The notes under the pieces: model-generated
Databases searched by the model: none
Seen by the model: only the letters and a program-made list of their open reading frames with translations
Told to the model about the DNA's origin: nothing
Part shown: positions 1-64,000 of the stretch, piece after piece
Numbering within the stretch: position 1 is the first letter of the stretch
Layout of the letters: each line of letters starts with the position of its first letter
Assembly: GCF_002845745.1 (NCBI RefSeq)
Contig: NZ_PIUM01000009.1
Span: forward strand, 62,001 to 126,000
Direction: 5' to 3'
Length of the DNA: 64,000 nucleotides
Origin: Telmatospirillum siberiense
Lineage (GTDB): Bacteria; Pseudomonadota; Alphaproteobacteria; Rhodospirillales; Magnetospirillaceae
Translations under genes and position numbers: made by a program

Positions 1-457
1 CGCGTCAACGCTGGTGGCAGGGATTGCTGGGGCTGCCGGCCCAGCGGCGCGAGGAAGCCGCGCTGGCCGAGCGCACCCACGAAGTATTGCGCCGCCTCGA
101 CCTCGACGGAGCAGCCGACGAGATGGCGGTATCGCTGCCCTACGGCCTGCAGCGACGGGTCGAGATGGCGCGCGCCCTGGTCGTCCAGCCCAAGCTCGTC
201 ATTCTCGATGAGCCGGCGGCCGGATTGAACGACGCCGAATCGGCCGAACTCAGCCAAACCATTTTTGCCATCCGCGATTCGGGCGTGACGGTGCTGCTTG
301 TCGAACATGACATGAATGTCGTCATGAACGTGACCGACCACATCGTGGTGATCAATTTCGGCCGCAAGATCGCCGAAGGCAACGCGGCCGCGGTGCGCGA
401 CGATCCGGCGGTGATCGAAGCCTATCTCGGGCGTGACGACGACGAGGAACCGGTCGC

Positions 458-461
<4 letters not shown>
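1..461 (+). CDS. livG: Branched-chain amino acid ABC transporter ATP-binding protein LivG, 3' part
   Basis: The reading frame is open from the left edge, so only the C-terminal ~150 residues of a ~250-residue ATPase are present. What remains shows the Walker B region (VILDEPAAGLN), the switch histidine (LLVEHDMNVVM) and the LivG-type C-terminal tail (VIEAYLG). The signature region is degenerate (SLPYGLQRRVEMARAL). LivG and LivF are the two cytoplasmic ATPases powering the LivHM permease for branched-chain amino acids or related amides; the permease and binding-protein genes would lie to the left of this window. The stop codon overlaps the start of livF by four bases (ATGA), which indicates translational coupling. 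Substrate specificity cannot be told from the ATPases; urea or short-chain amide systems use similar ones. Confidence 0.9.
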
Positions 462-1174
<713 letters not shown>

Positions 1175-1649
1175 TCGGCGGATCTTCGCCCTGCGCCGGC
1201 GTTTGAGGCTTTTTAAATTTCGTCGTCCTATCAGAGCATTGCCAGCCTTGGATAAAACAGTAGCGGCCGGGCGAGGGGGGCCTAGCGTCCGCGCGACATA
1301 AAGACGTGTTTGTTTCTGCACACTTTTTCCGCGCTCGACGCGCGTAAGTCCCCCTCACCCCACTCGCTTGCGCTCGCCCCCTCTCCCGCAAAGCGGCCGA
1401 GAGGAGATCCTTGCGCCTGCGGGCGTCCCCGACGATGCAAAAAAATCATTATTCTGCGGGCCTTGAGAAATAATTTTTGGAAAAATTATGAATCATGATC
1501 GCCTGTGTAAAATCACACTATCGGATAATTCGAATCTCTGAACATTTTTCATTATAAATTGTCTTATGGCAAAAGGGTATGGCGACTCGCCGCATGAGAT
1601 AACAATTCCTTACCCATAAGTGTTATACTAAAAAAAGACGCCGTGAATT
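1175..1649. other. Intergenic region with a C-rich repeat and the presumed ndvB promoter
   Basis: No convincing gene is seen in these 475 bases. A pyrimidine-rich block beginning at 1351 (CCCCTCACCCCACTCGCTTG) runs into a hairpin at 1380-1404 (CCTCTC and CCGC arms pairing with GCGG and GAGAGG). It resembles a second block near 58.7 kb and looks like a dispersed intergenic repeat. From about 1440 the sequence becomes strongly AT-rich. CTTATGG at 1563-1569 is complementary to CCATAAG at 1614-1620, and a TATACT at 1624-1629 could be a -10 box for the following gene. Confidence 0.5.
1380..1404. repeat. Intergenic palindromic repeat (CCCTCACCC/CTCTCCC type)
   Basis: The arms CCTCTC-CCGC and GCGG-GAGAGG form a stem-loop directly after the block starting CCCCTCACCCCACTCG at 1351. 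A related block lies at 58686-58735, on the reverse strand, with the same order of a CCCCTCATCCCA-like run followed by a CTCTCCC-type hairpin. Such blocks are common dispersed intergenic repeats in alphaproteobacteria; only two copies are visible here. Confidence 0.4.
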
Positions 1650-4600
1650 TTGGTGGGATTCCGTCCCTCCGAAGGCCGTCCCCCCTTGCGCTTGGCGGTC
1701 CCAGCGCGGCATGGAAAGGTTCCCTTGAGACACCTCATCACTCGCGCCTTCGGGCGCGTGCCGTCGCCGTCGCCCTGGGACAACCAAGAGCCCCTTCGCG
1801 AAGAGTTGTTCGGTATCGAGCGCCTTGAAGATCATGCGCGCAGCCTGGCGGCCGCCCAGACCGTCATGGATAAGCCGGTTCGCGGCCTTCCCCTGGCCGG
1901 CCGGCTCGCCGACAACGCGGCCGTCATTCTCGCGGCCCATCGCGCCATCGGCAAGGCGGCCGAGGAGGAGGGGGCGACCACTCCGGCCGCGGAATGGCTG
2001 ATCGACAATTATTATCTCGTCGAGCGGCAGATCCACGACATCCAGTCCAATCTTCCGTCCCGCTATTACCGGCAGTTGCCTAAGCTTGCCGCCGGGCCGC
2101 TTGCCGGGTATCCGCGCGTCTTCGGCGTGGCCTGGGCCTTTGTCTGCCACACGGACAGCCGCTTCGATTCCGAGATGCTGTATCGCTATGTCAGGGCCTA
2201 TCAGGAGGTTCAGCCGCTGACCATCGGCGAGTTGTGGGCGCTGGCGATCACCTTGCGGATTGTCCTCGTCGAGAACTTGCGGCGCCTTGCCGGGGGGATC
2301 ATGAGCAGACTCGTCGCCCGGCAGGAGGCGGACGTTCTGGCCGACCGCCTGCTGGGCGTCGGAGGGAGGGCCGCCGAGCCGGTGTCGGTGGTTCTCAAGG
2401 ATCACGAAAAGGTTCCCCTGGCTTCCACCTTTTCGGTGCAGCTCGTCTACCGGCTGCGCGATCAGGATCCCCGGGTCACTCCGGCGCTGAACTGGCTCGA
2501 CCAGCGTCTGGTCGCGCAGGGCATGACAACCGACGCGCTGGTGCATGACGAGCATCAGAGGCAAGGCGCCGCCACCGTCAGCATCCGCAACATCATCACC
2601 AGCATGCGCTTGATTTCCGACGTCGATTGGACCGAGCTGGTCGAGCGCATCAGCCTGGTCGACGATGTGCTTGCCGCCGGTAGCGACTTTTTGGAGATGG
2701 ATTTTCCGACGCGCAACCTCTATCGCAATGCGATCGAGGATTTGGCGCGAGGAGCCGGACGGACGGAAATCGACATCGCGCGGAGCGCCGTTCTGACTGC
2801 GCGCGAAGCGGACCCGGCGGACCTCGCCGACGGCCGCAGGGGCGAGGCCGGTTACTATCTTTTCTCCGGAGGGCGGCGCTCCTTCGAGGGGAAGATCGGC
2901 TATCGACCGCCATTGCGCCGCTGGCCCCGGCGGCTGAACCGTTTCGGCATCGGTGGTTATGCGGCGGCCATCGCTATTGTCAGTGCGGCTCTCCTCGCCT
3001 TTCCCCTGCTTGTCCTGACCGCGACCGGGCTCGGCGGCCTCTGGGTCGGTCTGCTGGGCATCCTCGGGGCGATTCCCGCCATCGACGTGGCGGTCGCGCT
3101 GGTAAACCGTGGGGCCGTCTGGACGTTCGGCGCGGCACGTCTGCCCGCCCTGGAATTGCGCGACGGCATCCCCTCCCATCTTCGCACGATGGTCGCCGTG
3201 CCGACGCTTCTGACCTCGCTGGAAACGATCGAGGAGCAGATCGAACGACTTGAAGTCCATTATCTGGCGAGTCCGGAAGGCGATCTTCTGTTCACCTTGC
3301 TTTCCGACTGGGGCGATGCGGACACCGAAACGGTCGATGGGGACGCGGAACTTCTCGCCGCGGCCGCGGCCGGCATCGCGCGCCTCAATCATCGCCACGG
3401 TCCCGCTCCGGGTGGCGTGCGTTTTCTGTTGCTGCATCGCCGGAGGGTCCGGAATGACGGCGAGGGGCGGTGGCTCGGCTGGGAACGCAAACGCGGCAAG
3501 CTGCACGAGTTGAATCGGCTGTTGCGCGGCGCCACCGATACCACATTCATCGATATCGATGGCCTGCCGCCGAGCGTCTCCGCGGATGTTCGCTATGTGG
3601 TCACCCTCGACGCCGACACCAGGCTGCCGCGCGACGCGGTGCGCCGGCTGATCGGCAAGATGGCGCACCCGCTCAACCGCCCGCGCTTCGATGCCGTGGC
3701 GGGCCGGGTCGTGGAAGGTCATGCGGTGATACAGCCGCGGGTGACGCCGTCCTTGCCCGTCGGCCGGGAAGGGTCGTTGTTCCAGCGCACCTTTTCGTCG
3801 ATGAGTGGCATCGATCCCTATGCCGCCGCCGTCTCCGACGTCTACCAGGACATGTTCGGCGAAGGCTCTTATGCGGGCAAGGGCATCTACGACGTGGATG
3901 CGTTCGAAGCCGCTCTCGACGGCCGGGTGCCGGACTCGACGCTTCTCAGTCACGATTTGTTCGAGGGCGTTTTCGCCCGTGCCGGTTTGGCTTCCGACAT
4001 CGAGGTTGTCGAGGAGTTTCCCGCCCGCTACGACGTCGCCGCCTTGCGGAGCCATCGCTGGGTCCGTGGCGACTGGCAGCTTCTGCCCTGGATCTTCGGA
4101 CGCGGACCGTCCTCTGCGCGTATTCGGAGCGCCATCCCGGTAATCGGCCGTTGGAAAATGATCGACAATCTGCGGCGCAGCCTTTCGGCGCCGGCGGCCA
4201 TCCTCGCCCTGCTGGGCGGATGGGCGTTGCCGTTCGACGCGGCGCTGGTCTGGACCATTTTCATATTGGCGTCGATTTTGCTGCCGACGTTGATTCCGGT
4301 GATCGGGGCGATCCTGCCGCGTCACCGCGGCATTTCCCTCGACAGCCACCTGCGCGCCCTCGGGGGAGATCTCCATCTCGCCATGAGGCTGTCGGTTCTG
4401 GAAATCTCATTCCTCGCTTATCAGGCGTATCTGATGAGCGACGCGATCGGGCGAACCCTTTTTCGGCTGATGATCACCCGCCGGCATCTGCTCGAATGGG
4501 TCAGCGCGGCGCAGGCGACGATCGGTCCCCGGCTTCGTCTTTTCGGCTTCTACCGCCGGATGAGCGGAGCGCTGCTGATCGGCTGTCTGGCGCTGGTCAT

Positions 4601-7600
4601 AGCCGGGCTTTCCGGGCAGGGGACATGGCCCCTCGCGGCGGTCTGCGCGGCGCTTTGGATTGCCTCGCCGGCCATCGCCCGCTGGGTCAGTCTGTCCCCC
4701 CCCATCGCCAGCGGTCTGTCGGTGAGCGTTCCCGACGCGCGCACCCTGCGGCTGATCGCCCGCAGGACCTGGCGTTTCTTCGAGACCTTCGTGACGCCGG
4801 ACGATCATATGCTGCCGCCCGACAACTTCCAGGAAACTCCGTGGCCGGTCCTGGCCCACCGCACGTCGCCGACCAATATCGGACTTTATCTTTTATCGGG
4901 GGCGACGGCCCGCGACTTCGGGTGGATGGGAACCGCGGAAGCGACCGGGTTGCTGGCGGAAACCCTTGAGACCATGGCCGGTCTCGTGCGTTTCGATGGT
5001 CATTTCTACAATTGGTACGACACCCGGGACCTGCGGTCTCTGGACCCGCCTTACATCTCTTCGGTCGACAGCGGTAACCTGGCGGGCCATCTGATCGCGC
5101 TCGCCAACGCGTTTCGGGAATGGCAGGGCCATCCCCTCGCCGACGCCAGGCGGTTGGCCGGCGTCGGCGACGCGCTCGATCTCGTCGGTGAGGAGGCTGC
5201 GCGGTTGGATGACGGCCGGCGCATGCAGACGGTCACCTGGCCGCAATTCAAACATGCGCTGGCCGAACTGGGCGCCGATGTCGCACGGCATCCCTTGGAT
5301 GGGGAAACCATCGGCGAACGGTTCGCCGGACTGGCCGTTCAGGCCTCGATTCTGGCGGATATCGCCCGGGTTCTGGCCAGCGAGCGGGGTGACGACAGTG
5401 GCCAGGACATGCTGTTCTGGGCGGAGGCGACCCTGCGGACGATCGAAAGCCATCAACGAGATCTCGGTCAGTCCGACGCCGCGTTGATGGCCTTGCGGGA
5501 ACGTCTGTCGGCCCTGGAGGAAAATGCCCGGGCCATGGCGCTCGGGATGGATTTCGGCTTTTTGCTCGACGGCGAGCGCAAGCTGTTGTCGATCGGCTAT
5601 GTGGTGACCGAAAACCGGCTCGATCCCAGTTGCTACGATCTGCTGGCCTCCGAGGCCCGGTTGGCCAGTTTCATGGCGATCGCCAAGGGTGACGTGCCCG
5701 CCCGCCATTGGTTCCGCCTGGGCCGGACCGTCACGCCGGTCGCCCATGGCGCGGCGTTGATTTCCTGGTCCGGTTCCATGTTCGAGTATCTGATGCCGTC
5801 GCTCGTCATGCGGGCCCCGGCCGGCAGCCTCATCGAGCAGACCTGCCGGCTGATCGTGCGGCGCCAGATCGATTACGCGGCCTCGCAAGGCATTCCATGG
5901 GGTATTTCGGAATCGGCCTACAACGTTCGCGACCTGGAATTCTCCTACCAATATTCCAGCTTCGGCGTTCCCGGTCTGGGGTTGAAGCGGGGCCTTGGCG
6001 ACAACGCCGTCGTCGCCCCCTACGCGACCGCGCTCGCCACGATGGTCGACCCCTCGGCGGCGGTACGAAACTTCGAAAGGCTGGCCGGCGTCGGCGCGCG
6101 TGGCCGCTATGGTTTTTACGAGGCCATCGACTACACGCCCGGCCGCCTGCCGGATGGCGAAGGCGCGGCCATCGTCTGCGCCTATATGGCTCATCATCAG
6201 GGCATGTCGATCGTCGCCATCGCCGATGCGCTGCTCGATGGTCTGATGCGGGCGCGATTCCATGGCGAACCCATGGTCCAGGCGACGGAATTGCTTCTTC
6301 AGGAGAGGACGCCGCGCGACGTCGCGGTGGCCCGTCCCCTGGTGGCCGAACCGAAGGCTTCGACCAGGGTTCTGGAAACAGAGCCGTTCGACGGTCGGCG
6401 ACTGGATAGCCCGCAGGGCGCCACTCCCGCCACCCATCTGCTCTCGAACGGGCAATATGCGGTGATGCTGACGGCCGCCGGATCGGGCTACAGCCGGTGG
6501 GGCGATTTTTCGGTGACGCGCTGGCGCGAGGATCCCACCTGCGACGACTGGGGGTCCTATATCTATCTGCGGGACGTGGTCGACGGCACCGTGTGGTCGG
6601 CCGGTTTTCAGCCCTGCGGGGTCGAGCCCGACGCCTATGACGTCCTGTTCAAGGAGGACCGGGCCGAGTTCACCCGCCGTGACGGGACCCTGACGACCAC
6701 CCTGGACGTGCTCGTCTCGGGGGAATACGCGGCTGAAGTCCGTCGCGTCTCGATCTCGAATTCCGGGTACCGGACGCGTGAGATCGAGGTCACGTCCTAT
6801 GCCGAACTGGCGTTGGCGCCTCAGGCGTCGGATACGGCCCATCCGGCCTTTTCAAAGCTGTTCGTCGAGACCGAGTATCTCTCCGAGCTTGGCGTCATCC
6901 TGGCGACGCGGCGACGGCGCGGACCCGACGAGCCGCAAATCTGGGCCGCCCATCTTTCCGTCGTCGACGGCGAGGCGGTCGGCAAGCCGCAGGTCGAAAC
7001 CGACCGGGCCCGGTTTCTCGGCCGAGGCTGTGGCGTTCGGACGCCGATCGCGATGATCGATGGGCGCCCCCTGTCGAACACGACGGGCACGGTGCTTGAT
7101 CCCGTCTTCGCGATGCGCCGGCGTCTGCGCATCGCACCCGGCACGACGGTGCGCGTCGCCTTCTGGACGATGGTCGCGGCGGAGCGGGACGCGGTCCTCG
7201 ATCTTGCCGACAAGCATCGGGAGGTCACCGCCTTCGAGCGGGCGACGACGCTGGCCTGGAGCCAGGCGCAAGTGCAGCTTCGTCACTTGGACATCGATCC
7301 GGGCGAGGCGAGCCTGTTTCAGCGTTTGGCCGGACATCTGCTTTACGCCGCACCGACCTTGCGTCCGTCTTCCGACGCCATCCGGCGCGGCGGCGGCGGC
7401 CAGTCGGATCTCTGGCCACAGGGGATTTCCGGAGATCGGCCGATCGTCCTGCTGCGTATCGATGATGTCGAGGATCTCCCTATCGCGCGGCAACTGCTGA
7501 GGGCTCACGAATATTGGCGCATGAAGCAGTTTTCCGTCGATGTGGTCATCGTCAACGAGCATGCGCCCTCCTACGTTCAGGATCTGCAGAGCGCTTTCGA

Positions 7601-10289
7601 TACCCTGGTCCGGTCGGGCCAGTCACGGCGTCGGATCCATGCCAAGGTCCCGTCGGGACAGGTTTTCATTCTGCGGGCCGATCTGATCTCGGGGGAGATG
7701 CGCGCCCTGCTTTCATCAGTGGCGCGGATCGTCCTCGTCGGTCAGCGCGGACGACTTTCCGATCAGCTCGACAGGGCACCGGAGGCCAAGGCCTCTCCCT
7801 ATCCCGTCACCAATCGGGGGCATGGGGTGGGGGCTCGGATTTCGCCGCCTTTGCTCGATCTTGAGTTTTTCAACGGACTGGGTGGATTTGCCGATAATGG
7901 CCGGGAGTATGTGACGGTGCTCGGCCCCGGCCAATCGACGCCGGCCCCATGGATCAACGTTATCGCGAATCCGCGGTTCGGCTTCCAGGTGGCGACCGAA
8001 GGAAGCGGTTACACCTGGTCGGTCAATAGCCGTGAGAATCAGATAACGCCTTGGTCGAATGATCCGGTGAGCGATCGTTCGGGCGAGGCATTCTATCTGC
8101 GCGACGACGACACCGGCGATCTCTGGAGCCCGACCGCCCTGCCGATCCGTGACGAGTTGGGGAGTTATATCGCCCGCCATGGCCGTGGATACAGCCGATT
8201 CGAACATTCGTCGCATGGGATCGACGCCGACCTTCTCCAGTATGTGGCGCTCGGAGATCCGATCAAGATCTCGCGCCTGACGCTGCACAACCGTTCGGGT
8301 CGGACGCGGCGTCTTTCGGTGACCGCCTATGTGGAATGGGTGCTGGGTCCGTCACGCACCGCGTCGGCGCCGTTCGTGACGACCGAGATCGATCCGAACA
8401 GCGGCGCGATGTTCGCCCGCAATCCGTGGACGCCGTCATTCGGGGCGTCTGTCGCCTTCGTCGACTTGAGAGGGCGGCAGAGCGACTGGACGGGCGATCG
8501 ACGGGAGTTCATCGGGCGCAACGGGACTTTGGCCTGTCCGGCGGCGCTGGTGGGCTCTGGCCCGTTGTCCAATAAGGTGGGGGCCGGCCTCGATCCCTGC
8601 GCCGCCTTGCGGACCACGCTCGAATTGCCGGCCGGCGGTGTCGCCGAGATTGTCTGCTTCCTTGGCGAGGCGTCCTCCGCCGACGATGCGCGGAGCTTGA
8701 TCTCGCGCTACCGCGAGGAGGATCTGCAAGCCGTGCGCTCCGAGGTCAGCCAATACTGGGATGATCTGCTGGGAGCGGTTCAGGTGACGACACCCGACCG
8801 TTCGATGGACATCATGCTGAACGGCTGGTTGCTCTACCAGACGGTGGTTTGCCGGCTATGGGCCCGGTCCGCCTTTTATCAGGCAAGCGGCGCTTATGGC
8901 TTTCGCGATCAGCTCCAGGACGGGATGGCGATCACCTCGGTTTGCCCGGACCTGACGCGCGAGCATCTGCTGCGGGCGGCGGCCCGGCAGTTCGTCGAAG
9001 GCGATGTCCAGCATTGGTGGCTGCCGCATTCCGGCCAAGGCGTGCGCTCGCGCATCTCCGACGACAGGGTTTGGCTCGCCACCGCCGTTGCTCATTATGT
9101 CGATACGATCGGCGATGGGGAGATTCTTGACCAGGATCTGCCGTTCCTCGAAGGCCAAAGGCTGGAGGAGGGGCAGCACGACAGCTTTTTCCTGCCGACC
9201 GTCTCCGAGCGGACGGCCAGCCTGTTCGAGCATTGCGCCAGTGCTCTCGACCATAGTCTGGCCGTCGGCCGTCATGGGGTGCCGTTGATCGGTACCGGTG
9301 ACTGGAACGATGGGATGAATCGTGTCGGGGAAAGGGGCCTGGGAGAAAGCGTGTGGCTGGGCTGGTTCCTTTACGCCGCCCTGACGTCTTTCATTCCGCT
9401 GGCCGAGGCCCGCCACCAGACGGTTCGCGCCGCCCTCTGGCGCGCCCATGCCGGAGCGATCCGGGAGTCCCTGGACCGTGAGGCCTGGGACGGCGAATGG
9501 TACCTGCGCGGCTGGTTCGACGACGGGACGCCTTTGGGGTCTGCGGGCAGCCAGGAGTGCCGCATCGATTCCATCGCCCAGTCCTGGGCGGTGATTTCGG
9601 GGGCCGCCGATCCGGTTCGTGCCGCCGACGCCATGGCGGCGGGCGAGCGACACCTGATCCACCCGGCGGATAAGGTGGCCCTGCTCTTCACGCCGGCCTT
9701 CGACAAGATGCCTCTCGATCCCGGCTACATCAAGGGCTACCCCCCCGGTATCCGTGAGAACGGGGGGCAATACACGCACGCCGCCTTATGGTCGGTGATG
9801 GCCTTCGCGGCGCTCGGCGAGGGCGATAAGGCTTCCGCGTTGTTCTCGCTTCTCAATCCCATCAACCACGCCCGCACGCGGGCGGACGTGCATCGTTACA
9901 AGGTGGAGCCTTTTGTCGTCGTCGCCGATGTCTATGCGACCCCACCCCATATCGGGCGCGGCGGTTGGACCTGGTACACGGGGTCGGCGGGGTGGATGCA
10001 ACGGGCGGGGATCGAGAGCATTCTCGGGCTAAGTCTGCATGGCGATGGCATTCGACTCGATCCTTGCATCCCGAAAGGGTGGCCGAGCTTCGAGATAACC
10101 TTCCGGCATCGTTCCGCCAGATACGAGATCCGGGTCGAGAATCCCGACAGAGTGGCCAAGGGCGTTGTTTCGGCCCTGTTCGATGGGGCTGAAATCTTGG
10201 CACGGCCATTGTGCCTGCCGTTGCTGGACGACGGCGTCACCCATCATGTCGATGTGAAGCTTGGTGTCCCGGTTGGACCCTCGGTATGA
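1650..10289 (+). CDS. ndvB: Cyclic beta-1,2-glucan synthase (NdvB/ChvB type)
   Basis: This 2879-residue protein matches the NdvB/ChvB length (about 2800) and domain order. The N-terminal ~420 residues form the glucan-chain domain (NYYLVERQIHDIQ, RNLYRNAIEDLA). Membrane segments follow near residues 435-500, then the GT84 glycosyltransferase with DADTR near residue 654 and RSHRWVRGDW near 800. More membrane segments occupy about 845-1030. The C-terminal half is GH94-like, with HHQGMS near 1515 and GTGDWNDGMN near 2550, the catalytic aspartate region. It polymerises UDP-glucose into beta-1,2-glucan at the inner membrane, trims and cyclises it; cyclic glucans act in osmoadaptation and host interaction. 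The start is uncertain: TTG at 1650 or GTG at 1653, with no good ribosome binding site. It stands alone with no ndvA in view. Confidence 0.93.
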   Translation: MVGFRPSEGRPPLRLAVPARHGKVPLRHLITRAFGRVPSPSPWDNQEPLREELFGIERLEDHARSLAAAQTVMDKPVRGLPLAGRLADNAAVILAAHRAIGKAAEEEGATTPAAEWLIDNYYLVERQIHDIQSNLPSRYYRQLPKLAAGPLAGYPRVFGVAWAFVCHTDSRFDSEMLYRYVRAYQEVQPLTIGELWALAITLRIVLVENLRRLAGGIMSRLVARQEADVLADRLLGVGGRAAEPVSVVLKDHEKVPLASTFSVQLVYRLRDQDPRVTPALNWLDQRLVAQGMTTDALVHDEHQRQGAATVSIRNIITSMRLISDVDWTELVERISLVDDVLAAGSDFLEMDFPTRNLYRNAIEDLARGAGRTEIDIARSAVLTAREADPADLADGRRGEAGYYLFSGGRRSFEGKIGYRPPLRRWPRRLNRFGIGGYAAAIAIVSAALLAFPLLVLTATGLGGLWVGLLGILGAIPAIDVAVALVNRGAVWTFGAARLPALELRDGIPSHLRTMVAVPTLLTSLETIEEQIERLEVHYLASPEGDLLFTLLSDWGDADTETVDGDAELLAAAAAGIARLNHRHGPAPGGVRFLLLHRRRVRNDGEGRWLGWERKRGKLHELNRLLRGATDTTFIDIDGLPPSVSADVRYVVTLDADTRLPRDAVRRLIGKMAHPLNRPRFDAVAGRVVEGHAVIQPRVTPSLPVGREGSLFQRTFSSMSGIDPYAAAVSDVYQDMFGEGSYAGKGIYDVDAFEAALDGRVPDSTLLSHDLFEGVFARAGLASDIEVVEEFPARYDVAALRSHRWVRGDWQLLPWIFGRGPSSARIRSAIPVIGRWKMIDNLRRSLSAPAAILALLGGWALPFDAALVWTIFILASILLPTLIPVIGAILPRHRGISLDSHLRALGGDLHLAMRLSVLEISFLAYQAYLMSDAIGRTLFRLMITRRHLLEWVSAAQATIGPRLRLFGFYRRMSGALLIGCLALVIAGLSGQGTWPLAAVCAALWIASPAIARWVSLSPPIASGLSVSVPDARTLRLIARRTWRFFETFVTPDDHMLPPDNFQETPWPVLAHRTSPTNIGLYLLSGATARDFGWMGTAEATGLLAETLETMAGLVRFDGHFYNWYDTRDLRSLDPPYISSVDSGNLAGHLIALANAFREWQGHPLADARRLAGVGDALDLVGEEAARLDDGRRMQTVTWPQFKHALAELGADVARHPLDGETIGERFAGLAVQASILADIARVLASERGDDSGQDMLFWAEATLRTIESHQRDLGQSDAALMALRERLSALEENARAMALGMDFGFLLDGERKLLSIGYVVTENRLDPSCYDLLASEARLASFMAIAKGDVPARHWFRLGRTVTPVAHGAALISWSGSMFEYLMPSLVMRAPAGSLIEQTCRLIVRRQIDYAASQGIPWGISESAYNVRDLEFSYQYSSFGVPGLGLKRGLGDNAVVAPYATALATMVDPSAAVRNFERLAGVGARGRYGFYEAIDYTPGRLPDGEGAAIVCAYMAHHQGMSIVAIADALLDGLMRARFHGEPMVQATELLLQERTPRDVAVARPLVAEPKASTRVLETEPFDGRRLDSPQGATPATHLLSNGQYAVMLTAAGSGYSRWGDFSVTRWREDPTCDDWGSYIYLRDVVDGTVWSAGFQPCGVEPDAYDVLFKEDRAEFTRRDGTLTTTLDVLVSGEYAAEVRRVSISNSGYRTREIEVTSYAELALAPQASDTAHPAFSKLFVETEYLSELGVILATRRRRGPDEPQIWAAHLSVVDGEAVGKPQVETDRARFLGRGCGVRTPIAMIDGRPLSNTTGTVLDPVFAMRRRLRIAPGTTVRVAFWTMVAAERDAVLDLADKHREVTAFERATTLAWSQAQVQLRHLDIDPGEASLFQRLAGHLLYAAPTLRPSSDAIRRGGGGQSDLWPQGISGDRPIVLLRIDDVEDLPIARQLLRAHEYWRMKQFSVDVVIVNEHAPSYVQDLQSAFDTLVRSGQSRRRIHAKVPSGQVFILRADLISGEMRALLSSVARIVLVGQRGRLSDQLDRAPEAKASPYPVTNRGHGVGARISPPLLDLEFFNGLGGFADNGREYVTVLGPGQSTPAPWINVIANPRFGFQVATEGSGYTWSVNSRENQITPWSNDPVSDRSGEAFYLRDDDTGDLWSPTALPIRDELGSYIARHGRGYSRFEHSSHGIDADLLQYVALGDPIKISRLTLHNRSGRTRRLSVTAYVEWVLGPSRTASAPFVTTEIDPNSGAMFARNPWTPSFGASVAFVDLRGRQSDWTGDRREFIGRNGTLACPAALVGSGPLSNKVGAGLDPCAALRTTLELPAGGVAEIVCFLGEASSADDARSLISRYREEDLQAVRSEVSQYWDDLLGAVQVTTPDRSMDIMLNGWLLYQTVVCRLWARSAFYQASGAYGFRDQLQDGMAITSVCPDLTREHLLRAAARQFVEGDVQHWWLPHSGQGVRSRISDDRVWLATAVAHYVDTIGDGEILDQDLPFLEGQRLEEGQHDSFFLPTVSERTASLFEHCASALDHSLAVGRHGVPLIGTGDWNDGMNRVGERGLGESVWLGWFLYAALTSFIPLAEARHQTVRAALWRAHAGAIRESLDREAWDGEWYLRGWFDDGTPLGSAGSQECRIDSIAQSWAVISGAADPVRAADAMAAGERHLIHPADKVALLFTPAFDKMPLDPGYIKGYPPGIRENGGQYTHAALWSVMAFAALGEGDKASALFSLLNPINHARTRADVHRYKVEPFVVVADVYATPPHIGRGGWTWYTGSAGWMQRAGIESILGLSLHGDGIRLDPCIPKGWPSFEITFRHRSARYEIRVENPDRVAKGVVSALFDGAEILARPLCLPLLDDGVTHHVDVKLGVPVGPSV

Positions 10290-10416
10290 GGAGTGTTGCG
10301 GATAAAATAATAATAATTGTTAAAATAATATTTGGAGGTTTTGTGTATATTATGCGGATGTTCTTGAAAAATGACATATCGATCCCAAATACAAATATCA
10401 TTTCCATAATTTTGTG

Positions 10417-10557
10417 ATGATCATGAAACAGGTTTCGTGCCCGGCTTTGTCGCTGTGGACGTCGGTCAAAGGGTATCTTGTTCCGCCCATCGTGCTTCCC
10501 GTGGTTTTTGTTGTCGGTCTGGTGAGCTGGGTGCTGCTCCGTGGAGCTGCGGGCTGA
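10417..10557 (+). CDS. Small single-pass membrane protein, unknown function
   Basis: A 46-codon frame runs from ATG at 10417 to TGA at 10555-10557. After a short basic and polar N-terminus it encodes one hydrophobic stretch (VLPVVFVVGLVSWVLL, about residues 26-41) ending in Arg-Gly-Ala-Ala-Gly, so a single transmembrane helix with a positively charged tail is expected. An alternative start is the ATG at 10423. No strong Shine-Dalgarno is visible. It lies 33 bases before the next small gene on the same strand, in an AT-rich region. I do not recognise a family; the call rests on the helix and on codon composition like the neighbours. Confidence 0.4.
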   Translation: MIMKQVSCPALSLWTSVKGYLVPPIVLPVVFVVGLVSWVLLRGAAG

Positions 10558-10590
10558 TCGTCATCGAAATTCCGCCATTGGAGAACGCTC

Positions 10591-10920
10591 ATGCCCTTCT
10601 CGCTTTATCCGGGCGCCTCGGCGCCCGACTTCCATAACAACCGGCGGCAGGCCGCCATCGATCATCTGCTGAAAATCGGGGTCAATCCCTTTGAGGCGAC
10701 GTTCGTCATTCCGGAAGCCCGTCACCCCGGGACTTCGTCGGAATTCGAGGACCGCTACATTCATGAAATGCGGACGATGCCGCGGCTTCCCGTCGAGACG
10801 GCATGGGAATTGGCGGATATGAGGGCTCATATCAAGTCTCTCTCGGCCCACATCGCGGCGCAGAGAGGTCTTAGTTTGTCATGTTCGGAAAGCAGAATTG
10901 AGCGCGTAAAAATAAAATAA
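10591..10920 (+). CDS. Hypothetical protein, 109 residues
   Basis: ATG at 10591 is preceded by a well-spaced GGAG (10580-10583). The product is soluble and charged, with no signal peptide or membrane segment. It contains a central stretch NPFEATFVIPEARHPG and a C-terminal amphipathic part rich in Ala, His and Arg. I do not recognise it. It lies between two other small genes of unknown function, downstream of the glucan synthase and separated from it by about 300 AT-rich bases, so a functional link with ndvB is not shown. Confidence 0.55.
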   Translation: MPFSLYPGASAPDFHNNRRQAAIDHLLKIGVNPFEATFVIPEARHPGTSSEFEDRYIHEMRTMPRLPVETAWELADMRAHIKSLSAHIAAQRGLSLSCSESRIERVKIK

Positions 10921-11016
10921 TAATATACTATTATTTTGCTTTGTTTTGTGTGGTGTTTTCGTTGCAAAATAAATGTGCGGTGTAGTGATTCTGTGAATTT
11001 TCAGGGAGTTTTCACG

Positions 11017-11310
11017 ATGACGACCAAGGTCGAGCCGCTCGGATTATACCTTAGCGCCATTCCTCTCCAGCGAGCCAGAGTATCGCCGTCCCAAGACCGG
11101 GAGAAAAGCCGTCGGATCCTCGTCCATCGCTACAAGGTCGGGCAGGTTTTGCATTATTCGCCCGGCATCTTCGAGGCCGTGGCGTGGCAAGGCCTCTATC
11201 GCGTCGTTCGTTTGCTGCCCGCCGAAGGGGGCGATAATCAGTACCGCCTCAAGAACGAGGCCGACGGACATGAACGCGTTGTCCGCGAGAGTCAGCTCTC
11301 CGCAGACTGA
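11017..11310 (+). CDS. Hypothetical protein, 97 residues
   Basis: I chose ATG 11017 because it follows a good Shine-Dalgarno (CAGGGAG) and the region before it is AT-rich and not coding-like. The C-terminal half, YKVGQVLHYSPG through GLYRVVRLLP to ERVVRESQL, reads as a small beta-rich domain. Short proteins with this pattern are common and uncharacterised in alphaproteobacteria. No membrane segment or catalytic motif is visible. It is convergent with the GH1 gene, with a shared hairpin between the stop codons. Confidence 0.6.
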   Translation: MTTKVEPLGLYLSAIPLQRARVSPSQDREKSRRILVHRYKVGQVLHYSPGIFEAVAWQGLYRVVRLLPAEGGDNQYRLKNEADGHERVVRESQLSAD

Positions 11311-11326
11311 CGGAAATAACATTCCG

Positions 11327-11365
11327 CACCAAGTCTCGATGCTTTATTGCTGTCGAGGCTTGGTG
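11327..11365. terminator. Bidirectional hairpin between convergent genes
   Basis: CACCAAG (11327-11333) and CTCGA (11335-11339) pair with TCGAG (11353-11357) and CTTGGTG (11359-11365), leaving a 13-base loop and one mismatch. The hairpin fills the gap between the unknown gene ending at 11310 and the GH1 gene ending at 11366, the expected place for a shared terminator. The T-rich tail is poor. Confidence 0.5.
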
Positions 11366-12802
11366 TCATATATTTCCGCCGTTATCTTTTATAATTTTCT
11401 GATACCAGAAATAGCTGTCTTTACGAATGCGGCGCAGGTCTTTCGGATCCCGTTCGTCGCGATCGACATATACGAGGCCGTAGCGCTTCTGATAGCCGTT
11501 CAGCCAACTGAGAATATCGGTGAAGGACCATACGCAATAGCCAAGGAGGTCGACCCCGTCGGTGATCGCTTCCCTGCATGCGGCGATATGGTCTTTCAGA
11601 TAGGCGATACGATAGTCGTCGTGGATCAGATCGCCCCTTTCCAGGCGATCGAATTCGCCCAGACCATTTTCTGTGATCAGGATCGGTAAGCCGTAGCGGG
11701 AAGAAAGGCGCCGCAGCCCGAGGCGCAACCCGGTGGGGTCGATCGCCCAGTCCCAATTGGTTGTCTCGACGTGAGGGTTGGGGCGGGTCTTGTAAAGGCC
11801 GGGCACGCCGCTGGCGGGTGTCGTCCCTTTCTCGCCCGTCGTATTGATGCCCCGCATCGTTTCCCCGTCCGGCGGATTGTCCGCATAGGTCAGGGTTTGA
11901 TAATAGTTGATCCCGATAAAGTCCGGACGGCCTTGCGCCAGCAGATCCCTATCGCCGGGGAGGATCTCCGGCGCTTCTCCCGTTTTGCGCAGATAGGCGA
12001 GAGCGGCGCCGGGATATCGGCCCAGACAATAGGTGTCCAGCCACCAATGATTGGTGAATTCCTCGGCGTTTTCAAAAGCCAGCATGTCCCGGGGGTCGGG
12101 GGAGGCGGGATAGGCGGGGGAATAGGCGAAGCTGGGTCCGATCAGGCCATCCGGGACCAGGTCACGGAAGGCCGCGATCGCCCCGGCATTGGCCAGGAAG
12201 GCGTGGTGATTGGCCTGGAAGAAGCGTTTGCGGTTCCGCACGCCGGGGGGGTGAGTCCCCAACTGGTAGGCATTGGTCAAATTGTAGTTCTGTTCGTTCA
12301 GCGATACCCAGAAGCGCACCTTTCCGGCGAGGCGCCGGAACAGCGTGACGCAATATCGTTCGAAATCGGCGACGATGCGGCGGCTTTCCCAGCCGCCATA
12401 GTCATCCTGCAGCGCCTGTGGCAGGTCCCAGTGGTAAAGCGTCAGAATGGGCTCGATATCATGTGCCCGCAGGGTGTCGATGAGCTTCTCATAAAAGGCG
12501 AGGCCGGCTTCGTTCAGCGGCCCTCGGCCATCGGGATACAGCCGGGGCCAACTGACCGAAAAACGATAGGCCTTCAGCCCCATTTCAGCCATCAACGCGA
12601 TGTCTTCCCGGAAGCGGTGATAATGGTCGACCGCCACATCACCATTGCTGCCCTGAAAGGTTCTGCCGGGCTGTTTGCAGAAACCGTCCCAGATCGACGG
12701 TCCCTTGCCGTCGACATTCCACGCTCCCTCCGCCTGATAGGCGGCCGAGGCCGCGCCCCACAGGAAGCCTTGGGGAAACCCGTCGAGTTCGTGATGGTGC
12801 AT
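11366..12802 (-). CDS. GH1 beta-glycosidase, probable 6-phospho-beta-glucosidase
   Basis: The 478-residue product is a full-length GH1 TIM-barrel enzyme: N-terminal FLWGAASAAYQAEGAW, acid/base Glu170 in SLNEQN, nucleophile Glu378 in ITENG. The aglycone and phosphate region reads ILSWLNGYQKRYGLVYVD. Plain beta-glucosidases have Glu-Trp where this protein has Ser432-Trp, and Ser432, Lys439 and Tyr441 match the S-x6-K-x-Y set that binds the sugar 6-phosphate in GH1 phospho-glycosidases. I therefore favour a phospho-glucosidase, although no PTS permease is nearby. ATG 12802 follows an AGAGGA and starts just before the conserved N-terminus; longer versions of the frame are not plausible. It is divergent from a TetR gene with palindromes between them. 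Confidence 0.85.
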   Translation of the reverse strand: MHHHELDGFPQGFLWGAASAAYQAEGAWNVDGKGPSIWDGFCKQPGRTFQGSNGDVAVDHYHRFREDIALMAEMGLKAYRFSVSWPRLYPDGRGPLNEAGLAFYEKLIDTLRAHDIEPILTLYHWDLPQALQDDYGGWESRRIVADFERYCVTLFRRLAGKVRFWVSLNEQNYNLTNAYQLGTHPPGVRNRKRFFQANHHAFLANAGAIAAFRDLVPDGLIGPSFAYSPAYPASPDPRDMLAFENAEEFTNHWWLDTYCLGRYPGAALAYLRKTGEAPEILPGDRDLLAQGRPDFIGINYYQTLTYADNPPDGETMRGINTTGEKGTTPASGVPGLYKTRPNPHVETTNWDWAIDPTGLRLGLRRLSSRYGLPILITENGLGEFDRLERGDLIHDDYRIAYLKDHIAACREAITDGVDLLGYCVWSFTDILSWLNGYQKRYGLVYVDRDERDPKDLRRIRKDSYFWYQKIIKDNGGNI

Positions 12803-12926
12803 GGGAGCGTCCTCTGCAGAGAGACCCGGAATGGAAGCGATTGCGCATGATAAATCATCCTCGGCGCTAAATGTCCGGTGAGTTTTGTCTTTTGACGTCG
12901 GCGGCGGAGTACGGTAGAAGGTTTTC

Positions 12927-12951
12927 AGAACGCGTTCTTTGAACATGTTCA
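12927..12951. promoter_or_regulatory. Tandem palindromic operator, likely for the TetR regulator
   Basis: Two perfect 12-base palindromes stand side by side: AGAACGCGTTCT (12927-12938) and TGAACATGTTCA (12940-12951), with centres 13 bases apart. A partial third copy, TGAATGTTC, follows at 12952-12960. All share the GAAC/GTTC half-site. They lie 29 bases upstream of the tetR start and in the divergent promoter region of the GH1 gene, the usual position for an autoregulatory TetR operator. Confidence 0.6.
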
Positions 12952-12979
12952 TGAATGTTCGCCGCAGAGGATTTCCGCC

Positions 12980-13609
12980 ATGCCCAGGCCGCCGCAAAGC
13001 GACGAGGAAAAAGCCCAGACCCGGTGCCGCATCCTGGATGCGGCGCGGACCTTGTTCGACGGGGACGGAATCAAGGCCGTCTCGATGCGCGCCATCGGCC
13101 GCCGGGTGGGGCTGACCGCCTCGGCGCTTTACGCCTATTTTCCCAGTAAGGTCGATTTGGTGCGCGGTCTGTGGAGCGACGCCAAGGACGATCTGACCCG
13201 CCGCCTGCAAGACATTTCCCTCGCCCATGCCGATCCGCTGGAGGCGATCCGCGCCTTGGGCGCGGCCTATGCGGCGTTCGGCATCGAGGATCCGCTGCGG
13301 TTCCGCGTGCTGTTCCTGTGGGATGACGATTCCATGAACGACGATTTCTACAGCCGGGAGGAAAACCAATCGCCCTATTTCGTTCTGCGAGACAGGGTGG
13401 CTGAGGCGATCGGGCGGGGATTGATCGCCGGACCCGACGACGCCGATCTGGTGGCGCAGGCCGTGTGGGCGTCGGTCCACGGGGTGGTGGTTCTCAACAA
13501 CACCTGCCCGGATTTTCCGTTCCGTCCGCCCGGTCTGTTGGTGTCGACCGTGATGGATGCCGCCCTTGGCGGACTCCGCCGGGGAATCGTCGAGGGAGAA
13601 GGGCGATGA
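12980..13609 (+). CDS. TetR/AcrR family transcriptional regulator
   Basis: The 209-residue protein begins with a TetR helix-turn-helix (ILDAARTLF, MRAIGRRVGLTASALYAYFPSK, about residues 17-60), followed by a variable all-alpha ligand domain with a moderately Trp/Phe-rich pocket. It overlaps the next gene (efflux adaptor) by ATGA, so it is the first gene of a tetR-adaptor-RND operon and most likely represses it in response to an efflux substrate. Two tandem palindromes precede it. The divergent GH1 gene may share the control region. Confidence 0.9.
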   Translation: MPRPPQSDEEKAQTRCRILDAARTLFDGDGIKAVSMRAIGRRVGLTASALYAYFPSKVDLVRGLWSDAKDDLTRRLQDISLAHADPLEAIRALGAAYAAFGIEDPLRFRVLFLWDDDSMNDDFYSREENQSPYFVLRDRVAEAIGRGLIAGPDDADLVAQAVWASVHGVVVLNNTCPDFPFRPPGLLVSTVMDAALGGLRRGIVEGEGR

Positions 13610-14706
13610 GCAAGCGCAAGCCTTGGACCTTGGCGGTCGGCGCCGGACTGATCTGCTGCCTTTGGGGGCTGGCCGGCTGCGATGGCTCAACCTCCGCTCC
13701 CGAACCGGAAATCAGGCCGGTCAGGACGCAGAAGATCCATTATCAATCCCTGGCCGATCTGCCCAGCCTGGTGGGCGACATCCGCCCCCATTACGAAAGC
13801 GATCTGGGCTTCAAGATTTCCGGGCGCGTTCTCGTCCGTTCCGTCCAACTGGGGACGATCGTTCATAAGGGGCAGGTCCTGGCCACCCTGGACGATCAGG
13901 ACCAGCGCAACCAGCTTCGCGCCTCCTCGGCCGATCTGGCTTCGGCGCAGGCGACCCTGGACCAGGCGGCGGCCGAGGAACGCCGCCAGATCGCGCTTCA
14001 CCAGGACGGCTGGGCCACCCAGGCGAAACTGGAATCGGCGCGGCAGGCGCGGCAGACGGCGGAAGCCGCCGCCGCCGCCGCCGCCGCCAAACTCCGGCTG
14101 GCCAAGGACCAGCTGGACTATGCGACCTTGCGCGCCCCCGAGGACGGCGCCGTCACCCAATTGGGGGCGGAGGCGGGGCAGGTCGTCTCCGCCGGACAAC
14201 TGGTGGCGCGCCTTGCCCGCCTCGATCGCAAGGACGCGGTGGTCTCGGTGGCCGAATCGGCGATCGGCGCGGTGCCGCTGAACAGTAAGGCCGATGTTTC
14301 CCTGCTGGATTTTCCCGCCGTCAAGACCAGGGGAACGGTGGCGGAAATCTCGCCCGCCGCCGACCCGGTGACGCGGACCTATACGGTCAAGGTGGCGTTG
14401 CCGGACGGGATACCCGACATGCGCCTGGGCATGTCGGCGGTGGTCCGGTTCGCCTCCCCCGAACGGCGTCTGGCGGAACTGCCCGGTGCCGCCCTGTTCC
14501 AGCAGGACGGCAAGCCGGCGATCTGGGTGGTGGAGCCCGAGCGGCTGACGGTGTCGCTGGTTCCGGTGACGTTGTACCAGATGGATGACGAGCGTCTTCT
14601 GGTCGAAGGCGGCCCGGCGGAAGGGGCCCGGGTGGTGACGGCGGGAATTCAATTCCTGCGTCCCGGACAGAAGGTCCGCCTGGCGGCTTCGGAGCCGGCG
14701 CCATGA
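13606..14706 (+). CDS. RND efflux periplasmic adaptor (membrane fusion) lipoprotein
   Basis: The 366-residue protein starts at ATG 13606, overlapping the tetR stop. A signal peptide ends in a lipobox (LAGC, Cys near residue 25), so it is lipid-anchored in the inner membrane. It has the HlyD/AcrA layout: lipoyl half (GRVLVRSVQLGTIVHKGQVLATLD), an Ala- and Gln-rich coiled coil at about residues 100-160, second lipoyl half (LRAPEDGAVTQLGAEAGQVV) and beta-barrel (ISPAADPVTRTYTVKVALP). It links the RND pump to an outer-membrane channel; no TolC gene is present in this operon, so a channel encoded elsewhere is expected. It overlaps the pump gene by ATGA. Confidence 0.92.
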   Translation: MSKRKPWTLAVGAGLICCLWGLAGCDGSTSAPEPEIRPVRTQKIHYQSLADLPSLVGDIRPHYESDLGFKISGRVLVRSVQLGTIVHKGQVLATLDDQDQRNQLRASSADLASAQATLDQAAAEERRQIALHQDGWATQAKLESARQARQTAEAAAAAAAAKLRLAKDQLDYATLRAPEDGAVTQLGAEAGQVVSAGQLVARLARLDRKDAVVSVAESAIGAVPLNSKADVSLLDFPAVKTRGTVAEISPAADPVTRTYTVKVALPDGIPDMRLGMSAVVRFASPERRLAELPGAALFQQDGKPAIWVVEPERLTVSLVPVTLYQMDDERLLVEGGPAEGARVVTAGIQFLRPGQKVRLAASEPAP

Positions 14707-17700
14707 AGGGCTTCAATCTTTCCGAATGGGCGCTGGGACACCGTTCCCTGATGATTTATCTGATGGTGATGTGCGCGGTCGCCGGCGTCTGGGCCTATGC
14801 CACCGCGGGGCGTGACGAGGATCCGCCCTTCACCATCAAGACCATGGTGGTCAAGACCCTGTGGTCCGGCGCCACCACCGACGAAACCTTGAATCAGGTC
14901 ACCGACCGCATCGAAAAGAAGCTCGAGGAACTGCCGTCGCTCGACTATCTGCAAAGCTATACGGCCCCCGGCGAATCGGTGATCTTCGTCACCTTGAAGG
15001 ATTCGACGCCCCCCGGCCAGGTGGCGGATCTCTGGTATCAGGTCCGCAAGAAGACGGGTGATATCGCCCATTCGCTGCCGCCCGACGTGCAGGGTCCCTA
15101 TTTCAACGACGAATTCGGCGACACTTTCGGGGTGATCTACGGCTTCACCGCCGACGGTTTCGGCTATCGCGACCTCAAGGACTATGTGGAGACGGTCCGG
15201 GCCGAGCTTCTGCGCCTGCCCGACGTCGGCAAGATCGATTTGATCGGGGTGCAGGAGGAAAGGGTCACCCTGGAATTTTCCAGCCGCCGGCTGGCCAATC
15301 TCGGCATCAGTCAGTCCCAGGTGATCGACAGCCTGAACGCGCAGAACGCGGTGGCTCCCGCCGGCGTGCTGGAGGGCGGGGGCGAGCGCATCCTGCTGCG
15401 GGTCAGCGGCGGTTTCCGCGACGAGGCCGATCTGGCGGCGATCAACCTGCGCAGCAACGGACGCTTTTATCGATTGGGCGACGTCGCCGACATCCATCGC
15501 GGGTTCGCAGATCCGCCCCAGCCGATGTTCAGGGTCAACGGCAAGCCGGCCATCGGTCTTTCCCTGTCGATGGCCAAGGGCGGCAACAATCTGCGCCTGG
15601 GCGAGAACATCCGCCGGCGCATGGCGGAGTTGGAGCGCGACCGCCCGATCGGCATCGAGGTCACCCAGGTGGCCGATCAGCCCGAGGTGGTGAGCCAATC
15701 GGTGCATGGTTTCGTCAAGGCGTTGACCGAGGCGGTGATCATCGTTCTCGCCGTCAGTTTCCTGAGCCTCGGCCTGAGAGCCGGCGCGGTGGTGGCTCTG
15801 TCCATTCCGCTGGTCCTGGGGGCGACCTTCGTCGGTATGAAGATGGCGGGGATCGACTTGCAGCGGGTATCGCTGGGCGCCCTGATCATCGCCCTCGGTC
15901 TTCTGGTCGATGACGCCATGATCACCGTCGAGATGATGATCAAGAAGCTCGAGGAGGGCTTCTCCCTGCTCAAGGCGGCGACCTTCGCCTACAGCTCGAC
16001 GGCCTTCCCCATGCTGACGGGGACGCTGGTGACGATGATCGGCTTCGTGCCGGTCGGGTTCGCCAACAGCAGTTCCGGCGAATATTGTTTTTCCATTTTC
16101 GCCGTCATCGCCATTGCGCTGCTCATCTCGTGGTTCGTCGCGGTGCTGTTTTCGCCGCTGATCGGGGTGGTGATCCTGCCCCGGCGTCCCAAGCCTCAGG
16201 CCGAGGGTGGCGTGGCGACACGGGTGACCGGCGGCTTCCGGCGGGTCCTGCTCTGGTGCCTGCGCCATCGGGGATGGACGATCGGCGGCACGCTGGCGCT
16301 TTTCCTGCTGTCGTTGGCCGGCGCCACGCGGCTCGAACAGCAGTTTTTTCCGGTCTCCGAACGGCCTGAACTGCTGCTCGACGTCACCTTGCCGCAAAGC
16401 GCCTCGATCCGGGCCACGGAAAAGGCCGTGGAGCGGTTGGAGACGCGGCTGGCCGCGGACAAGGATGTCGCCGGTTTCAGCTTCTATGTCGGCCAGGGCG
16501 CCGTGCGCTTCTATCTGCCGATGGACGTGCAACTCGATCACGACTACTTCGCCCAGGCCGTGGTGATCGCCCGCGATGTCCATCAGCGCGACGCCCTGGC
16601 GGCCAGGCTTCAGCGGGAAATGTCGGAAGAGCTGTCGGCGGCGGGGGCGATGGTCCGTGTCGCGCCGCTGGAACTGGGGCCGCCCGTCGGCTGGCCGCTA
16701 AAGTACCGCGTCAGCGGTCCGGACCCGGAGCGCGTGCGCCAGGCGGCGTTCGATCTGGGCAGCGTGATCGCCGCCGACCCGGCGGCGCGGACGGTGCATT
16801 TCGACTGGAACGAGCCGATCAAGACGGTGCGGCTCAAGGTCGATCAGGACAAGGCCAGGCTGCTGGGGGTGACCTCGCGGGATCTGGCGCAGGCGTTGCA
16901 GACCCTGTTCAGCGGCAAGACCATCTCGCAATTGCGCGACGCCACCTATCTGATCGACGTCCAGCTCCGTGCCCCTTCCGGCGAACGCGGCGATCTCGAC
17001 TCGCTGCGCCAGCTCCAGTTGTCGCTGGGCGGCGGCCGCAGCATTCCCTTGGGCGAAGTGGCCAAGCTCGACTATGGCATCGAGCAACCGATCGTTTGGC
17101 GGCGCCAAAGGTTGCCCACCCTGACCGTGCTCAGCGATGTGGCGGGCGGCATCCAGCCGGCGACGCTGGTCGAACGTCTGGCCCCGGCCGTCCAGCGCTT
17201 CGCCGCCGGCCTGCCCGCCGGCTACCGCGTCGAGACCGGCGGAACGGTGGAGGAAAGCGCCAAGGGTCAGGCTTCGGTCAATGCGGTGATGCCGGTGATG
17301 GTCCTGTTGATGCTGACCGTGCTGATGGTGCAACTGCAAAGCTTCCAGCGGCTGCTGCTGGTGGTCAGCGTGGCGCCGCTGGGACTGATCGGAGTGGTGG
17401 CGGCGATGCTGCCCTCCCATACTCCGATGGGGTTCGTCGCCACTTTGGGATGCATCGCCCTGATCGGCATGATCATCCGCAACTCGGTGATCCTGATCGA
17501 CCAGATCGAACACAATATCACCGGGGGGATGGAGCGTGCCCAGGCGGTGGTCGACGCCACCTGCCATCGCATGCGGCCGATCCTGCTGACGGCCTCGGCC
17601 GCCATCCTGGGGATGATTCCGATCGCCTCGGAATCGTTCTGGCGGCCTTTGGCCTATGCCATCATGGGCGGCCTAGTGGTGGCGACGCTGCTGACGCTGC

Positions 17701-17810
17701 TGTTCCTGCCGGCGGCCTATCTCACCTGGTTTGGCATCGTTGATCGCCGTGGCGGCCGGGGAGGGCGGGCGACGGCCAAGGGCAAGGAGGCGGCGCGCTC
17801 ACCGGTGTAG
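14703..17810 (+). CDS. RND efflux pump, HAE1/AcrB type
   Basis: The 1035-residue product is a full-length RND pump with an N-terminal helix, two large periplasmic loops and two blocks of membrane helices. The TM4 proton-relay motif LGLLVDDAMITVEMM is present, with the Asp pair typical of drug pumps rather than the heavy-metal class. The sequence GRDEDPPFTIKTMVVKTLWSG at the start is characteristic of the large environmental HAE1 clade. It uses the proton gradient to export amphiphilic compounds together with the adaptor encoded just upstream. The substrate cannot be inferred from sequence. Confidence 0.93.
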   Translation: MKGFNLSEWALGHRSLMIYLMVMCAVAGVWAYATAGRDEDPPFTIKTMVVKTLWSGATTDETLNQVTDRIEKKLEELPSLDYLQSYTAPGESVIFVTLKDSTPPGQVADLWYQVRKKTGDIAHSLPPDVQGPYFNDEFGDTFGVIYGFTADGFGYRDLKDYVETVRAELLRLPDVGKIDLIGVQEERVTLEFSSRRLANLGISQSQVIDSLNAQNAVAPAGVLEGGGERILLRVSGGFRDEADLAAINLRSNGRFYRLGDVADIHRGFADPPQPMFRVNGKPAIGLSLSMAKGGNNLRLGENIRRRMAELERDRPIGIEVTQVADQPEVVSQSVHGFVKALTEAVIIVLAVSFLSLGLRAGAVVALSIPLVLGATFVGMKMAGIDLQRVSLGALIIALGLLVDDAMITVEMMIKKLEEGFSLLKAATFAYSSTAFPMLTGTLVTMIGFVPVGFANSSSGEYCFSIFAVIAIALLISWFVAVLFSPLIGVVILPRRPKPQAEGGVATRVTGGFRRVLLWCLRHRGWTIGGTLALFLLSLAGATRLEQQFFPVSERPELLLDVTLPQSASIRATEKAVERLETRLAADKDVAGFSFYVGQGAVRFYLPMDVQLDHDYFAQAVVIARDVHQRDALAARLQREMSEELSAAGAMVRVAPLELGPPVGWPLKYRVSGPDPERVRQAAFDLGSVIAADPAARTVHFDWNEPIKTVRLKVDQDKARLLGVTSRDLAQALQTLFSGKTISQLRDATYLIDVQLRAPSGERGDLDSLRQLQLSLGGGRSIPLGEVAKLDYGIEQPIVWRRQRLPTLTVLSDVAGGIQPATLVERLAPAVQRFAAGLPAGYRVETGGTVEESAKGQASVNAVMPVMVLLMLTVLMVQLQSFQRLLLVVSVAPLGLIGVVAAMLPSHTPMGFVATLGCIALIGMIIRNSVILIDQIEHNITGGMERAQAVVDATCHRMRPILLTASAAILGMIPIASESFWRPLAYAIMGGLVVATLLTLLFLPAAYLTWFGIVDRRGGRGGRATAKGKEAARSPV

Positions 17811-17841
17811 CGGCCGGCCGACGCCTCGCGCGCGGCCCGCG

Positions 17842-18558
17842 TCAATTCGTCGTGCTGACCGTCCAGGCGGCGCTGGCGACGTCTTCGCGTTGTCCCAAGG
17901 CGGCGACTACGGCATCGAGTTCGTCCGGTTCGGCGGTGTTCGGCACCAGAACCGCCGCCAGCTCGACCTCGTCCTCGCCTTCGGACAGGATCTCGATTTC
18001 GCGGATCGGATAGTTGGCGCCCTCCAATTCACGGAACAGAAGTTCGCGGACGTCGGCCACAGCCGACGGGTCGCAGACGACATGGACGCGGTAGCTGGCC
18101 TCGGTCACCCGCTCGTCCATCGGTTTGCGGTTGATATGGTTGACCAAGGGGCGCAGCAGGGTGTTTCCCGCCAGGACGAAGCCGGTGAGCAGGATGGCTT
18201 CGGCGGCATATCCGGCGCCGCAGAAGGCCCCCACCGCCGCCGAACACCAGAGCGTCGCCGCCGTGTTCAACCCGCGTACATGGGTTCCCTCCTTCATGAT
18301 CACCCCGGCGCCGAGAAAGCCAATGCCCGAGACGATGTAGGAGATGATCCTGGTGGCGCCCTCTCCTCCCATCAGATGCATGCCGATGTCGGCGAAGGCG
18401 GCGGCGCCGAGCGCCACCAGGACATTCGTGCGCAATCCCGCCGTGCGCTGACGGTATTGGCGCTCAAGGCCGATCACGGTGCCGAGGACGAAAGCCACGG
18501 CCAGAACGACGAAGCTGTCGCCCAGGGAGGCGAGATCGAAAGAGGAGAACGCTCTCAA
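17842..18558 (-). CDS. MgtC/SapB family membrane protein
   Basis: The 238-residue protein has the MgtC layout. Four to five membrane helices occupy the first ~140 residues with conserved GTVIGLERQYRQRTAGLRTN, GIGFLGAGVIMKEG and GLNTAATLWCSAAVG. A cytoplasmic ACT-like C-terminal domain follows (YRVHVVCDPSAVADV to the end). MgtC proteins help survival at low magnesium or acid stress by acting on membrane energetics; in bacteria outside pathogens the role is unclear. It is convergent with the RND gene and 31 bases from it. I see no Mg-sensing leader in the short upstream region, which instead holds several hairpins next to an insertion element. Confidence 0.9.
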   Translation of the reverse strand: MRAFSSFDLASLGDSFVVLAVAFVLGTVIGLERQYRQRTAGLRTNVLVALGAAAFADIGMHLMGGEGATRIISYIVSGIGFLGAGVIMKEGTHVRGLNTAATLWCSAAVGAFCGAGYAAEAILLTGFVLAGNTLLRPLVNHINRKPMDERVTEASYRVHVVCDPSAVADVRELLFRELEGANYPIREIEILSEGEDEVELAAVLVPNTAEPDELDAVVAALGQREDVASAAWTVSTTN

Positions 18559-18754
18559 ACGGGAGATCCTTATCCTGGGAAGCGGGCCGGCGGAAAGCTA
18601 TCCCTTCGCGCGGGCGCCGGGTCAAGCCGCATTAGCGTGACATTTTCGCAAAAGGGCCCGCGCCCCGCCGGCCTTGCCGGCAATTATCGGGAATGTGCGC
18701 GAAGCGCGCAGGGCGTTGGCGCGAAGCCCAGGGTTTCGGAGAAACCCGCCCGGC

Positions 18755-18803
18755 GATTGAGGGCTCGGTGATCGGTTTCGATCACCGAGAGTTGGTATGA
18801 TAC
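18755..18803. repeat. Hairpin repeat with conserved flanks, copy 1
   Basis: An 11-base stem (CTCGGTGATCG at 18764-18774, loop GTTT, CGATCACCGAG at 18779-18789) is preceded by ATTGAGG and followed by TTGGTATGAT. Copies at 27767-27794 and 62116-62139 share the TTGAG - hairpin - GGTA(T)GA layout while the stem sequence varies. This copy directly abuts the left end of the IS630 element. Confidence 0.5.
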
Positions 18804-19968
18804 CGGCGAACCTATGAAATGACCTTCTGCAGCCACGGCTGATAGCAGAGGGTTTTGATCCGGTCTGTGTCGGCGATGAGTGCGTTCCAGGCGTCACAGC
18901 ATGCGTCAATGATGTCCTCTCGATCGGCCCAGAGGCCGAATGAAAGGAAGCGCTCGCGTAAGAACAGCCAGATTCGCTCGACCGGATTGCTTTCCGGGGA
19001 ATAGGGCGGAAGGGGGACAAGGGTGATGTTGTCGGGAGTAGCCAGGGAATTGCTGGCGTGCCAACCGGCACCATCCAAGACCATGACGGCGTGTTCGTTC
19101 GGAGGCAGTGTCTTGGCGAATTCTGCCAGGAATAGCGTCATGGTGCGGGTGGAGACTTCGGGAAGAACGAGGGCGAAACCCTCTCTGGTGACGGGCTGAA
19201 CGGCACCGAAGATATAGGTCCAATCGAAACGATGGTCGCAGAGCCCTGGCGGACGCTGTCCCCTGAGCCACCAACGGTGGCACCGTCGCCCTTTCTGCCC
19301 GACACGGGCTTCGTCCTGGAAGTACAAGGAGATTCGCTTGCCGGGGTGGGCGGACTCTGCCGCCGCTACAGCGTCGCGGAGCCCTTTTTTGAAAGCGTTC
19401 CTGCGCTTTGGCGTCGGTCTTGGGATGGACGGGACGCGCTTTCTGGCGCGACATATCCATCCGTCGCAGAATCCGGCTCAGGCTTCCGGGATGCAGCGTC
19501 TTGCCAAACTTGGCCGAAATCCAGATCGCCAGGCTGTCCCGCGTCCAGGTGCAGACTCCGTCCGCCTCAGGCTTTGGGCCTTTGAAGATGACGGTGGCCA
19601 GGCTTGCCTGTTCGGCCTCCGTCAGCCACTCGGGGCGATGCCCCTTCGGGCGATCAAACAACCCTGCGATCCCCTCGGCGTTGTAGCGCGTCACCGCATC
19701 CCGCAACGCCTGCCGTTCCATCCCGGCGAGCCCGGGCAGCCTCAGCTCGGCTCAGGCCATCCAGCGCGTTCGCTATGGCGTACGCCCGCGCCGCCGCTCG
19801 GCCATTGCCACAATGGCGCGCCCAGGACCGAAGCTCCGCCCCCGTCATTGCTTCCGATATATTGAGCCGACCCGACATGGTTCCCCCCGTATTTGGTGGA
19901 ACCTCAGTGATTCATGATCCTTGCCGTTTGGCAAGCCCGGCTGAGTCAGATCAAGCGTTCGCCGGTAT
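18800..19968 (-). mobile_element. IS630-family insertion sequence, decayed copy
   Basis: The element is bounded by perfect 12-base inverted repeats, ATACCGGCGAAC at 18800-18811 and its complement at 19957-19968; the similarity extends imperfectly to about 25 bases. Total length is about 1.17 kb, normal for IS630. The single transposase gene inside is frameshifted twice. IS630 elements insert at TA; TA occurs at both termini. A MITE at 62066-62144 carries an almost identical end. Confidence 0.8.
18812..19878 (-). pseudogene. IS630-family transposase, frameshifted
   Basis: The transposase is spread over three frames. The N-terminus (MSGRLNISEAM, start 19878) runs to the GGG near 19731-19733, where one extra base shifts the frame. 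The helix-turn-helix middle part (RNAEGIAGLFDRPKGHRPEW-type region through RQKARPVHPKTDAKAQERF) continues to the run of six A near 19385-19390, where a second +1 shift is needed. The catalytic part then reads GKRISLYFQDEARVG, VMVLDGAGWH and LPPYSPESNPVERIW, the DDE triad of IS630, ending at 18812. The A-run may be a programmed frameshift site as in some IS630 members, but the first shift has no such context, so the copy is probably inactive. Confidence 0.8.
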
Positions 19969-20042
19969 GAGTGGTGACCACAACCAAAAACCGTCAAAAA
20001 ACTTAAAAAATTTACGCCAGGAATACTTTCCCGGACGCTGGG

Positions 20043-20123
20043 AACAGCACGCTGTTTCAGAAGGCCCTACGCTTCTTATGGCATTTGTCTCTGCGACATC
20101 CGACCGGGAAATCCCGTCGGATG
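20043..20123 (+). promoter_or_regulatory. Palindrome and leader hairpin before the first autotransporter
   Basis: AACAGC-AC-GCTGTT (20043-20056) is a perfect dyad and could be an operator. Further on, CATCCGA and CGGG pair with CCCG and TCGGATG (20097-20123), leaving one bulged C and an AAAT loop; this hairpin ends 46 bases before the autotransporter start and would sit in its mRNA leader. No comparable pair is evident before the second autotransporter. Confidence 0.35.
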
Positions 20124-20169
20124 CGTATTGGCTTGCCGTCGATCGTGATCATGTGGGGCGAAAGAAGCG

Positions 20170-23100
20170 ATGAAACGGAATGGATTGTTGGCCGGTGCCT
20201 CGGTGCTGGCGGTGCTCGCCGGAATGGCGCCGATCGATGTCGCCTGGGCCGATTGCAGTGGCTCTCCTATCTCGGGATCCACTGGAGGCTGCACCTGGAA
20301 TTCTGGCGATCTGTCCATCACCAGCACCGGCACCATCAGCGGCGAGGGCACTGGGGTTAAAATCGACGGCAGCATCGGGCAGCTTACCAACAGCGGCACC
20401 ATCAGCGGCAGTCACGTCGGGATCGCTATCACCGTTACCAGCACCATCATCTCGACTGCCATGTTTACTTCGTGGGGCACCATCGGGACGCTTTCCAACA
20501 GCGGCACCATCACCGGCGGCACCTACGCGATTTATAATATCGGCAGCATCGGTACGATCACCAACAGCGGGGTGATCGCCGGCAATATCCTCAACACCAA
20601 CGCCAACCCACTGACCATCGATGGCGGCGGCGGCGGCGCCATCGGCACCCTGACCGGCTATGCCGCCGGCAGCAAGGGGGTCATCACCAACACCGCGTCC
20701 GATCTGATCTTCGCTTCCGGCAACCTTCTGCTGAACGACGACATCAATGTGGGCAGCCACACGGTCACCAACAGCGGGGCTGCGCTCGCCCTGTCCACCA
20801 TCGTTACCGTATCCGGCAATTACACGCAGACCGCCGGCACCCTGGCGCTGGACGGGTCCGGCGAACTGGTCGTCAGCGGTTACGCCAGTATTACCGGCGG
20901 CACAGTGGTGGCCGGCCTGGCCAGCAGTGGAAACTATCTGGTGGGCGAGACCGAGACCCTGATCAGCGCGTCATCCGGTTCGTCCTATAGCGATGCCTCG
21001 GTGACCTCGGGCCTGACTGGTCTGGCCGTCAGCGCCGATACCATCAGCGGCACCAATCTGGTGGTCGGTTATCTCAACGATTACATCGGCGGCAGCATCG
21101 CGACGCTCTCCAACGGCGGCACCATCAGCGGCACCACCTATGGTCTTTATGTGGCCAGCTCCGGATCGTTGGGCGGTCTGGTCAACAGTGGCACCATTAG
21201 CGGTGCGGGCATCGGGGTTAATAACGGCGGCGGCATCGGGACGATCACCAACAGCGGCACCATCAGCGGCGGCACCGGGGTTTATAACGGCGGCGGGATC
21301 GGAACGCTTTCCAATAGCGGCATCCTCAGCGGGAGCCGCGGGTTTAACAACGGCGGCAGCATCGATGCGGTCACCAACAGCGGTCTCGTCCACGGCGGGC
21401 ACACCGGGATTTGGAACAGCGGCAGCATCGGGACGCTGATCAATAGCGGGACCATCAGCGGCAGCATCGCCGCGATCAATAATTTCTCCTACACCGCCAA
21501 CAGCGCCACCGTCATCGGCAGCATCGGTGTGATCACCAACAGCGGGGTGATCGCCGGCAACATCATCAACGACACCTCCAACGCCCTGACCATCGACGGC
21601 GGCAGCGGATCCGTCTTCGGTACCCTGAGCGGCTATGCCGCGGACACGGCGGGCACCATCACCAGCACGCTCTCCAACCTGACCTTCGCCTCGGGCAATC
21701 TGTGGCTGGACGACGACATCAACGTCGGCGCCTATAGCGTCATCAACAGCGGGGCAACGCTGAAGCTGACCAACAGCCGGACCATCACCGGCAGCTACAA
21801 CCAGACCGGCGGCGGGCTGGTCATCGGGGTGGCCTCGGCGGCCAGTTACGGCAATTTGCGCGTGACCGGCAGCGCCACGGTGACCGGGGCGTCCATCACC
21901 ATTTCAGGCGTCAGCCTGAGCGCCGGCGAGATCTTCTCCATCGTCAAGGCCGGGACCAGCGGCACCTACAGCAACGACAGCGTGACGGTGACGGGCACCA
22001 GCGGCTTGAAGGCGTCCACCAGCACCATCGGCAATACGCTGGAGGTAACGCTGGTCAGCGGTTCGTCCTCCTCTTCCTCTTCCTCGTCTTCGCCTGGCGC
22101 CTATGCGGCGCTGGGCCGGACGGCGGGGGGCGCGGCGTCCGGCGTCGGTGCGGCGCTGGACGCCATCGCCGCCTCGACCAGCGCCACGGCGCTCGCCTTC
22201 CAAAACAATGTGCTGGTGCCGCTGAACACCCTGGCCGGTGCGGAACAGGCGGCGGCGGTCAAGCAGCTGGCGCCCAGCCAGATCACGCCGGCCACCCAGG
22301 TGGCGGCGCAGACCGAACCGGTGGTCCAGGCCATCGAAACCCATCAGCTGACGCTGAACGACGGCAATGGCGCCACCGGCATGGCGGCGGGATCGGCCGT
22401 CCATCCTTACGGCCTGTGGGGGCAGATGCTGGGGGGATACTCCTTGCGCGGCGCCACCGCCGGAGCCGACGGGGCGAAATCCAGCGATTTCGGCCTGATG
22501 AGCGGGCTGGATTTCCACGCCGACGCCGACACCACCGTCGGCGCGGCGCTCAGCTGGCTGCGCGGCTGGAGCGCCGGCCTGGGCGCATCCTCGGGCAGTT
22601 TCACCACCGCCGACAGCTACCAACTCACCGCCTATGGCCTGTATCGCTTCGGGCCGGCCTTCCTCGACGGGCAGGTCGGCGTCGGCTATGACAGCTTCAA
22701 CCAGCGGCGCTCCATCGGCTTCCTGGGCCAGCAGGCGCATGCCGATTACGACGGCCAGCATTATCTGGCGAAGATCAGCGGCGGCTACGACATCCCGGTG
22801 AACAGCCTCACCCTGACGCCGATGGTGGGCTTGCGCTTCCTGCGCGCCGTCAGCGACGGCTACCGGGAAAATGGCTCGGCCGACGATCTGACCATCCGCC
22901 GTCGCGGCAGCCAGTCCCTGACCCAGGACCTCGGGGTCAAGGTCGGCTGGGCCGTGGCCACGCTCTTCGGCGCCCTGACGCCGGAGGCGCATCTGGCCTG
23001 GGTGCACGACTATGCGCAAGGCCCGATCGCCACCTCCGGCCTGATGGGCGGCGAGGCCTTCACCAGCACGGTGGCCCGCACGGCGGCCGATGGGGCGCGC

Positions 23101-23223
23101 CTCACCCTGTCGGCGACGCTTGCCCAGTCGGACAGCCTGACGCTGAAGGCCGAATATGAAGGCGAGGAACGGCCCGCCTACCAAAGCCACAGCGGTCTGC
23201 TGAAAGCCACCTGGAGCTTCTGA
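20170..23223 (+). CDS. Autotransporter with repeat-rich passenger and C-terminal beta-barrel
   Basis: This 1017-residue type V secretion protein starts with a signal peptide (about residues 1-27, ending near VAWADC). The passenger (about 30-640) is low-complexity and built from ~20-residue repeats such as GSIGTLTNSGTISG, rich in Gly, Ser, Thr and Asn, a beta-helix pattern. A poly-Ser stretch near residue 635 precedes the linker, and the last ~280 residues form the autotransporter barrel (YGLWGQMLGG at the start, LKATWSF with terminal Phe). It is expected in the outer membrane with the passenger exposed; adhesion is a reasonable guess but no enzymatic motif is visible. It is a paralogue of the protein at 27803-30721. 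Start: MKRNG with a basic n-region. Confidence 0.88.
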   Translation: MKRNGLLAGASVLAVLAGMAPIDVAWADCSGSPISGSTGGCTWNSGDLSITSTGTISGEGTGVKIDGSIGQLTNSGTISGSHVGIAITVTSTIISTAMFTSWGTIGTLSNSGTITGGTYAIYNIGSIGTITNSGVIAGNILNTNANPLTIDGGGGGAIGTLTGYAAGSKGVITNTASDLIFASGNLLLNDDINVGSHTVTNSGAALALSTIVTVSGNYTQTAGTLALDGSGELVVSGYASITGGTVVAGLASSGNYLVGETETLISASSGSSYSDASVTSGLTGLAVSADTISGTNLVVGYLNDYIGGSIATLSNGGTISGTTYGLYVASSGSLGGLVNSGTISGAGIGVNNGGGIGTITNSGTISGGTGVYNGGGIGTLSNSGILSGSRGFNNGGSIDAVTNSGLVHGGHTGIWNSGSIGTLINSGTISGSIAAINNFSYTANSATVIGSIGVITNSGVIAGNIINDTSNALTIDGGSGSVFGTLSGYAADTAGTITSTLSNLTFASGNLWLDDDINVGAYSVINSGATLKLTNSRTITGSYNQTGGGLVIGVASAASYGNLRVTGSATVTGASITISGVSLSAGEIFSIVKAGTSGTYSNDSVTVTGTSGLKASTSTIGNTLEVTLVSGSSSSSSSSSSPGAYAALGRTAGGAASGVGAALDAIAASTSATALAFQNNVLVPLNTLAGAEQAAAVKQLAPSQITPATQVAAQTEPVVQAIETHQLTLNDGNGATGMAAGSAVHPYGLWGQMLGGYSLRGATAGADGAKSSDFGLMSGLDFHADADTTVGAALSWLRGWSAGLGASSGSFTTADSYQLTAYGLYRFGPAFLDGQVGVGYDSFNQRRSIGFLGQQAHADYDGQHYLAKISGGYDIPVNSLTLTPMVGLRFLRAVSDGYRENGSADDLTIRRRGSQSLTQDLGVKVGWAVATLFGALTPEAHLAWVHDYAQGPIATSGLMGGEAFTSTVARTAADGARLTLSATLAQSDSLTLKAEYEGEERPAYQSHSGLLKATWSF

Positions 23224-23233
23224 ACCGGAAGGG

Positions 23234-25798
23234 TCACCCGGTCAGGCTGGTCAATGCCGGCAGATCGATCTGGCAGGCGGCCTCGTGGACCGTTTCCGCG
23301 AAGGCGGCGTAGCGCGGGTCGCGTTTTTTCAAGTCGTTCGCCCAGGCCATGATCTCGGTCACCTGCCCGTTGTCGACCATCGCGCGCAGGGTTCGCATTT
23401 CGGCTGGATCGGGATGGATGAGGGCGACGGGTGGGGTGGACTGCGGCGCCGGGGAAACGGCTTGAATCCAGGTCAGGCCGAGCAGCTCGCCGATGCGGCG
23501 CACCAGCAGGGCGTGATCAAGCGGCTTTAGCAGATGGGCGGTGAACGCCACGCTGTCCGGGATACCGTCGGGCCGTTCGGGCGGCGCCGCCGAAATCAGC
23601 ACCACCGGTAGGTTCGGCCGGCGGGCGGTCATTTCGCGCAGGACCATCCAACCGCCGCCGCCGGCCATGAACTGATCGGTGAGAACCGCATCCACCGCCG
23701 CAGCATCCTGTTCGATCGCCGTCCGTTCACTGTCCGCCTCGATGACGGAAAACCCGTTTTCCCGAAGGAGGCGCGCGAGAATGCTGCGATTTTTTTCCTG
23801 ATCGTCGACCAGAAGAATGGTGCGTCGAGGGCCAAGATAGCCGGAATGGGTCGGCTGTTCGGCGCGGATCGGCGTTATTTCGGCGGCATCGGCGCGCTCC
23901 GCCAGGATGTGGAAACGAAAACAGGCGCCGCTTCCGGGGCGGCTTTCCACCGTCAGTCGCCCCCCCATCATTTCGACGAACTGCCGCGAGATCGCCAGGC
24001 CCATGCCCGTGCCTTTGCCGCCGTCGCGGGATGCCGCCCGGCTGCCGCGCTCGAAGGGCAGAAAAATGCGTTTCTGTTCGGCCAGCGGAATCCCTTCGCC
24101 GGAATCCGCCACCGCGAAATCGAGGCGCAGTCTTTCCCCGGCCCAACGGGCTGCGCAGTCCACGCGGATCCAGCCGTCCTTGGTGTGGCGGGCCGCGTTG
24201 GCCAGCAGATTATCGAGGATCTGGCGCAGCCGGTGTTCATCGATCAACAGGCCGTCCGGCTGCGTTTCGCTCGCTCGCAGGGAAAAGTCGTTGCCGTTCC
24301 CGGCTGCCAGTATCCGGCCGCTGTGTTCCACCGAACGCAGGAACGCCGGCCAATCCACCGGATCGCGGGTCATCGTCAGTTTGTGCGCCAGGCCGCGCGC
24401 ATGATCGAGAATATCGTCGATCATTTTCAGTAAATGCCTGCCGCTTTCGGAGATGTCGGCCAATCCTTCCGCCAAACGTGCCCGCGTGGTCACCCGCGTG
24501 AGCAATTGCGCGGTCCCCAGGATGGTGTCGAGCGGGGTTCTGAGTTCGTGGCTCATGTGGGCAAGGAATTCCAGCCGGGCGGCGCTTTCCGCCCGCGCCG
24601 CCAGAAGGTGGCGCTGCATTTCGTTCTTATGGGCCATGATGCCGCACAGCGCCGCCGGCGCGCTTATCAGGAAGCCCCAGAAATACCAGATGGTCCGCAC
24701 CCCGTAAGTGCCGCCGCCGAAAAAGACGAGGAACGCGTAAAGATGGCCGATGACGGAAATCGTATAGGGAACCAGCAGGAAAATGGCGGGGCGGAATCCG
24801 TCGCGACAGGCGCGCCAGAGAAACATGACGGCGCCAAGCTCGACCAACAGCGTCACGAACACGAGGGCGCGGATGCCGACGCGATAATCGACGAGACACG
24901 CCCATCCGACCACCAGCACCGCACTCGCGGCCAAGGCCATCAACATTTTGTGATAAAAACGATACCGCTCGAAGTTCCCGATGAAATGCCGGACGAACAG
25001 ACCAAGAAAAATATCGATGCATCCCACGGCCACGGTCTGGACACGGACATCGTAAGCCCCCGACCACAGATATGTCGGCAACAGGGTGGTGTAACTGGCG
25101 ATGTTGACGATCTTCGCCAGTTCACCGGCGGTGAAGTAAAGATAGGCCTGGTTTTTCCACTGGACATAGATCATCAGGGTGAACAGGGCCGTCGCCGCGA
25201 GTCCCCCGATGCTCAGCGTATAAAGCAGTTCCGTTCGGTTGTGTTCCTCCAGATAGGCATTGCTCCGCCACAGGGTGGGGGTCAGGTCGATGGTGGTCCG
25301 GGAGACGACGCGGACCAGGATGGTCCGGCTTTTTCCCGGTGCGATGATTACGGGCAGGATGGGGTCGGAGGAAAAGATCGGTCGTCGCGCCGGGGGAATA
25401 TCCGTGCCTGAATCCGTCCTTTGCCAGCCGCCGTCCGCCATGGATACGAAGAACCCGACTTTATTCAGACGGGGGTGACCGATTTTCAGCCACCGTTCGA
25501 TCGGTCGGGTTTCCGGATTGACCAGGGTCAGACGAAGCCAAAACGCCTTGGCTGACGCCCCATGCGTCGTGGCGCCGGAAAGTATCGGCGCGAAGTGGCA
25601 CCCGCCGGAAACGATGGCCGCTATATCAAGATCCGTGCCGCTTTCGCACCACTCGGCCTTGTCCGATAGATCGGTGAACGGCACCGGCGTCACCACGATG
25701 GGTTCCGCGGCACGTAGTGACGCCGGCGCCAGGACGAGAAGCCCCGCCATCACCGAGAGGAGGAGAAACGATCCGCTCCAGGATCCCCGCCGCATCAT
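23234..25798 (-). CDS. Hybrid sensor histidine kinase, 7TMR-DISM type
   Basis: The domains run as follows: signal peptide, a periplasmic 7TMR-DISM extracellular domain (about residues 30-180, FWLRLTLVNPETRPIERWL), seven membrane helices (about 190-395), HisKA with His417 in HMSHELRTPL, HATPase (DNLLANAARH, DSGEGIP, GTGMGLAISRQF), and a receiver with acceptor Asp708 (VLTDQFMAGGGG). A C-terminal alpha-helical tail contains DPRYAAFAETVHEAA, as in related hybrid kinases. It probably senses a small carbohydrate-like ligand in the periplasm and passes phosphate to the response regulator encoded immediately upstream; the two genes are six bases apart. The start is ambiguous (TTG 25807, ATG 25798 or 25795). 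The gene is convergent with the first autotransporter, 10 bases away. Confidence 0.88.
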   Translation of the reverse strand: MMRRGSWSGSFLLLSVMAGLLVLAPASLRAAEPIVVTPVPFTDLSDKAEWCESGTDLDIAAIVSGGCHFAPILSGATTHGASAKAFWLRLTLVNPETRPIERWLKIGHPRLNKVGFFVSMADGGWQRTDSGTDIPPARRPIFSSDPILPVIIAPGKSRTILVRVVSRTTIDLTPTLWRSNAYLEEHNRTELLYTLSIGGLAATALFTLMIYVQWKNQAYLYFTAGELAKIVNIASYTTLLPTYLWSGAYDVRVQTVAVGCIDIFLGLFVRHFIGNFERYRFYHKMLMALAASAVLVVGWACLVDYRVGIRALVFVTLLVELGAVMFLWRACRDGFRPAIFLLVPYTISVIGHLYAFLVFFGGGTYGVRTIWYFWGFLISAPAALCGIMAHKNEMQRHLLAARAESAARLEFLAHMSHELRTPLDTILGTAQLLTRVTTRARLAEGLADISESGRHLLKMIDDILDHARGLAHKLTMTRDPVDWPAFLRSVEHSGRILAAGNGNDFSLRASETQPDGLLIDEHRLRQILDNLLANAARHTKDGWIRVDCAARWAGERLRLDFAVADSGEGIPLAEQKRIFLPFERGSRAASRDGGKGTGMGLAISRQFVEMMGGRLTVESRPGSGACFRFHILAERADAAEITPIRAEQPTHSGYLGPRRTILLVDDQEKNRSILARLLRENGFSVIEADSERTAIEQDAAAVDAVLTDQFMAGGGGWMVLREMTARRPNLPVVLISAAPPERPDGIPDSVAFTAHLLKPLDHALLVRRIGELLGLTWIQAVSPAPQSTPPVALIHPDPAEMRTLRAMVDNGQVTEIMAWANDLKKRDPRYAAFAETVHEAACQIDLPALTSLTG

Positions 25799-25803
25799 GT
25801 CCT

Positions 25804-26580
25804 TCAAGCCTGCCGGGGTTCCGGGGATGTCCCGGACAGATGTCGCCGGGCTCTCATGTCCTCCCGCAGATCGCGCGGCGAGAGGCCGAAGCGTTCCCGG
25901 AAGGCCTTGGTGAAATTCGCCGCGGACGAATAACCCAGATGTTCGGCGATCAGGAGAATCGACGTATCACCCCGGCAGACCCGGGAATAGGCTTGACGGA
26001 GACGCTCCTCACGCAGCCAGCCGAATACCGGCTGATGACACGAGGCTAGAAAGGACTTGGAGATCTGGCTGCGATTGGTGCCGAGAAGCTCCGCCAACTC
26101 CTGCAGGGAGGGGGGATCGGCGATTCGATCGCCGAGGATTTTTTGCGCCGCCCGGGCCAGCACCTCATCGCGTGACGTCGCCGATGCTTCTTCGGCGGCG
26201 GAAGGGAGGGCCATCGGAATGGAATTCAGATGCACGCCGACCCGCGCCAGCACCTCCTCCTCGCTGAAGGGTTTACCGATATAGTCGACCGCGCCCAGGG
26301 AGAACCCTTCCAGCCGCTCGTCCAGGTCGTTGGCCGCCGTCAGGAAAATGACCGGAATTCGTTGGGTGGCGGGATTGGCCTTGAGGCGGCGGCAGGTGGC
26401 GAAGCCGTCCATTCCGGGCATGCGGACATCCAGAAGAATCAGCTCGGGACGGTGCAATGCCGCCAGTTGATAACCCTTGTCGCCGTCAAGGGCCACGCTG
26501 ACCCGCATATGACGCCCCCTCAACATATCGACCAAAAGACGCAGGTCCGTGGGGGAGTCGTCAATCAACAATAGTTTCAT
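25804..26580 (-). CDS. Response regulator with receiver and AraC-type DNA-binding domain
   Basis: The protein begins with a receiver domain (MKLLLIDDSP, acceptor Asp51 in LILLDVRMPGMDG, Lys near 102 in IGKPF) and ends with an AraC/XylS double helix-turn-helix (LQELAELLGTNRSQISKSF and SILLIAEHLGYSSAANFTKAFRERFGLSPRDLRE). It is co-transcribed with the hybrid kinase that follows, so it is the likely output of that system. ATG 26580 is preferred over GTG 26586. Candidate targets are the two autotransporter genes that flank the pair, which is inference from position only. Confidence 0.9.
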   Translation of the reverse strand: MKLLLIDDSPTDLRLLVDMLRGRHMRVSVALDGDKGYQLAALHRPELILLDVRMPGMDGFATCRRLKANPATQRIPVIFLTAANDLDERLEGFSLGAVDYIGKPFSEEEVLARVGVHLNSIPMALPSAAEEASATSRDEVLARAAQKILGDRIADPPSLQELAELLGTNRSQISKSFLASCHQPVFGWLREERLRQAYSRVCRGDTSILLIAEHLGYSSAANFTKAFRERFGLSPRDLREDMRARRHLSGTSPEPRQA

Positions 26581-26892
26581 GCACACAGTGTGTCTTACCT
26601 AAGCCGGCACCGACGGGAGAGCGTGGCTGTCGTGCCGCAGATCTTTTTTCGGGGGCGAGGCGTGGATAGGCCAAGACAGCCCGTGTCGCCCAGGAGGCAC
26701 GGACAATGAACCGCTGCGGAAAGTCTGCCGGACGGCGGCGTCATCGTCAACGCGGGCGAAAAGAGGGGCAGGGCTCCGCTATCCGGCTTGCGCCTGGACG
26801 CGACGCATCGATGCCCCTTCCCGACCTTCCTCGGCTCGCCCGCATCGGCTATGTTGAGGGCCGGTTCCCCGATTTTAGGATATGGCGCCGTC
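26581..26892. other. Divergent intergenic region between response regulator and bla
   Basis: These 312 bases separate two divergent genes and must hold both promoters. CACAC-A-GTGTG lies immediately upstream of the response-regulator start (about 26582-26592) and could be an operator. An AGGAGG followed by ATG at 26706 opens a short Arg-rich frame that overlaps bla; I do not consider it a gene. No other structure is seen. Confidence 0.4.
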
Positions 26893-27759
26893 ATGCTCAG
26901 CCGCCGCAGTTTCATCGCCATGACCGCGATTGCCCTGCCCCGTCTTCTTCATGCCCAAACGGCCAAGGCCGCCGGTTCCCTGGATGAATCCCTGGCCGAG
27001 CTTGAGCGGGTCAACGGCGGCCGCCTCGGCGTGGCGATCCTCGACACCGGGACCGGTGCGCGCGTGGGCTATCGGGCCGATGAGCGCTTTCCCATGTGCA
27101 GCACCTTCAAATTCCTGCTCGTCGCCGCCGTCTTGCGGCGCGTCGACCGGCATCGGGATGCCCTGGAGCGTGCCGTGGGCATTCCCCCCAAGCCGCTTCT
27201 TTTCAATTCCCCTCTGACCGAGCCCCATGCCCGTCGTTCGATGTCCGTCGCCGCGCTCTGCCATGCCGCCTTGACCAGAAGCGACAACACGGCGGCCAAT
27301 CTTCTGCTCGCAAGCATCGGCGGCCCGTCGGGAGTGACCCGTTTCGCGCGTTCCATCGGCGACAAGGTGACGCGTCTGGACCGACAGGAACCCGCGCTGA
27401 ACGAATCCCTGGCGGATGATCCGCGCGATACCACCTCGCCCATGGCGATGGCCGGTAATCTGGAGTCCGTTCTGCTGAAGGGCGTTCTCTCGCCGGCGTC
27501 CCGCGATCAATTGACGGCGTGGATGGAGCAAAATCAGACCGGACTGGACCGCTTGCGGGCGGGGCTTCCGCAAGGGTGGCGGGTCGCCGACAAGACCGGA
27601 GCGAACGGCGAACATACGAGCAATGACATCGCCGTCTTCTGGCCGGAGGGCCGGCCGCCCCTCATCGCCGCCGCCTATATCACCCAATGTCCCGGCCCGG
27701 AAAGCAAGCGGGCGGCGATGCTGGCCGAGATCGGACGGCTGGCGCGGGTATCTCTTTGA
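26893..27759 (+). CDS. bla: Class A beta-lactamase, Tat-exported
   Basis: The 288-residue protein opens with a twin-arginine signal (SRRSFI, residues 3-8), cleaved probably near AQTAKA. All class A motifs are present: Ser70-x-x-Lys73 (STFK), Ser130-Asp131-Asn132 (SDN), Glu166 and Asn170 in the omega loop (EPALN), and Lys234-Thr-Gly (KTG). By chance the linear numbering equals Ambler numbering. Residue 69 is Cys, but residue 238 is Asn, so the 69-238 disulfide of class A carbapenemases is absent; the pattern resembles chromosomal class A enzymes. It hydrolyses beta-lactams in the periplasm. I chose ATG 26893 because it places the Tat signal at the N-terminus. No LysR (AmpR-like) gene is adjacent. 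Confidence 0.92.
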   Translation: MLSRRSFIAMTAIALPRLLHAQTAKAAGSLDESLAELERVNGGRLGVAILDTGTGARVGYRADERFPMCSTFKFLLVAAVLRRVDRHRDALERAVGIPPKPLLFNSPLTEPHARRSMSVAALCHAALTRSDNTAANLLLASIGGPSGVTRFARSIGDKVTRLDRQEPALNESLADDPRDTTSPMAMAGNLESVLLKGVLSPASRDQLTAWMEQNQTGLDRLRAGLPQGWRVADKTGANGEHTSNDIAVFWPEGRPPLIAAAYITQCPGPESKRAAMLAEIGRLARVSL

Positions 27760-27766
27760 GCGTCGT

Positions 27767-27794
27767 TCCCGGTGATCGTCGCCGATCACCGGGA
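27767..27794. terminator. Strong hairpin between bla and the second autotransporter
   Basis: A perfect 12-base stem, TCCCGGTGATCG (27767-27778) and CGATCACCGGGA (27783-27794), with loop TCGC, lies between the convergent genes and can terminate both. It has no T-tract. Its core CGGTGATCG and flanks (TTGAG before, TGGTAGGAT after) match the hairpin repeat at 18755-18803, so the terminator is also copy 2 of that repeat. Confidence 0.6.
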
Positions 27795-27802
27795 TGGTAG
27801 GA

Positions 27803-30721
27803 TCAGAACTGCCAGGTGGCTTTGAGCAGGCCGGAATGGCTCTGGTAGTCGGGGCGCATCTCGCCTTCATATTCGGCGCGGAAGCTGAAGTCGTCCTTGC
27901 TGTCGAGGGTGACGGCCAGATTCATCTTGCCTCCGTCCGGGCTGGTCCGGGTCACGGAGCTGGTAAAGACCTGGCCGCCCAGGATCCCCGAACTGGCGAT
28001 CGGGCCCTGGACATAGTCATGGGTCCAGGCGAGACGGATTTCCGGCGTCAGATGTCCCCAGCCGCTTTCCAATCCCCATGACAGTTTGGCGCCCAGGTCA
28101 TGGGTGAGCGCGTTCACGCCCCGGCGGTCCACCGTCAGGTTGGCCGATGATCCGCTTTCCACATAGTGGTCGCTGACGGCGCGCAGGAAACGCAAGCCCG
28201 CCAAAGGCGTGACGGTGGTCGTGCCGGCAAGCGGAATGTCATAGCCGGCGCCGAGCTTCAGCAGATATTGCTGGCCGTCATAATCGGCTTTCGCTTTCTG
28301 ATTAAGAAAGCCGATATTGCGGGTCTGATTATAGGTGTTGTAGCCGACACCCGCCTGGGCGTCGATGAAGGCCGGGCCAAAACGATGCAAGCCGTAGCCG
28401 GTGATCTGATAGCTGTCGATCGAGGCGTAGCTGCCCGAGGAATTGCCGGTCCCCCAACTCCAACCCCGCACCCAACTGACGGCGACGCCGGCCATGCTGT
28501 CGGCGTCGATCTGATGGTCGAGCCCCGTCACCAGGCCGACATTGCTGGCGGTGTAGCCATCGGCGCCGCTGGTGCCGCTGCGCAGGGATTTTCCGCCCAG
28601 CACCTGTCCCCATAGACCGTAGCCGTGCGCGTCGGAGCCCGCCGAGACGCCCGCCGGGCCATTACCGGCAAGCGCCAGTTCATGCTGCTCGATCACCGAT
28701 GTGGTGGGGGCCGCGGCCTGTGTGGCCGCCTGCGCCGCAGGGGTGATCTGCGTCGGTGCCAGTTGTTTTATGGCCGTTTGCTGCGCACTGGTGGAAAGGC
28801 TGGACAAGACGGAAAGCACGGAGCTTTGGAAAGCCGTGGCCTCGCCGCCGCTCGATGCGGCTATGGCGTCCAGGGCGGATCCCATCCCCGCGGCGGCGCC
28901 GCCCTCGGCATTGCCTTTGCGGGCGTAATCGGTGGTGGCCTTTGTGGTCGTGGTGGTGGCGGCGCCGCTCAGCGTGACGACGAGATCGTTGCCGCCGTCC
29001 GCGGTCGAAAGGGCCGCGCTCAATCCGCTGGAACCGGTAATGGTGACGGTGTCGCCGCTATAGGTGCCGACCGCGTTGGCATTGACGATCGTATAGGTGC
29101 CGGCGCTCAGACTGCTTCCGGAAATGGTGATGGCGGTGTTGGAGACGGTCGCCGCGCTGCTGCCCGAGATATTGATCGAGCCGCCGTTGACGACCACGAG
29201 TCCGCCGCCGGTTTGGGAATAGGTGCCGGTGATGGTGATGGCGTTGCTGACCTTCACTGTCGCATTGGTGACGTGCACGGTGTGGCCGCTGGCCAGAATG
29301 TTGTCATTCAGCCAGATATTGCCGGAAGCCAGCCATAGATCGGACGAGCTATTGGTGATGGTGCCGATCGTGCCGATGGTGCTGGTATTGGCCGATCCCC
29401 CGTTGTAGCCCGTCAGCAGGCCATAGGTGGTGCCGACGCCGCCGTTGATGGTCAGATTGGCCGTGGAACTGTTGACGATGGCGCCGGCGATGACGCCCGA
29501 GTTGGTGATGATGCCGAGATTGACGCTGAGGTTGTTGATGGCGGCGACGGAACCCGTGATGGTCCCGCTGTTGTCGATCGAGCCGATCGTCGCGGAGCCG
29601 GTGTTGTAAAGGCCATAGGTGCTGCCCGAGATGATACCGGTATTCTGGATGGTGTCGATGCGGGCGCTGTTCTGGACGCCGTAGGCGCCGGCGATTCTTC
29701 CGTTGTTGGTCAGGGTGGCGATCGTGCCGGTAGAACTGATCGCGGCAGCGGCGGAACTGATGATGGTTGCTCCGGCCGCGTTATTGATGGTCGTGATGCT
29801 CCCCGAATTCGATAGGGCGATGCCGGCGGAACTGGAAATGGTCCCGCTGTTCCCGATCGAGTCGATGGTGCCGGCATTCAGGATGCCGTCGCTGACACCG
29901 GAGATGACGCCGGCGTTGCTGATCGTGCCGATTGTGGCGGAGTTCTTGATGCCGGCCGTGTAGCCCGAGATCGTGCCGATCGTCGTGCCGGTCGACTGGT
30001 TGTCGATCTCGCCGATCGTTCCTCCGGCCTTGTTCCAGATGCCGTTCTGCTGGCCGGTCCCGCTGCTGGAAAGCGCGCTGGTGATGGTGCCCTGGTTGGT
30101 AATGGTGCCGATGACCCCGCCGCTTTCGTTGCGGATGCCGTTCATGGTGGTGCCGCTGATGGCGCCGTGGTTGGTCAGGGCCGTGATGGTGCCACCGTTG
30201 ACGATGCCGTTGTGAAGGCCGATCAAACTGCCGGTGGTTTCGTTGATGATCGTGGCGATGGTGCCGCCGTCGGTCCAGATCGCGGCATAGCCGGTGGCGT
30301 TGATTATCCCGCTGTTGTCGAGCGTCCCGAGAGAGCCGGTGCTTCTGACGACGATGGGGTTGGGGGCGCTGATGCTGCCCGTGTTGATGATCGCGGAGAG
30401 CTGGACGCCGCTATCGACCTGGATGCCCGCGACCGTGGTGCTGGTGGTGTCGCCGCTGTTGGTGATGGTGCCATAGTTGGTGATGGTGGTGGCGTTCCCG
30501 GTCACCTCCACGGCGATACCGCTCGAATCCGAGAGCGTGACTCCTGGGAAGATGGTCAAGAACCCGGAGCTCACCGTGGCGCATCCGGAGGATGATCCTA
30601 TGACAGCTGTGGAAGAAAAATCATCACACGCCGCCGCCGCCGCATCGGAGGAGCTGAATGCGACGGTGACCAGCGTCAGAACGGATACGCCGGAAAGAAG
30701 GCCAATCCTCGAAAGCCCCAT
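27803..30721 (-). CDS. Autotransporter with repeat-rich passenger and C-terminal beta-barrel, second paralogue
   Basis: The 972-residue protein has a signal peptide (MGLSRIGLLSG to about SSSDAAAA), a passenger of short repeats such as SGTITGSVAAINN and GTIGTISNAGVISG (about residues 35-590), an Ala-rich linker with TQAAAPTTSVIEQHELAL, and an autotransporter barrel of about 280 residues ending LKATWQF. Barrel and linker are clearly related to the protein at 20170-23223 (YGLWGQVLGGKSLR, LAWTHDYVQGPIASSG), while the passenger repeats differ. I chose ATG 30721 because GGGGG precedes it by six bases; a TTG start at 30733 is possible. It is convergent with bla. It is likely displayed on the cell surface; its ligand is unknown. 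Confidence 0.87.
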   Translation of the reverse strand: MGLSRIGLLSGVSVLTLVTVAFSSSDAAAAACDDFSSTAVIGSSSGCATVSSGFLTIFPGVTLSDSSGIAVEVTGNATTITNYGTITNSGDTTSTTVAGIQVDSGVQLSAIINTGSISAPNPIVVRSTGSLGTLDNSGIINATGYAAIWTDGGTIATIINETTGSLIGLHNGIVNGGTITALTNHGAISGTTMNGIRNESGGVIGTITNQGTITSALSSSGTGQQNGIWNKAGGTIGEIDNQSTGTTIGTISGYTAGIKNSATIGTISNAGVISGVSDGILNAGTIDSIGNSGTISSSAGIALSNSGSITTINNAAGATIISSAAAAISSTGTIATLTNNGRIAGAYGVQNSARIDTIQNTGIISGSTYGLYNTGSATIGSIDNSGTITGSVAAINNLSVNLGIITNSGVIAGAIVNSSTANLTINGGVGTTYGLLTGYNGGSANTSTIGTIGTITNSSSDLWLASGNIWLNDNILASGHTVHVTNATVKVSNAITITGTYSQTGGGLVVVNGGSINISGSSAATVSNTAITISGSSLSAGTYTIVNANAVGTYSGDTVTITGSSGLSAALSTADGGNDLVVTLSGAATTTTTKATTDYARKGNAEGGAAAGMGSALDAIAASSGGEATAFQSSVLSVLSSLSTSAQQTAIKQLAPTQITPAAQAATQAAAPTTSVIEQHELALAGNGPAGVSAGSDAHGYGLWGQVLGGKSLRSGTSGADGYTASNVGLVTGLDHQIDADSMAGVAVSWVRGWSWGTGNSSGSYASIDSYQITGYGLHRFGPAFIDAQAGVGYNTYNQTRNIGFLNQKAKADYDGQQYLLKLGAGYDIPLAGTTTVTPLAGLRFLRAVSDHYVESGSSANLTVDRRGVNALTHDLGAKLSWGLESGWGHLTPEIRLAWTHDYVQGPIASSGILGGQVFTSSVTRTSPDGGKMNLAVTLDSKDDFSFRAEYEGEMRPDYQSHSGLLKATWQF

Positions 30722-31065
30722 GCAAACCCCCAAAGAGTAGACTGAATGAATTTCTCTTAGTAACGGGGGTGCCCCCCACTTTGTCTAGCATTTTTATAGT
30801 GGTAGCGATCTTTTTTTAGTTATTATTAAAACCGTTCACATGTTGCGCCGTTAAATTGATCTGACTTATTGGGTGTAATTTATTTTGGTTGAATTGTTTT
30901 ATTGTCGGCGGCCGGAGCGGTTTGCGTCCGCCGAGGTGGCGCAGGAGCAATCCGGTCTGAATCGGCCTGGCCCGGCGCAAGGCGTGCTGGTCGCGCCGCT
31001 CTGATCGGCGGAGCCATTTGCCGAATCGGAAATTTGCGATAGGCTCCTTGCTAAAAGGGGGCATC
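30722..31065. other. AT-rich divergent intergenic region
   Basis: These 344 bases lie between the divergent autotransporter and protease genes. A GGGGG-TG-CCCCC dyad sits near 30765-30776 in the autotransporter leader, and a strongly AT-rich stretch (30780-30900) probably holds its promoter. The part nearer the protease is GC-rich. No gene is seen. Confidence 0.4.
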
Positions 31066-32316
31066 ATGAGACTCGGTGGGCGGGCGGCTGCGGTCGCCAT
31101 CGTTATGGGGGGATTGCTTTCGGGGTGCGGACCCGATCAGGCCCGGCCCGTCACTTACCGAATGGATGGCAGAACCTTTGCCAGTCCCGAGGCCGCCCTC
31201 GCCGAGGCTCGCCGCAAGGACGATGGTTTCCTTGCCCAGGTCATTCCGACGACGCAGAGGCTGGGGGGATCCGTCGTCATCATTCTTCCCTCCATCGCCA
31301 GCATCCGGGCCACGCTGCTGAACGCGACCCCGTTGAAGGGCGACGCGGCCGAGACGATTGCCCGGGCCGACGACATCCATGTCCTCACCGACGGCATGGC
31401 GATCGAGAAGGGGCATATCTTCGATTCGGTGAGCATCCTGCGTTCGGATGACCCGGCGCATGCCGACGGCGGCGATGCCGATTACAAGATCTGGCTGGAT
31501 CGCTTCGGCGCCTCGCCCATTCAATGGACGCTGGTCACGCGCGCCGGGGGGAGCCATGTCATCACGCCGGCGGCGGCGACCGTCACCCGGCCGGTCTGGA
31601 TGAACAGTCTCAATATCGGTGTGCTCAACGCCGCCGCCGATCTGGGAGCGCCGGTCAGCCATCAGCCGCTGCCCGCATCACCGGCGACCGGAAGCATCAT
31701 CGGCACCACCTTTTTCATCGATCAGGCCGGACATGCCCTGACCAACGCCCATGTGGTGAACGGCTGCAAATCCATTCAGGTGGCCTTGGGTGGCGGTGAC
31801 GAGGCCGAGGCCAAGATCGTCGCCGCCGATACGCAGAATGATCTGGCCTTGCTGACGATATCGTCAGCGACGCCGTCCTACGCGCGATTCGCCTCGGCTC
31901 CTCCACGGCAGGGCGATCCGGTGGTGGTGTACGGCTTTCCCTTGGCGGGAGCTTTGTCGACGCAGGGAAATCTGGCCACCGGAATCGTCAGCGCCCTGGT
32001 GGGGGTGAAGGACGACAGCCGGATGCTGCAGATCTCGGCGCCGGTGCAGGCCGGCAACAGCGGTGGGCCGCTTTTCGACGCTTCCGGCAATGTCGTCGGT
32101 GTGGTCTCGGGCAAGATGAATGCCTTGCGGGTGGCGGCGGTGACCGGAGACCTGCCCCAGAATGTCAATTTCGCCATCAAGACGAGTGTCGTCGAGACCT
32201 TCCTGCAGACGAACGGTATGCGGTTCGAGCAAGGGGGCGTCGGGAAAACCCAGGCGGTGGCCGATATCGCGGACCGGGCGAAAACCTTTACCTACAAGCT
32301 GACCTGCAACCGGTAA
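31066..32316 (+). CDS. Trypsin-like serine protease, lipoprotein
   Basis: The 416-residue protein starts at ATG 31066 after a good AAAGGGGG Shine-Dalgarno and has a lipoprotein signal ending LLSGC (Cys near residue 21). The first ~200 residues are an unrecognised domain. The C-terminal half is a HtrA/trypsin-like fold with a complete triad: His in LTNAHVV, Asp in QNDLALL and Ser in GNSGGPL. There is no PDZ domain. It is probably anchored in the periplasm and may be a quality-control or regulatory protease. It is monocistronic, followed by a convergent MFS gene. Confidence 0.85.
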   Translation: MRLGGRAAAVAIVMGGLLSGCGPDQARPVTYRMDGRTFASPEAALAEARRKDDGFLAQVIPTTQRLGGSVVIILPSIASIRATLLNATPLKGDAAETIARADDIHVLTDGMAIEKGHIFDSVSILRSDDPAHADGGDADYKIWLDRFGASPIQWTLVTRAGGSHVITPAAATVTRPVWMNSLNIGVLNAAADLGAPVSHQPLPASPATGSIIGTTFFIDQAGHALTNAHVVNGCKSIQVALGGGDEAEAKIVAADTQNDLALLTISSATPSYARFASAPPRQGDPVVVYGFPLAGALSTQGNLATGIVSALVGVKDDSRMLQISAPVQAGNSGGPLFDASGNVVGVVSGKMNALRVAAVTGDLPQNVNFAIKTSVVETFLQTNGMRFEQGGVGKTQAVADIADRAKTFTYKLTCNR

Positions 32317-32371
32317 CCCGTTCGGCCGGCCGGGGAGCGGAACCCGGCCGGCCCCCGGGCCTGCCTTTTCC

Positions 32372-33571
32372 TCACGGCGCGCAGGAGGCGATCTTGCGCC
32401 CTCCACCCATCCGCAGAAGCGGGACGACCAGGGCGAGGATGGCGCCAAACGCGCTGACCGCCGTCCATCCCGCCGTGCTCCAGGCCAGACTGGCGCCGAT
32501 TGAACCCAGCGAACCGCCAAGGAACATTCCGGTCATGAAGATGGTGTTCAGGCGGTTGCGGGCTTCGGGATGCAGCGCGTAGATGATGTGCTGGTTGGAC
32601 ACCAGCGCGCTCTGTACCCCGAAATCGAGCAGGATCACGCCGACGACGAGGCCCGCGATGCCATGCCACAGTCCGAAGGCCGCCCAGGCCGCCACGGTCA
32701 AGGCCGCGCCCAGCCCGATCACGGCTTGCGGCCCCTTGCGGTCGGCCAGCCGTCCGGCCAGCGGTGCCGCCGCCACGCCGACGGCGCCGACGACGCCGAA
32801 CAGACCCGCCACGTCGGCGCCGAGATGGAACGTCTGCAGATGCAGGGCGAGAATGGTCCAGAAGGCGGTGAAAGAGGCGAACAATCCCGCCTGGACCAGC
32901 GTCGCCCGACGCAGGGCCGGCTCGTCGCGCCAAAGATGGAAAAGAGTGGCAAGGGCGTGTCCGTAACGGATCGAGGATGAGGGGTGGCGCCGGGGCAGGG
33001 CGATGGCCATGGAGGCCGCGCCGGCCAGGGCCAGGGGTACGGCAAGCCAGAACATCGCGCGCCATCCGCCGTGGGTGGCGACGAAACCTGCCAAGGTCCG
33101 GCTGAACAGGATGCCGCCGAGCAATCCCGCCATGACCGTGCCGATGGTGCGTCCCCGTCTTTCCGGGCTGGCGAGGCTGGCCGCGAAGGGGATGATCTGC
33201 TGGGCGACGGTGGCGCCGGCTCCCACCAGCAGCGAGGCAAGGAGAAGAAGCGCGGCTGTCGGGGCGGCCGCCGCGGCGGCCAGCGCCAGGCCGAGCACGG
33301 CGAATTGGGTAACGATCAGGCGCCGCCGATTCACCATGTCTCCCAGCGGCACCAGCAGAAACAGGCCGGCGGCATAGCCGAGTTGCGTCGCGGTCGGGAT
33401 CAGTCCGGTCAGGGACGAGCCTGGGAAATCGCCCTCGATGGCTCCCAGCATCGGCTGATTGTAATAGATGTTGGCGACGGCGAGGCCGCTGGCCGCCGCC
33501 ATCGCGAAGGTAAGACCGCCGCCCAGGGCTTGCGTCGGGGCGGCGGCGGGATTGGTTGGTGACTGGCTCAT
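32372..33571 (-). CDS. MFS transporter (DHA1 family exporter)
   Basis: The 399-residue protein has 12 predicted membrane helices and the MFS loop motif between TM2 and TM3 ([14 protein letters not shown]). The opening region [28 protein letters not shown] is typical of the YnfM/AraJ-like DHA1 group of drug or sugar exporters. I chose ATG 33571, preceded by GGAAAGG; an upstream ATG at 33607 is possible. It is divergent from a LysR regulator 105 bases away, which probably controls it. Confidence 0.88.
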
Positions 33572-33665
33572 CGGAGATGCCTTTCCAGGGAAATTCGGTA
33601 AGGCCATTACTATCATTTTATCAAAAAATGCGGTATTGACTGAAATTGTTAAGGCAGAATATCGG

Positions 33666-33675
33666 ATATCGATAT
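33666..33675. promoter_or_regulatory. Palindrome ATATCGATAT in the MFS/LysR divergent promoter
   Basis: The perfect palindrome ATATCGATAT sits immediately before the lysR start, within an AT-rich 105-base divergent region. It overlaps a second related half (ATATCGG at 33660-33665). LysR proteins normally bind T-N11-A dyads between divergent genes; this is a candidate, not a demonstrated site. Confidence 0.35.
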
Positions 33676-33676
33676 A

Positions 33677-34555
33677 ATGGACATCGATAGCGTTGCCGTC
33701 CTCGTCGCCGCCGCCTCGGCCGGCAGTCTGTCGGCCGCCGCGCGCCGTCTCGGCGTCACGCCGATGGTCGCCACCCGGCGCTTGGCCGCGTTGGAGCAGG
33801 ACCTTGGCGTCCGTCTGATGCACAGGACGACGCGTTCCCTTTCCCTGACCCCGGAAGGGGAGGCCTATCTGCCTTACGCCCAGGCTCTCGTCGAAGGCGA
33901 AGCCGCTGGGCGGGCGATATTGCGATCCTCGGCGTCGGGGGCGTCGGGACTGTTGCGCGTTACCGCGTCGGTGGCCTTCGCCAGGAAGATCATCGCGCCC
34001 ATGGTGCCACGGTTGCTGCGCGCCAATCCCGAATTGCGCATCGACCTCGAAATGACCGATCAGGTGGTGGATATCGTTTCGTCGGGCGTCGATCTTGCCA
34101 TCCGCATAGCAAAGTTGCGCGACAGCAGCCTGATCGCCCATCGCCTGGCCGGCAGCCCCCGCGTACTTTGCGCCTCTCCCGCCTATCTGGAGGCGAGGGG
34201 GGCGCCCGCGACCCTGGAGGAATTGTCCTCGCACGACTGCCTGGCGCTGAGCGGGGTAACCCATTGGGTTTTCCTGGCGGCCGGGCGGGAGCGCCAGGTG
34301 CGGGTCGGCGGCCGGTTCTCCTCCAGTAGCATCGAGGGCTTGCTCGAGGCCAGTCTCAATGCCGGGGGTATCGGTCTGATCGCCGAATGGAACGTCCGTG
34401 ACGAATTGCGGCAAGGAACCCTGGTCCCCTTGTCGATTGAGGGGGCTGTGCCCGAGGATTTGTCGATCTGGGCGGTCTATCCGAGCGCCCGGCTGGTTCT
34501 GCCCAAACTGCGCGTTTTCGTGGCGGCCCTGGAGGCCGAACTCGCCGGCCGCTGA
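33677..34555 (+). CDS. LysR family transcriptional regulator
   Basis: The 292-residue protein has the LysR N-terminal winged helix ([40 protein letters not shown], split here as [20 protein letters not shown] followed by [17 protein letters not shown]) and an effector domain of the DsdC/AaeR-like group ([37 protein letters not shown]). It is divergent from the MFS exporter, the usual arrangement for regulator and target. The inducer is unknown. Confidence 0.92.
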
Positions 34556-34580
34556 GACCCGGCGATCCGGCTTTTTTAGA

Positions 34581-34701
34581 AACCACCAAGACACCAAGGC
34601 ACCAAGGCGCCTTTGGGATCACCCGGACGATAGCCGATGACAGGACGGGAGAATGTCTGTGGCACTTTCCGCCGCCTTGGTGCCTTGGTGTCTTGGTGGT
34701 T
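34581..34701. repeat. Perfect 29-base inverted repeat built from CACCAAG units
   Basis: The left arm at 34581-34609 and right arm at 34673-34701 are exact reverse complements. Each arm consists of about three tandem units of the form CACCAAG(A/G), so the arm is internally repetitive. The spacer is 63 bases. The block lies between the lysR stop and the end of fdhE and has the form of a non-autonomous mobile element or dispersed repeat; it would also make a very stable hairpin able to terminate transcription from both sides. Confidence 0.75.
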
Positions 34702-34759
34702 CAAAATATCCAGGGTTGCCTTTCAAGCCATCAGGGAATCAAAGGTAACGGGAGAAGCC

Positions 34760-35614
34760 TTAGATTGCCTGTAACAGAAAAGGATTGGCTCCCATCCGGC
34801 GGTATCCTTCCTCGCCGACCAGAAGATCCAACGCCAGCGAGGCGAGATCGTCGGCCACGGGATCCAACCCTTGCGCCTTGTCGGCGTGCAGCAGCTTCAA
34901 ATAGCTTTTGCAGGAATCGCAGGTTTCCGCCCGTGCGACGCCGCTGTCGCCTTCGATGAAACGCTGGGTGACCTTCTTTCCATCGCCGCAAGCGACGCAG
35001 GTGGCCCGCACATGGTGCCAGGCGGTGTGGCAAAGACCGCAATGCAGATAGCGCAAGCCCCCCGATTGCATGCCGATGTGAATGACGCCGGCGACGGGGG
35101 CGCTACCGCAAACGGGACAGGTGGTCATGGTGGATTCGGGGCGGGCGATGCTCGGGGCGATGTGGGCCGCGTGCCGGGTCCATGCCAGTTGCAGGGCCGC
35201 CATGACCAGTGGCGCCGCCGGCAGGTCGGCGGGCGTCGGGGCGCCGTTGTGCAGGCGGTTGGCCAGCGCGGTCAGGGTGCCGGGGTCCTGCCCCAGAACA
35301 TCTTCCACCGCGCCGATGGCGGCGGCCGGCAGATGGGGCCGCAGGCGCGGATAGAGGGCTTCGAGATCGGCGCGCCACCGGCCTTCGGGCGGGGCGTCGG
35401 CGGGAAGCGCCGCCACCTCCCGCTGTCCGTCGCTCACGTCGGCGACGAAGAGGAGCCAATCCCGCAGGCTGTTTCCATCGGCAAGTTGCCTCAGGCGATC
35501 CGCCCGGCGGCGGAAGAGCTGTGCCGGGTCGGGCGGCAGCAGCGGTTCCGGCGATTGACCCGGCGTGATGGCGGGGTTTGTCCAGGGAAATGGCGCTGAG
35601 GCGGAGGTGGTCAT
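34760..35614 (-). CDS. fdhE: Formate dehydrogenase accessory protein FdhE
   Basis: The 284-residue cytoplasmic protein has the FdhE layout: an alpha-helical N-terminal half and two C-terminal rubredoxin-like modules with four CxxC pairs (CPVCG, CGLC, CVACG, CDSC). It ends with the conserved LALDLLVGEEGYRRMGANPF, written here in two parts as LALDLLVGEEGY and RRMGANPF. FdhE is needed for maturation of Tat-exported formate dehydrogenases. It is divergent from the fdn operon, in keeping with that role. Confidence 0.92.
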   Translation of the reverse strand: MTTSASAPFPWTNPAITPGQSPEPLLPPDPAQLFRRRADRLRQLADGNSLRDWLLFVADVSDGQREVAALPADAPPEGRWRADLEALYPRLRPHLPAAAIGAVEDVLGQDPGTLTALANRLHNGAPTPADLPAAPLVMAALQLAWTRHAAHIAPSIARPESTMTTCPVCGSAPVAGVIHIGMQSGGLRYLHCGLCHTAWHHVRATCVACGDGKKVTQRFIEGDSGVARAETCDSCKSYLKLLHADKAQGLDPVADDLASLALDLLVGEEGYRRMGANPFLLQAI

Positions 35615-35917
35615 GATCTCGGAAGGCTCCTGTCGGGGATGATCGGTAGATGAGCGTTATATACGTAAACTACAAGACGACTTGGCCGGCTACTCTGTTG
35701 TTTGATCGGAATTTTAAAACTAGAACGTTCATAATGGTGCTGAATGTTGTATAAATAAGTAGAGCGCGTAATTTTTTCCGAAAGATGTTGAGTCTCTCTT
35801 TAAAAGCCGGAATGCCATGCCATTATATCATCTGCCATATGAGTCCGGGTTTTAATCGGCTGCGGATTTTAAGGAAGGCATTCCTTTAAGAAAATTACGA
35901 TTCCTAAAAAGGGACGG
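35615..35917. promoter_or_regulatory. AT-rich divergent promoter region of fdhE and fdnGHI
   Basis: These 303 bases are much more AT-rich than their surroundings and must drive both fdhE and the formate dehydrogenase operon. A dyad AAGGAA-GGCA-TTCCTT lies at 35871-35886, 32 bases before the fdnG start. I looked for an FNR-type TTGAT-N4-ATCAA site and did not find a convincing one. Confidence 0.4.
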
Positions 35918-38900
35918 ATGATGCAGGTCTCACGGCGACAGTTTTTCAAGATTTCAGCGGCCGGCTTGTCGGCGAGCAGCATGGCGGCGCTGGGTTTTTC
36001 GGCATCCCCGGCTCTGGCCGAGGTGCGGCAGTACAAGCTGTTACGGGCGAAGGAGACCCGCAACACCTGTACCTATTGTTCGGTGGGCTGCGGCCTGCTG
36101 ATGTACAGCCTGGGTGACGGCGCCAAGAACGCCAAGGCCAATATCATCCATATCGAAGGCGATCCGGACCATCCGGTCAGCCGTGGCTCGCTCTGTCCCA
36201 AGGGCGCCGGGCTTCTGGACTTCGTCCACAGCGAAAGCCGCCTCAAATATCCGGAAGTCCGCGAGGCGGGCTCCAAGGAATGGAAGCGGATTTCGTGGGA
36301 GGAGGCCATCACCCGCGTCGCCCGGCATATGAAGACCGACCGCGACGCCAATGTGGTGGCCAAGAACGCCCAGGGCGTCCCGGTCAATCGCTGGCTTTCC
36401 ACCGCCATGCTGACCGCCTCGGCCTCGTCCAACGAGACCGGCATTCTCAGTCAGAAATTCATCCGTTCGCTGGGTATCGTCGCCACCGACGCCCAGGCCC
36501 GCGTCTGTCACGGACCCACGGTATCGGCCCTGGCTTCGACCTTCGGCCGCGGCGCCATGACCAACAACTGGGTCGATATCAAGAACGCCGATTTCATCCT
36601 GGTCATGGGCGGCAATCCGGCCGAGGCCCATCCCGTCGGCTTCAAATGGGCCATCGAGGCGAAGAAGAAGGGCGCGCGCCTGATCGTCGTCGATCCCCGT
36701 TTCAACCGCACGGCCTCGGTGGCCGACGACTTCCTGCCGATCCGCGCCGGTTCCGACATCGCTTTCCTGGGCGGGATCATCAACTGGCTGATCTCCAACG
36801 GCAAGATCCAGTGGGATTATGTCAAGGCCTACACCAACGCAGCCTTCATCGTCAGCGAAGGCTACTCCTTCGACGAGGGGCTGTTCGCCGGCTATGACGA
36901 GGCCAAGGGGCAATACGACCGCGGTTCCTGGTCCTATGAACTGGACGAGGCCGGCGAGGCGAAGGTCGACCCCACGCTCGAACATCCGCGTTGCGTGTGG
37001 AACCTGCTGAAGCAGCATTATTCCCGCTATACGCCCGAGATGGTGGTGACGCTGACCGGCAGCCCGAAGGACGGTTTCCTCAAGGTTTGCGAGCATCTGG
37101 GCGCCACCGCGGTTCCCGACAAGGTGGCGACCATCCTCTATGCCTTGGGCTGGACCCAGCATACCACGGGCTCGCAGAACATCCGCACCATGGCGATGAT
37201 CCAGCTTCTGCTGGGCAACATCGGCATGCCAGGGGGCGGAGTGAACGCGCTGCGCGGACATTCCAACATCCAGGGTTTGTCCGATCTGGGGCTGTTGTCC
37301 ACCAGCTTGCCTGGCTATCTGACCCTGCCCAGCGAAAGCGCCCATCCCACCTTCGCCGACTATATCGCCAAGAACACGCCGAAGGCCCAACGCCCGGGGC
37401 AGATGAACTATTGGGGCAATACGCCCAAGTTTTTCGTCAGTCTGCTGAAATGGTTCTGGGGTGACAAGGCCACGCGCGAGAACGACTGGGGCTATGACTG
37501 GCTGCCCAAGTGGGACCGCATGTATGACGTGCTGGCCATCATGGACCTGATGCACCGGGGCAAGCTGAACGGCTTCATCGTCCAGGGCTTCAACCCCCTG
37601 GCCTCGCTGCCCGACTACAACAAGAATGTCGCCGCTTACGCCAAGCTCAAATATCTGGTGATCATCGACCCGATCGCCACCGAAACCTCGACCTTCTGGC
37701 AGAACCACGGCGAATTCAACGACGTGGATAGCGCCTCGATCCAGACCGAGGTGTTCCGCCTGCCCTGCACCTGCTTCGCCGAGGAGGACGGCTCGATCGT
37801 CAATTCCGCCCGCTGGCTGCAATGGCATTGGAAGGGGGGCGAACCGCCGGGCGAGGCCAGATCCGACCAGGCGGTGCTGGGCGAACTGTTCTTCGCCTTG
37901 CGCAAACTCTATCAGGAGGAGGGCGGCACCCTGCCCGAACCCATCCTCAATCTGTCCTGGCCCTATGCCAACCCGCGCGAGCCGACGCCCGAGGAGCTGG
38001 CCAAGGAGATGAACGGCCGGGCCTTGACCGATGTCGTCGATCCCAAGGACCCCACCAAGGTTCTGGCCCGCAAGGGCGAGCAGCTTCCCGGCTTCGCCCT
38101 GCTGCGCGACGACGGCTCCACCCTCTGCGCCGCCTGGATCTTCTCGGGTTGCTGGACCCAGGCAGGCAATCAGATGGGCCGGCGCGACAATACGGATGTC
38201 GGTCTTGGCGCCACCCCGGGCTGGGCCTGGTCATGGCCGGCCAATCGCCGGATCCTCTACAACCGGGCGTCCTGCGATCCGGCCGGCAAGCCCTGGGATC
38301 CCAATCGCAAGCTGATCGCCTGGACCGGCGAGAAATGGGCGGGCGGCGATATTCCCGATTTCCAGGTCGACGCCGGGCCGCAGACCGGCATGAACCCCTT
38401 CATCATGAATCCGGAAGGGGTTGGCCGTCTGTTCAGTACCGACAAGCTGGTGGACGGGCCGTTCCCCGAGCATTACGAGCCGATGGAAAGCCCGCTGGGG
38501 ACCAATCCCCTGCATCCGAAGGTGGTTTCCTCGCCGGCGGTTCGCATCTTCGCCGCCGACAAGGAGCGCCTGGGGACCCGCGAGAAATTTCCCTATGTCG
38601 GCACCACCTACCGGCTGACCGAGCATTTCCAGTTCTGGACGAAGAGCGTGCGTCTGTCGGCCATCGCCCAGCCGCAGCAGTTCGTCGAGATCTCGGAACA
38701 GTTGGCCGCCGAAAAGGGCATCGTCAACGGCGAATGGGTGAAAGTCTCCTCCCGGCGCGGTTTCATCAAGGCCAAGGCCATGGTGACCAAGCGCGTCAAG
38801 GTATTGACGGTCAACAACCAGACCGTCCATCAGATAGGCATTCCCCTGCATTGGGGATGGGTGGGGGTGGCCCAGAAGGGCCATCTTGCCAACAGTCTGG

Positions 38901-38974
38901 CGCCGGCGGTGGGCGACTGCAATACGCAGACTCCGGAATATAAGGCCTTCCTCGTCAATATCGAGAAAGCGTGA
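35918..38974 (+). CDS. fdnG: Formate dehydrogenase N/O-type, catalytic molybdopterin subunit, Cys form
   Basis: The 1018-residue protein matches FdnG/FdoG in length. It has a Tat signal (SRRQFFK, cleaved after about residue 34), a [4Fe-4S] site (NTCTYCSVGCG), and the active-site stretch RVCHGPTVSALASTFGRG. In E. coli FdnG this position is selenocysteine; here Cys197 is encoded by TGT, so selenium is not needed. The protein binds a molybdenum or tungsten bis-MGD cofactor, oxidises formate to CO2 in the periplasm and passes electrons to FdnH. ATG 35918 follows AAAAAGGGA. Confidence 0.95.
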   Translation: MMQVSRRQFFKISAAGLSASSMAALGFSASPALAEVRQYKLLRAKETRNTCTYCSVGCGLLMYSLGDGAKNAKANIIHIEGDPDHPVSRGSLCPKGAGLLDFVHSESRLKYPEVREAGSKEWKRISWEEAITRVARHMKTDRDANVVAKNAQGVPVNRWLSTAMLTASASSNETGILSQKFIRSLGIVATDAQARVCHGPTVSALASTFGRGAMTNNWVDIKNADFILVMGGNPAEAHPVGFKWAIEAKKKGARLIVVDPRFNRTASVADDFLPIRAGSDIAFLGGIINWLISNGKIQWDYVKAYTNAAFIVSEGYSFDEGLFAGYDEAKGQYDRGSWSYELDEAGEAKVDPTLEHPRCVWNLLKQHYSRYTPEMVVTLTGSPKDGFLKVCEHLGATAVPDKVATILYALGWTQHTTGSQNIRTMAMIQLLLGNIGMPGGGVNALRGHSNIQGLSDLGLLSTSLPGYLTLPSESAHPTFADYIAKNTPKAQRPGQMNYWGNTPKFFVSLLKWFWGDKATRENDWGYDWLPKWDRMYDVLAIMDLMHRGKLNGFIVQGFNPLASLPDYNKNVAAYAKLKYLVIIDPIATETSTFWQNHGEFNDVDSASIQTEVFRLPCTCFAEEDGSIVNSARWLQWHWKGGEPPGEARSDQAVLGELFFALRKLYQEEGGTLPEPILNLSWPYANPREPTPEELAKEMNGRALTDVVDPKDPTKVLARKGEQLPGFALLRDDGSTLCAAWIFSGCWTQAGNQMGRRDNTDVGLGATPGWAWSWPANRRILYNRASCDPAGKPWDPNRKLIAWTGEKWAGGDIPDFQVDAGPQTGMNPFIMNPEGVGRLFSTDKLVDGPFPEHYEPMESPLGTNPLHPKVVSSPAVRIFAADKERLGTREKFPYVGTTYRLTEHFQFWTKSVRLSAIAQPQQFVEISEQLAAEKGIVNGEWVKVSSRRGFIKAKAMVTKRVKVLTVNNQTVHQIGIPLHWGWVGVAQKGHLANSLAPAVGDCNTQTPEYKAFLVNIEKA

Positions 38975-38989
38975 GGAGGGAGGACTATC

Positions 38990-39904
38990 ATGCCATTGCA
39001 ATCATTGGATATTCTTCGCCGGTCCGCCAGCCCGACGGCATCCCCCCAGGTCCGTGGCCCCGAAGAGGTGGCCAAGCTGATCGACGTCACCACCTGCATC
39101 GGCTGCAAGGCCTGCCAGGTGGCCTGTTCGGAATGGAACGACCTGCGCGAGGAGGTCGGCACCAATCACGGCATCTACGACAACCCCATCGACCTCTCGG
39201 CCCAGGCCTGGACGGTCATGCGCTTCACGGAAGTCGAGGAGCATGGCAAGCTGGAGTGGCTGATCCGCAAGGACGGCTGCATGCATTGCTCGGATCCCGG
39301 CTGCCTGAAAGCCTGTCCCTCGCCGGGGGCGATCATCCAGTACAAGAACGGCATCGTCGATTTCCATCAGGAGAACTGCATCGGTTGCGGCTACTGCATC
39401 TCCGGCTGCCCGTTCAACATTCCGCGCATCAGCACCCAGGACAACAAGGCCTATAAATGCTCGCTGTGCTCGGACCGGGTGGGTGTCGGGCAGGAGCCGG
39501 CCTGCGTCAAGACCTGTCCGACGGGGGCCATCCAGTTCGGTTCGAAGGAGGCGATGAAGGAATACGCCGCCGAGCGTATCGTCGATCTGAAAAGCCGCGG
39601 CTTCGAGAACGCCGGTCTCTACGATCCGGAAGGGGTGGGCGGCACCCACGTCATGTATGTGCTGCACCATGCGGACAAGCCCGAGCTTTACGCGAAGCTG
39701 CCGAACAATCCGGCCATCAGCGTGGCCGTCAGCCTGTGGAAGGGAATCCTGAAACCATTGGCCGGGATCGGCATGGCCGCCGCCGTGCTGGCCGGCTTCT
39801 TCCACTATGTCACCGTCGGGCCGAGCCGGGCCGATGACGACGACGACCATGACGATGCCCCGAAGAAGGGGCGGAGCGCCCGCCAGGAAGAGGCCGCGAA
39901 ATGA
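38990..39904 (+). CDS. fdnH: Formate dehydrogenase iron-sulfur (beta) subunit
   Basis: The 304-residue protein carries four [4Fe-4S] cluster motifs: [35 protein letters not shown] and the CSLCSDR...CVKTC set. A single C-terminal membrane helix follows (about residues 240-270, [17 protein letters not shown]), with an Asp- and Lys-rich tail. This is the FdnH/FdoH architecture: the subunit carries electrons from the catalytic subunit to the cytochrome b subunit and anchors the complex. It overlaps fdnI by ATGA. Confidence 0.94.
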
Positions 39905-40533
39905 AGCAGAAGATGATACAGCGCTATACCGCCGCGGAGCGGGTCAACCATTGGATCGTCGCCGGCAGTTTCCTGCTGCTGGCCATTTCGGGCCTGGGCT
40001 TCTTCTTTCCCGGTTTTTTCTGGCTGACCGATATTTTCGGTACGCCGCAACTGGCCCGCATCATTCATCCGTTTGTCGGCGTGCTGATGGTTCTGGCCTT
40101 CGCCAGACAGTTCCTGCGCTATTGGCATCACAACCTCATCGACCGCGAGGACGTGAAATGGATGAAGGATGTCGGCGAGGTGCTGAAAGGCAACGAGACC
40201 GCCGACGTCGGCCGCTACAACGCCGGCCAGAAGGGCATGTTCTGGCTGATGACCATCTGCCTGATCCTGCTTTTATGTTCGGGCTTCGTCGCCTGGCGGC
40301 CTTATTTCGCCATTCATTTCCCCATTCCGCTGATCCGCCTGGCCCTGCTCGTCCATTCGGCCAGCGCCGTCGCCCTGATCATCGGCATCATCGTGCATGT
40401 CTATGCGGCCATCTGGGTGAAGGGAACCATCCGCGCCATGGTCGAGGGCATCGTCAGCCATGCCTGGGCAAAGAAGCATCACCCCCGCTGGTATCGCGAA
40501 ATGGTGAACAAGTCGTCGTCGACAACGCCGTGA
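39901..40533 (+). CDS. fdnI: Formate dehydrogenase cytochrome b556 (gamma) subunit
   Basis: The 210-residue membrane protein has four helices with histidines placed for two b-type hemes ([49 protein letters not shown]). This is the FdnI/FdoI family, which passes electrons from FdnH to the quinone pool. It is the last gene of the operon; a strong hairpin follows 13 bases after the stop. Confidence 0.94.
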
Positions 40534-40546
40534 CATGACGGGAAAT

Positions 40547-40578
40547 CGGTGGCACCGGCAGGGACGCCGGTGCCACCG
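40547..40578. terminator. Bidirectional terminator hairpin between fdnI and thiE
   Basis: A perfect 13-base stem, CGGTGGCACCGGC (40547-40559) and GCCGGTGCCACCG (40566-40578), with loop AGGGAC, lies between convergent operons. There is no clear T-tract, but strength and position support a terminator. Confidence 0.7.
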
Positions 40579-40603
40579 AAGTTTGCTTCGCCGGGCCTTA
40601 AGC

Positions 40604-41248
40604 CTACTGCCTCAGCGCGCCCTCGACGGCGTCTTTCAACCGGGCCGCGGCGGCCTCCGGGTCGGCGGCGGCCATGATGGCCGAGACGACGGCGATGCCG
40701 TGGGCTCCCGCCTCGACGATCTGCCGGGCATTGCCCTGGTTGATGCCGCCGATGGCGACCAGCGGCCGGGGAACCGCCCGGCGCAGGGCGCGGACACCGT
40801 CCAGGCCGAGGGCCGGTCCGGCGTCCGGTTTGGTGCCGGTGGCGAAGACCGGACTTGCCGCCACATAATCGGCCTGGGCGATGGCGTCGGCGGCGTTCTC
40901 CGGCACACCGCCCAGCGAGATGCCGATGATCGCCCTTTTCCCCAGAATGCGCCGCGCTTCGGATGCCGGCATGTCGTCGTCGCCCAGATGGACGCCGTCG
41001 GCACCCACCGCCAGGGCGATATCGATGCGGTCGTTGATGATGAGCGGCACGCCGCTGGCCGAGAGCGCCGCCTTCAGCGCGCGGGCCTGTTCGACGAAGT
41101 GCCGCGTCGTCGCCCGCTTTTCCCGCAATTGCACGATGGTGACGCCGCCCGCAACGGCGGCCAGCACGATATCGGCCAGCGGCCGGCCGACCGTCAGCCC
41201 GTCGTCGGTGACCAGGTAAAGCCGCAGACGTTCGGGCGTGATGGTCAT
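40604..41248 (-). CDS. thiE: Thiamine phosphate synthase
   Basis: The 214-residue TIM-barrel protein shows ThiE landmarks: LYLVTDD, TIVQLREK, LIINDRIDIALAVGADGVHLG, ASPVFATGTKPDAG and PLVAIGGIN. It joins HMP-diphosphate and hydroxyethylthiazole phosphate to thiamine phosphate. Its ATG overlaps the thiM stop (ATGA), so the two salvage enzymes are coupled. No thiD is in view. Confidence 0.95.
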   Translation of the reverse strand: MTITPERLRLYLVTDDGLTVGRPLADIVLAAVAGGVTIVQLREKRATTRHFVEQARALKAALSASGVPLIINDRIDIALAVGADGVHLGDDDMPASEARRILGKRAIIGISLGGVPENAADAIAQADYVAASPVFATGTKPDAGPALGLDGVRALRRAVPRPLVAIGGINQGNARQIVEAGAHGIAVVSAIMAAADPEAAAARLKDAVEGALRQ

Positions 41249-42042
41249 GCCATCACCTTGAGCCGCTGGTCGAAGGCGGCGGCGTCGAGGGAGTACAGAA
41301 GATCGATCAGGCGGATGCGCAGCGACGCCGGGCCGGCCGCTCCTTCGGCGGCCAATTCGCCGCAGACGCCGAAATAGGCGGTGGCGGCCGCCGTCGCCGC
41401 CCAAGGATCGTCGGATACCGCCAGGAAGGCGGCGATCAACGCGCTTAAGGAACAGCCCAGGGCGGTGACCTTGGTCATCAGCGGGTGACCGTTGCCGAGG
41501 ACGATCAGTCGTCTGCCGTCGGTGACGATATCGACCTCGCCGGTCGCCGCCACCACGCAACGGCGTTCGGCGGCCAGGGCGATGGCGGCGTCGCGGGCGG
41601 TGGCGGCCGTCTGCGTGCTGTCGACCCCCTTCGTCGTCACGCAGGTCCGGCCGGCCAGGGTCATGATCTCCCCCGCATTGCCGCGAATGACCGTTGGATC
41701 GAAGGAGAGCAGGCCTGCGGCCACGGCATTGCGGTAAGGGGTGGCGCCGACCGCCACGGGGTCGAGAACCCACGACGTCCCGCGCGTTTGGGCGGCGCTG
41801 ACGGCGGCCATCATGCCCTCGACCCAATCCGGGGATGGCGTCCCCATGTTGATCGACAAGGTTCCACCCAGTTGAACGAAGTCCGCCACCTCCTCGGTGG
41901 CATGCACCATGGCCGGGGACGCGCCGGCGGCCAGCAGGACGTTGGCGGTCACATCCATCGCCACGAAATTGGTGATGCATTGAACCAACGGAGCCCGCTC
42001 GCGCAGGCTGAGGACGAGCGGCCAGAGATCGGAAGCGTTCAT
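41245..42042 (-). CDS. thiM: Hydroxyethylthiazole kinase
   Basis: The 265-residue ribokinase-fold protein has the ThiM pattern: PLVQCITNFVAMDVTANVLLA (first part PLVQCITNFVAMD), LSINMGT, WVLDPVAVGATPYR, VIRGNAGEI and the catalytic-region ALGCSLSALIAAF. It phosphorylates the thiazole moiety for use by ThiE. I chose ATG 42042; a longer frame reaches 42108 but the added residues do not look conserved. The upstream region has no recognisable TPP riboswitch. Confidence 0.93.
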   Translation of the reverse strand: MNASDLWPLVLSLRERAPLVQCITNFVAMDVTANVLLAAGASPAMVHATEEVADFVQLGGTLSINMGTPSPDWVEGMMAAVSAAQTRGTSWVLDPVAVGATPYRNAVAAGLLSFDPTVIRGNAGEIMTLAGRTCVTTKGVDSTQTAATARDAAIALAAERRCVVAATGEVDIVTDGRRLIVLGNGHPLMTKVTALGCSLSALIAAFLAVSDDPWAATAAATAYFGVCGELAAEGAAGPASLRIRLIDLLYSLDAAAFDQRLKVMA

Positions 42043-42065
42043 GATGAAAGACCATCCAGTGAAAC

Positions 42066-42089
42066 GGGCGTCGATTCGAACCGACGCCC
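42066..42089. terminator. Hairpin between the EamA gene and thiM
   Basis: GGGCGTCG (42066-42073) pairs with CGACGCCC (42082-42089) across ATTCGAAC. It sits downstream of the EamA stop and 24 bases upstream of thiM, so it may separate the two transcription units or act in the thiM leader. The loop resembles a tRNA T-loop but no tRNA can be folded around it. Confidence 0.4.
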
Positions 42090-42154
42090 TCCGTATCCTG
42101 TCGTGCAATCCGGATCCGTCAAGGCGCTATGTCGGTTGACGTGCGGCCGTCCCG

Positions 42155-43000
42155 TCATTTCGCGCCGCGTTGGCCGAACCAGACGCTGCCGAGCACGACG
42201 ATCATGCCGAGCAGTTGGGGAGCGCTCAGGCCCTGGCCGAGGACTCCCCAACCCAGAAGGACGGCCGTCACCGGGCTCAAGAAACCCAATGGCGCGACGG
42301 CCTGTGGTTCAAGACGCGAAATGCCGCGAAACCAGAGAATATAGGTCAGCGCCGCGCCGATCAGGCCGAGATAGGCGATGCCGGCGATATTGGCCAAGGT
42401 CGGGGCGGACAGGGGCGGTTCCAGAGTCAGGGCGGCGGGGATTAGCAGAAGCCCGCCGGCGGTGAGTTGCCAGGCGGTGAAAGTCAGGGAGGAGACCGGC
42501 GGCTGCCAGCGGCGGCTGAGGACGGTGCCGAACGCCATCGAGACGGCGCCGGCAAGCCCCGCCGCCACGCCCAGCGGATCGATCGCCGCGGCCGGCGTCA
42601 GGACGAGCAGCGCCACCCCGGCGATCCCCGCGCCGGCCGCCAGAAGGGACAGCCGCCGAATGGGCCGGCCGAGCAGGGCGCGGGCCAGGAAGACGACAAT
42701 CAACGGCTGGATGGCGCCGACCGTCGCGGCGACGCCACCGGGAAGCCGATAGGCCGCGACGAACAGCATGGCCCAGAAGATCGAGAAATTAAGGGCGCCC
42801 AGCAGGAAGGTCCGGCTCCACCAGACGCCGAAGGGAAGGCGGCGGACGACGAGCAGCAGCAGCAGTCCCGCCGGCAGGGCGCGCAGCAACGCCATCGTCA
42901 AAGGATGACCGGGGGGTAGGAACAAGGTGGTGACGATGTAAGTGCTGCCCCAGATGGCCGGTGCGATTGCCGTCAGGAGAAAATCGAGGTTGCGCGTCAT
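42155..43000 (-). CDS. EamA/DMT family transporter
   Basis: The 281-residue membrane protein has ten predicted helices in two EamA repeats (AIAPAIWGSTYIVTTLFLPP at the start, LGLIGAALTYILWFRGISRL in the second repeat) and ends in a short basic tail. It belongs to the RhaT/YedA-like drug/metabolite exporters. It is divergent from a MarR gene with a palindromic site in between, so it is probably that regulator's target. The substrate is unknown. Confidence 0.9.
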   Translation of the reverse strand: MTRNLDFLLTAIAPAIWGSTYIVTTLFLPPGHPLTMALLRALPAGLLLLLVVRRLPFGVWWSRTFLLGALNFSIFWAMLFVAAYRLPGGVAATVGAIQPLIVVFLARALLGRPIRRLSLLAAGAGIAGVALLVLTPAAAIDPLGVAAGLAGAVSMAFGTVLSRRWQPPVSSLTFTAWQLTAGGLLLIPAALTLEPPLSAPTLANIAGIAYLGLIGAALTYILWFRGISRLEPQAVAPLGFLSPVTAVLLGWGVLGQGLSAPQLLGMIVVLGSVWFGQRGAK

Positions 43001-43047
43001 GATAGGATCGATCCATATATTACGGTACCATGTATCTTTGTATAAAG

Positions 43048-43065
43048 TATCTTGATGTCAAGATA
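43048..43065. promoter_or_regulatory. MarR-type palindromic operator
   Basis: TATCTTGATGTCAAGATA is a perfect dyad (8-base arms, 2-base centre) in the 78-base gap between the EamA and marR genes. A second, imperfect CTTTGTA-TAAAG dyad lies just before it (43035-43047). The position fits a MarR dimer repressing both divergent genes. Confidence 0.6.
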
Positions 43066-43078
43066 TAAGGAGAAGCCA

Positions 43079-43600
43079 ATGACGGATCGAGCCGCCGTCG
43101 CCGCCGACCAATGGCGCAAGGAACGTCCCGATATCGACCCTTTCCCGATGGAATTGCTCGGCCGGTTGGCGGAGGCGGCGCTGGTGATCGGCCGCGACCG
43201 GCTCAATCCGCTGTTCGCCCGGTTTCATCTGCAGCCGGGCGAGTTCGATGTCCTGGCCACCTTGCGCCGTTCCGGCGAGCCCTGCGCCCTGACGCCGACC
43301 GAGCTTTACGGGGTGCTGATGATTTCCTCGGGCGGCATGACGAGCCGCATCGATCGTCTGGAGAGGGCGGGGCTCATCGAGCGTCGCCGCCATCCCACCG
43401 ACCGCCGGGGGACGCTGGTCGCCCTGACAGCCGACGGCAGACGCCTCATCGACGAACTTGTCGTCCACCATGTGGAAAACGAGCGGTCCGTCCTGTCCTG
43501 CCTGTCCGAGGTGGAACAGCGGGATCTCGACGGCTTGTTGGCGAAACTGCTGGCGGGCCTGTCTGGGCGGTCTTCGCGGACCGATCCCGGGCCCGGATGA
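43079..43600 (+). CDS. MarR family transcriptional regulator
   Basis: The 173-residue protein has the MarR winged helix: QPGEFDVLATLRRSGEPCAL, TPTELYGVLMISSGGMTSRI, DRLERAGLIERRRHPTDRRG. ATG 43079 follows AAGGAGAAG. It is divergent from the EamA exporter, a common regulator-exporter pair. Its 3' end abuts the convergent gamma-glutamylcyclotransferase-like gene with no gap. Confidence 0.92.
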   Translation: MTDRAAVAADQWRKERPDIDPFPMELLGRLAEAALVIGRDRLNPLFARFHLQPGEFDVLATLRRSGEPCALTPTELYGVLMISSGGMTSRIDRLERAGLIERRRHPTDRRGTLVALTADGRRLIDELVVHHVENERSVLSCLSEVEQRDLDGLLAKLLAGLSGRSSRTDPGPG

Positions 43601-44155
43601 TCAGCAGGCGCAGGACAGGGCGGCGCCCAATATCCTGTCGGCATCGTCCGCCCTCGGTACGGGATAGCCGGCCTTCTCCGACGTGATGGAACGCAGCTTT
43701 CGTACATAGGCGGCGGGCAGGCCATGTTCCTCGGCGCCGGAGACGATATGCTCGAGATATTCCGTGCTGGGCGCTCGCGCCTCTCCCAAAATATCCTTTC
43801 GGTAAAGGAGGACCGCATAGGTCGTTCCGTCCTCTCCGATGGCTTCGGCCGGAGAATGGAAATAGGGGCCGCTGCCATCCAGTTTGGCCCCTTGCCAGGC
43901 GTCGAGGTGGTCGAAGGCTGAATGCGACAGTTCGTAGACCACCCCCCAGAGGGATTCCTCCGCTCGGGCGAGGGCGGTCTCCTCCCCGCCGTCCCATCGC
44001 TCCGAATGTCCGAAGAAGGCGATTCCGTAGCCGGGCAATTTTGCGACGGCCACGACCCTGGGCTTGGTCCGGCAACGTGAAGAGATCTGACCGCCGTTCA
44101 TGTTTGCGCCGTAGGCGAAATATAAAATGGGGGACTTGGGTCTTGTCGTGCTCAT
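43601..44155 (-). CDS. Gamma-glutamylcyclotransferase-like (AIG2/BtrG fold) protein, last gene of the anf operon
   Basis: The 184-residue protein has the GGCT fold signature YFAYGANMN near residue 12, then AFFGHSERWDGG, WGVVYELSHSAFDHLDAWQG and YFHSPAEA. It starts 11 bases after the anfO stop on the same strand, so it is very probably transcribed with anfHDGKO. Enzymes of this fold cleave gamma-glutamyl or related amide bonds to 5-oxoproline; no role in nitrogen fixation is established for this protein to my knowledge. Accessory genes follow anfK in Rhodobacter capsulatus (anf1-3), and whether this is one of them needs alignment. Confidence 0.8.
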   Translation of the reverse strand: MSTTRPKSPILYFAYGANMNGGQISSRCRTKPRVVAVAKLPGYGIAFFGHSERWDGGEETALARAEESLWGVVYELSHSAFDHLDAWQGAKLDGSGPYFHSPAEAIGEDGTTYAVLLYRKDILGEARAPSTEYLEHIVSGAEEHGLPAAYVRKLRSITSEKAGYPVPRADDADRILGAALSCAC

Positions 44156-44166
44156 GTCATCCGTCC

Positions 44167-44865
44167 TTAAGTCTGATGGTTCGGGGAAACCAGGACCTTG
44201 AGTCCCTGGGCGGAGGCGTCGAACTCCGCCCGCATGTTCATCTCGACAAGTGCCCGGGAAAACCAGCGGGGAACATGGTCGCAGAGGATTTCCAGCGTTT
44301 CGAACTCGGTCTCTTGCATGACGGGGATCAGCACCTGCCGGGAGTTGAGGTTCGGATCGCTTTCCAAAACCTGCGCGAGGTCGATGCGGTAATGGCCGTT
44401 GCCGACGCGCTCCAGCGAGGGCGCGGCGGCGGGACCGCAAGGGGAGCGGCCTCCTCCGCCTTTCTTGCCGCAGCATCCCTGCGCGCAGTTCGCCGCGGAG
44501 GCCTCTTCGACGGCGGCCTGTTCCCGCCGGGCGATCAGATCGGCTTCCCGTCCTGCGACGATGTCGAGCTGTTCGCGGTCCGGCCCTTGGGCCTTCCAGA
44601 TATGAAAGCCCATCTCCTCCTGGAGAAGGGAATAAACCAGCCCGCGCACTTCGCCGGACACCAGGACACGGCAGTCTTCCAGTCGGTCGACGACGTCCCC
44701 GAGGGCCGACTTCACCTCGGAGAGCGTCATGTCCGGTCCGACCTCGAAAGGGATTTTCTTACGCGCTTCCCATGCTCCGGCGGCATTGTCGTAAACGCGG
44801 ACATGGCCCGGCTCGTAAAGACTGGAGAGCGTTCCCTCCTCATCGACGTAGGTTGCTATTTTCAT
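44167..44865 (-). CDS. anfO: Fe-only nitrogenase accessory protein AnfO
   Basis: The 232-residue protein starts at ATG 44865 after GAGAGG. It shows the AnfO family pattern: MKIATYVDEEG, the N-terminal half VRVYDNAAGAWE and IPFEVGPDMTLSEV, a central Cys-rich stretch (NCAQGCCGKKGG) and a C-terminal conserved part (MQETEFETLEILCDHVPRWF). AnfO is found only with iron-only nitrogenase and is needed for its function by an unknown mechanism; the Cys-rich stretch may bind metal. It lies 94 bases after anfK with a hairpin in between. Confidence 0.92.
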   Translation of the reverse strand: MKIATYVDEEGTLSSLYEPGHVRVYDNAAGAWEARKKIPFEVGPDMTLSEVKSALGDVVDRLEDCRVLVSGEVRGLVYSLLQEEMGFHIWKAQGPDREQLDIVAGREADLIARREQAAVEEASAANCAQGCCGKKGGGGRSPCGPAAAPSLERVGNGHYRIDLAQVLESDPNLNSRQVLIPVMQETEFETLEILCDHVPRWFSRALVEMNMRAEFDASAQGLKVLVSPNHQT

Positions 44866-44903
44866 GCCGACCTCTCGTGGAGATAAACGGGGCGGGAGGA
44901 GCC

Positions 44904-44931
44904 GGACATTGGCCGCCAAGGCGGAATGTCC
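44904..44931 (-). promoter_or_regulatory. Intercistronic hairpin between anfK and anfO
   Basis: GGACATT (44904-44910) pairs with AATGTCC (44925-44931), and an inner CCGC/GCGG helix extends the stem with a two-base bulge. In the anf transcript it lies just after anfK and may stabilise the upstream messages or reduce read-through into anfO. Confidence 0.5.
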
Positions 44932-44959
44932 AACCTTGCAAAGGTGGTAACCCCAAAGG

Positions 44960-46348
44960 TCACCAGACGTTGAGGAGCCACTCCTTGTTCTTTTTGTGCT
45001 CCATATCGGTGAACAAGGCGTTGGCCATCTGTTCGACCAGCCAGATGGCGCCGCCGTACCCGACTACCGGATGGCGATACAGGCCGGCCCGGTCGTAGGT
45101 GGGAAAGCCGACGCGGACCATCGGGATGTCGTAGTCGATGGAAATGAAGCGGCCTTTGGAATGGCCGAGGATGAGGTCGAGTTTCAATCCTTCGTTCTTG
45201 ATCCGGTTTTCCAGGTCCCAGAAATCCGCGTTGGTGATGATTTCCATGCCGTAATCGACATTGTCCCGCAGCGCCTTGATGCGCGGATCGTCGACGTAGG
45301 AGGCGTTGTCGTCGCCCAGCAGCAGCAGGACGGGCTTCATTTCGAGATCGAGGCAGAACTCGGCCAAGCCGATCACCAGATCCGGGTTGCCGTAGATCGC
45401 CACCTTCTTGTCGGCGAGGAACATATGCGTGAGATCGGTCAGCGCGTCGAGGGCGACGCCCCGTTCCCGCACCAGCGACGGGGGAATGGGCTTGCCGGTG
45501 AGGGCCTTCAGATTGTGCAGAAAGCTGTCCGTGTTGCGGATGCCGATGGGCGTCGGGCCGATGATGGTGGGGATATCGAAGGTCTTTTCCAAATATTGGG
45601 CGGCCTTGCCCCCTTCATAGCGATTGAGCGCGATGGTCGCCTTGGCATTGGCGGTGTCGGCCAGATCCTCGATGGTGGTATTGCCGTGAGAGACGGCGCT
45701 GCCGTCGGGCATCATCGGCGAATCGAAGCTTTCGATCTCGAACAGCACCGTCGCGTCGATATCCATCTCGGCCAGAAGATGCTTCAACTCCTTGACGTCG
45801 CCGGGATTGACCCAGCCGGTGATCAAATTGATCTTGTCGTTCGGTTCGCCCTTTTTCGCGAATTTCTTGACGAAGTCGCGCACCGCCACGTCATAGCCGG
45901 TGACCATGGAGCCGACGAAGCTGGGCGTGTGGATGGCCAACAGCTGGATATCCCGGTCCGCATATTTTTCCTTCAGCAGGCCTTCTTCCAGCTTGGTGAC
46001 GACACCGTCCACGTCGTCGCCGATCACCTCGGTCGAGCAGGTGGTGATGATCGGGATCACCCGGATGTTCGGGTAGCGGGCCAGGAGCACGTCGATTCCT
46101 TCCTCGACGCGGCCGCAGGCCCCGAACACCGCGCCGTCTTCATGAACCGACGACGAGGCGATCTCGAAACTCTCCTTCAGATGCTGGGAGATCAGCAGGC
46201 GGACGAACATCACGCAACCCTGGCCGCCATGGACGATGCCGATGCAGTCCTTGATGCCGATGCTGGCGAATTGGGCTCCCGCCGGCTGACAGGTGAAGAT
46301 CGGATTGATCGTGCCAACACGGTCTTTGACTTTGACGTCACATGTCAT
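44960..46348 (-). CDS. anfK: Fe-only nitrogenase FeFe protein beta subunit AnfK
   Basis: The 462-residue protein matches AnfK length. P-cluster ligands are Cys20 (NPIFTCQPAGAQ), Cys45 (HGGQGCVMF) and Cys104 (ITTCSTEVIGDD). The lack of a long N-terminal extension and the TCQPAGAQFASIGIKDCIG stretch distinguish it from NifK. It pairs with AnfD in the FeFe protein; electrons delivered by AnfH pass through the P-cluster to the FeFe cofactor. It follows anfG by 13 bases. Confidence 0.97.
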   Translation of the reverse strand: MTCDVKVKDRVGTINPIFTCQPAGAQFASIGIKDCIGIVHGGQGCVMFVRLLISQHLKESFEIASSSVHEDGAVFGACGRVEEGIDVLLARYPNIRVIPIITTCSTEVIGDDVDGVVTKLEEGLLKEKYADRDIQLLAIHTPSFVGSMVTGYDVAVRDFVKKFAKKGEPNDKINLITGWVNPGDVKELKHLLAEMDIDATVLFEIESFDSPMMPDGSAVSHGNTTIEDLADTANAKATIALNRYEGGKAAQYLEKTFDIPTIIGPTPIGIRNTDSFLHNLKALTGKPIPPSLVRERGVALDALTDLTHMFLADKKVAIYGNPDLVIGLAEFCLDLEMKPVLLLLGDDNASYVDDPRIKALRDNVDYGMEIITNADFWDLENRIKNEGLKLDLILGHSKGRFISIDYDIPMVRVGFPTYDRAGLYRHPVVGYGGAIWLVEQMANALFTDMEHKKNKEWLLNVW

Positions 46349-46361
46349 GATGCGATTCCTT

Positions 46362-46706
46362 TTAGTAGTGCTGGACGGTCAGTTCTTCATTGAGCGAGCC
46401 GTCGATGGTCAGCCAATCCAGGCGCTCATGCAGCTTCTGCATGAGGGTCTTGATGGCCGTCTTGTCCATCGTGGCCAGCCAGGGGTAGCGTTCCCGGTAG
46501 GCTTCGGCGAGGCACACGGCGTCGACCCAGTAGCACTTGTCCAGGGGGGTCGGATTGTCGACGGGCTCGTCGCAGAGAAGCTGCGTGGTCTTGGTAAGGA
46601 CGCCGACGTTCTGTTTCCGGCGGTCCTTGGCGCGGGAATTGAACTGCCACAGGCAGTTCTTCATGATGTAGTCCATAAGCTGTTCCAGCTTTGTCGCGTC
46701 ATCCAT
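46362..46706 (-). CDS. anfG: Fe-only nitrogenase delta subunit AnfG
   Basis: The 114-residue protein has the diagnostic delta-subunit sequence: [33 protein letters not shown] and GSLNEEL near the C-terminus. Delta subunits occur only in alternative nitrogenases and the length fits AnfG. I chose ATG 46706; a GTG at 46724, overlapping the anfD stop (GTGA), would add six residues. It lies between anfD and anfK, the standard order. Confidence 0.96.
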
Positions 46707-46720
46707 GGCTTGGGGCTCCC

Positions 46721-49294
<2,574 letters not shown>

Positions 49295-49405
49295 TCAGAA
49301 AATCGCGATCAGAATTCCGGGAAAAACGACGAGTTTGACGTTTTTACATAACCATATGATATATAATGATTATTATGAATCCGTGGCGGAGCGGGCGTGG
49401 CCTGA

Positions 49406-49542
49406 AATTTACCGCAAGTGAATATTTTCCAAGAAATTTACCTGACCGTAAATTGTCCTTCCACCCGCTCGTTCTTTGGTCTCGATCTATAATTTACCTC
49501 TCTGGTAAATTATTCAAAACCGGTATCCGCGAAGCGTAAATT
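49406..49542 (-). promoter_or_regulatory. Cluster of AATTTAC/GTAAATT dyads, candidate AnfA enhancer sites
   Basis: One dyad is perfect: ATAATTTACC (49489-49498) and its complement (49504-49513) with a five-base gap. A second has AATTTAC (49435-49441) and GTAAATT (49448-49454). A half-site AATTTACC lies at 49406-49413 and a GTAAATT at 49536-49542. They are 120-265 bases upstream of the sigma-54 promoter, the usual enhancer range for NifA-like activators. Assignment to AnfA is inference. Confidence 0.65.
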
Positions 49543-49697
49543 CTTGCATGAATCCGGGCCAGGCTCGTCAAGGGGGGCAACGTTTGCCGGACAGGCAAGA
49601 GCTGGCTCAAGATGCGGAAGGGGAGCGGCTTGTCAAAGACCTGGGATGATCCGTTCGCCGCGTTTGGCGAATGGGCCAGCGACGCGGACCGGCGGGC

Positions 49698-51362
<1,665 letters not shown>

Positions 51363-51689
51363 GGATTCGAAGCTTCAAAGAAAGATACTAGCAAGTTTAG
51401 GGCCAAAACGGCGCCGTGCCTTTATCTTTCAACCAAACGGGCATGTTCGGCGCCCACCGGCGACGACATCGGTTCCGAATGGTTGCCGATTCATCCTGGT
51501 GCCCCTCGGCTTTTCGCGGCAAGCGGGGGAGAAACATCTGCAAAAATTTACCGAAACCGTCAAAAAGTTGAGAGTTTTTACATTTTCTTCCGGAATCCAG
51601 CCGCAGCCGTGCCCGAGTTGCCCAATTTTCGGACATGGCATCGAATTTGCGGAACTCCTTCGCACCGAGGTTTGCAAAGGATGATTGCG
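51363..51689. promoter_or_regulatory. Divergent region between anfA and the PNPOx-like gene, with a second sigma-54-like promoter
   Basis: On the plus strand TGGCATCGAATTTGC (51636-51650) has GG and GC ten bases apart and the TTGC element, so transcription could start near 51662, about 28 bases before the PNPOx-like gene. An AATTTACC half-site at 51545-51552, followed seven bases later by a degenerate second arm (GTCAAAA), lies 84-91 bases upstream of it. This matches the sites before anfH. The anfA promoter itself is not recognised here. Confidence 0.6.
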
Positions 51690-52355
51690 ATGACTGAAGA
51701 AACAGGCCGGGAACGGGCTCCCAGCGAACGGACCCGCGTCAGGCGCTACAATTGGCTGGCCCGCTACGATCGCAAGACCGTCGAGGACATCCTCGACGCC
51801 ACGCCGCTGGCTCATGTGGGGTGCGTGATGGACGGCGTTCCTTTCGTCACCCCGACTTTTTTCTGGCGGGAGGGCGATCGGGTCTACTGGCATGGATCCG
51901 TGGCCGGCCGCATGTTCAAAGCGTTGGAGCATCAGGACATCTGCTTCACCGTTTCCCTTCTCGACGGCCTCGTGGTGGCGCGTTCCGCCTATAACTTCAA
52001 CTGTAACTTTCGTTCGCTCATGTTGCTCGGTCGTGCCGAACTCATCCGGGACGAAGCGCTCAAGGCCGAGAAACTGCGCAATTTCGTCAATGGTCTGATC
52101 CCCGGCGAATGGGAGCGGCTGCGGCCCATCCATCAACGCGAGGTCAAGGTGACGGCGATGGCTTCCCTGTCCATTGCCGAGGCGTCATGCAAGATGAGGG
52201 TGGGGCCTCCCCTCGACGACGAAGAGGATTACTCCTTTCCTTCTTGGGCGGGGGTGATTCCCATTCGCTACCAGGTCTTGCCGCCGGAACCCGACCCGAG
52301 GAATCCGCCCGGAACGGAAATGCCCGAGGATATCCTCAAATTCCATTTGGGATAG
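51690..52355 (+). CDS. Pyridoxamine-5'-phosphate-oxidase-like flavin-binding protein, possible Anf3-type
   Basis: The 221-residue protein has a split beta-barrel flavin-binding pattern of the PNPOx/NimA-like superfamily: YDRKTVEDILDATPLAHVGC, VPFVTPTFFWREGDRVYWHG, ICFTVSLLDGLVVARSAYNF and FRSLMLLGRAELI. The start is ATG 51690, spaced from AAAGGA; ATG 51681 is too close to it. It diverges from anfA and has a sigma-54-like promoter with an Anf-type half-site, so it may be co-regulated with the nitrogenase. In other diazotrophs Anf3, a heme-FAD oxidase proposed to protect iron-only nitrogenase from oxygen, is of similar size. Orthology is not established here. Confidence 0.75.
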   Translation: MTEETGRERAPSERTRVRRYNWLARYDRKTVEDILDATPLAHVGCVMDGVPFVTPTFFWREGDRVYWHGSVAGRMFKALEHQDICFTVSLLDGLVVARSAYNFNCNFRSLMLLGRAELIRDEALKAEKLRNFVNGLIPGEWERLRPIHQREVKVTAMASLSIAEASCKMRVGPPLDDEEDYSFPSWAGVIPIRYQVLPPEPDPRNPPGTEMPEDILKFHLG

Positions 52356-52450
52356 GGGGGCTTCCGGCCCAATATCGAAACATGGCGCCGGATGGCAGGC
52401 TTTCGCCAAACGCTGGGCAAAACGACGGGAACGGATGCTAGCCTGAAAGA

Positions 52451-53890
52451 ATGAGCGAGAGGTTTTTCAAGCGGTCCACCGTCGTCGCCCTGATCGTCGC
52501 CGGGGCCTTCTTCATGGAATATATCGACAGCACGGTGATCGCCACGGCGTTGCCGATGATGGCCAGGACATTTCATGCCAATCCCGTCGCCCTGAGCATC
52601 GGCCTGACGGCCTATCTGCTGACCCTGGTGGTGTTCATTCCCGTCAGCAGTTGGATCGCCGACCGTTTCGGCACGCGGTCCGTCTTCACTTCGGCGATGA
52701 CGGTTTTCACCCTGGCCTCGGTGCTTTGCGGCCTCAGCGAGGGCGTCGGGGAATTCGTCGCCGCCCGGGTTCTTCAGGGCATCGGCGGGGCGATGATGGT
52801 TCCCGTCGGACGGATGGTCGTCTTGCGCACGACCGAGAAGAAGGACCTGATCAGCGCCATCGCGCTGCTGACCTGGCCGGCGTTGGCCGCGCCGATCCTG
52901 GGCCCGCCGCTTGGCGGCCTGATCTGCACTTATTGGTCCTGGCGCTGGATTTTCCTGCTTAACGTCCCCTTGGGGCTGGCGGGTATCCTGGCCGCCCTCA
53001 AGCTGATGCCGAACATCCGCGCCGAAGAGCGGCGGCCCTTCGATCCCCTCGGCTTTCTCATGACCGGCAGCGCTTTGGCCTGCGTCATGTACGGGGTGGA
53101 CCGCATCGGCAACGTCGGAAGCATCTGGTCCCTGCCCACCTTTCTCCTGATGGCGGGCGTGGTTCTGGGGATGGCGTCGGTCCGGCATTTGCGGCGGCAT
53201 CCGACACCGGTCATCGATCTGTGGCCGATGCGGGTTCCGACCTTCGCCGCCACCACCTGGGGCGGTTCCCTGTTCCGTATGACGATCAGCTCGGCGCCTT
53301 TCCTGATGCCCTTGATGCTGCAGGTGGGGTTCGGCATGAGCGCGTTGACTTCGGGCGGTCTGACCTTGTGGATCTTCATCGGCAATTTCGGCATGAAGGC
53401 GGTGACCACCCCGATCCTGAAACGCTTCGGATTTCGAACGACGCTGGTGGTCAATGGCGCGGCCACGGCGATTTCCATCCTGGCCTGCTCCTTCCTGTTT
53501 CCCTCGACGCCCACCTGGATTCTGGCGGCCGTTTTGTGTTTCGGCGGCTTGTGCCGCTCGATGCAGTTCACCGCGATCAGTTCGCTTTCCTACGCCGACA
53601 TTCCTCCCGACCGGATGAGCGGCGCCTCCTCCTTCGGCAGTCTGATCCAGCAGATGTCCTTGGGGATGGGCGTCGCCGCCGGAGCCCTGGCGCTGCATAT
53701 CGCCATGGCGTTTCATGGCCATGCCGGCGAACCGCTCACCGCCGACTTCCAACTGGCTTTCGCCCTGCTGGCGGTTGTCGCGGCACTCGGCCTGATCAGC
53801 TTCCTGCGCCTGGATCCTTCCGCCGGGGCGGATGTCAGCGGCCATCGCCCGGAAGAGCGGCGCGGCCGTCAGCCGACTGGCGCTGGATGA
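52451..53890 (+). CDS. MFS transporter, DHA2 (EmrB/QacA) family
   Basis: The 479-residue protein has 14 predicted helices and begins in the EmrB manner: FFMEYIDSTVIATALPMMAR, then the loop motif DRFGTRSVF and RVLQGIGGAMMVPVGR. DHA2 pumps export drugs or other amphiphilic compounds with protons. There is no EmrA adaptor beside it, so it probably works alone in the inner membrane. It is followed by a hairpin terminator and convergent genes. Confidence 0.9.
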   Translation: MSERFFKRSTVVALIVAGAFFMEYIDSTVIATALPMMARTFHANPVALSIGLTAYLLTLVVFIPVSSWIADRFGTRSVFTSAMTVFTLASVLCGLSEGVGEFVAARVLQGIGGAMMVPVGRMVVLRTTEKKDLISAIALLTWPALAAPILGPPLGGLICTYWSWRWIFLLNVPLGLAGILAALKLMPNIRAEERRPFDPLGFLMTGSALACVMYGVDRIGNVGSIWSLPTFLLMAGVVLGMASVRHLRRHPTPVIDLWPMRVPTFAATTWGGSLFRMTISSAPFLMPLMLQVGFGMSALTSGGLTLWIFIGNFGMKAVTTPILKRFGFRTTLVVNGAATAISILACSFLFPSTPTWILAAVLCFGGLCRSMQFTAISSLSYADIPPDRMSGASSFGSLIQQMSLGMGVAAGALALHIAMAFHGHAGEPLTADFQLAFALLAVVAALGLISFLRLDPSAGADVSGHRPEERRGRQPTGAG

Positions 53891-53896
53891 GAAGCG

Positions 53897-53917
53897 CACC
53901 GGCTCGGAAGGCCGGTG
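53897..53917 (+). terminator. Terminator after the DHA2 transporter
   Basis: CACCGGC (53897-53903) pairs with GCCGGTG (53911-53917); TTTTT follows at 53926-53930. It lies seven bases after the stop codon. Confidence 0.6.
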
Positions 53918-53943
53918 TCACTGACTTTTTGTCCTTTCCCGCT

Positions 53944-54894
53944 CTACTCGCGCTCGTTCTGCAGGCGGGCCTTGTCCAGGCGGTCCTTCATGCCGGCGGC
54001 CTTGGCGAAGAATTGGTCGGCATCGACGGGAGGGGCCAGGCGCATCCACGGGGGTTGCAGCAGATGTAGATATCCCACCGATTCGTTGCCGAACAGCTTG
54101 TCGTACTGGGCCGCCGTCTGCAAAAGAACGGCGATTGCCATCACGCCGCCGACGATTCCGGCTTTCAGGGCGGGCTTTGCCGGGGTGATGAGCTGTAAAT
54201 GGGCGAAGCAGGCCGCGGCCACGGCCATCCAGGCGCCGATAAAGTTGATCGCCGGCAGATGCGACCAGGAAAAGATGAAGGCGCCGCGGGTGATCACCTC
54301 GTTGAACAGCGAATAGCCGAGAATGGCGACCAGGGGGATCCTGAGCGAGCGTTCGAAATGGGCATGACCGGAAAAAACGCGGGTGATCAATGCCCAGGCC
54401 GTCGTCCAGACGATGAGCATGCCGGCGACGATCAGAATGGGCGTAAGCAGCCAGGAGACTTTCGGTTCCGTGATCATCCGCAGATAGGCGAACAGGGTTT
54501 CCGAGGCGACGAAGGCCGTCCCCAGCAGAAGCAGGCTGGGCCAGATGCGGCATTCGCCGACGAAGGCCCGCTCGGGCGGCACCGGATGGGATTGATCGCG
54601 GATCCGGACCAGGGTGCGGCCGATGACGACCGGATGCTCGCCGTCGAGCGTCGTTCGGGTCGCCCTGGAACCGTCGCTCAGAACCAGTCCATTGGCGCTG
54701 CCCAGATCCTCCATGATCAGCGCGCCGTCGTCGTCGCGGAAGACGCGGGCATGGGCGGGCGCCACATGCGGGTCGTCCAGAACGACATCGTTGGCGTAAC
54801 CGCGCCCGATGCGGATGAGGGGCCCGGCGCAGCGGAAACGGGAAATCACCTCGCGTTGCCGGGAGAGCACTTCTATCCAGATCACTTCTTCCAT
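53944..54894 (-). CDS. FHA-domain membrane protein
   Basis: The 316-residue protein has an N-terminal FHA domain (about residues 20-100) with IRIGRGYANDVVL, the HA pair in VAPAHARVFRDDDG and DLGSANGLVL, a phosphothreonine-binding fold. Six to seven membrane helices follow (about 125-285) and a short charged C-terminal tail. Its start overlaps the end of the upstream protease gene by 13 bases, so the two are coupled. FHA domains read Ser/Thr kinase signals; no kinase or phosphatase gene is in view. The combination with a periplasmic protease is unexplained. Confidence 0.8.
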   Translation of the reverse strand: MEEVIWIEVLSRQREVISRFRCAGPLIRIGRGYANDVVLDDPHVAPAHARVFRDDDGALIMEDLGSANGLVLSDGSRATRTTLDGEHPVVIGRTLVRIRDQSHPVPPERAFVGECRIWPSLLLLGTAFVASETLFAYLRMITEPKVSWLLTPILIVAGMLIVWTTAWALITRVFSGHAHFERSLRIPLVAILGYSLFNEVITRGAFIFSWSHLPAINFIGAWMAVAAACFAHLQLITPAKPALKAGIVGGVMAIAVLLQTAAQYDKLFGNESVGYLHLLQPPWMRLAPPVDADQFFAKAAGMKDRLDKARLQNERE

Positions 54895-56225
54895 TGGATC
54901 ATTTCGAGAAAATGCCTGGCGACCGATATGGCGGTATCGTAATCCGTCCCTTCCAGGGCGAGACGGGATACCAGGGCTTGTTGGCTGCCGTCCTGGGTGA
55001 TCGCCAGCATCCAGACGTCGTATAGTCCGTTGAACGGCCGGTAGGCCCGCGCGCACCAGATGCCCCGGAGCGGGGGATGGTTTCCGGCAAGAGCCAGGAA
55101 GTCGTCATGGCAGGTGGTCTGGCTTTGCCACTTGCCCCCCTGATTGCCGGTGCCCCACAGATTGGTCAGTTGGGACAGGAAGGAGGCGAACTGGAAATCG
55201 TTCAGATCGCCGTTGCGGAGCAGGGAATGGCTCATGTGGATCATCCCGGAACTGAGATCCGGGGCGATGAAAAGCTGCGAATTGCTGTTGCAGAAAGACG
55301 TGTTCACCGTGGCCCGCGGTTTTGGGTTTTCGCCCGCGTTGGTGTTGGCCCAGCAACTGAACCAGGGGGCCAGGCTTTCCGGAACCTGATAGGCTCCGAA
55401 AGCCACCTCGCGCATGCCCAGTTCGGTGAAGGCTTTGAAAAAGCCCGTCTGCCAGGCGGTCAACTGGCGGCCGACGTCCTCCTTCAGCGCGGAGGGAGCC
55501 GGCACCGGTTTTCCGACGGCCTCGGCCAGCAGGGTCCGCGCCTTGATGGCCGGCACGAGGAAGCTGACCTGTTCGCCGCGCACCATGCGGGCGACGTTCA
55601 CTCCCACCACGCGGCCGTCGGTGCTGAGCGCCGGTCCTCCGCTCACGCCGGGATTGAGCGAGGCCGAGAAATGGATGCGTTCGCCGTAACTGCGCTCAAC
55701 CAGGCCGTTGTAGGTGCCCTCGATAATGGCGAAGCCGAGATCGAGGGGATTGCCCAGTGAATAGAGGCGTTCTCCCTTGGGCAGGGTCCGCGCCAGGGCC
55801 CGGGGGTCGAAATCGAAATGCGGGCGGTCGTCCTTGTCGAGGCGCACCACGGCCAGATCGTCGGCGACATCCACGGCGATGACCTGAAGGCTGCCGCGGC
55901 CTCCGTCCATCGCCACATATTCCAGGGTGTAAGTTCCCGGCTCCATCACATATTGCGAGACGACATGGTAATTGGTGATGGCCTGGCCATCGCCGACCAG
56001 GAAGCCCGATCCGATGGAGGCCTGCCGTCCGGCGGCGGTGAGCATGGTGCGGATTTGCAGGAGTTTCGGCCGCGCCTCGGCATAGATCTGTTCGGCCACG
56101 GCCGAAGGGGGCTCGGCCGCCGGCGGCGCGCCCGGGCTCGATTGCGCCCGCGCGCCGGATCCCGTGGAAGCCATCATGGCGACGCATAAAACCGCGAAAC
56201 GGAATGTCTTGGACAGGGATCCCAT
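54882..56225 (-). CDS. Secreted trypsin-like serine protease with extra C-terminal domain
   Basis: The 447-residue protein has a signal peptide (MGSLSKTFRFAVLCVAMMAS, cleaved near ARAQ). The trypsin-like domain (about 45-240) has His in ITNYHVV, Asp in ADDLAVVRLD and Ser in NPGVSGGPAL. About 200 residues of unrecognised sequence follow, with CWANTNAGENP and several Cys that could form disulfides. It differs from the lipoprotein protease at 31066. A start at 56297 is possible but would bury the signal peptide. It lies between corA and the FHA gene on one strand. Confidence 0.82.
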   Translation of the reverse strand: MGSLSKTFRFAVLCVAMMASTGSGARAQSSPGAPPAAEPPSAVAEQIYAEARPKLLQIRTMLTAAGRQASIGSGFLVGDGQAITNYHVVSQYVMEPGTYTLEYVAMDGGRGSLQVIAVDVADDLAVVRLDKDDRPHFDFDPRALARTLPKGERLYSLGNPLDLGFAIIEGTYNGLVERSYGERIHFSASLNPGVSGGPALSTDGRVVGVNVARMVRGEQVSFLVPAIKARTLLAEAVGKPVPAPSALKEDVGRQLTAWQTGFFKAFTELGMREVAFGAYQVPESLAPWFSCWANTNAGENPKPRATVNTSFCNSNSQLFIAPDLSSGMIHMSHSLLRNGDLNDFQFASFLSQLTNLWGTGNQGGKWQSQTTCHDDFLALAGNHPPLRGIWCARAYRPFNGLYDVWMLAITQDGSQQALVSRLALEGTDYDTAISVARHFLEMIQWKK

Positions 56226-56321
56226 CGTCGGAAAGGCTTGCTTCAAATGATCGGGGCTGCACGATAGCGCAGCTTCGGTGATCTTGTCCCCCTTCATGCC
56301 CGTCCAGCCGGGGCGGGCGGG

Positions 56322-57290
56322 TTACAGCCAGCGGGCCCGCTTGAAGCGGAAGAACAGCGTCACGCACAGCGCCGCGATCACTCCCAGCACGACGAAATAG
56401 CCGAAATGGGTCTTCAGTTCCGGCATATATTCGAAGTTCATTCCGTAAATGCCGGCGATGGCGGTGGGCACCGCCAGGATGGCCGCCCAGGCCGCCAATT
56501 GCCGGGTGATTTCCCCCTGGCGCTGCTGTTCGAGAAGATGGCTGACTTCGAAGACCGAGGCCAGGACCTCGCGCAGCGTCTGCACCATGCCCTCGACGCG
56601 CCGCACATGATCGAGCACGTCGGAGAAATAGGGGCGTACCTCGGTGTCCAGACAGGGAAGATCGAGGTGGATCAGCTTGTTGCAGACTTCCGACATCGGT
56701 CCCAGGACCCGCTGGAAGCGGATCAGTTCGCGGCGCAGCCTGAAAATGCGCATCACGTCGTCGCGGCCGAGGAAGGTGTCGAGCGCCGTCTGTTCCATTC
56801 TCAGCACGTCCTCCTCGATGGTCTCGACGATCGGCAGATAGCCGTCGACGATAAAATCGAGGATGGCGTGCAGCACATAGTCCTCGCCGTTGCCCAGCAG
56901 GCTCGGCGCCGCCTCCAAATGGTCGCGCAGGGACACGTAGCCCCGCGCCGATCCGTGGCGGACCGAGATGATATAGTCCTGGCCGACGAAGAAGGAGGTT
57001 TCGCCATAGGCGATGGCGTCGCCTTCGATCCGGGCGGTTTTGGCGACGACGAACACCTGTTCGCCATAGACGTCCACCTTCGGCACCTGATGGGCCTGCA
57101 ACGCGTCTTCCACCGCCAGCGGATGCAGGCCGTAGCTTTCCTGAAGGGTCCTGAGTTCGGCCTCGGACGGTTCGAACAAGCCGATCCAGACGAATTCGGA
57201 CCGGTCCTTCGCGCACTGCAGCGGATGATCCAAGGACACCGGCCCGACCTTCTTGCCGTTCCGGTAGAGAGTGGCGGCGACAACGCTCAT
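56322..57290 (-). CDS. CorA-type magnesium/cobalt transporter
   Basis: The 322-residue protein ends with the CorA membrane part: two helices, with the selectivity motif YGMN just after the first (residues near 283). The large N-terminal domain has GLHPLAVEDALQAHQVPKVD and FVVAKTARI, typical of CorA. CorA pentamers carry Mg2+ (also Co2+ or Ni2+) down the membrane potential. It is probably the first gene of the corA-protease-FHA cluster, since the protease follows on the same strand. Confidence 0.93.
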   Translation of the reverse strand: MSVVAATLYRNGKKVGPVSLDHPLQCAKDRSEFVWIGLFEPSEAELRTLQESYGLHPLAVEDALQAHQVPKVDVYGEQVFVVAKTARIEGDAIAYGETSFFVGQDYIISVRHGSARGYVSLRDHLEAAPSLLGNGEDYVLHAILDFIVDGYLPIVETIEEDVLRMEQTALDTFLGRDDVMRIFRLRRELIRFQRVLGPMSEVCNKLIHLDLPCLDTEVRPYFSDVLDHVRRVEGMVQTLREVLASVFEVSHLLEQQRQGEITRQLAAWAAILAVPTAIAGIYGMNFEYMPELKTHFGYFVVLGVIAALCVTLFFRFKRARWL

Positions 57291-57384
57291 GTTTTTCCGG
57301 CTTTATCCCTGATGCGATCTGGCGGTGCATCCTGACATCGCTTGACCGAGGGGGCAACCTGGGCGGAATTGGGGAAAGCTCCCG

Positions 57385-58128
57385 TCATTGCCCGGTCAGT
57401 TTGACGGCGTTCTCCGGCGCTTGCAGGGATGCAATGCGCTGGACCTGCTCCATCACCTGCGATGCGAAGAGGATTCCCGACGGCTCGAAGGGAAACCCGC
57501 CCGCCCGCAGGGCGTCGGCGGTCCAAGTGTTGCAGTTGTAGAACGAATCATAGGTCTGGCGCCCCGCATAGAAGACGTTTTGGTCGCCATATGCGGCGAC
57601 CCGCGTCAGTGTCGTGCCATCGCGCCTGTCCAGCGAATTCCAGGCGAATTCCAAGATTCGGTCGAGGGCTTCCTGCGGCAGGTGAAGTCTGACGATCGTG
57701 TGGTCGGCATCCTCGGGCAGCGCGCCGACGGTGGTCAGTTGGACGGCGCTGGGTCCGGGAAACAATGCGGCCATCGCTGTGCCGAAACCGGCGTCATGGT
57801 CGGCGAAATAGGCGCGATCGCCGAACCCGATGAGCAGGTATCGGGCACCTGAAGTGGTCGGATCGACAGTGGCGAGGGGGCCTGAAACCTGGTTGGTCAA
57901 CAGACCGATCTCGGTGTGCCAATCCCGGGCGATGACGGCGATTTCCACATTTCCGGTTTGTACGGAGCGTGTCGGAATGGGCTGGCTGCCCGCGCAGGCC
58001 GACAGGATGCCCCCGATGACGCAAAGGCCGAAGACGAGGCCCGGCGTGCGGATCCCCGGACTCCGGGTGCGCCGATCGGTTCCGATCAGCGCGGACAGGA
58101 AAAAGGCCCCCCTCAAGATGCCCGGCAT
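57385..58128 (-). CDS. DUF2459 family lipoprotein
   Basis: The 247-residue protein belongs to the TIGR02117/DUF2459 group, recognised by EIAVIARDWHTEIGLLTN, LLIGFGDRAYF and the YNCNTWTADALRAGGF stretch near the C-terminus; the family has no known function. A lipobox (LSACAGS, near residue 42) follows an N-terminal helix, so it is probably anchored on the periplasmic side. Its start overlaps the upstream membrane protein gene by 16 bases; the two are coupled. Confidence 0.75.
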   Translation of the reverse strand: MPGILRGAFFLSALIGTDRRTRSPGIRTPGLVFGLCVIGGILSACAGSQPIPTRSVQTGNVEIAVIARDWHTEIGLLTNQVSGPLATVDPTTSGARYLLIGFGDRAYFADHDAGFGTAMAALFPGPSAVQLTTVGALPEDADHTIVRLHLPQEALDRILEFAWNSLDRRDGTTLTRVAAYGDQNVFYAGRQTYDSFYNCNTWTADALRAGGFPFEPSGILFASQVMEQVQRIASLQAPENAVKLTGQ

Positions 58129-58643
58129 TTGAGCAGGAAGTGGAAGACCCAGGCCACGGGAATGGCCAGGGCTCCTCCCAAATAGGCGGCATTGTGCATA
58201 TAGGCCACGCACAGGAAGGCCCGGGGGTCTTCGAGCCCCGCCGGGAGAAACCATCGCGGATGCCCTCCCAGGTCGAAGTGCGTCGTTTGGATGGCGCCGT
58301 AAGCCAGGCCGCCGAGCGCGACGAGCAGCACGAAGCCGACAACGACGGGAAGAGACAGTAGCAGGGCGCTTCGCATTTGGGCCGCGCTTCGGTGAATGAA
58401 TCCGGCCGCGCCGGTCAGCACACCCAATGGAATGCCCATCCACCAGGAGGCGAGGATTCCGACCTCTGCCGCGCGGATTCGCTCGGGAACGGCCGCGTTG
58501 AGAAGGTTGAACTGGTGGAATTTGAACTTGCTATAGTACTCCGAGGAAACGGAGTAGCTGATCTGGTCATGCACGGCGCCAAACAGACCGGCGGCGCAGA
58601 TCGCCAGAAGAACATATTTCGAGAAGAGGCTCAGCTTTTCCAT
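58113..58643 (-). CDS. Membrane protein of unknown function
   Basis: The 176-residue protein has four predicted helices (about residues 5-25, 55-80, 85-110, 140-165) and a conserved-looking segment HDQISYSVSSEYYSKFKFHQ between the first and second. I do not recognise the family. ATG 58643 is preferred, with a weak GTGAG before it; ATG 58658 would add five residues. It is coupled to the DUF2459 gene. Confidence 0.65.
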   Translation of the reverse strand: MEKLSLFSKYVLLAICAAGLFGAVHDQISYSVSSEYYSKFKFHQFNLLNAAVPERIRAAEVGILASWWMGIPLGVLTGAAGFIHRSAAQMRSALLLSLPVVVGFVLLVALGGLAYGAIQTTHFDLGGHPRWFLPAGLEDPRAFLCVAYMHNAAYLGGALAIPVAWVFHFLLKCRAS

Positions 58644-58685
58644 CGGCTCACGTGACATGTTGGGTGGCGCGGAAGAGGGCGAAAG

Positions 58686-58790
58686 CCCTTCTCCCCTCGT
58701 GGGAGAAGGGGTGGGATGAGGGGGCATTCCGCCGACAGGCGGAGAAAAATTCTGAAGCTTTGTGCGACTTTCCCCCTTCCTCTCCCACAA
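58686..58790. repeat. Intergenic palindromic repeat block
   Basis: A 10-base stem (CCCTTCTCCC at 58686-58695, GGGAGAAGGG at 58701-58710, loop CTCGT) is followed by GGGGTGGGATGAGGGGG and then, at about 58770, a related CCCCCTTCCTCTCCC run. Read in reverse it parallels the block at 1351-1404. It lies in the 266-base non-coding region between the membrane protein and the GNAT gene. Confidence 0.45.
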
Positions 58791-58909
58791 GGGGCAAGAC
58801 TACGAAGCCCGGCATTATTCCCCTCTTGCGGCGGCGCAAGGTAACATATTGATGTTGTTCAGTCACAGATTTGCGCTGGTCCCTCCAGCCGAAAGGAGCC
58901 GTGGGTTCC

Positions 58910-59344
58910 ATGTATAAGATCCGCCCGATGACCGCCGATGATTACGACTCGGTGATCGATCTCATGACGCGAACGCCCGGCATTTCGGTTCGGGATGCCG
59001 ATTCGCGCGAATCGACGGTGCGTTATCTCGAACGCAATCCGGGGCTGAGCTTCGTTGCCGAAATTGGTGGCCGGCTCGGCGCTTGCGTCATGTCCGGGCA
59101 TGACGGGCGTCGCGGATATCTCCAGCATCTGGTCGTGCTGCCGGACTACAGGCGGCGGGGTATCGCGACCGCGCTTGTCGAGCGCTGCCTGTCCGAGCTT
59201 GAGGGGCTTGGAATTCTCAAATGCCATATCGACGTGTTCAAAACCAACGCCCAGGCCTCGGCTTACTGGGAAGGCCAGGGATGGACGTTGAGAACGGACA
59301 TCAACCGCTATTCCTTCGTTCGGACAGGGGCCGAGAACGCGTAA
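58910..59344 (+). CDS. GNAT family N-acetyltransferase
   Basis: The 144-residue protein has the GNAT core: MYKIRPMTADDYDSVIDL at the start, acetyl-CoA-binding LVVLPDYRRRGIATALVERC (about residues 74-93), and the C-terminal NAQASAYWEGQGWT. It transfers an acetyl group to an unknown amine. ATG 58910 follows GAAAGGAG with a rather long gap. Its TAA stop codon is part of the target duplication of the MITE that follows immediately. Confidence 0.88.
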   Translation: MYKIRPMTADDYDSVIDLMTRTPGISVRDADSRESTVRYLERNPGLSFVAEIGGRLGACVMSGHDGRRGYLQHLVVLPDYRRRGIATALVERCLSELEGLGILKCHIDVFKTNAQASAYWEGQGWTLRTDINRYSFVRTGAENA

Positions 59345-59407
59345 GGGCCTGTTGATGAATTAATGCGTCGTTTGCTTGATCGCTCGCGGTTAGTCGTCAA
59401 CAAGCCC
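59345..59407. mobile_element. 63-bp MITE flanked by TAA duplications
   Basis: The element starts GGGCCTGTTGATGA and ends in the complement of GGGCTTGTTGACGA, imperfect inverted repeats of about 26 bases. It is flanked on both sides by TAA (59342-59344 and 59408-59410). The ends and the 3-base duplication resemble IS5-family elements. No coding capacity. Confidence 0.7.
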
Positions 59408-60261
59408 TAAGCGCCGTCGCCGCTCACCCCGAGCACCCCGTTCAGGGCCTTGGCCAGGGTGCGGTTTCCCTCCCGGTCCCCGGCCATGCGGGCGAAGAGG
59501 CCGGCGGCGGCTTCGAACATTCCGGATGCCGGATCGTCCGGCCCCAGGAATTCAGCGATTTCCCGCATTTCCGCCACCCAGCGATAGGCCTTGCCATACA
59601 TGTCGGGAATGCCCTGGACAAGGCGGGCCAGGACTTCCGGCCGGCTTTCCGACAGCTCTCGGCTCAGGTCCGGCGCGCAGTCGGCCTTCACCGAAGCCAG
59701 CAGCATGGCGGTGCCGAGAGCGATGGCGCCCTTGTTGATGCCCGCATAGACCATCTTGAGGGCCGAGGCGGCGCCGAGGGGGCCGTCGATACGGCGGAGT
59801 TTCAGGCCGAGCCCGGAAAGGATCTCCGTCCGGTCCAGGTCGTCGCCGCTGACATAGAAGGTGGTGGCGTCTTTACCGGGGGAGGGCGGCGGACCGATGA
59901 TCGATCCGTCGATGATCGGACAGCCACTGCCGGCCAGGGCCGCCGACACCCTGTTCATGGTGTTCGGGTTGACGGCGTTGAAGTCGATAAAGGCCGGCTT
60001 TCGCTGACTTTCCGTCAGGATCGGGGCCAGCGAAGAGGCCAGTCCGACGGCTTCGGCCGGCGGCACGATGGACAGGATGAGATCGGCGGCGGCGATATCG
60101 GTCCAGGAAACGGCGGTCATTCCCGCCTCGCGGGCTCTCGCCGCCGTCCGTTCGCTCCGTCCTTCCACCACCGTGATGACGCGGGCGCCGGCTGCCGCGA
60201 GACACCGTCCGACGGCGCCGCCCATGGCGCCGGGGGCGAGAATGGCAATCGTTGAGGTCAT
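59407..60261 (-). CDS. NAD(P)-dependent dehydrogenase-like protein with DUF1932 C-terminal domain
   Basis: The 284-residue protein is a beta-hydroxyacid-dehydrogenase-like fold: Rossmann GAMGGAVGRCLAAAG (about residues 11-25), the substrate-site region IIDGSIIGPPPSPGK, and catalytic-lysine region LKMVYAGINKG. The rest matches DUF1932. The substrate is unknown. The stop codon TAG is made by the MITE: without it the frame would continue into the GNAT gene, so the C-terminus was probably altered by the insertion. Confidence 0.8.
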   Translation of the reverse strand: MTSTIAILAPGAMGGAVGRCLAAAGARVITVVEGRSERTAARAREAGMTAVSWTDIAAADLILSIVPPAEAVGLASSLAPILTESQRKPAFIDFNAVNPNTMNRVSAALAGSGCPIIDGSIIGPPPSPGKDATTFYVSGDDLDRTEILSGLGLKLRRIDGPLGAASALKMVYAGINKGAIALGTAMLLASVKADCAPDLSRELSESRPEVLARLVQGIPDMYGKAYRWVAEMREIAEFLGPDDPASGMFEAAAGLFARMAGDREGNRTLAKALNGVLGVSGDGA

Positions 60262-60491
60262 CTTCCTCTCCTTGAGAACCGTCTGCTGCCGCCCGGGAAT
60301 GGACCTGCCGATGATTATGTGGGGCGACGCACGTCTTCCTCCAACCAAGGGCGGAAAGGCGCCCGTCGCGTTTTGCCCGTGTTGTCCAGCAACCATAACT
60401 TTCTTTTTATATGCATGTTCACCAATGGGTTATGGAGTGTCATCAAATTGTCGCCGAAGCTTGACCATAAGAAAAATAAGGGGTATTCATT

Positions 60492-60510
60492 GATAATGAA
60501 TCGCATTATC
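60492..60510. promoter_or_regulatory. Fur-box-like palindrome upstream of the P-type ATPase cluster
   Basis: GATAATGAATCGCATTATC agrees with the classical 19-base Fur box (GATAATGATAATCATTATC) at 15 positions; the arms GATAATG and CATTATC are perfect. An overlapping dyad ATTCATT-GAT-AATGAAT (60485-60501) extends it, as in Fur hexamer arrays. It lies 38-56 bases before the first gene of the cluster, in an AT-rich promoter region. Confidence 0.6.
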
Positions 60511-60547
60511 GCTGTGTTTGCGGGGAATTCTGAGCGGTGAGGATCGG

Positions 60548-61018
60548 ATGAGCAAGGGGGCGGATCTTCTGATATCGCGTTTGCCGGGGCGTCTTCGGTT
60601 GCGCAATGGCGCGTTGAGGAACCCGGTCTTGTGCAAACGCTTGGAGTCGGAATTCGCGGCCTGGGATGGCGTCACCTCCGCGACGGGCAATCCCGTCACT
60701 GGAAGCCTGCTCGTCATCTATGACGCGGCGCGGATCGTCCCGGCGGAGATGGAGGCGCGGGTTGCCGCCGCCGCCGCACCGGCCTGCGGCCGGGGGGCCG
60801 GGGGCGAGGATGGGGGACGTCCGCCCCGCCCGGTCCTGTCGGCGGGGTCTTTGCTGCGCCGCCTCAATCGCCCCGCCAAAATCGGCATGCTGGGCAGCCT
60901 GTCGTTGTCCCTGGCCGCCTTGGCGATGAACAAGCGCCTGCACGCGGCGGCCGGCGGGCTCTATCTCGCCTTCCTGGTCCTCCATCTCGCGCGGCATCGG
61001 GAGAGCTTGACCAAATGA
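60548..61018 (+). CDS. HMA-like domain protein with two C-terminal membrane helices
   Basis: The 156-residue protein begins with an HMA-like beta-alpha-beta domain (about residues 5-75) bearing the PGRLRLRNG motif but without the CxxC metal-binding pair. An Ala- and Gly-rich linker and two helices follow (about 108-125 and 132-150, LGSLSLSLAALAMNK and LYLAFLVLHLA). ATG 60548 follows GTGAGGA. It overlaps the next gene by ATGA. The similarity to the N-terminus of the P-type ATPase at the end of the cluster suggests an accessory or docking role; that is inference. Confidence 0.75.
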   Translation: MSKGADLLISRLPGRLRLRNGALRNPVLCKRLESEFAAWDGVTSATGNPVTGSLLVIYDAARIVPAEMEARVAAAAAPACGRGAGGEDGGRPPRPVLSAGSLLRRLNRPAKIGMLGSLSLSLAALAMNKRLHAAAGGLYLAFLVLHLARHRESLTK

Positions 61019-61344
61019 CCCTGTTGCGTTTTGCCGCCTGTTTGCGAGTTGCCCATCATATTCCGGGGCGTATCCGTCTGGGTGTGGCGGGGGGAGCCGA
61101 ACAGCCGGAATGGGGGGATGATCCGTTGGGGAAGGCCAGGCGGTTCAGTCAGGCGCTGACCGGCGTTTCCGGGATCCGCTCGGTGCGTCTCAATCCGTTG
61201 GCACGGTCCTGCACGGTGGAATACGACCCTTCCGCCATTCCTCCCGCCGCCTGGCAGGATTTGCTGTCCGGCACCGGTTCCGCCGCCGCGGATAAGCTCC
61301 GCGCCATTTTCCTGGCCGCGGAGAGCGCTGCGGCAAAAGGATGA
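61015..61344 (+). CDS. HMA-like domain protein, soluble
   Basis: The 109-residue protein is almost entirely one HMA-like domain: HHIPGRIRLGV near residue 14, GIRSVRLNPLARSCTVEYDP in the middle, no CxxC pair and no membrane helix. It is translationally coupled to the preceding HMA-like gene. It may bind or regulate the ATPase. Confidence 0.75.
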   Translation: MTLLRFAACLRVAHHIPGRIRLGVAGGAEQPEWGDDPLGKARRFSQALTGVSGIRSVRLNPLARSCTVEYDPSAIPPAAWQDLLSGTGSAAADKLRAIFLAAESAAAKG

Positions 61345-61402
61345 GCGGCCCTCCGGCCGATGAAATTTTCTTGGTTCGACCTCATTAGGGAAAGGCGACG
61401 GC

Positions 61403-61774
61403 ATGCTTCCTCTTCTTCCTTTCGCCGCGGGGCTGGCGGCGGGTATTTTCGGTATCCGTTTGCTGAAAGGCGTCAAGGCGGCCGACTATCGGGACGTCAA
61501 TGCCGCCGCGCGGGAACGGCTCGATCGGGCGCGGAACAATGTGCGGCAGGCGGCGGTGGCGGGTCTGTCGGCGGTGGAACATTCCTCGGCCAGTCTGCGG
61601 GCAAAATTGACGCCCGAGGCGGTGCCCGAGGCTGCGGCAAACCCCGATCCAACCGCCAAGCGGACCCGAAACGCCAGGCGCGTCAAGCCGCAAGACTCGA
61701 TCGAGGCGAAACCGGCGCGCCGGAAACGCGTCCCGAAGGCCGCCGCGCCGAAAACGACGGATGACCCGTCGTGA
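61403..61774 (+). CDS. Small protein with N-terminal membrane helix and basic tail
   Basis: The 123-residue protein starts at ATG 61403 after AGGGAAAGG. It has one N-terminal helix (LPLLPFAAGLAAGIFGIRLL, residues 2-21) then a charged region (about 25-60) and a Lys-, Arg- and Pro-rich disordered tail. DUF5132-like small membrane proteins have this form. It overlaps the next gene (GTGA). Confidence 0.65.
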   Translation: MLPLLPFAAGLAAGIFGIRLLKGVKAADYRDVNAAARERLDRARNNVRQAAVAGLSAVEHSSASLRAKLTPEAVPEAAANPDPTAKRTRNARRVKPQDSIEAKPARRKRVPKAAAPKTTDDPS

Positions 61775-62088
61775 AGCGTCGCAAGATCAAGGGGCCGCCG
61801 GTCGTGGTTGTCGCCGATTTCGCGCGCGGCTTCGTCGCGACGGCCCTGCTGGCGGCCATTCAGAAAGAGGGCGGGGAACGTCCGCGTTCCGGGCGGGCGG
61901 TCTTGCGCCGGGCCGTCCAAGGTGGCGCCGCTCTCGCCGCGGGAACGGCGGTGGCCGATGCCTTGCGGCGACGGCGGTATGCCGACGCCCTGCTGGCCGC
62001 CGCCGGCGGTGGAGCCGGCATTCTCGCGGCGGAACTTCTGTTGGCGCCAGTCGATCAATCAAGTGATACCGGCGAACCGCTGATCTGA
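61771..62088 (+). CDS. Small membrane-associated protein with MITE-derived C-terminus
   Basis: GTG 61771 overlaps the preceding stop. The 105-residue protein has two Ala/Gly-rich hydrophobic stretches (about residues 50-62 and 71-92) and a basic N-terminus. Residues 99-105 (DTGEPLI) and the stop codon are encoded by the MITE at 62066-62144, so the original C-terminus was replaced. I do not recognise the family. Confidence 0.6.
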   Translation: MKRRKIKGPPVVVVADFARGFVATALLAAIQKEGGERPRSGRAVLRRAVQGGAALAAGTAVADALRRRRYADALLAAAGGGAGILAAELLLAPVDQSSDTGEPLI

Positions 62089-62144
62089 CTTGTTCGTCGG
62101 TATAGCCGCCATTGAGGCGAGTCACTTCGGTGACTCGCCGGTAT
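62066..62144. mobile_element. 79-bp MITE related to the IS630 element
   Basis: The left end ATACCGGCGAAC and right end TCGCCGGTAT are inverted repeats. The first 25 bases match the right end of the IS630 element at 19968 at 23 positions. Inside is a 10-base stem (GGCGAGTCAC, loop TTCG, GTGACTCGCC; 62116-62139), copy 3 of the hairpin repeat with ATTGAG before it and GGTATGA after it. It probably moves with the IS630 transposase. It splits the cluster between two coupled genes. Confidence 0.75.
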
Positions 62145-62193
62145 GAAACCCCCTCTGACTTTTAAAACCGGCATCAGACAAGGAGATTTGGAC

Positions 62194-62502
62194 GTGGCGA
62201 AGAAAAAGCAAAAAAAGGCGAAGAATGGCGGAAAGGCCGCCGACCGGGATACGGCTCGACAAACGGCGGGGCAAGGCCTGTTCGCCGGGCTGCTGCCGTC
62301 GCGCCGGTCGGAGCAGTTCCTGCTGGGGGCCCTGTTGGGCGCGGCGGCGGCTTATGTCCTCAGCGACGAGGATTTGCGCGGCAAACTGATCAAGGGCGGT
62401 TTACGCCTCTATTCGGGGTTGGCCGGCGGGTTCGAGGAAATGAAGGAGCAGGTGGCCGATCTCAAGGCTGAGATGGCGGCCGAGCAAAGCGGTCTGCTAT
62501 GA
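62194..62502 (+). CDS. Small membrane-anchored protein, YtxH-like
   Basis: I chose GTG 62194 because AAGGAG precedes it by eight bases; the ATG at 62143 lies in the MITE. The 102-residue protein has a very basic N-terminus (KKKQKKAKNGGKA), one hydrophobic helix (about residues 42-60, FLLGALLGAAAAYVLS) and a coiled-coil-like acidic tail (GGFEEMKEQVADLKAEM). This resembles YtxH-type single-pass proteins. It overlaps the ATPase gene by ATGA. Confidence 0.65.
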   Translation: MAKKKQKKAKNGGKAADRDTARQTAGQGLFAGLLPSRRSEQFLLGALLGAAAAYVLSDEDLRGKLIKGGLRLYSGLAGGFEEMKEQVADLKAEMAAEQSGLL

Positions 62503-64000
62503 GCGTCCGGTCCTGGTTCATCGCGGTGGATATCGTCCATCGCGTGCCGGGACGGCTCCGCTTGCGTTATCGCTGTCGCGCCGGGACGCCGGCCGAGGCG
62601 GCGTGCATCCGGCGGGCCGCGGCCGAAATCGACGGTGTCCTTGCCGCGCGAGTCAATCCCGCCGTTCATGCGCTGATCCTCTCCTTCGATCCGGCGCGGA
62701 CCGATGCGCCGGATCTGCGGCGGGCGGTGATGGCGCTTCGTCCCCCGGCCGTCGCCGAACCTTCCGCCGGGGAGACGGACGGCGGTGGCCGCCAGGTCGC
62801 CGTCGGACTGCTGGCGCTGGCCGGTTCGGGCCGGCTTCCTCCGCCGGCGCGGCTGGCCGTCACCGCCGCCGCCGCCGTGCCGGTTTTGCGGCATGCCGCG
62901 CGGGACCTTGCCGGAACGGGCGTCACCTCGCACGTCCTGGAAGGCGTCGCGGTGGCCATTTCCTTGGCGCGCGGCGATTATCTGGCGGCCAATACCACCA
63001 CCTTCATGCTGGCGCTGGGCGAATATCTGGAAAATTCCATCGCCCGCCGGTCCGACGCGCTGTTGAAACATCTGCTGCGGCCGACCGGTGACGAGGTATG
63101 GATTCTGCGGGAGGGGCAGGAGGTCTCCGTGCCCGCCACCGCCGTCGCCGTCGGTGACACGGTGATCGTCGGTGCCGGCGCCGTCGTCCCGGTGGACGGG
63201 ACCGTGCTGTCGGGCGAGGGCACGGTCAATCAGGCGGCGATGACCGGCGAAAGCGTGCCCACCGTCAAGGGGCGCGGCGATGCCATGTTGTCGGGCACGG
63301 TGGTCGAGGAAGGGCGGCTGGCCATCTATGCCGAGCATGTCGGTCCCCATACGGCGGCGGCCCGCATCGCCCGTTATGTCGAACAATCCCTGGAGGCCAA
63401 GAGCCGGACGCAGATGGAGGCGTCACGGTTGGCCGATCGTCTGGTGCCCGCCGTGCTCGGCATGGCCGGCGCCTCCTTCGTGATATCGGGCGACTGGCGC
63501 CGCGCCGCCTCGGTGTTGCAGGCCGATTATTCCTGCGCCTTGAAACTGGCCACGCCGGTGGCCTTCAAATCGGCGATGTACGGGGCGGGCAAGGCCGGCA
63601 TCCTGGTGAAGGGCGCCGACGTGCTGGAACGACTGGCCGAGGCCGACACCTTCATCTTCGACAAGACGGGCACTCTGACCAGCGGCATCTTGCAGGTGAC
63701 GGACGCCATCACCTTCGATTCGGCTTATTCGGCCGACGATCTGATTTGTCTCGCCGCCTCGGTCGAGGAGCATTATTTCCACCCCCTGGCCCTGGCCGTG
63801 GTGGCCGCCGCCCGCGAGACGCGCTACCGCCATTTCGATCATCAGGATGTCGAGTTCATCGTTGCCCACGGCGTTACCAGCATCGTCGACGGCAAACGGA
63901 TCGTCGTCGGATCCCGCCATTTCGTGGAAGAGGACGAGGGGATCGATATCGGCCCCCATCGACGGGTTGTCGACCGCCTGTATCGAGACGGCAAAACCCT
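62499..64000 (+). CDS. P1B-type metal-transporting ATPase, partial (runs off the end)
   Basis: The first 500 residues are present. An HMA-like domain (VHRVPGRLRLRYRC, residues 13-26) without CxxC starts the protein. Membrane helices follow, then the actuator domain with MTGES near residue 250 and the phosphorylation site Asp388 in FDKTGTLTSG. The metal-binding membrane motif, normally CPC or SPC, reads DYSCALKLATPVA (Cys346), so a canonical Cu+ or Zn2+ pump is unlikely. With the Fur-like box upstream, iron or manganese is a possible substrate. The nucleotide-binding domain and C-terminal helices lie beyond 64000. Confidence 0.9.
   Translation, partial: MSVRSWFIAVDIVHRVPGRLRLRYRCRAGTPAEAACIRRAAAEIDGVLAARVNPAVHALILSFDPARTDAPDLRRAVMALRPPAVAEPSAGETDGGGRQVAVGLLALAGSGRLPPPARLAVTAAAAVPVLRHAARDLAGTGVTSHVLEGVAVAISLARGDYLAANTTTFMLALGEYLENSIARRSDALLKHLLRPTGDEVWILREGQEVSVPATAVAVGDTVIVGAGAVVPVDGTVLSGEGTVNQAAMTGESVPTVKGRGDAMLSGTVVEEGRLAIYAEHVGPHTAAARIARYVEQSLEAKSRTQMEASRLADRLVPAVLGMAGASFVISGDWRRAASVLQADYSCALKLATPVAFKSAMYGAGKAGILVKGADVLERLAEADTFIFDKTGTLTSGILQVTDAITFDSAYSADDLICLAASVEEHYFHPLALAVVAAARETRYRHFDHQDVEFIVAHGVTSIVDGKRIVVGSRHFVEEDEGIDIGPHRRVVDRLYRDGKT

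Follow-up and report, generated by a model that had tools for sequence, protein, structure and literature searches.

A probable ferrosome (fez) operon near iron-only nitrogenase genes in Telmatospirillum siberiense

Results

Six co-directional genes follow a Fur-type palindrome

The stretch analysed here (the window) comprises 64,000 nucleotides of Telmatospirillum siberiense DNA and ends within a cluster of six co-directional genes on the forward strand (60548–64589), the last of which, encoding a pump, overruns the window by 589 bases. All six genes that a preliminary description had read here, five small ones followed by a P1B-type ATPase, are present. Three of the products have an HMA_2-type domain without CxxC and three are small membrane proteins, again as had been described, the HMA_2 matches being borderline or weak in the single proteins and firmer in their relatives. 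The genes had been called mostly linked by ATGA or GTGA overlaps, which is true of three of the five junctions (4-base overlaps at 61015, 61771 and 62499); at the remaining two, the genes are separated by 58 bases and, on the start that we prefer for gene 5, by 105 bases.

Upstream of gene 1 by 37 bases is a Fur-type palindrome (GATAATG-AATCG-CATTATC, 60492–60510), which agrees at 16 of 19 positions with what we take to be the Fur-box consensus. The region of the preliminary description starts at 60492, the first base of this palindrome. The window holds a single match at up to two mismatches (0.09 expected), and the whole genome holds three at up to one mismatch, all of them exact; the other two copies lie ahead of feoAB and of a gene for a TonB receptor, the start of which is inferred. 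We rejected the site as a conserved feature and regard it as a feature of this genome: across 73 relatives, 51% of shuffles reached its own score, and only 6 of the 73 had a site of at least 13/19.

Gene 1 resembles FezC

Gene 1 (60548–61018) encodes P0001, a protein of 156 aa with an HMA_2 domain and two long C-terminal helices. The HMA_2 score of P0001 itself is barely above the Pfam cut-off (30.4 bits vs. 30), and all 28 gene 1 homologues match the model at E≤0.1, with CxxC occurring in 1 of 56. In the predicted structure (pLDDT 83.6), the helices cover residues 99–127 and 129–155, and H132 and H146 are invariant in all 28 aligned sequences. DUF4405 is matched by 10 of the 28 homologues at E≤0.1 (best E 0.0024), and we set it aside for P0001 itself, where E is 0.13 only. 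A Foldseek search with the P0001 model placed HMA domains among the top matches, with unrelated folds alongside and none at E≤0.001. An HMA domain is also found in FezC, the ferrosome cytochrome, and, given the weak DUF4405 match and the two invariant histidines, the gene 1 product resembles FezC and is a predicted heme protein. The published account of FezC, a DUF4405-like heme protein with conserved histidines (PMC11334425), fits P0001 because of those histidines, the weak DUF4405 match and the modelled helices.

Genes 2–5 encode a small HMA protein and three small membrane proteins

Gene 2 (61015–61344) encodes P0002 (109 aa), a small HMA_2 protein with HH-x-PGR and with SC in place of CxxC. 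It scores just under the Pfam HMA_2 cut-off (27 bits), and its homologues all match at E≤0.1 (29/29); H(H/Q)xxGR is found in 73 of 74 homologues, SC in 72 and CxxC in none.

The three remaining small proteins, described earlier as having hydrophobic segments, are membrane proteins. P0003 (123 aa, 61403–61774) has a GxxxG segment, an amphipathic stretch and a basic tail, with F7, G10 and G14 invariant among 34 aligned sequences; no Pfam family matches the protein itself at E≤1, and its family and the gene 5 family match each other as profiles (88%). P0004 (105 aa, 61771–62088) is predicted to form three helices (11–30, 41–66 and 70–91; pLDDT 78) and is recognised in 66 of the 80 named loci of the cluster; we dismissed as chance a hit beyond the family (G186, L028), none of whose neighbours matched. 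Between genes 4 and 5 lies a 10-bp hairpin with a TTCG loop (62116–62139, forward strand) and no T run downstream, the folding of 62100–62150 giving –22.4 kcal/mol (z = –4.1). Gene 5 (62194–62502) encodes P0005, a DUF5132/YtxH-like small membrane protein, 25 of 29 homologues matching DUF5132 and 15 of 29 YtxH at E≤0.1. Its start is most likely the GTG at 62194, which follows AAGGAG, rather than the ATG at 62143, since close relatives start there (MAKK in seven of eight, MKLAKK in the eighth). We found no mention of DUF5132 in those parts of the published work that our search covered.

Gene 6 encodes a P1B-6-type ATPase

The FezB-like pump, P0006 (696 aa), begins at 62499, is truncated by the window end at 64000 and is complete beyond it, at 64589. 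It scores 480.6 bits against TIGR01525, and among NCBIfam models it exceeds the cut-off only for those of general P-type, heavy-metal and Cd-family ATPases. It carries the P1B-6 marks SCALKLATP and HNG (LHNG), HN in TM6 being a mark of P1B6 (PMC9374683), and CPC is absent from it. Related pumps share SCA (74/80) and HN (77/80), the exceptions being SCS or ACA variants, differently spelled motifs, one fusion and truncated genes. The N-terminus of P0006 matches HMA_2 weakly (15.8 bits); no CxxC occurs in the first 100 residues of any of 80 related ATPases (with gene starts set by script), and a strict PGRxRxR motif is present in 30 of them. In a Sulfuricella MAG (L044), the membrane part of gene 1 is fused to the C-terminus of the pump, which favours a joint complex.

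The gene set is patchy and its order is conserved

In a sample of the order, the cluster is present in 8 of 22 other genomes of the same family, and is thus patchy. Seven of these eight copies have all six genes in the same order (in one of the seven the pump reads in two frames), and the eighth ends at a contig edge before gene 1; this recurrence goes beyond chance. Whether the small genes occur mostly without the ATPase was a check that the preliminary description had set, and it does not refute a joint set: gene 5 adjoins the pump gene in all 80 named loci and, in a second order (the Rhodoblastus order), in all 12 loci, one of which is the genome of L041. It does so too at 12 of 14 additional places, contig ends accounting for the remaining two, all loci counted for this adjacency having been located via gene 5. 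Clustering of ORFs by conserved flanks was blurred by the shadow frames of GC-rich DNA. Of the earlier suggestion of a dedicated complex around the pump, the conserved order supports a dedicated gene set.

Iron genes recur in the neighbourhood. feoA/feoB lie near the cluster in 26 of the 80 named loci and in 7 of the 12 loci of the Rhodoblastus order (one of which is also among the 80), ferritin-like genes are found in 26 of the 80, and a divergent copy on a Cereibacter plasmid has FeoA, two TonB receptors and FecR as neighbours; no FeoAB was seen in the ORFs flanking the window copy. The metal of the pump is very probably iron.

Nitrogenase genes lie about 9 kb away

Iron-only nitrogenase genes (anfO, anfK, anfG, anfD and anfH, with an AnfA/NifA-like activator) occupy 44167–51362 on the reverse strand, ~9 kb from the cluster. 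AnfD, AnfK and AnfO score 1106.7, 954.5 and 210.5 bits (vs. curated cut-offs of 873.8, 853.85 and 129.15), and TIGR02940, TIGR02931, TIGR01861 and TIGR01287 are above cut-off in this region; the activator (503.7 bits) is under the NifA cut-off of 528.85, and anfG (46362–46724) was assigned by position and by eye.

In the sample of one order, nifH is present in 16 of 17 genomes with the cluster vs. 40 of 182 others, and all four genomes with iron-only nitrogenase have the cluster. Within the window's own family there is no difference in nifH (8/9 with the cluster, 12/14 without). Two Magnetospirillum genomes have the gene run nifV-feoA-feoB-fez. A general physical linkage gained no support: 17 nif/anf proteins match 5 of the 80 named 12-kb loci, four of the five being look-alike loci of Magnetospirillum type, and in the Rhodoblastus order a panel of 11 such proteins matches none of the 12 loci, which span up to 20 kb. 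We did not find a link between fez and nifH in print.

Discussion

We consider it highly likely that the six genes are a fez (ferrosome) operon. The reading draws on the P1B-6 marks of the pump, the FezC-like P0001, the fusion of the gene 1 membrane part to a pump in one MAG, the six-gene set and its conserved order, and the iron context (iron-gene neighbours and the Fur-type site). Weighing against it are the faint DUF4405 match of P0001, the poor conservation of the Fur-type site among relatives, the lack of FeoAB in the ORFs beside the window copy and the patchy distribution of the cluster. The partners of the pump had been described as lacking any described function, which was mistaken, as such sets are reported as fez genes, which build ferrosomes (PMC12016538, PMC11334425, PMC12574912). 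In Rhodopseudomonas palustris CGA009, ferrosomes are made by six fez genes (PMC12016538). That set (RPA2333-2338) is alike by description in its six genes, its DUF4405-like FezC and its iron context; the window cluster differs in its nearness to iron-only nitrogenase genes. FezB is reportedly a P1B-6 ATPase, a pump type then common to both sets. Clostridioides difficile FezA and FezB are Fur-repressed and required for ferrosomes, and are alike by description in pairing a P-type pump with a membrane protein under Fur regulation; unlike here, FezA and FezB only are named in the excerpted source (PMC12574912).

Could the cluster instead encode an efflux platform like PacL/CtpC, its pump exporting metal across the plasma membrane, its small proteins acting as scaffolds and no organelle being formed? 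Mycobacteria encode small membrane scaffolds next to such pumps, and these scaffolds make up platforms (PMC9374683, PMC13043812); CtpC shares the HN motif (PMC9374683), and both systems have a small membrane protein gene beside an HN-motif pump and paired glycines in a membrane helix. However, CtpC has the CPC that the window pump is missing, and PacL1 has a C-terminal metal motif. Kinship of the small proteins with PacL or DUF6110, which was suggested by eye, gained no support from profile searches: a DUF1490 profile of five sequences gave 0.3% against C3, 0.2% against C5 and 0.9% against C4, and DUF6110 had no match in the genome at E≤0.001, or at E≤0.1 among 34 homologues of C3. The Fur-type site, which is shared with uptake genes, would also fit storage better than efflux, and we judge an efflux platform improbable.

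Still less probable, in our view, is a conventional heavy-metal P1B pump (for Zn, Cd or Cu) whose small accessory proteins have no organelle function. The NCBIfam assignments would suit such a pump, but it has neither CPC nor CxxC, and the iron-gene neighbours and the Fur-type site speak against it. As a side observation, a divergent Cereibacter pump of the same kind has ACP.

Under the ferrosome reading, we infer all functions in T. siberiense, and the separate roles of genes 2–5, as follows. Iron limitation would lift Fur repression, inducing the operon along with FeoAB and the TonB receptor; FezB, the P1B-6 ATPase, would then move Fe(II) into a membrane compartment, at the membrane of which the FezC-like heme protein may alter the redox state of iron. 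The small HMA protein of gene 2, which lacks CxxC, might deliver the iron or gate it, and the membrane proteins of genes 3–5 could give the vesicle its shape or hold it.

Few enzymes cost as much iron as nitrogenase, and the way in which diazotrophs lay up iron for it is, to our knowledge, not settled. The anf genes ~9 kb from the cluster raise the possibility that stored iron feeds nitrogen fixation. We offer, as a tentative proposal that we think somewhat less probable than its opposite, that in diazotrophic proteobacteria the ferrosome serves as an iron reserve for nitrogen fixation, filled ahead of, and drawn on for, the very iron-rich nitrogenases and above all the iron-only enzyme, with a dedicated FeoAB supply, and that in some Magnetospirillum fez forms the last part of the nif cluster.

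If our reading is right, a diazotroph related to Magnetospirillum has a ferrosome operon, among whose parts are DUF5132/YtxH-like membrane proteins and three-helix ones; it also raises a testable question, namely whether ferrosomes may feed nitrogenase.

The operon as a probable ferrosome gene set

Six co-directional genes on the plus strand begin at 60548, overlap by 4 bases at three of their five junctions, and close with a P-type ATPase that overshoots the end of the window by 589 bases. An HMA_2-type domain was found in genes 1 and 2 and, weakly, in the ATPase N-terminus (Pfam), and CxxC is absent from all three; the domain recurs in homologues of gene 1 (28/28) and gene 2 (29/29), and gene-2 homologues preserve H(H/Q)xxGR (73 of 74) and SC (72 of 74). 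Genes 3, 4 and 5 encode small membrane proteins: gene 3 has a basic tail and a GxxxG that is invariant among homologues, gene 4 has three helices in structure prediction, and gene 5 is DUF5132/YtxH-like (DUF5132 in 25 and YtxH in 15 of 29 homologues). Genes 3 and 5 look related in a sequence comparison (hhalign, 88%), and gene 5, compared with its relatives, should start at GTG 62194. A strong hairpin within the operon (62116-62139; 10 bp, TTCG loop, T run absent 3′) is a possible RNA processing or attenuation site.

Judged by its genes, this is very probably a fez operon, the set reported to build ferrosomes (membrane-bound iron stores), in which FezB is the pump. FezB is reportedly a P1B-6 ATPase (as Grant et al. 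are said to have described in 2022), and FezC carries an HMA domain. The window's pump has HN in TM6, a P1B6 mark (PMC9374683), and SCA in TM4; we found that 77 of 80 related pumps keep HN and that 74 have SCA, the rest comprising two of SCS type, one ACA, one cut and two unmatched. Gene 1 resembles FezC, the heme-binding ferrosome cytochrome and DUF4405 homologue (PMC11334425), as far as sequence and model tell: its HMA domain is followed by two C-terminal helices (pLDDT 83.6), H132 and H146 are invariant (28/28 homologues), and DUF4405 is weakly matched by 10 of 28 homologues (the window's own gene-1 protein reaching only E = 0.13). Rhodopseudomonas palustris CGA009 builds ferrosomes from six fez genes (PMC12016538), C. 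difficile ferrosomes need FezA and FezB, both Fur-repressed (PMC12574912), and D. magneticus accumulates ferrosomes once iron returns following limitation (PMC12748827).

Distribution and conserved gene order

Matches to gene 4 came from 10 of the 199 genomes sampled in the window's order, its own genome included. The cluster is present in eight of the nine others, with all six genes in seven and a contig end cutting one; the ninth match was rejected as chance, not a cluster. Fourteen of the 22 other same-family genomes of this sample lack the cluster, and in one of the seven full same-family clusters the pump lies in two frames. In the relative L023 (5386-7500), the ATPase is spread over two frames close to its C-terminal end.

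Searching named genomes with gene 5 yielded 84 relatives; the 80 retained include Azospirillum, Magnetospirillum, Rhodoblastus, Azotobacter, Thauera, Azoarcus and Ectothiorhodospira; the two sets overlap, because seven of the eight same-family copies recur among the 80. The ATPase adjoins gene 5 in all 80, and genes 1, 2, 3 and 4 were recognised in 56, 74, 69 and 66, respectively, counts that include some loci cut by contig ends. Gene 1 sits on the opposite strand in 15 of its 56 loci, as it does in a six-gene version, judged by eye, on a Vibrio plasmid, where it carries HMA_2. A MAG labelled Stygiobacter (L081, from genome G176), which groups with the window's family, has a Magnetospirillum-type fez operon on an 87,777-base contig; its label is probably wrong.

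A ferritin-like gene was recognised in 26 of the 80 loci; in A. vinelandii, examined in detail, it lies between genes 2 and 3. The protein matches DUF2202 weakly (Pfam), and a copy on an Arcobacter plasmid bears the annotation DUF2202; one inserted protein (L102:4314-5012), itself weakly DUF2202, has a hydrophobic C-terminal segment. In a Sulfuricella MAG, a single open frame (L044:5874-8555) joins a FezB-like pump to the FezC-like membrane part of gene 1 (69 residues align with a gene-1 homologue at 59% identity), a natural fusion, though a single case from a metagenome assembly.

Possible iron regulation and iron-gene neighbours

An exact Fur-type palindrome, GATAATG-N5-CATTATC, lies at 60492-60510 (0.09 sites expected in the window at ≤2 mismatches). 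The 6.2-Mb genome holds three such sites at ≤1 mismatch, all of them exact; the second stands before a TonB-dependent receptor gene, provided that this starts where it probably does (its longest possible ORF would run over the palindrome), and the third precedes feoA and feoB. Upstream of the operon in 73 relatives, the Fur consensus was not above chance, and the palindrome is therefore a feature of this genome. This genome has three nifH-like genes over cut-off, and in its stretch C1:24568-30460 a further nifH copy (C1:29636) stands ~5 kb from a Fur-type palindrome and a TonB receptor.

We found feoA or feoB inside the fetched stretch of 26 of the 80 named loci as well as in 7 of the 12 loci from a second order, that of Rhodoblastus (one of the seven being also among the 80); chance nearness was estimated at ~1% or less, on the assumption that a 4-Mb genome has one or two feoB. 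On a conjugative plasmid of Cereibacter azotoformans (L120:2108-11632), a divergent fez-like cluster, in whose pump ACP replaces SCA, lies amid FeoA, two TonB receptors and FecR. An iron store would fit control in common with uptake genes better than an efflux pump does.

Association with nitrogenase genes

The window also holds the iron-only nitrogenase genes anfO-K-G-D-H and a NifA-like activator (44167-51362), ~9 kb from the fez operon and separated from it by unrelated genes. A further window locus (35918-40533) encodes the alpha subunit of an N-type formate dehydrogenase and, after it, what look by eye like iron-sulfur and cytochrome-like subunits.

By the gene-5 profile, 17 of the 199 genomes of the order sample have fez (one match having internal stops), and nifH is over cut-off in 56. 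We found nifH in 16 of the 17 fez genomes (all except G176) vs. 40 of 182 without fez (Fisher's exact test, p = 3.6e-9); an exact test with family as the stratum, restricted to the 100 genomes (of the 199) that had a family listed, gave p = 0.002, and within the window's own family nifH is equally common with fez (8/9) and without (12/14). AnfD was over cut-off in four of the 199, all fez-positive (p = 4e-5, kinship ignored, two being M. fulvum), and any AnfD-like match at E ≤ 1e-100 in eight, six of them fez-positive; in a class sample, AnfD was over cut-off in 1 of 385 genomes, the window's own. Among 49 named fez genomes, picked from the 80 for taxon spread, nifH was over cut-off in 32 and AnfD in 9; the 17 without nifH over cut-off count against a fez-nitrogenase link, as does C. 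difficile, which has fez yet is not known to fix nitrogen.

Also against such a link, physical linkage was seen in just 5 of the 80 named loci and in none of the 12 of the Rhodoblastus order. In two Magnetospirillum genomes (G083, C17:16962-33878; G164, C13:21500-42784), nifV, feoA, feoB and fez are consecutive and co-directional; nifH, D, K, E, N, X and Q lie farther upstream in the same direction, with a few other ORFs interspersed (most names from NCBIfam or Pfam over cut-off). Two other loci (L057 and L058) have nifV upstream of feoAB-fez, and in Rhodocyclus tenuis (L092) a partial nifH lies ~3 kb from fez.

CGA009 possesses both fez and an alternative nitrogenase, and Rhodopseudomonas DSM127 is without a full fez set and carries the Mo enzyme alone (PMC12016538), but its genome is a reduced one. 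The same paper mentions the iron need of nitrogenase in a paragraph that later lists iron transporters and fez genes, and its available passages make no statement that ferrosomes supply nitrogenase; ferrosomes and nitrogenase are treated separately in those of PMC9160268. Beyond these two papers, we found none pairing ferrosome with nitrogenase in the open-access literature, as far as its available passages extend. Ferrosome gene sets themselves are already known, and it is the nitrogenase link that is the aspect of the fez operon meriting follow-up.
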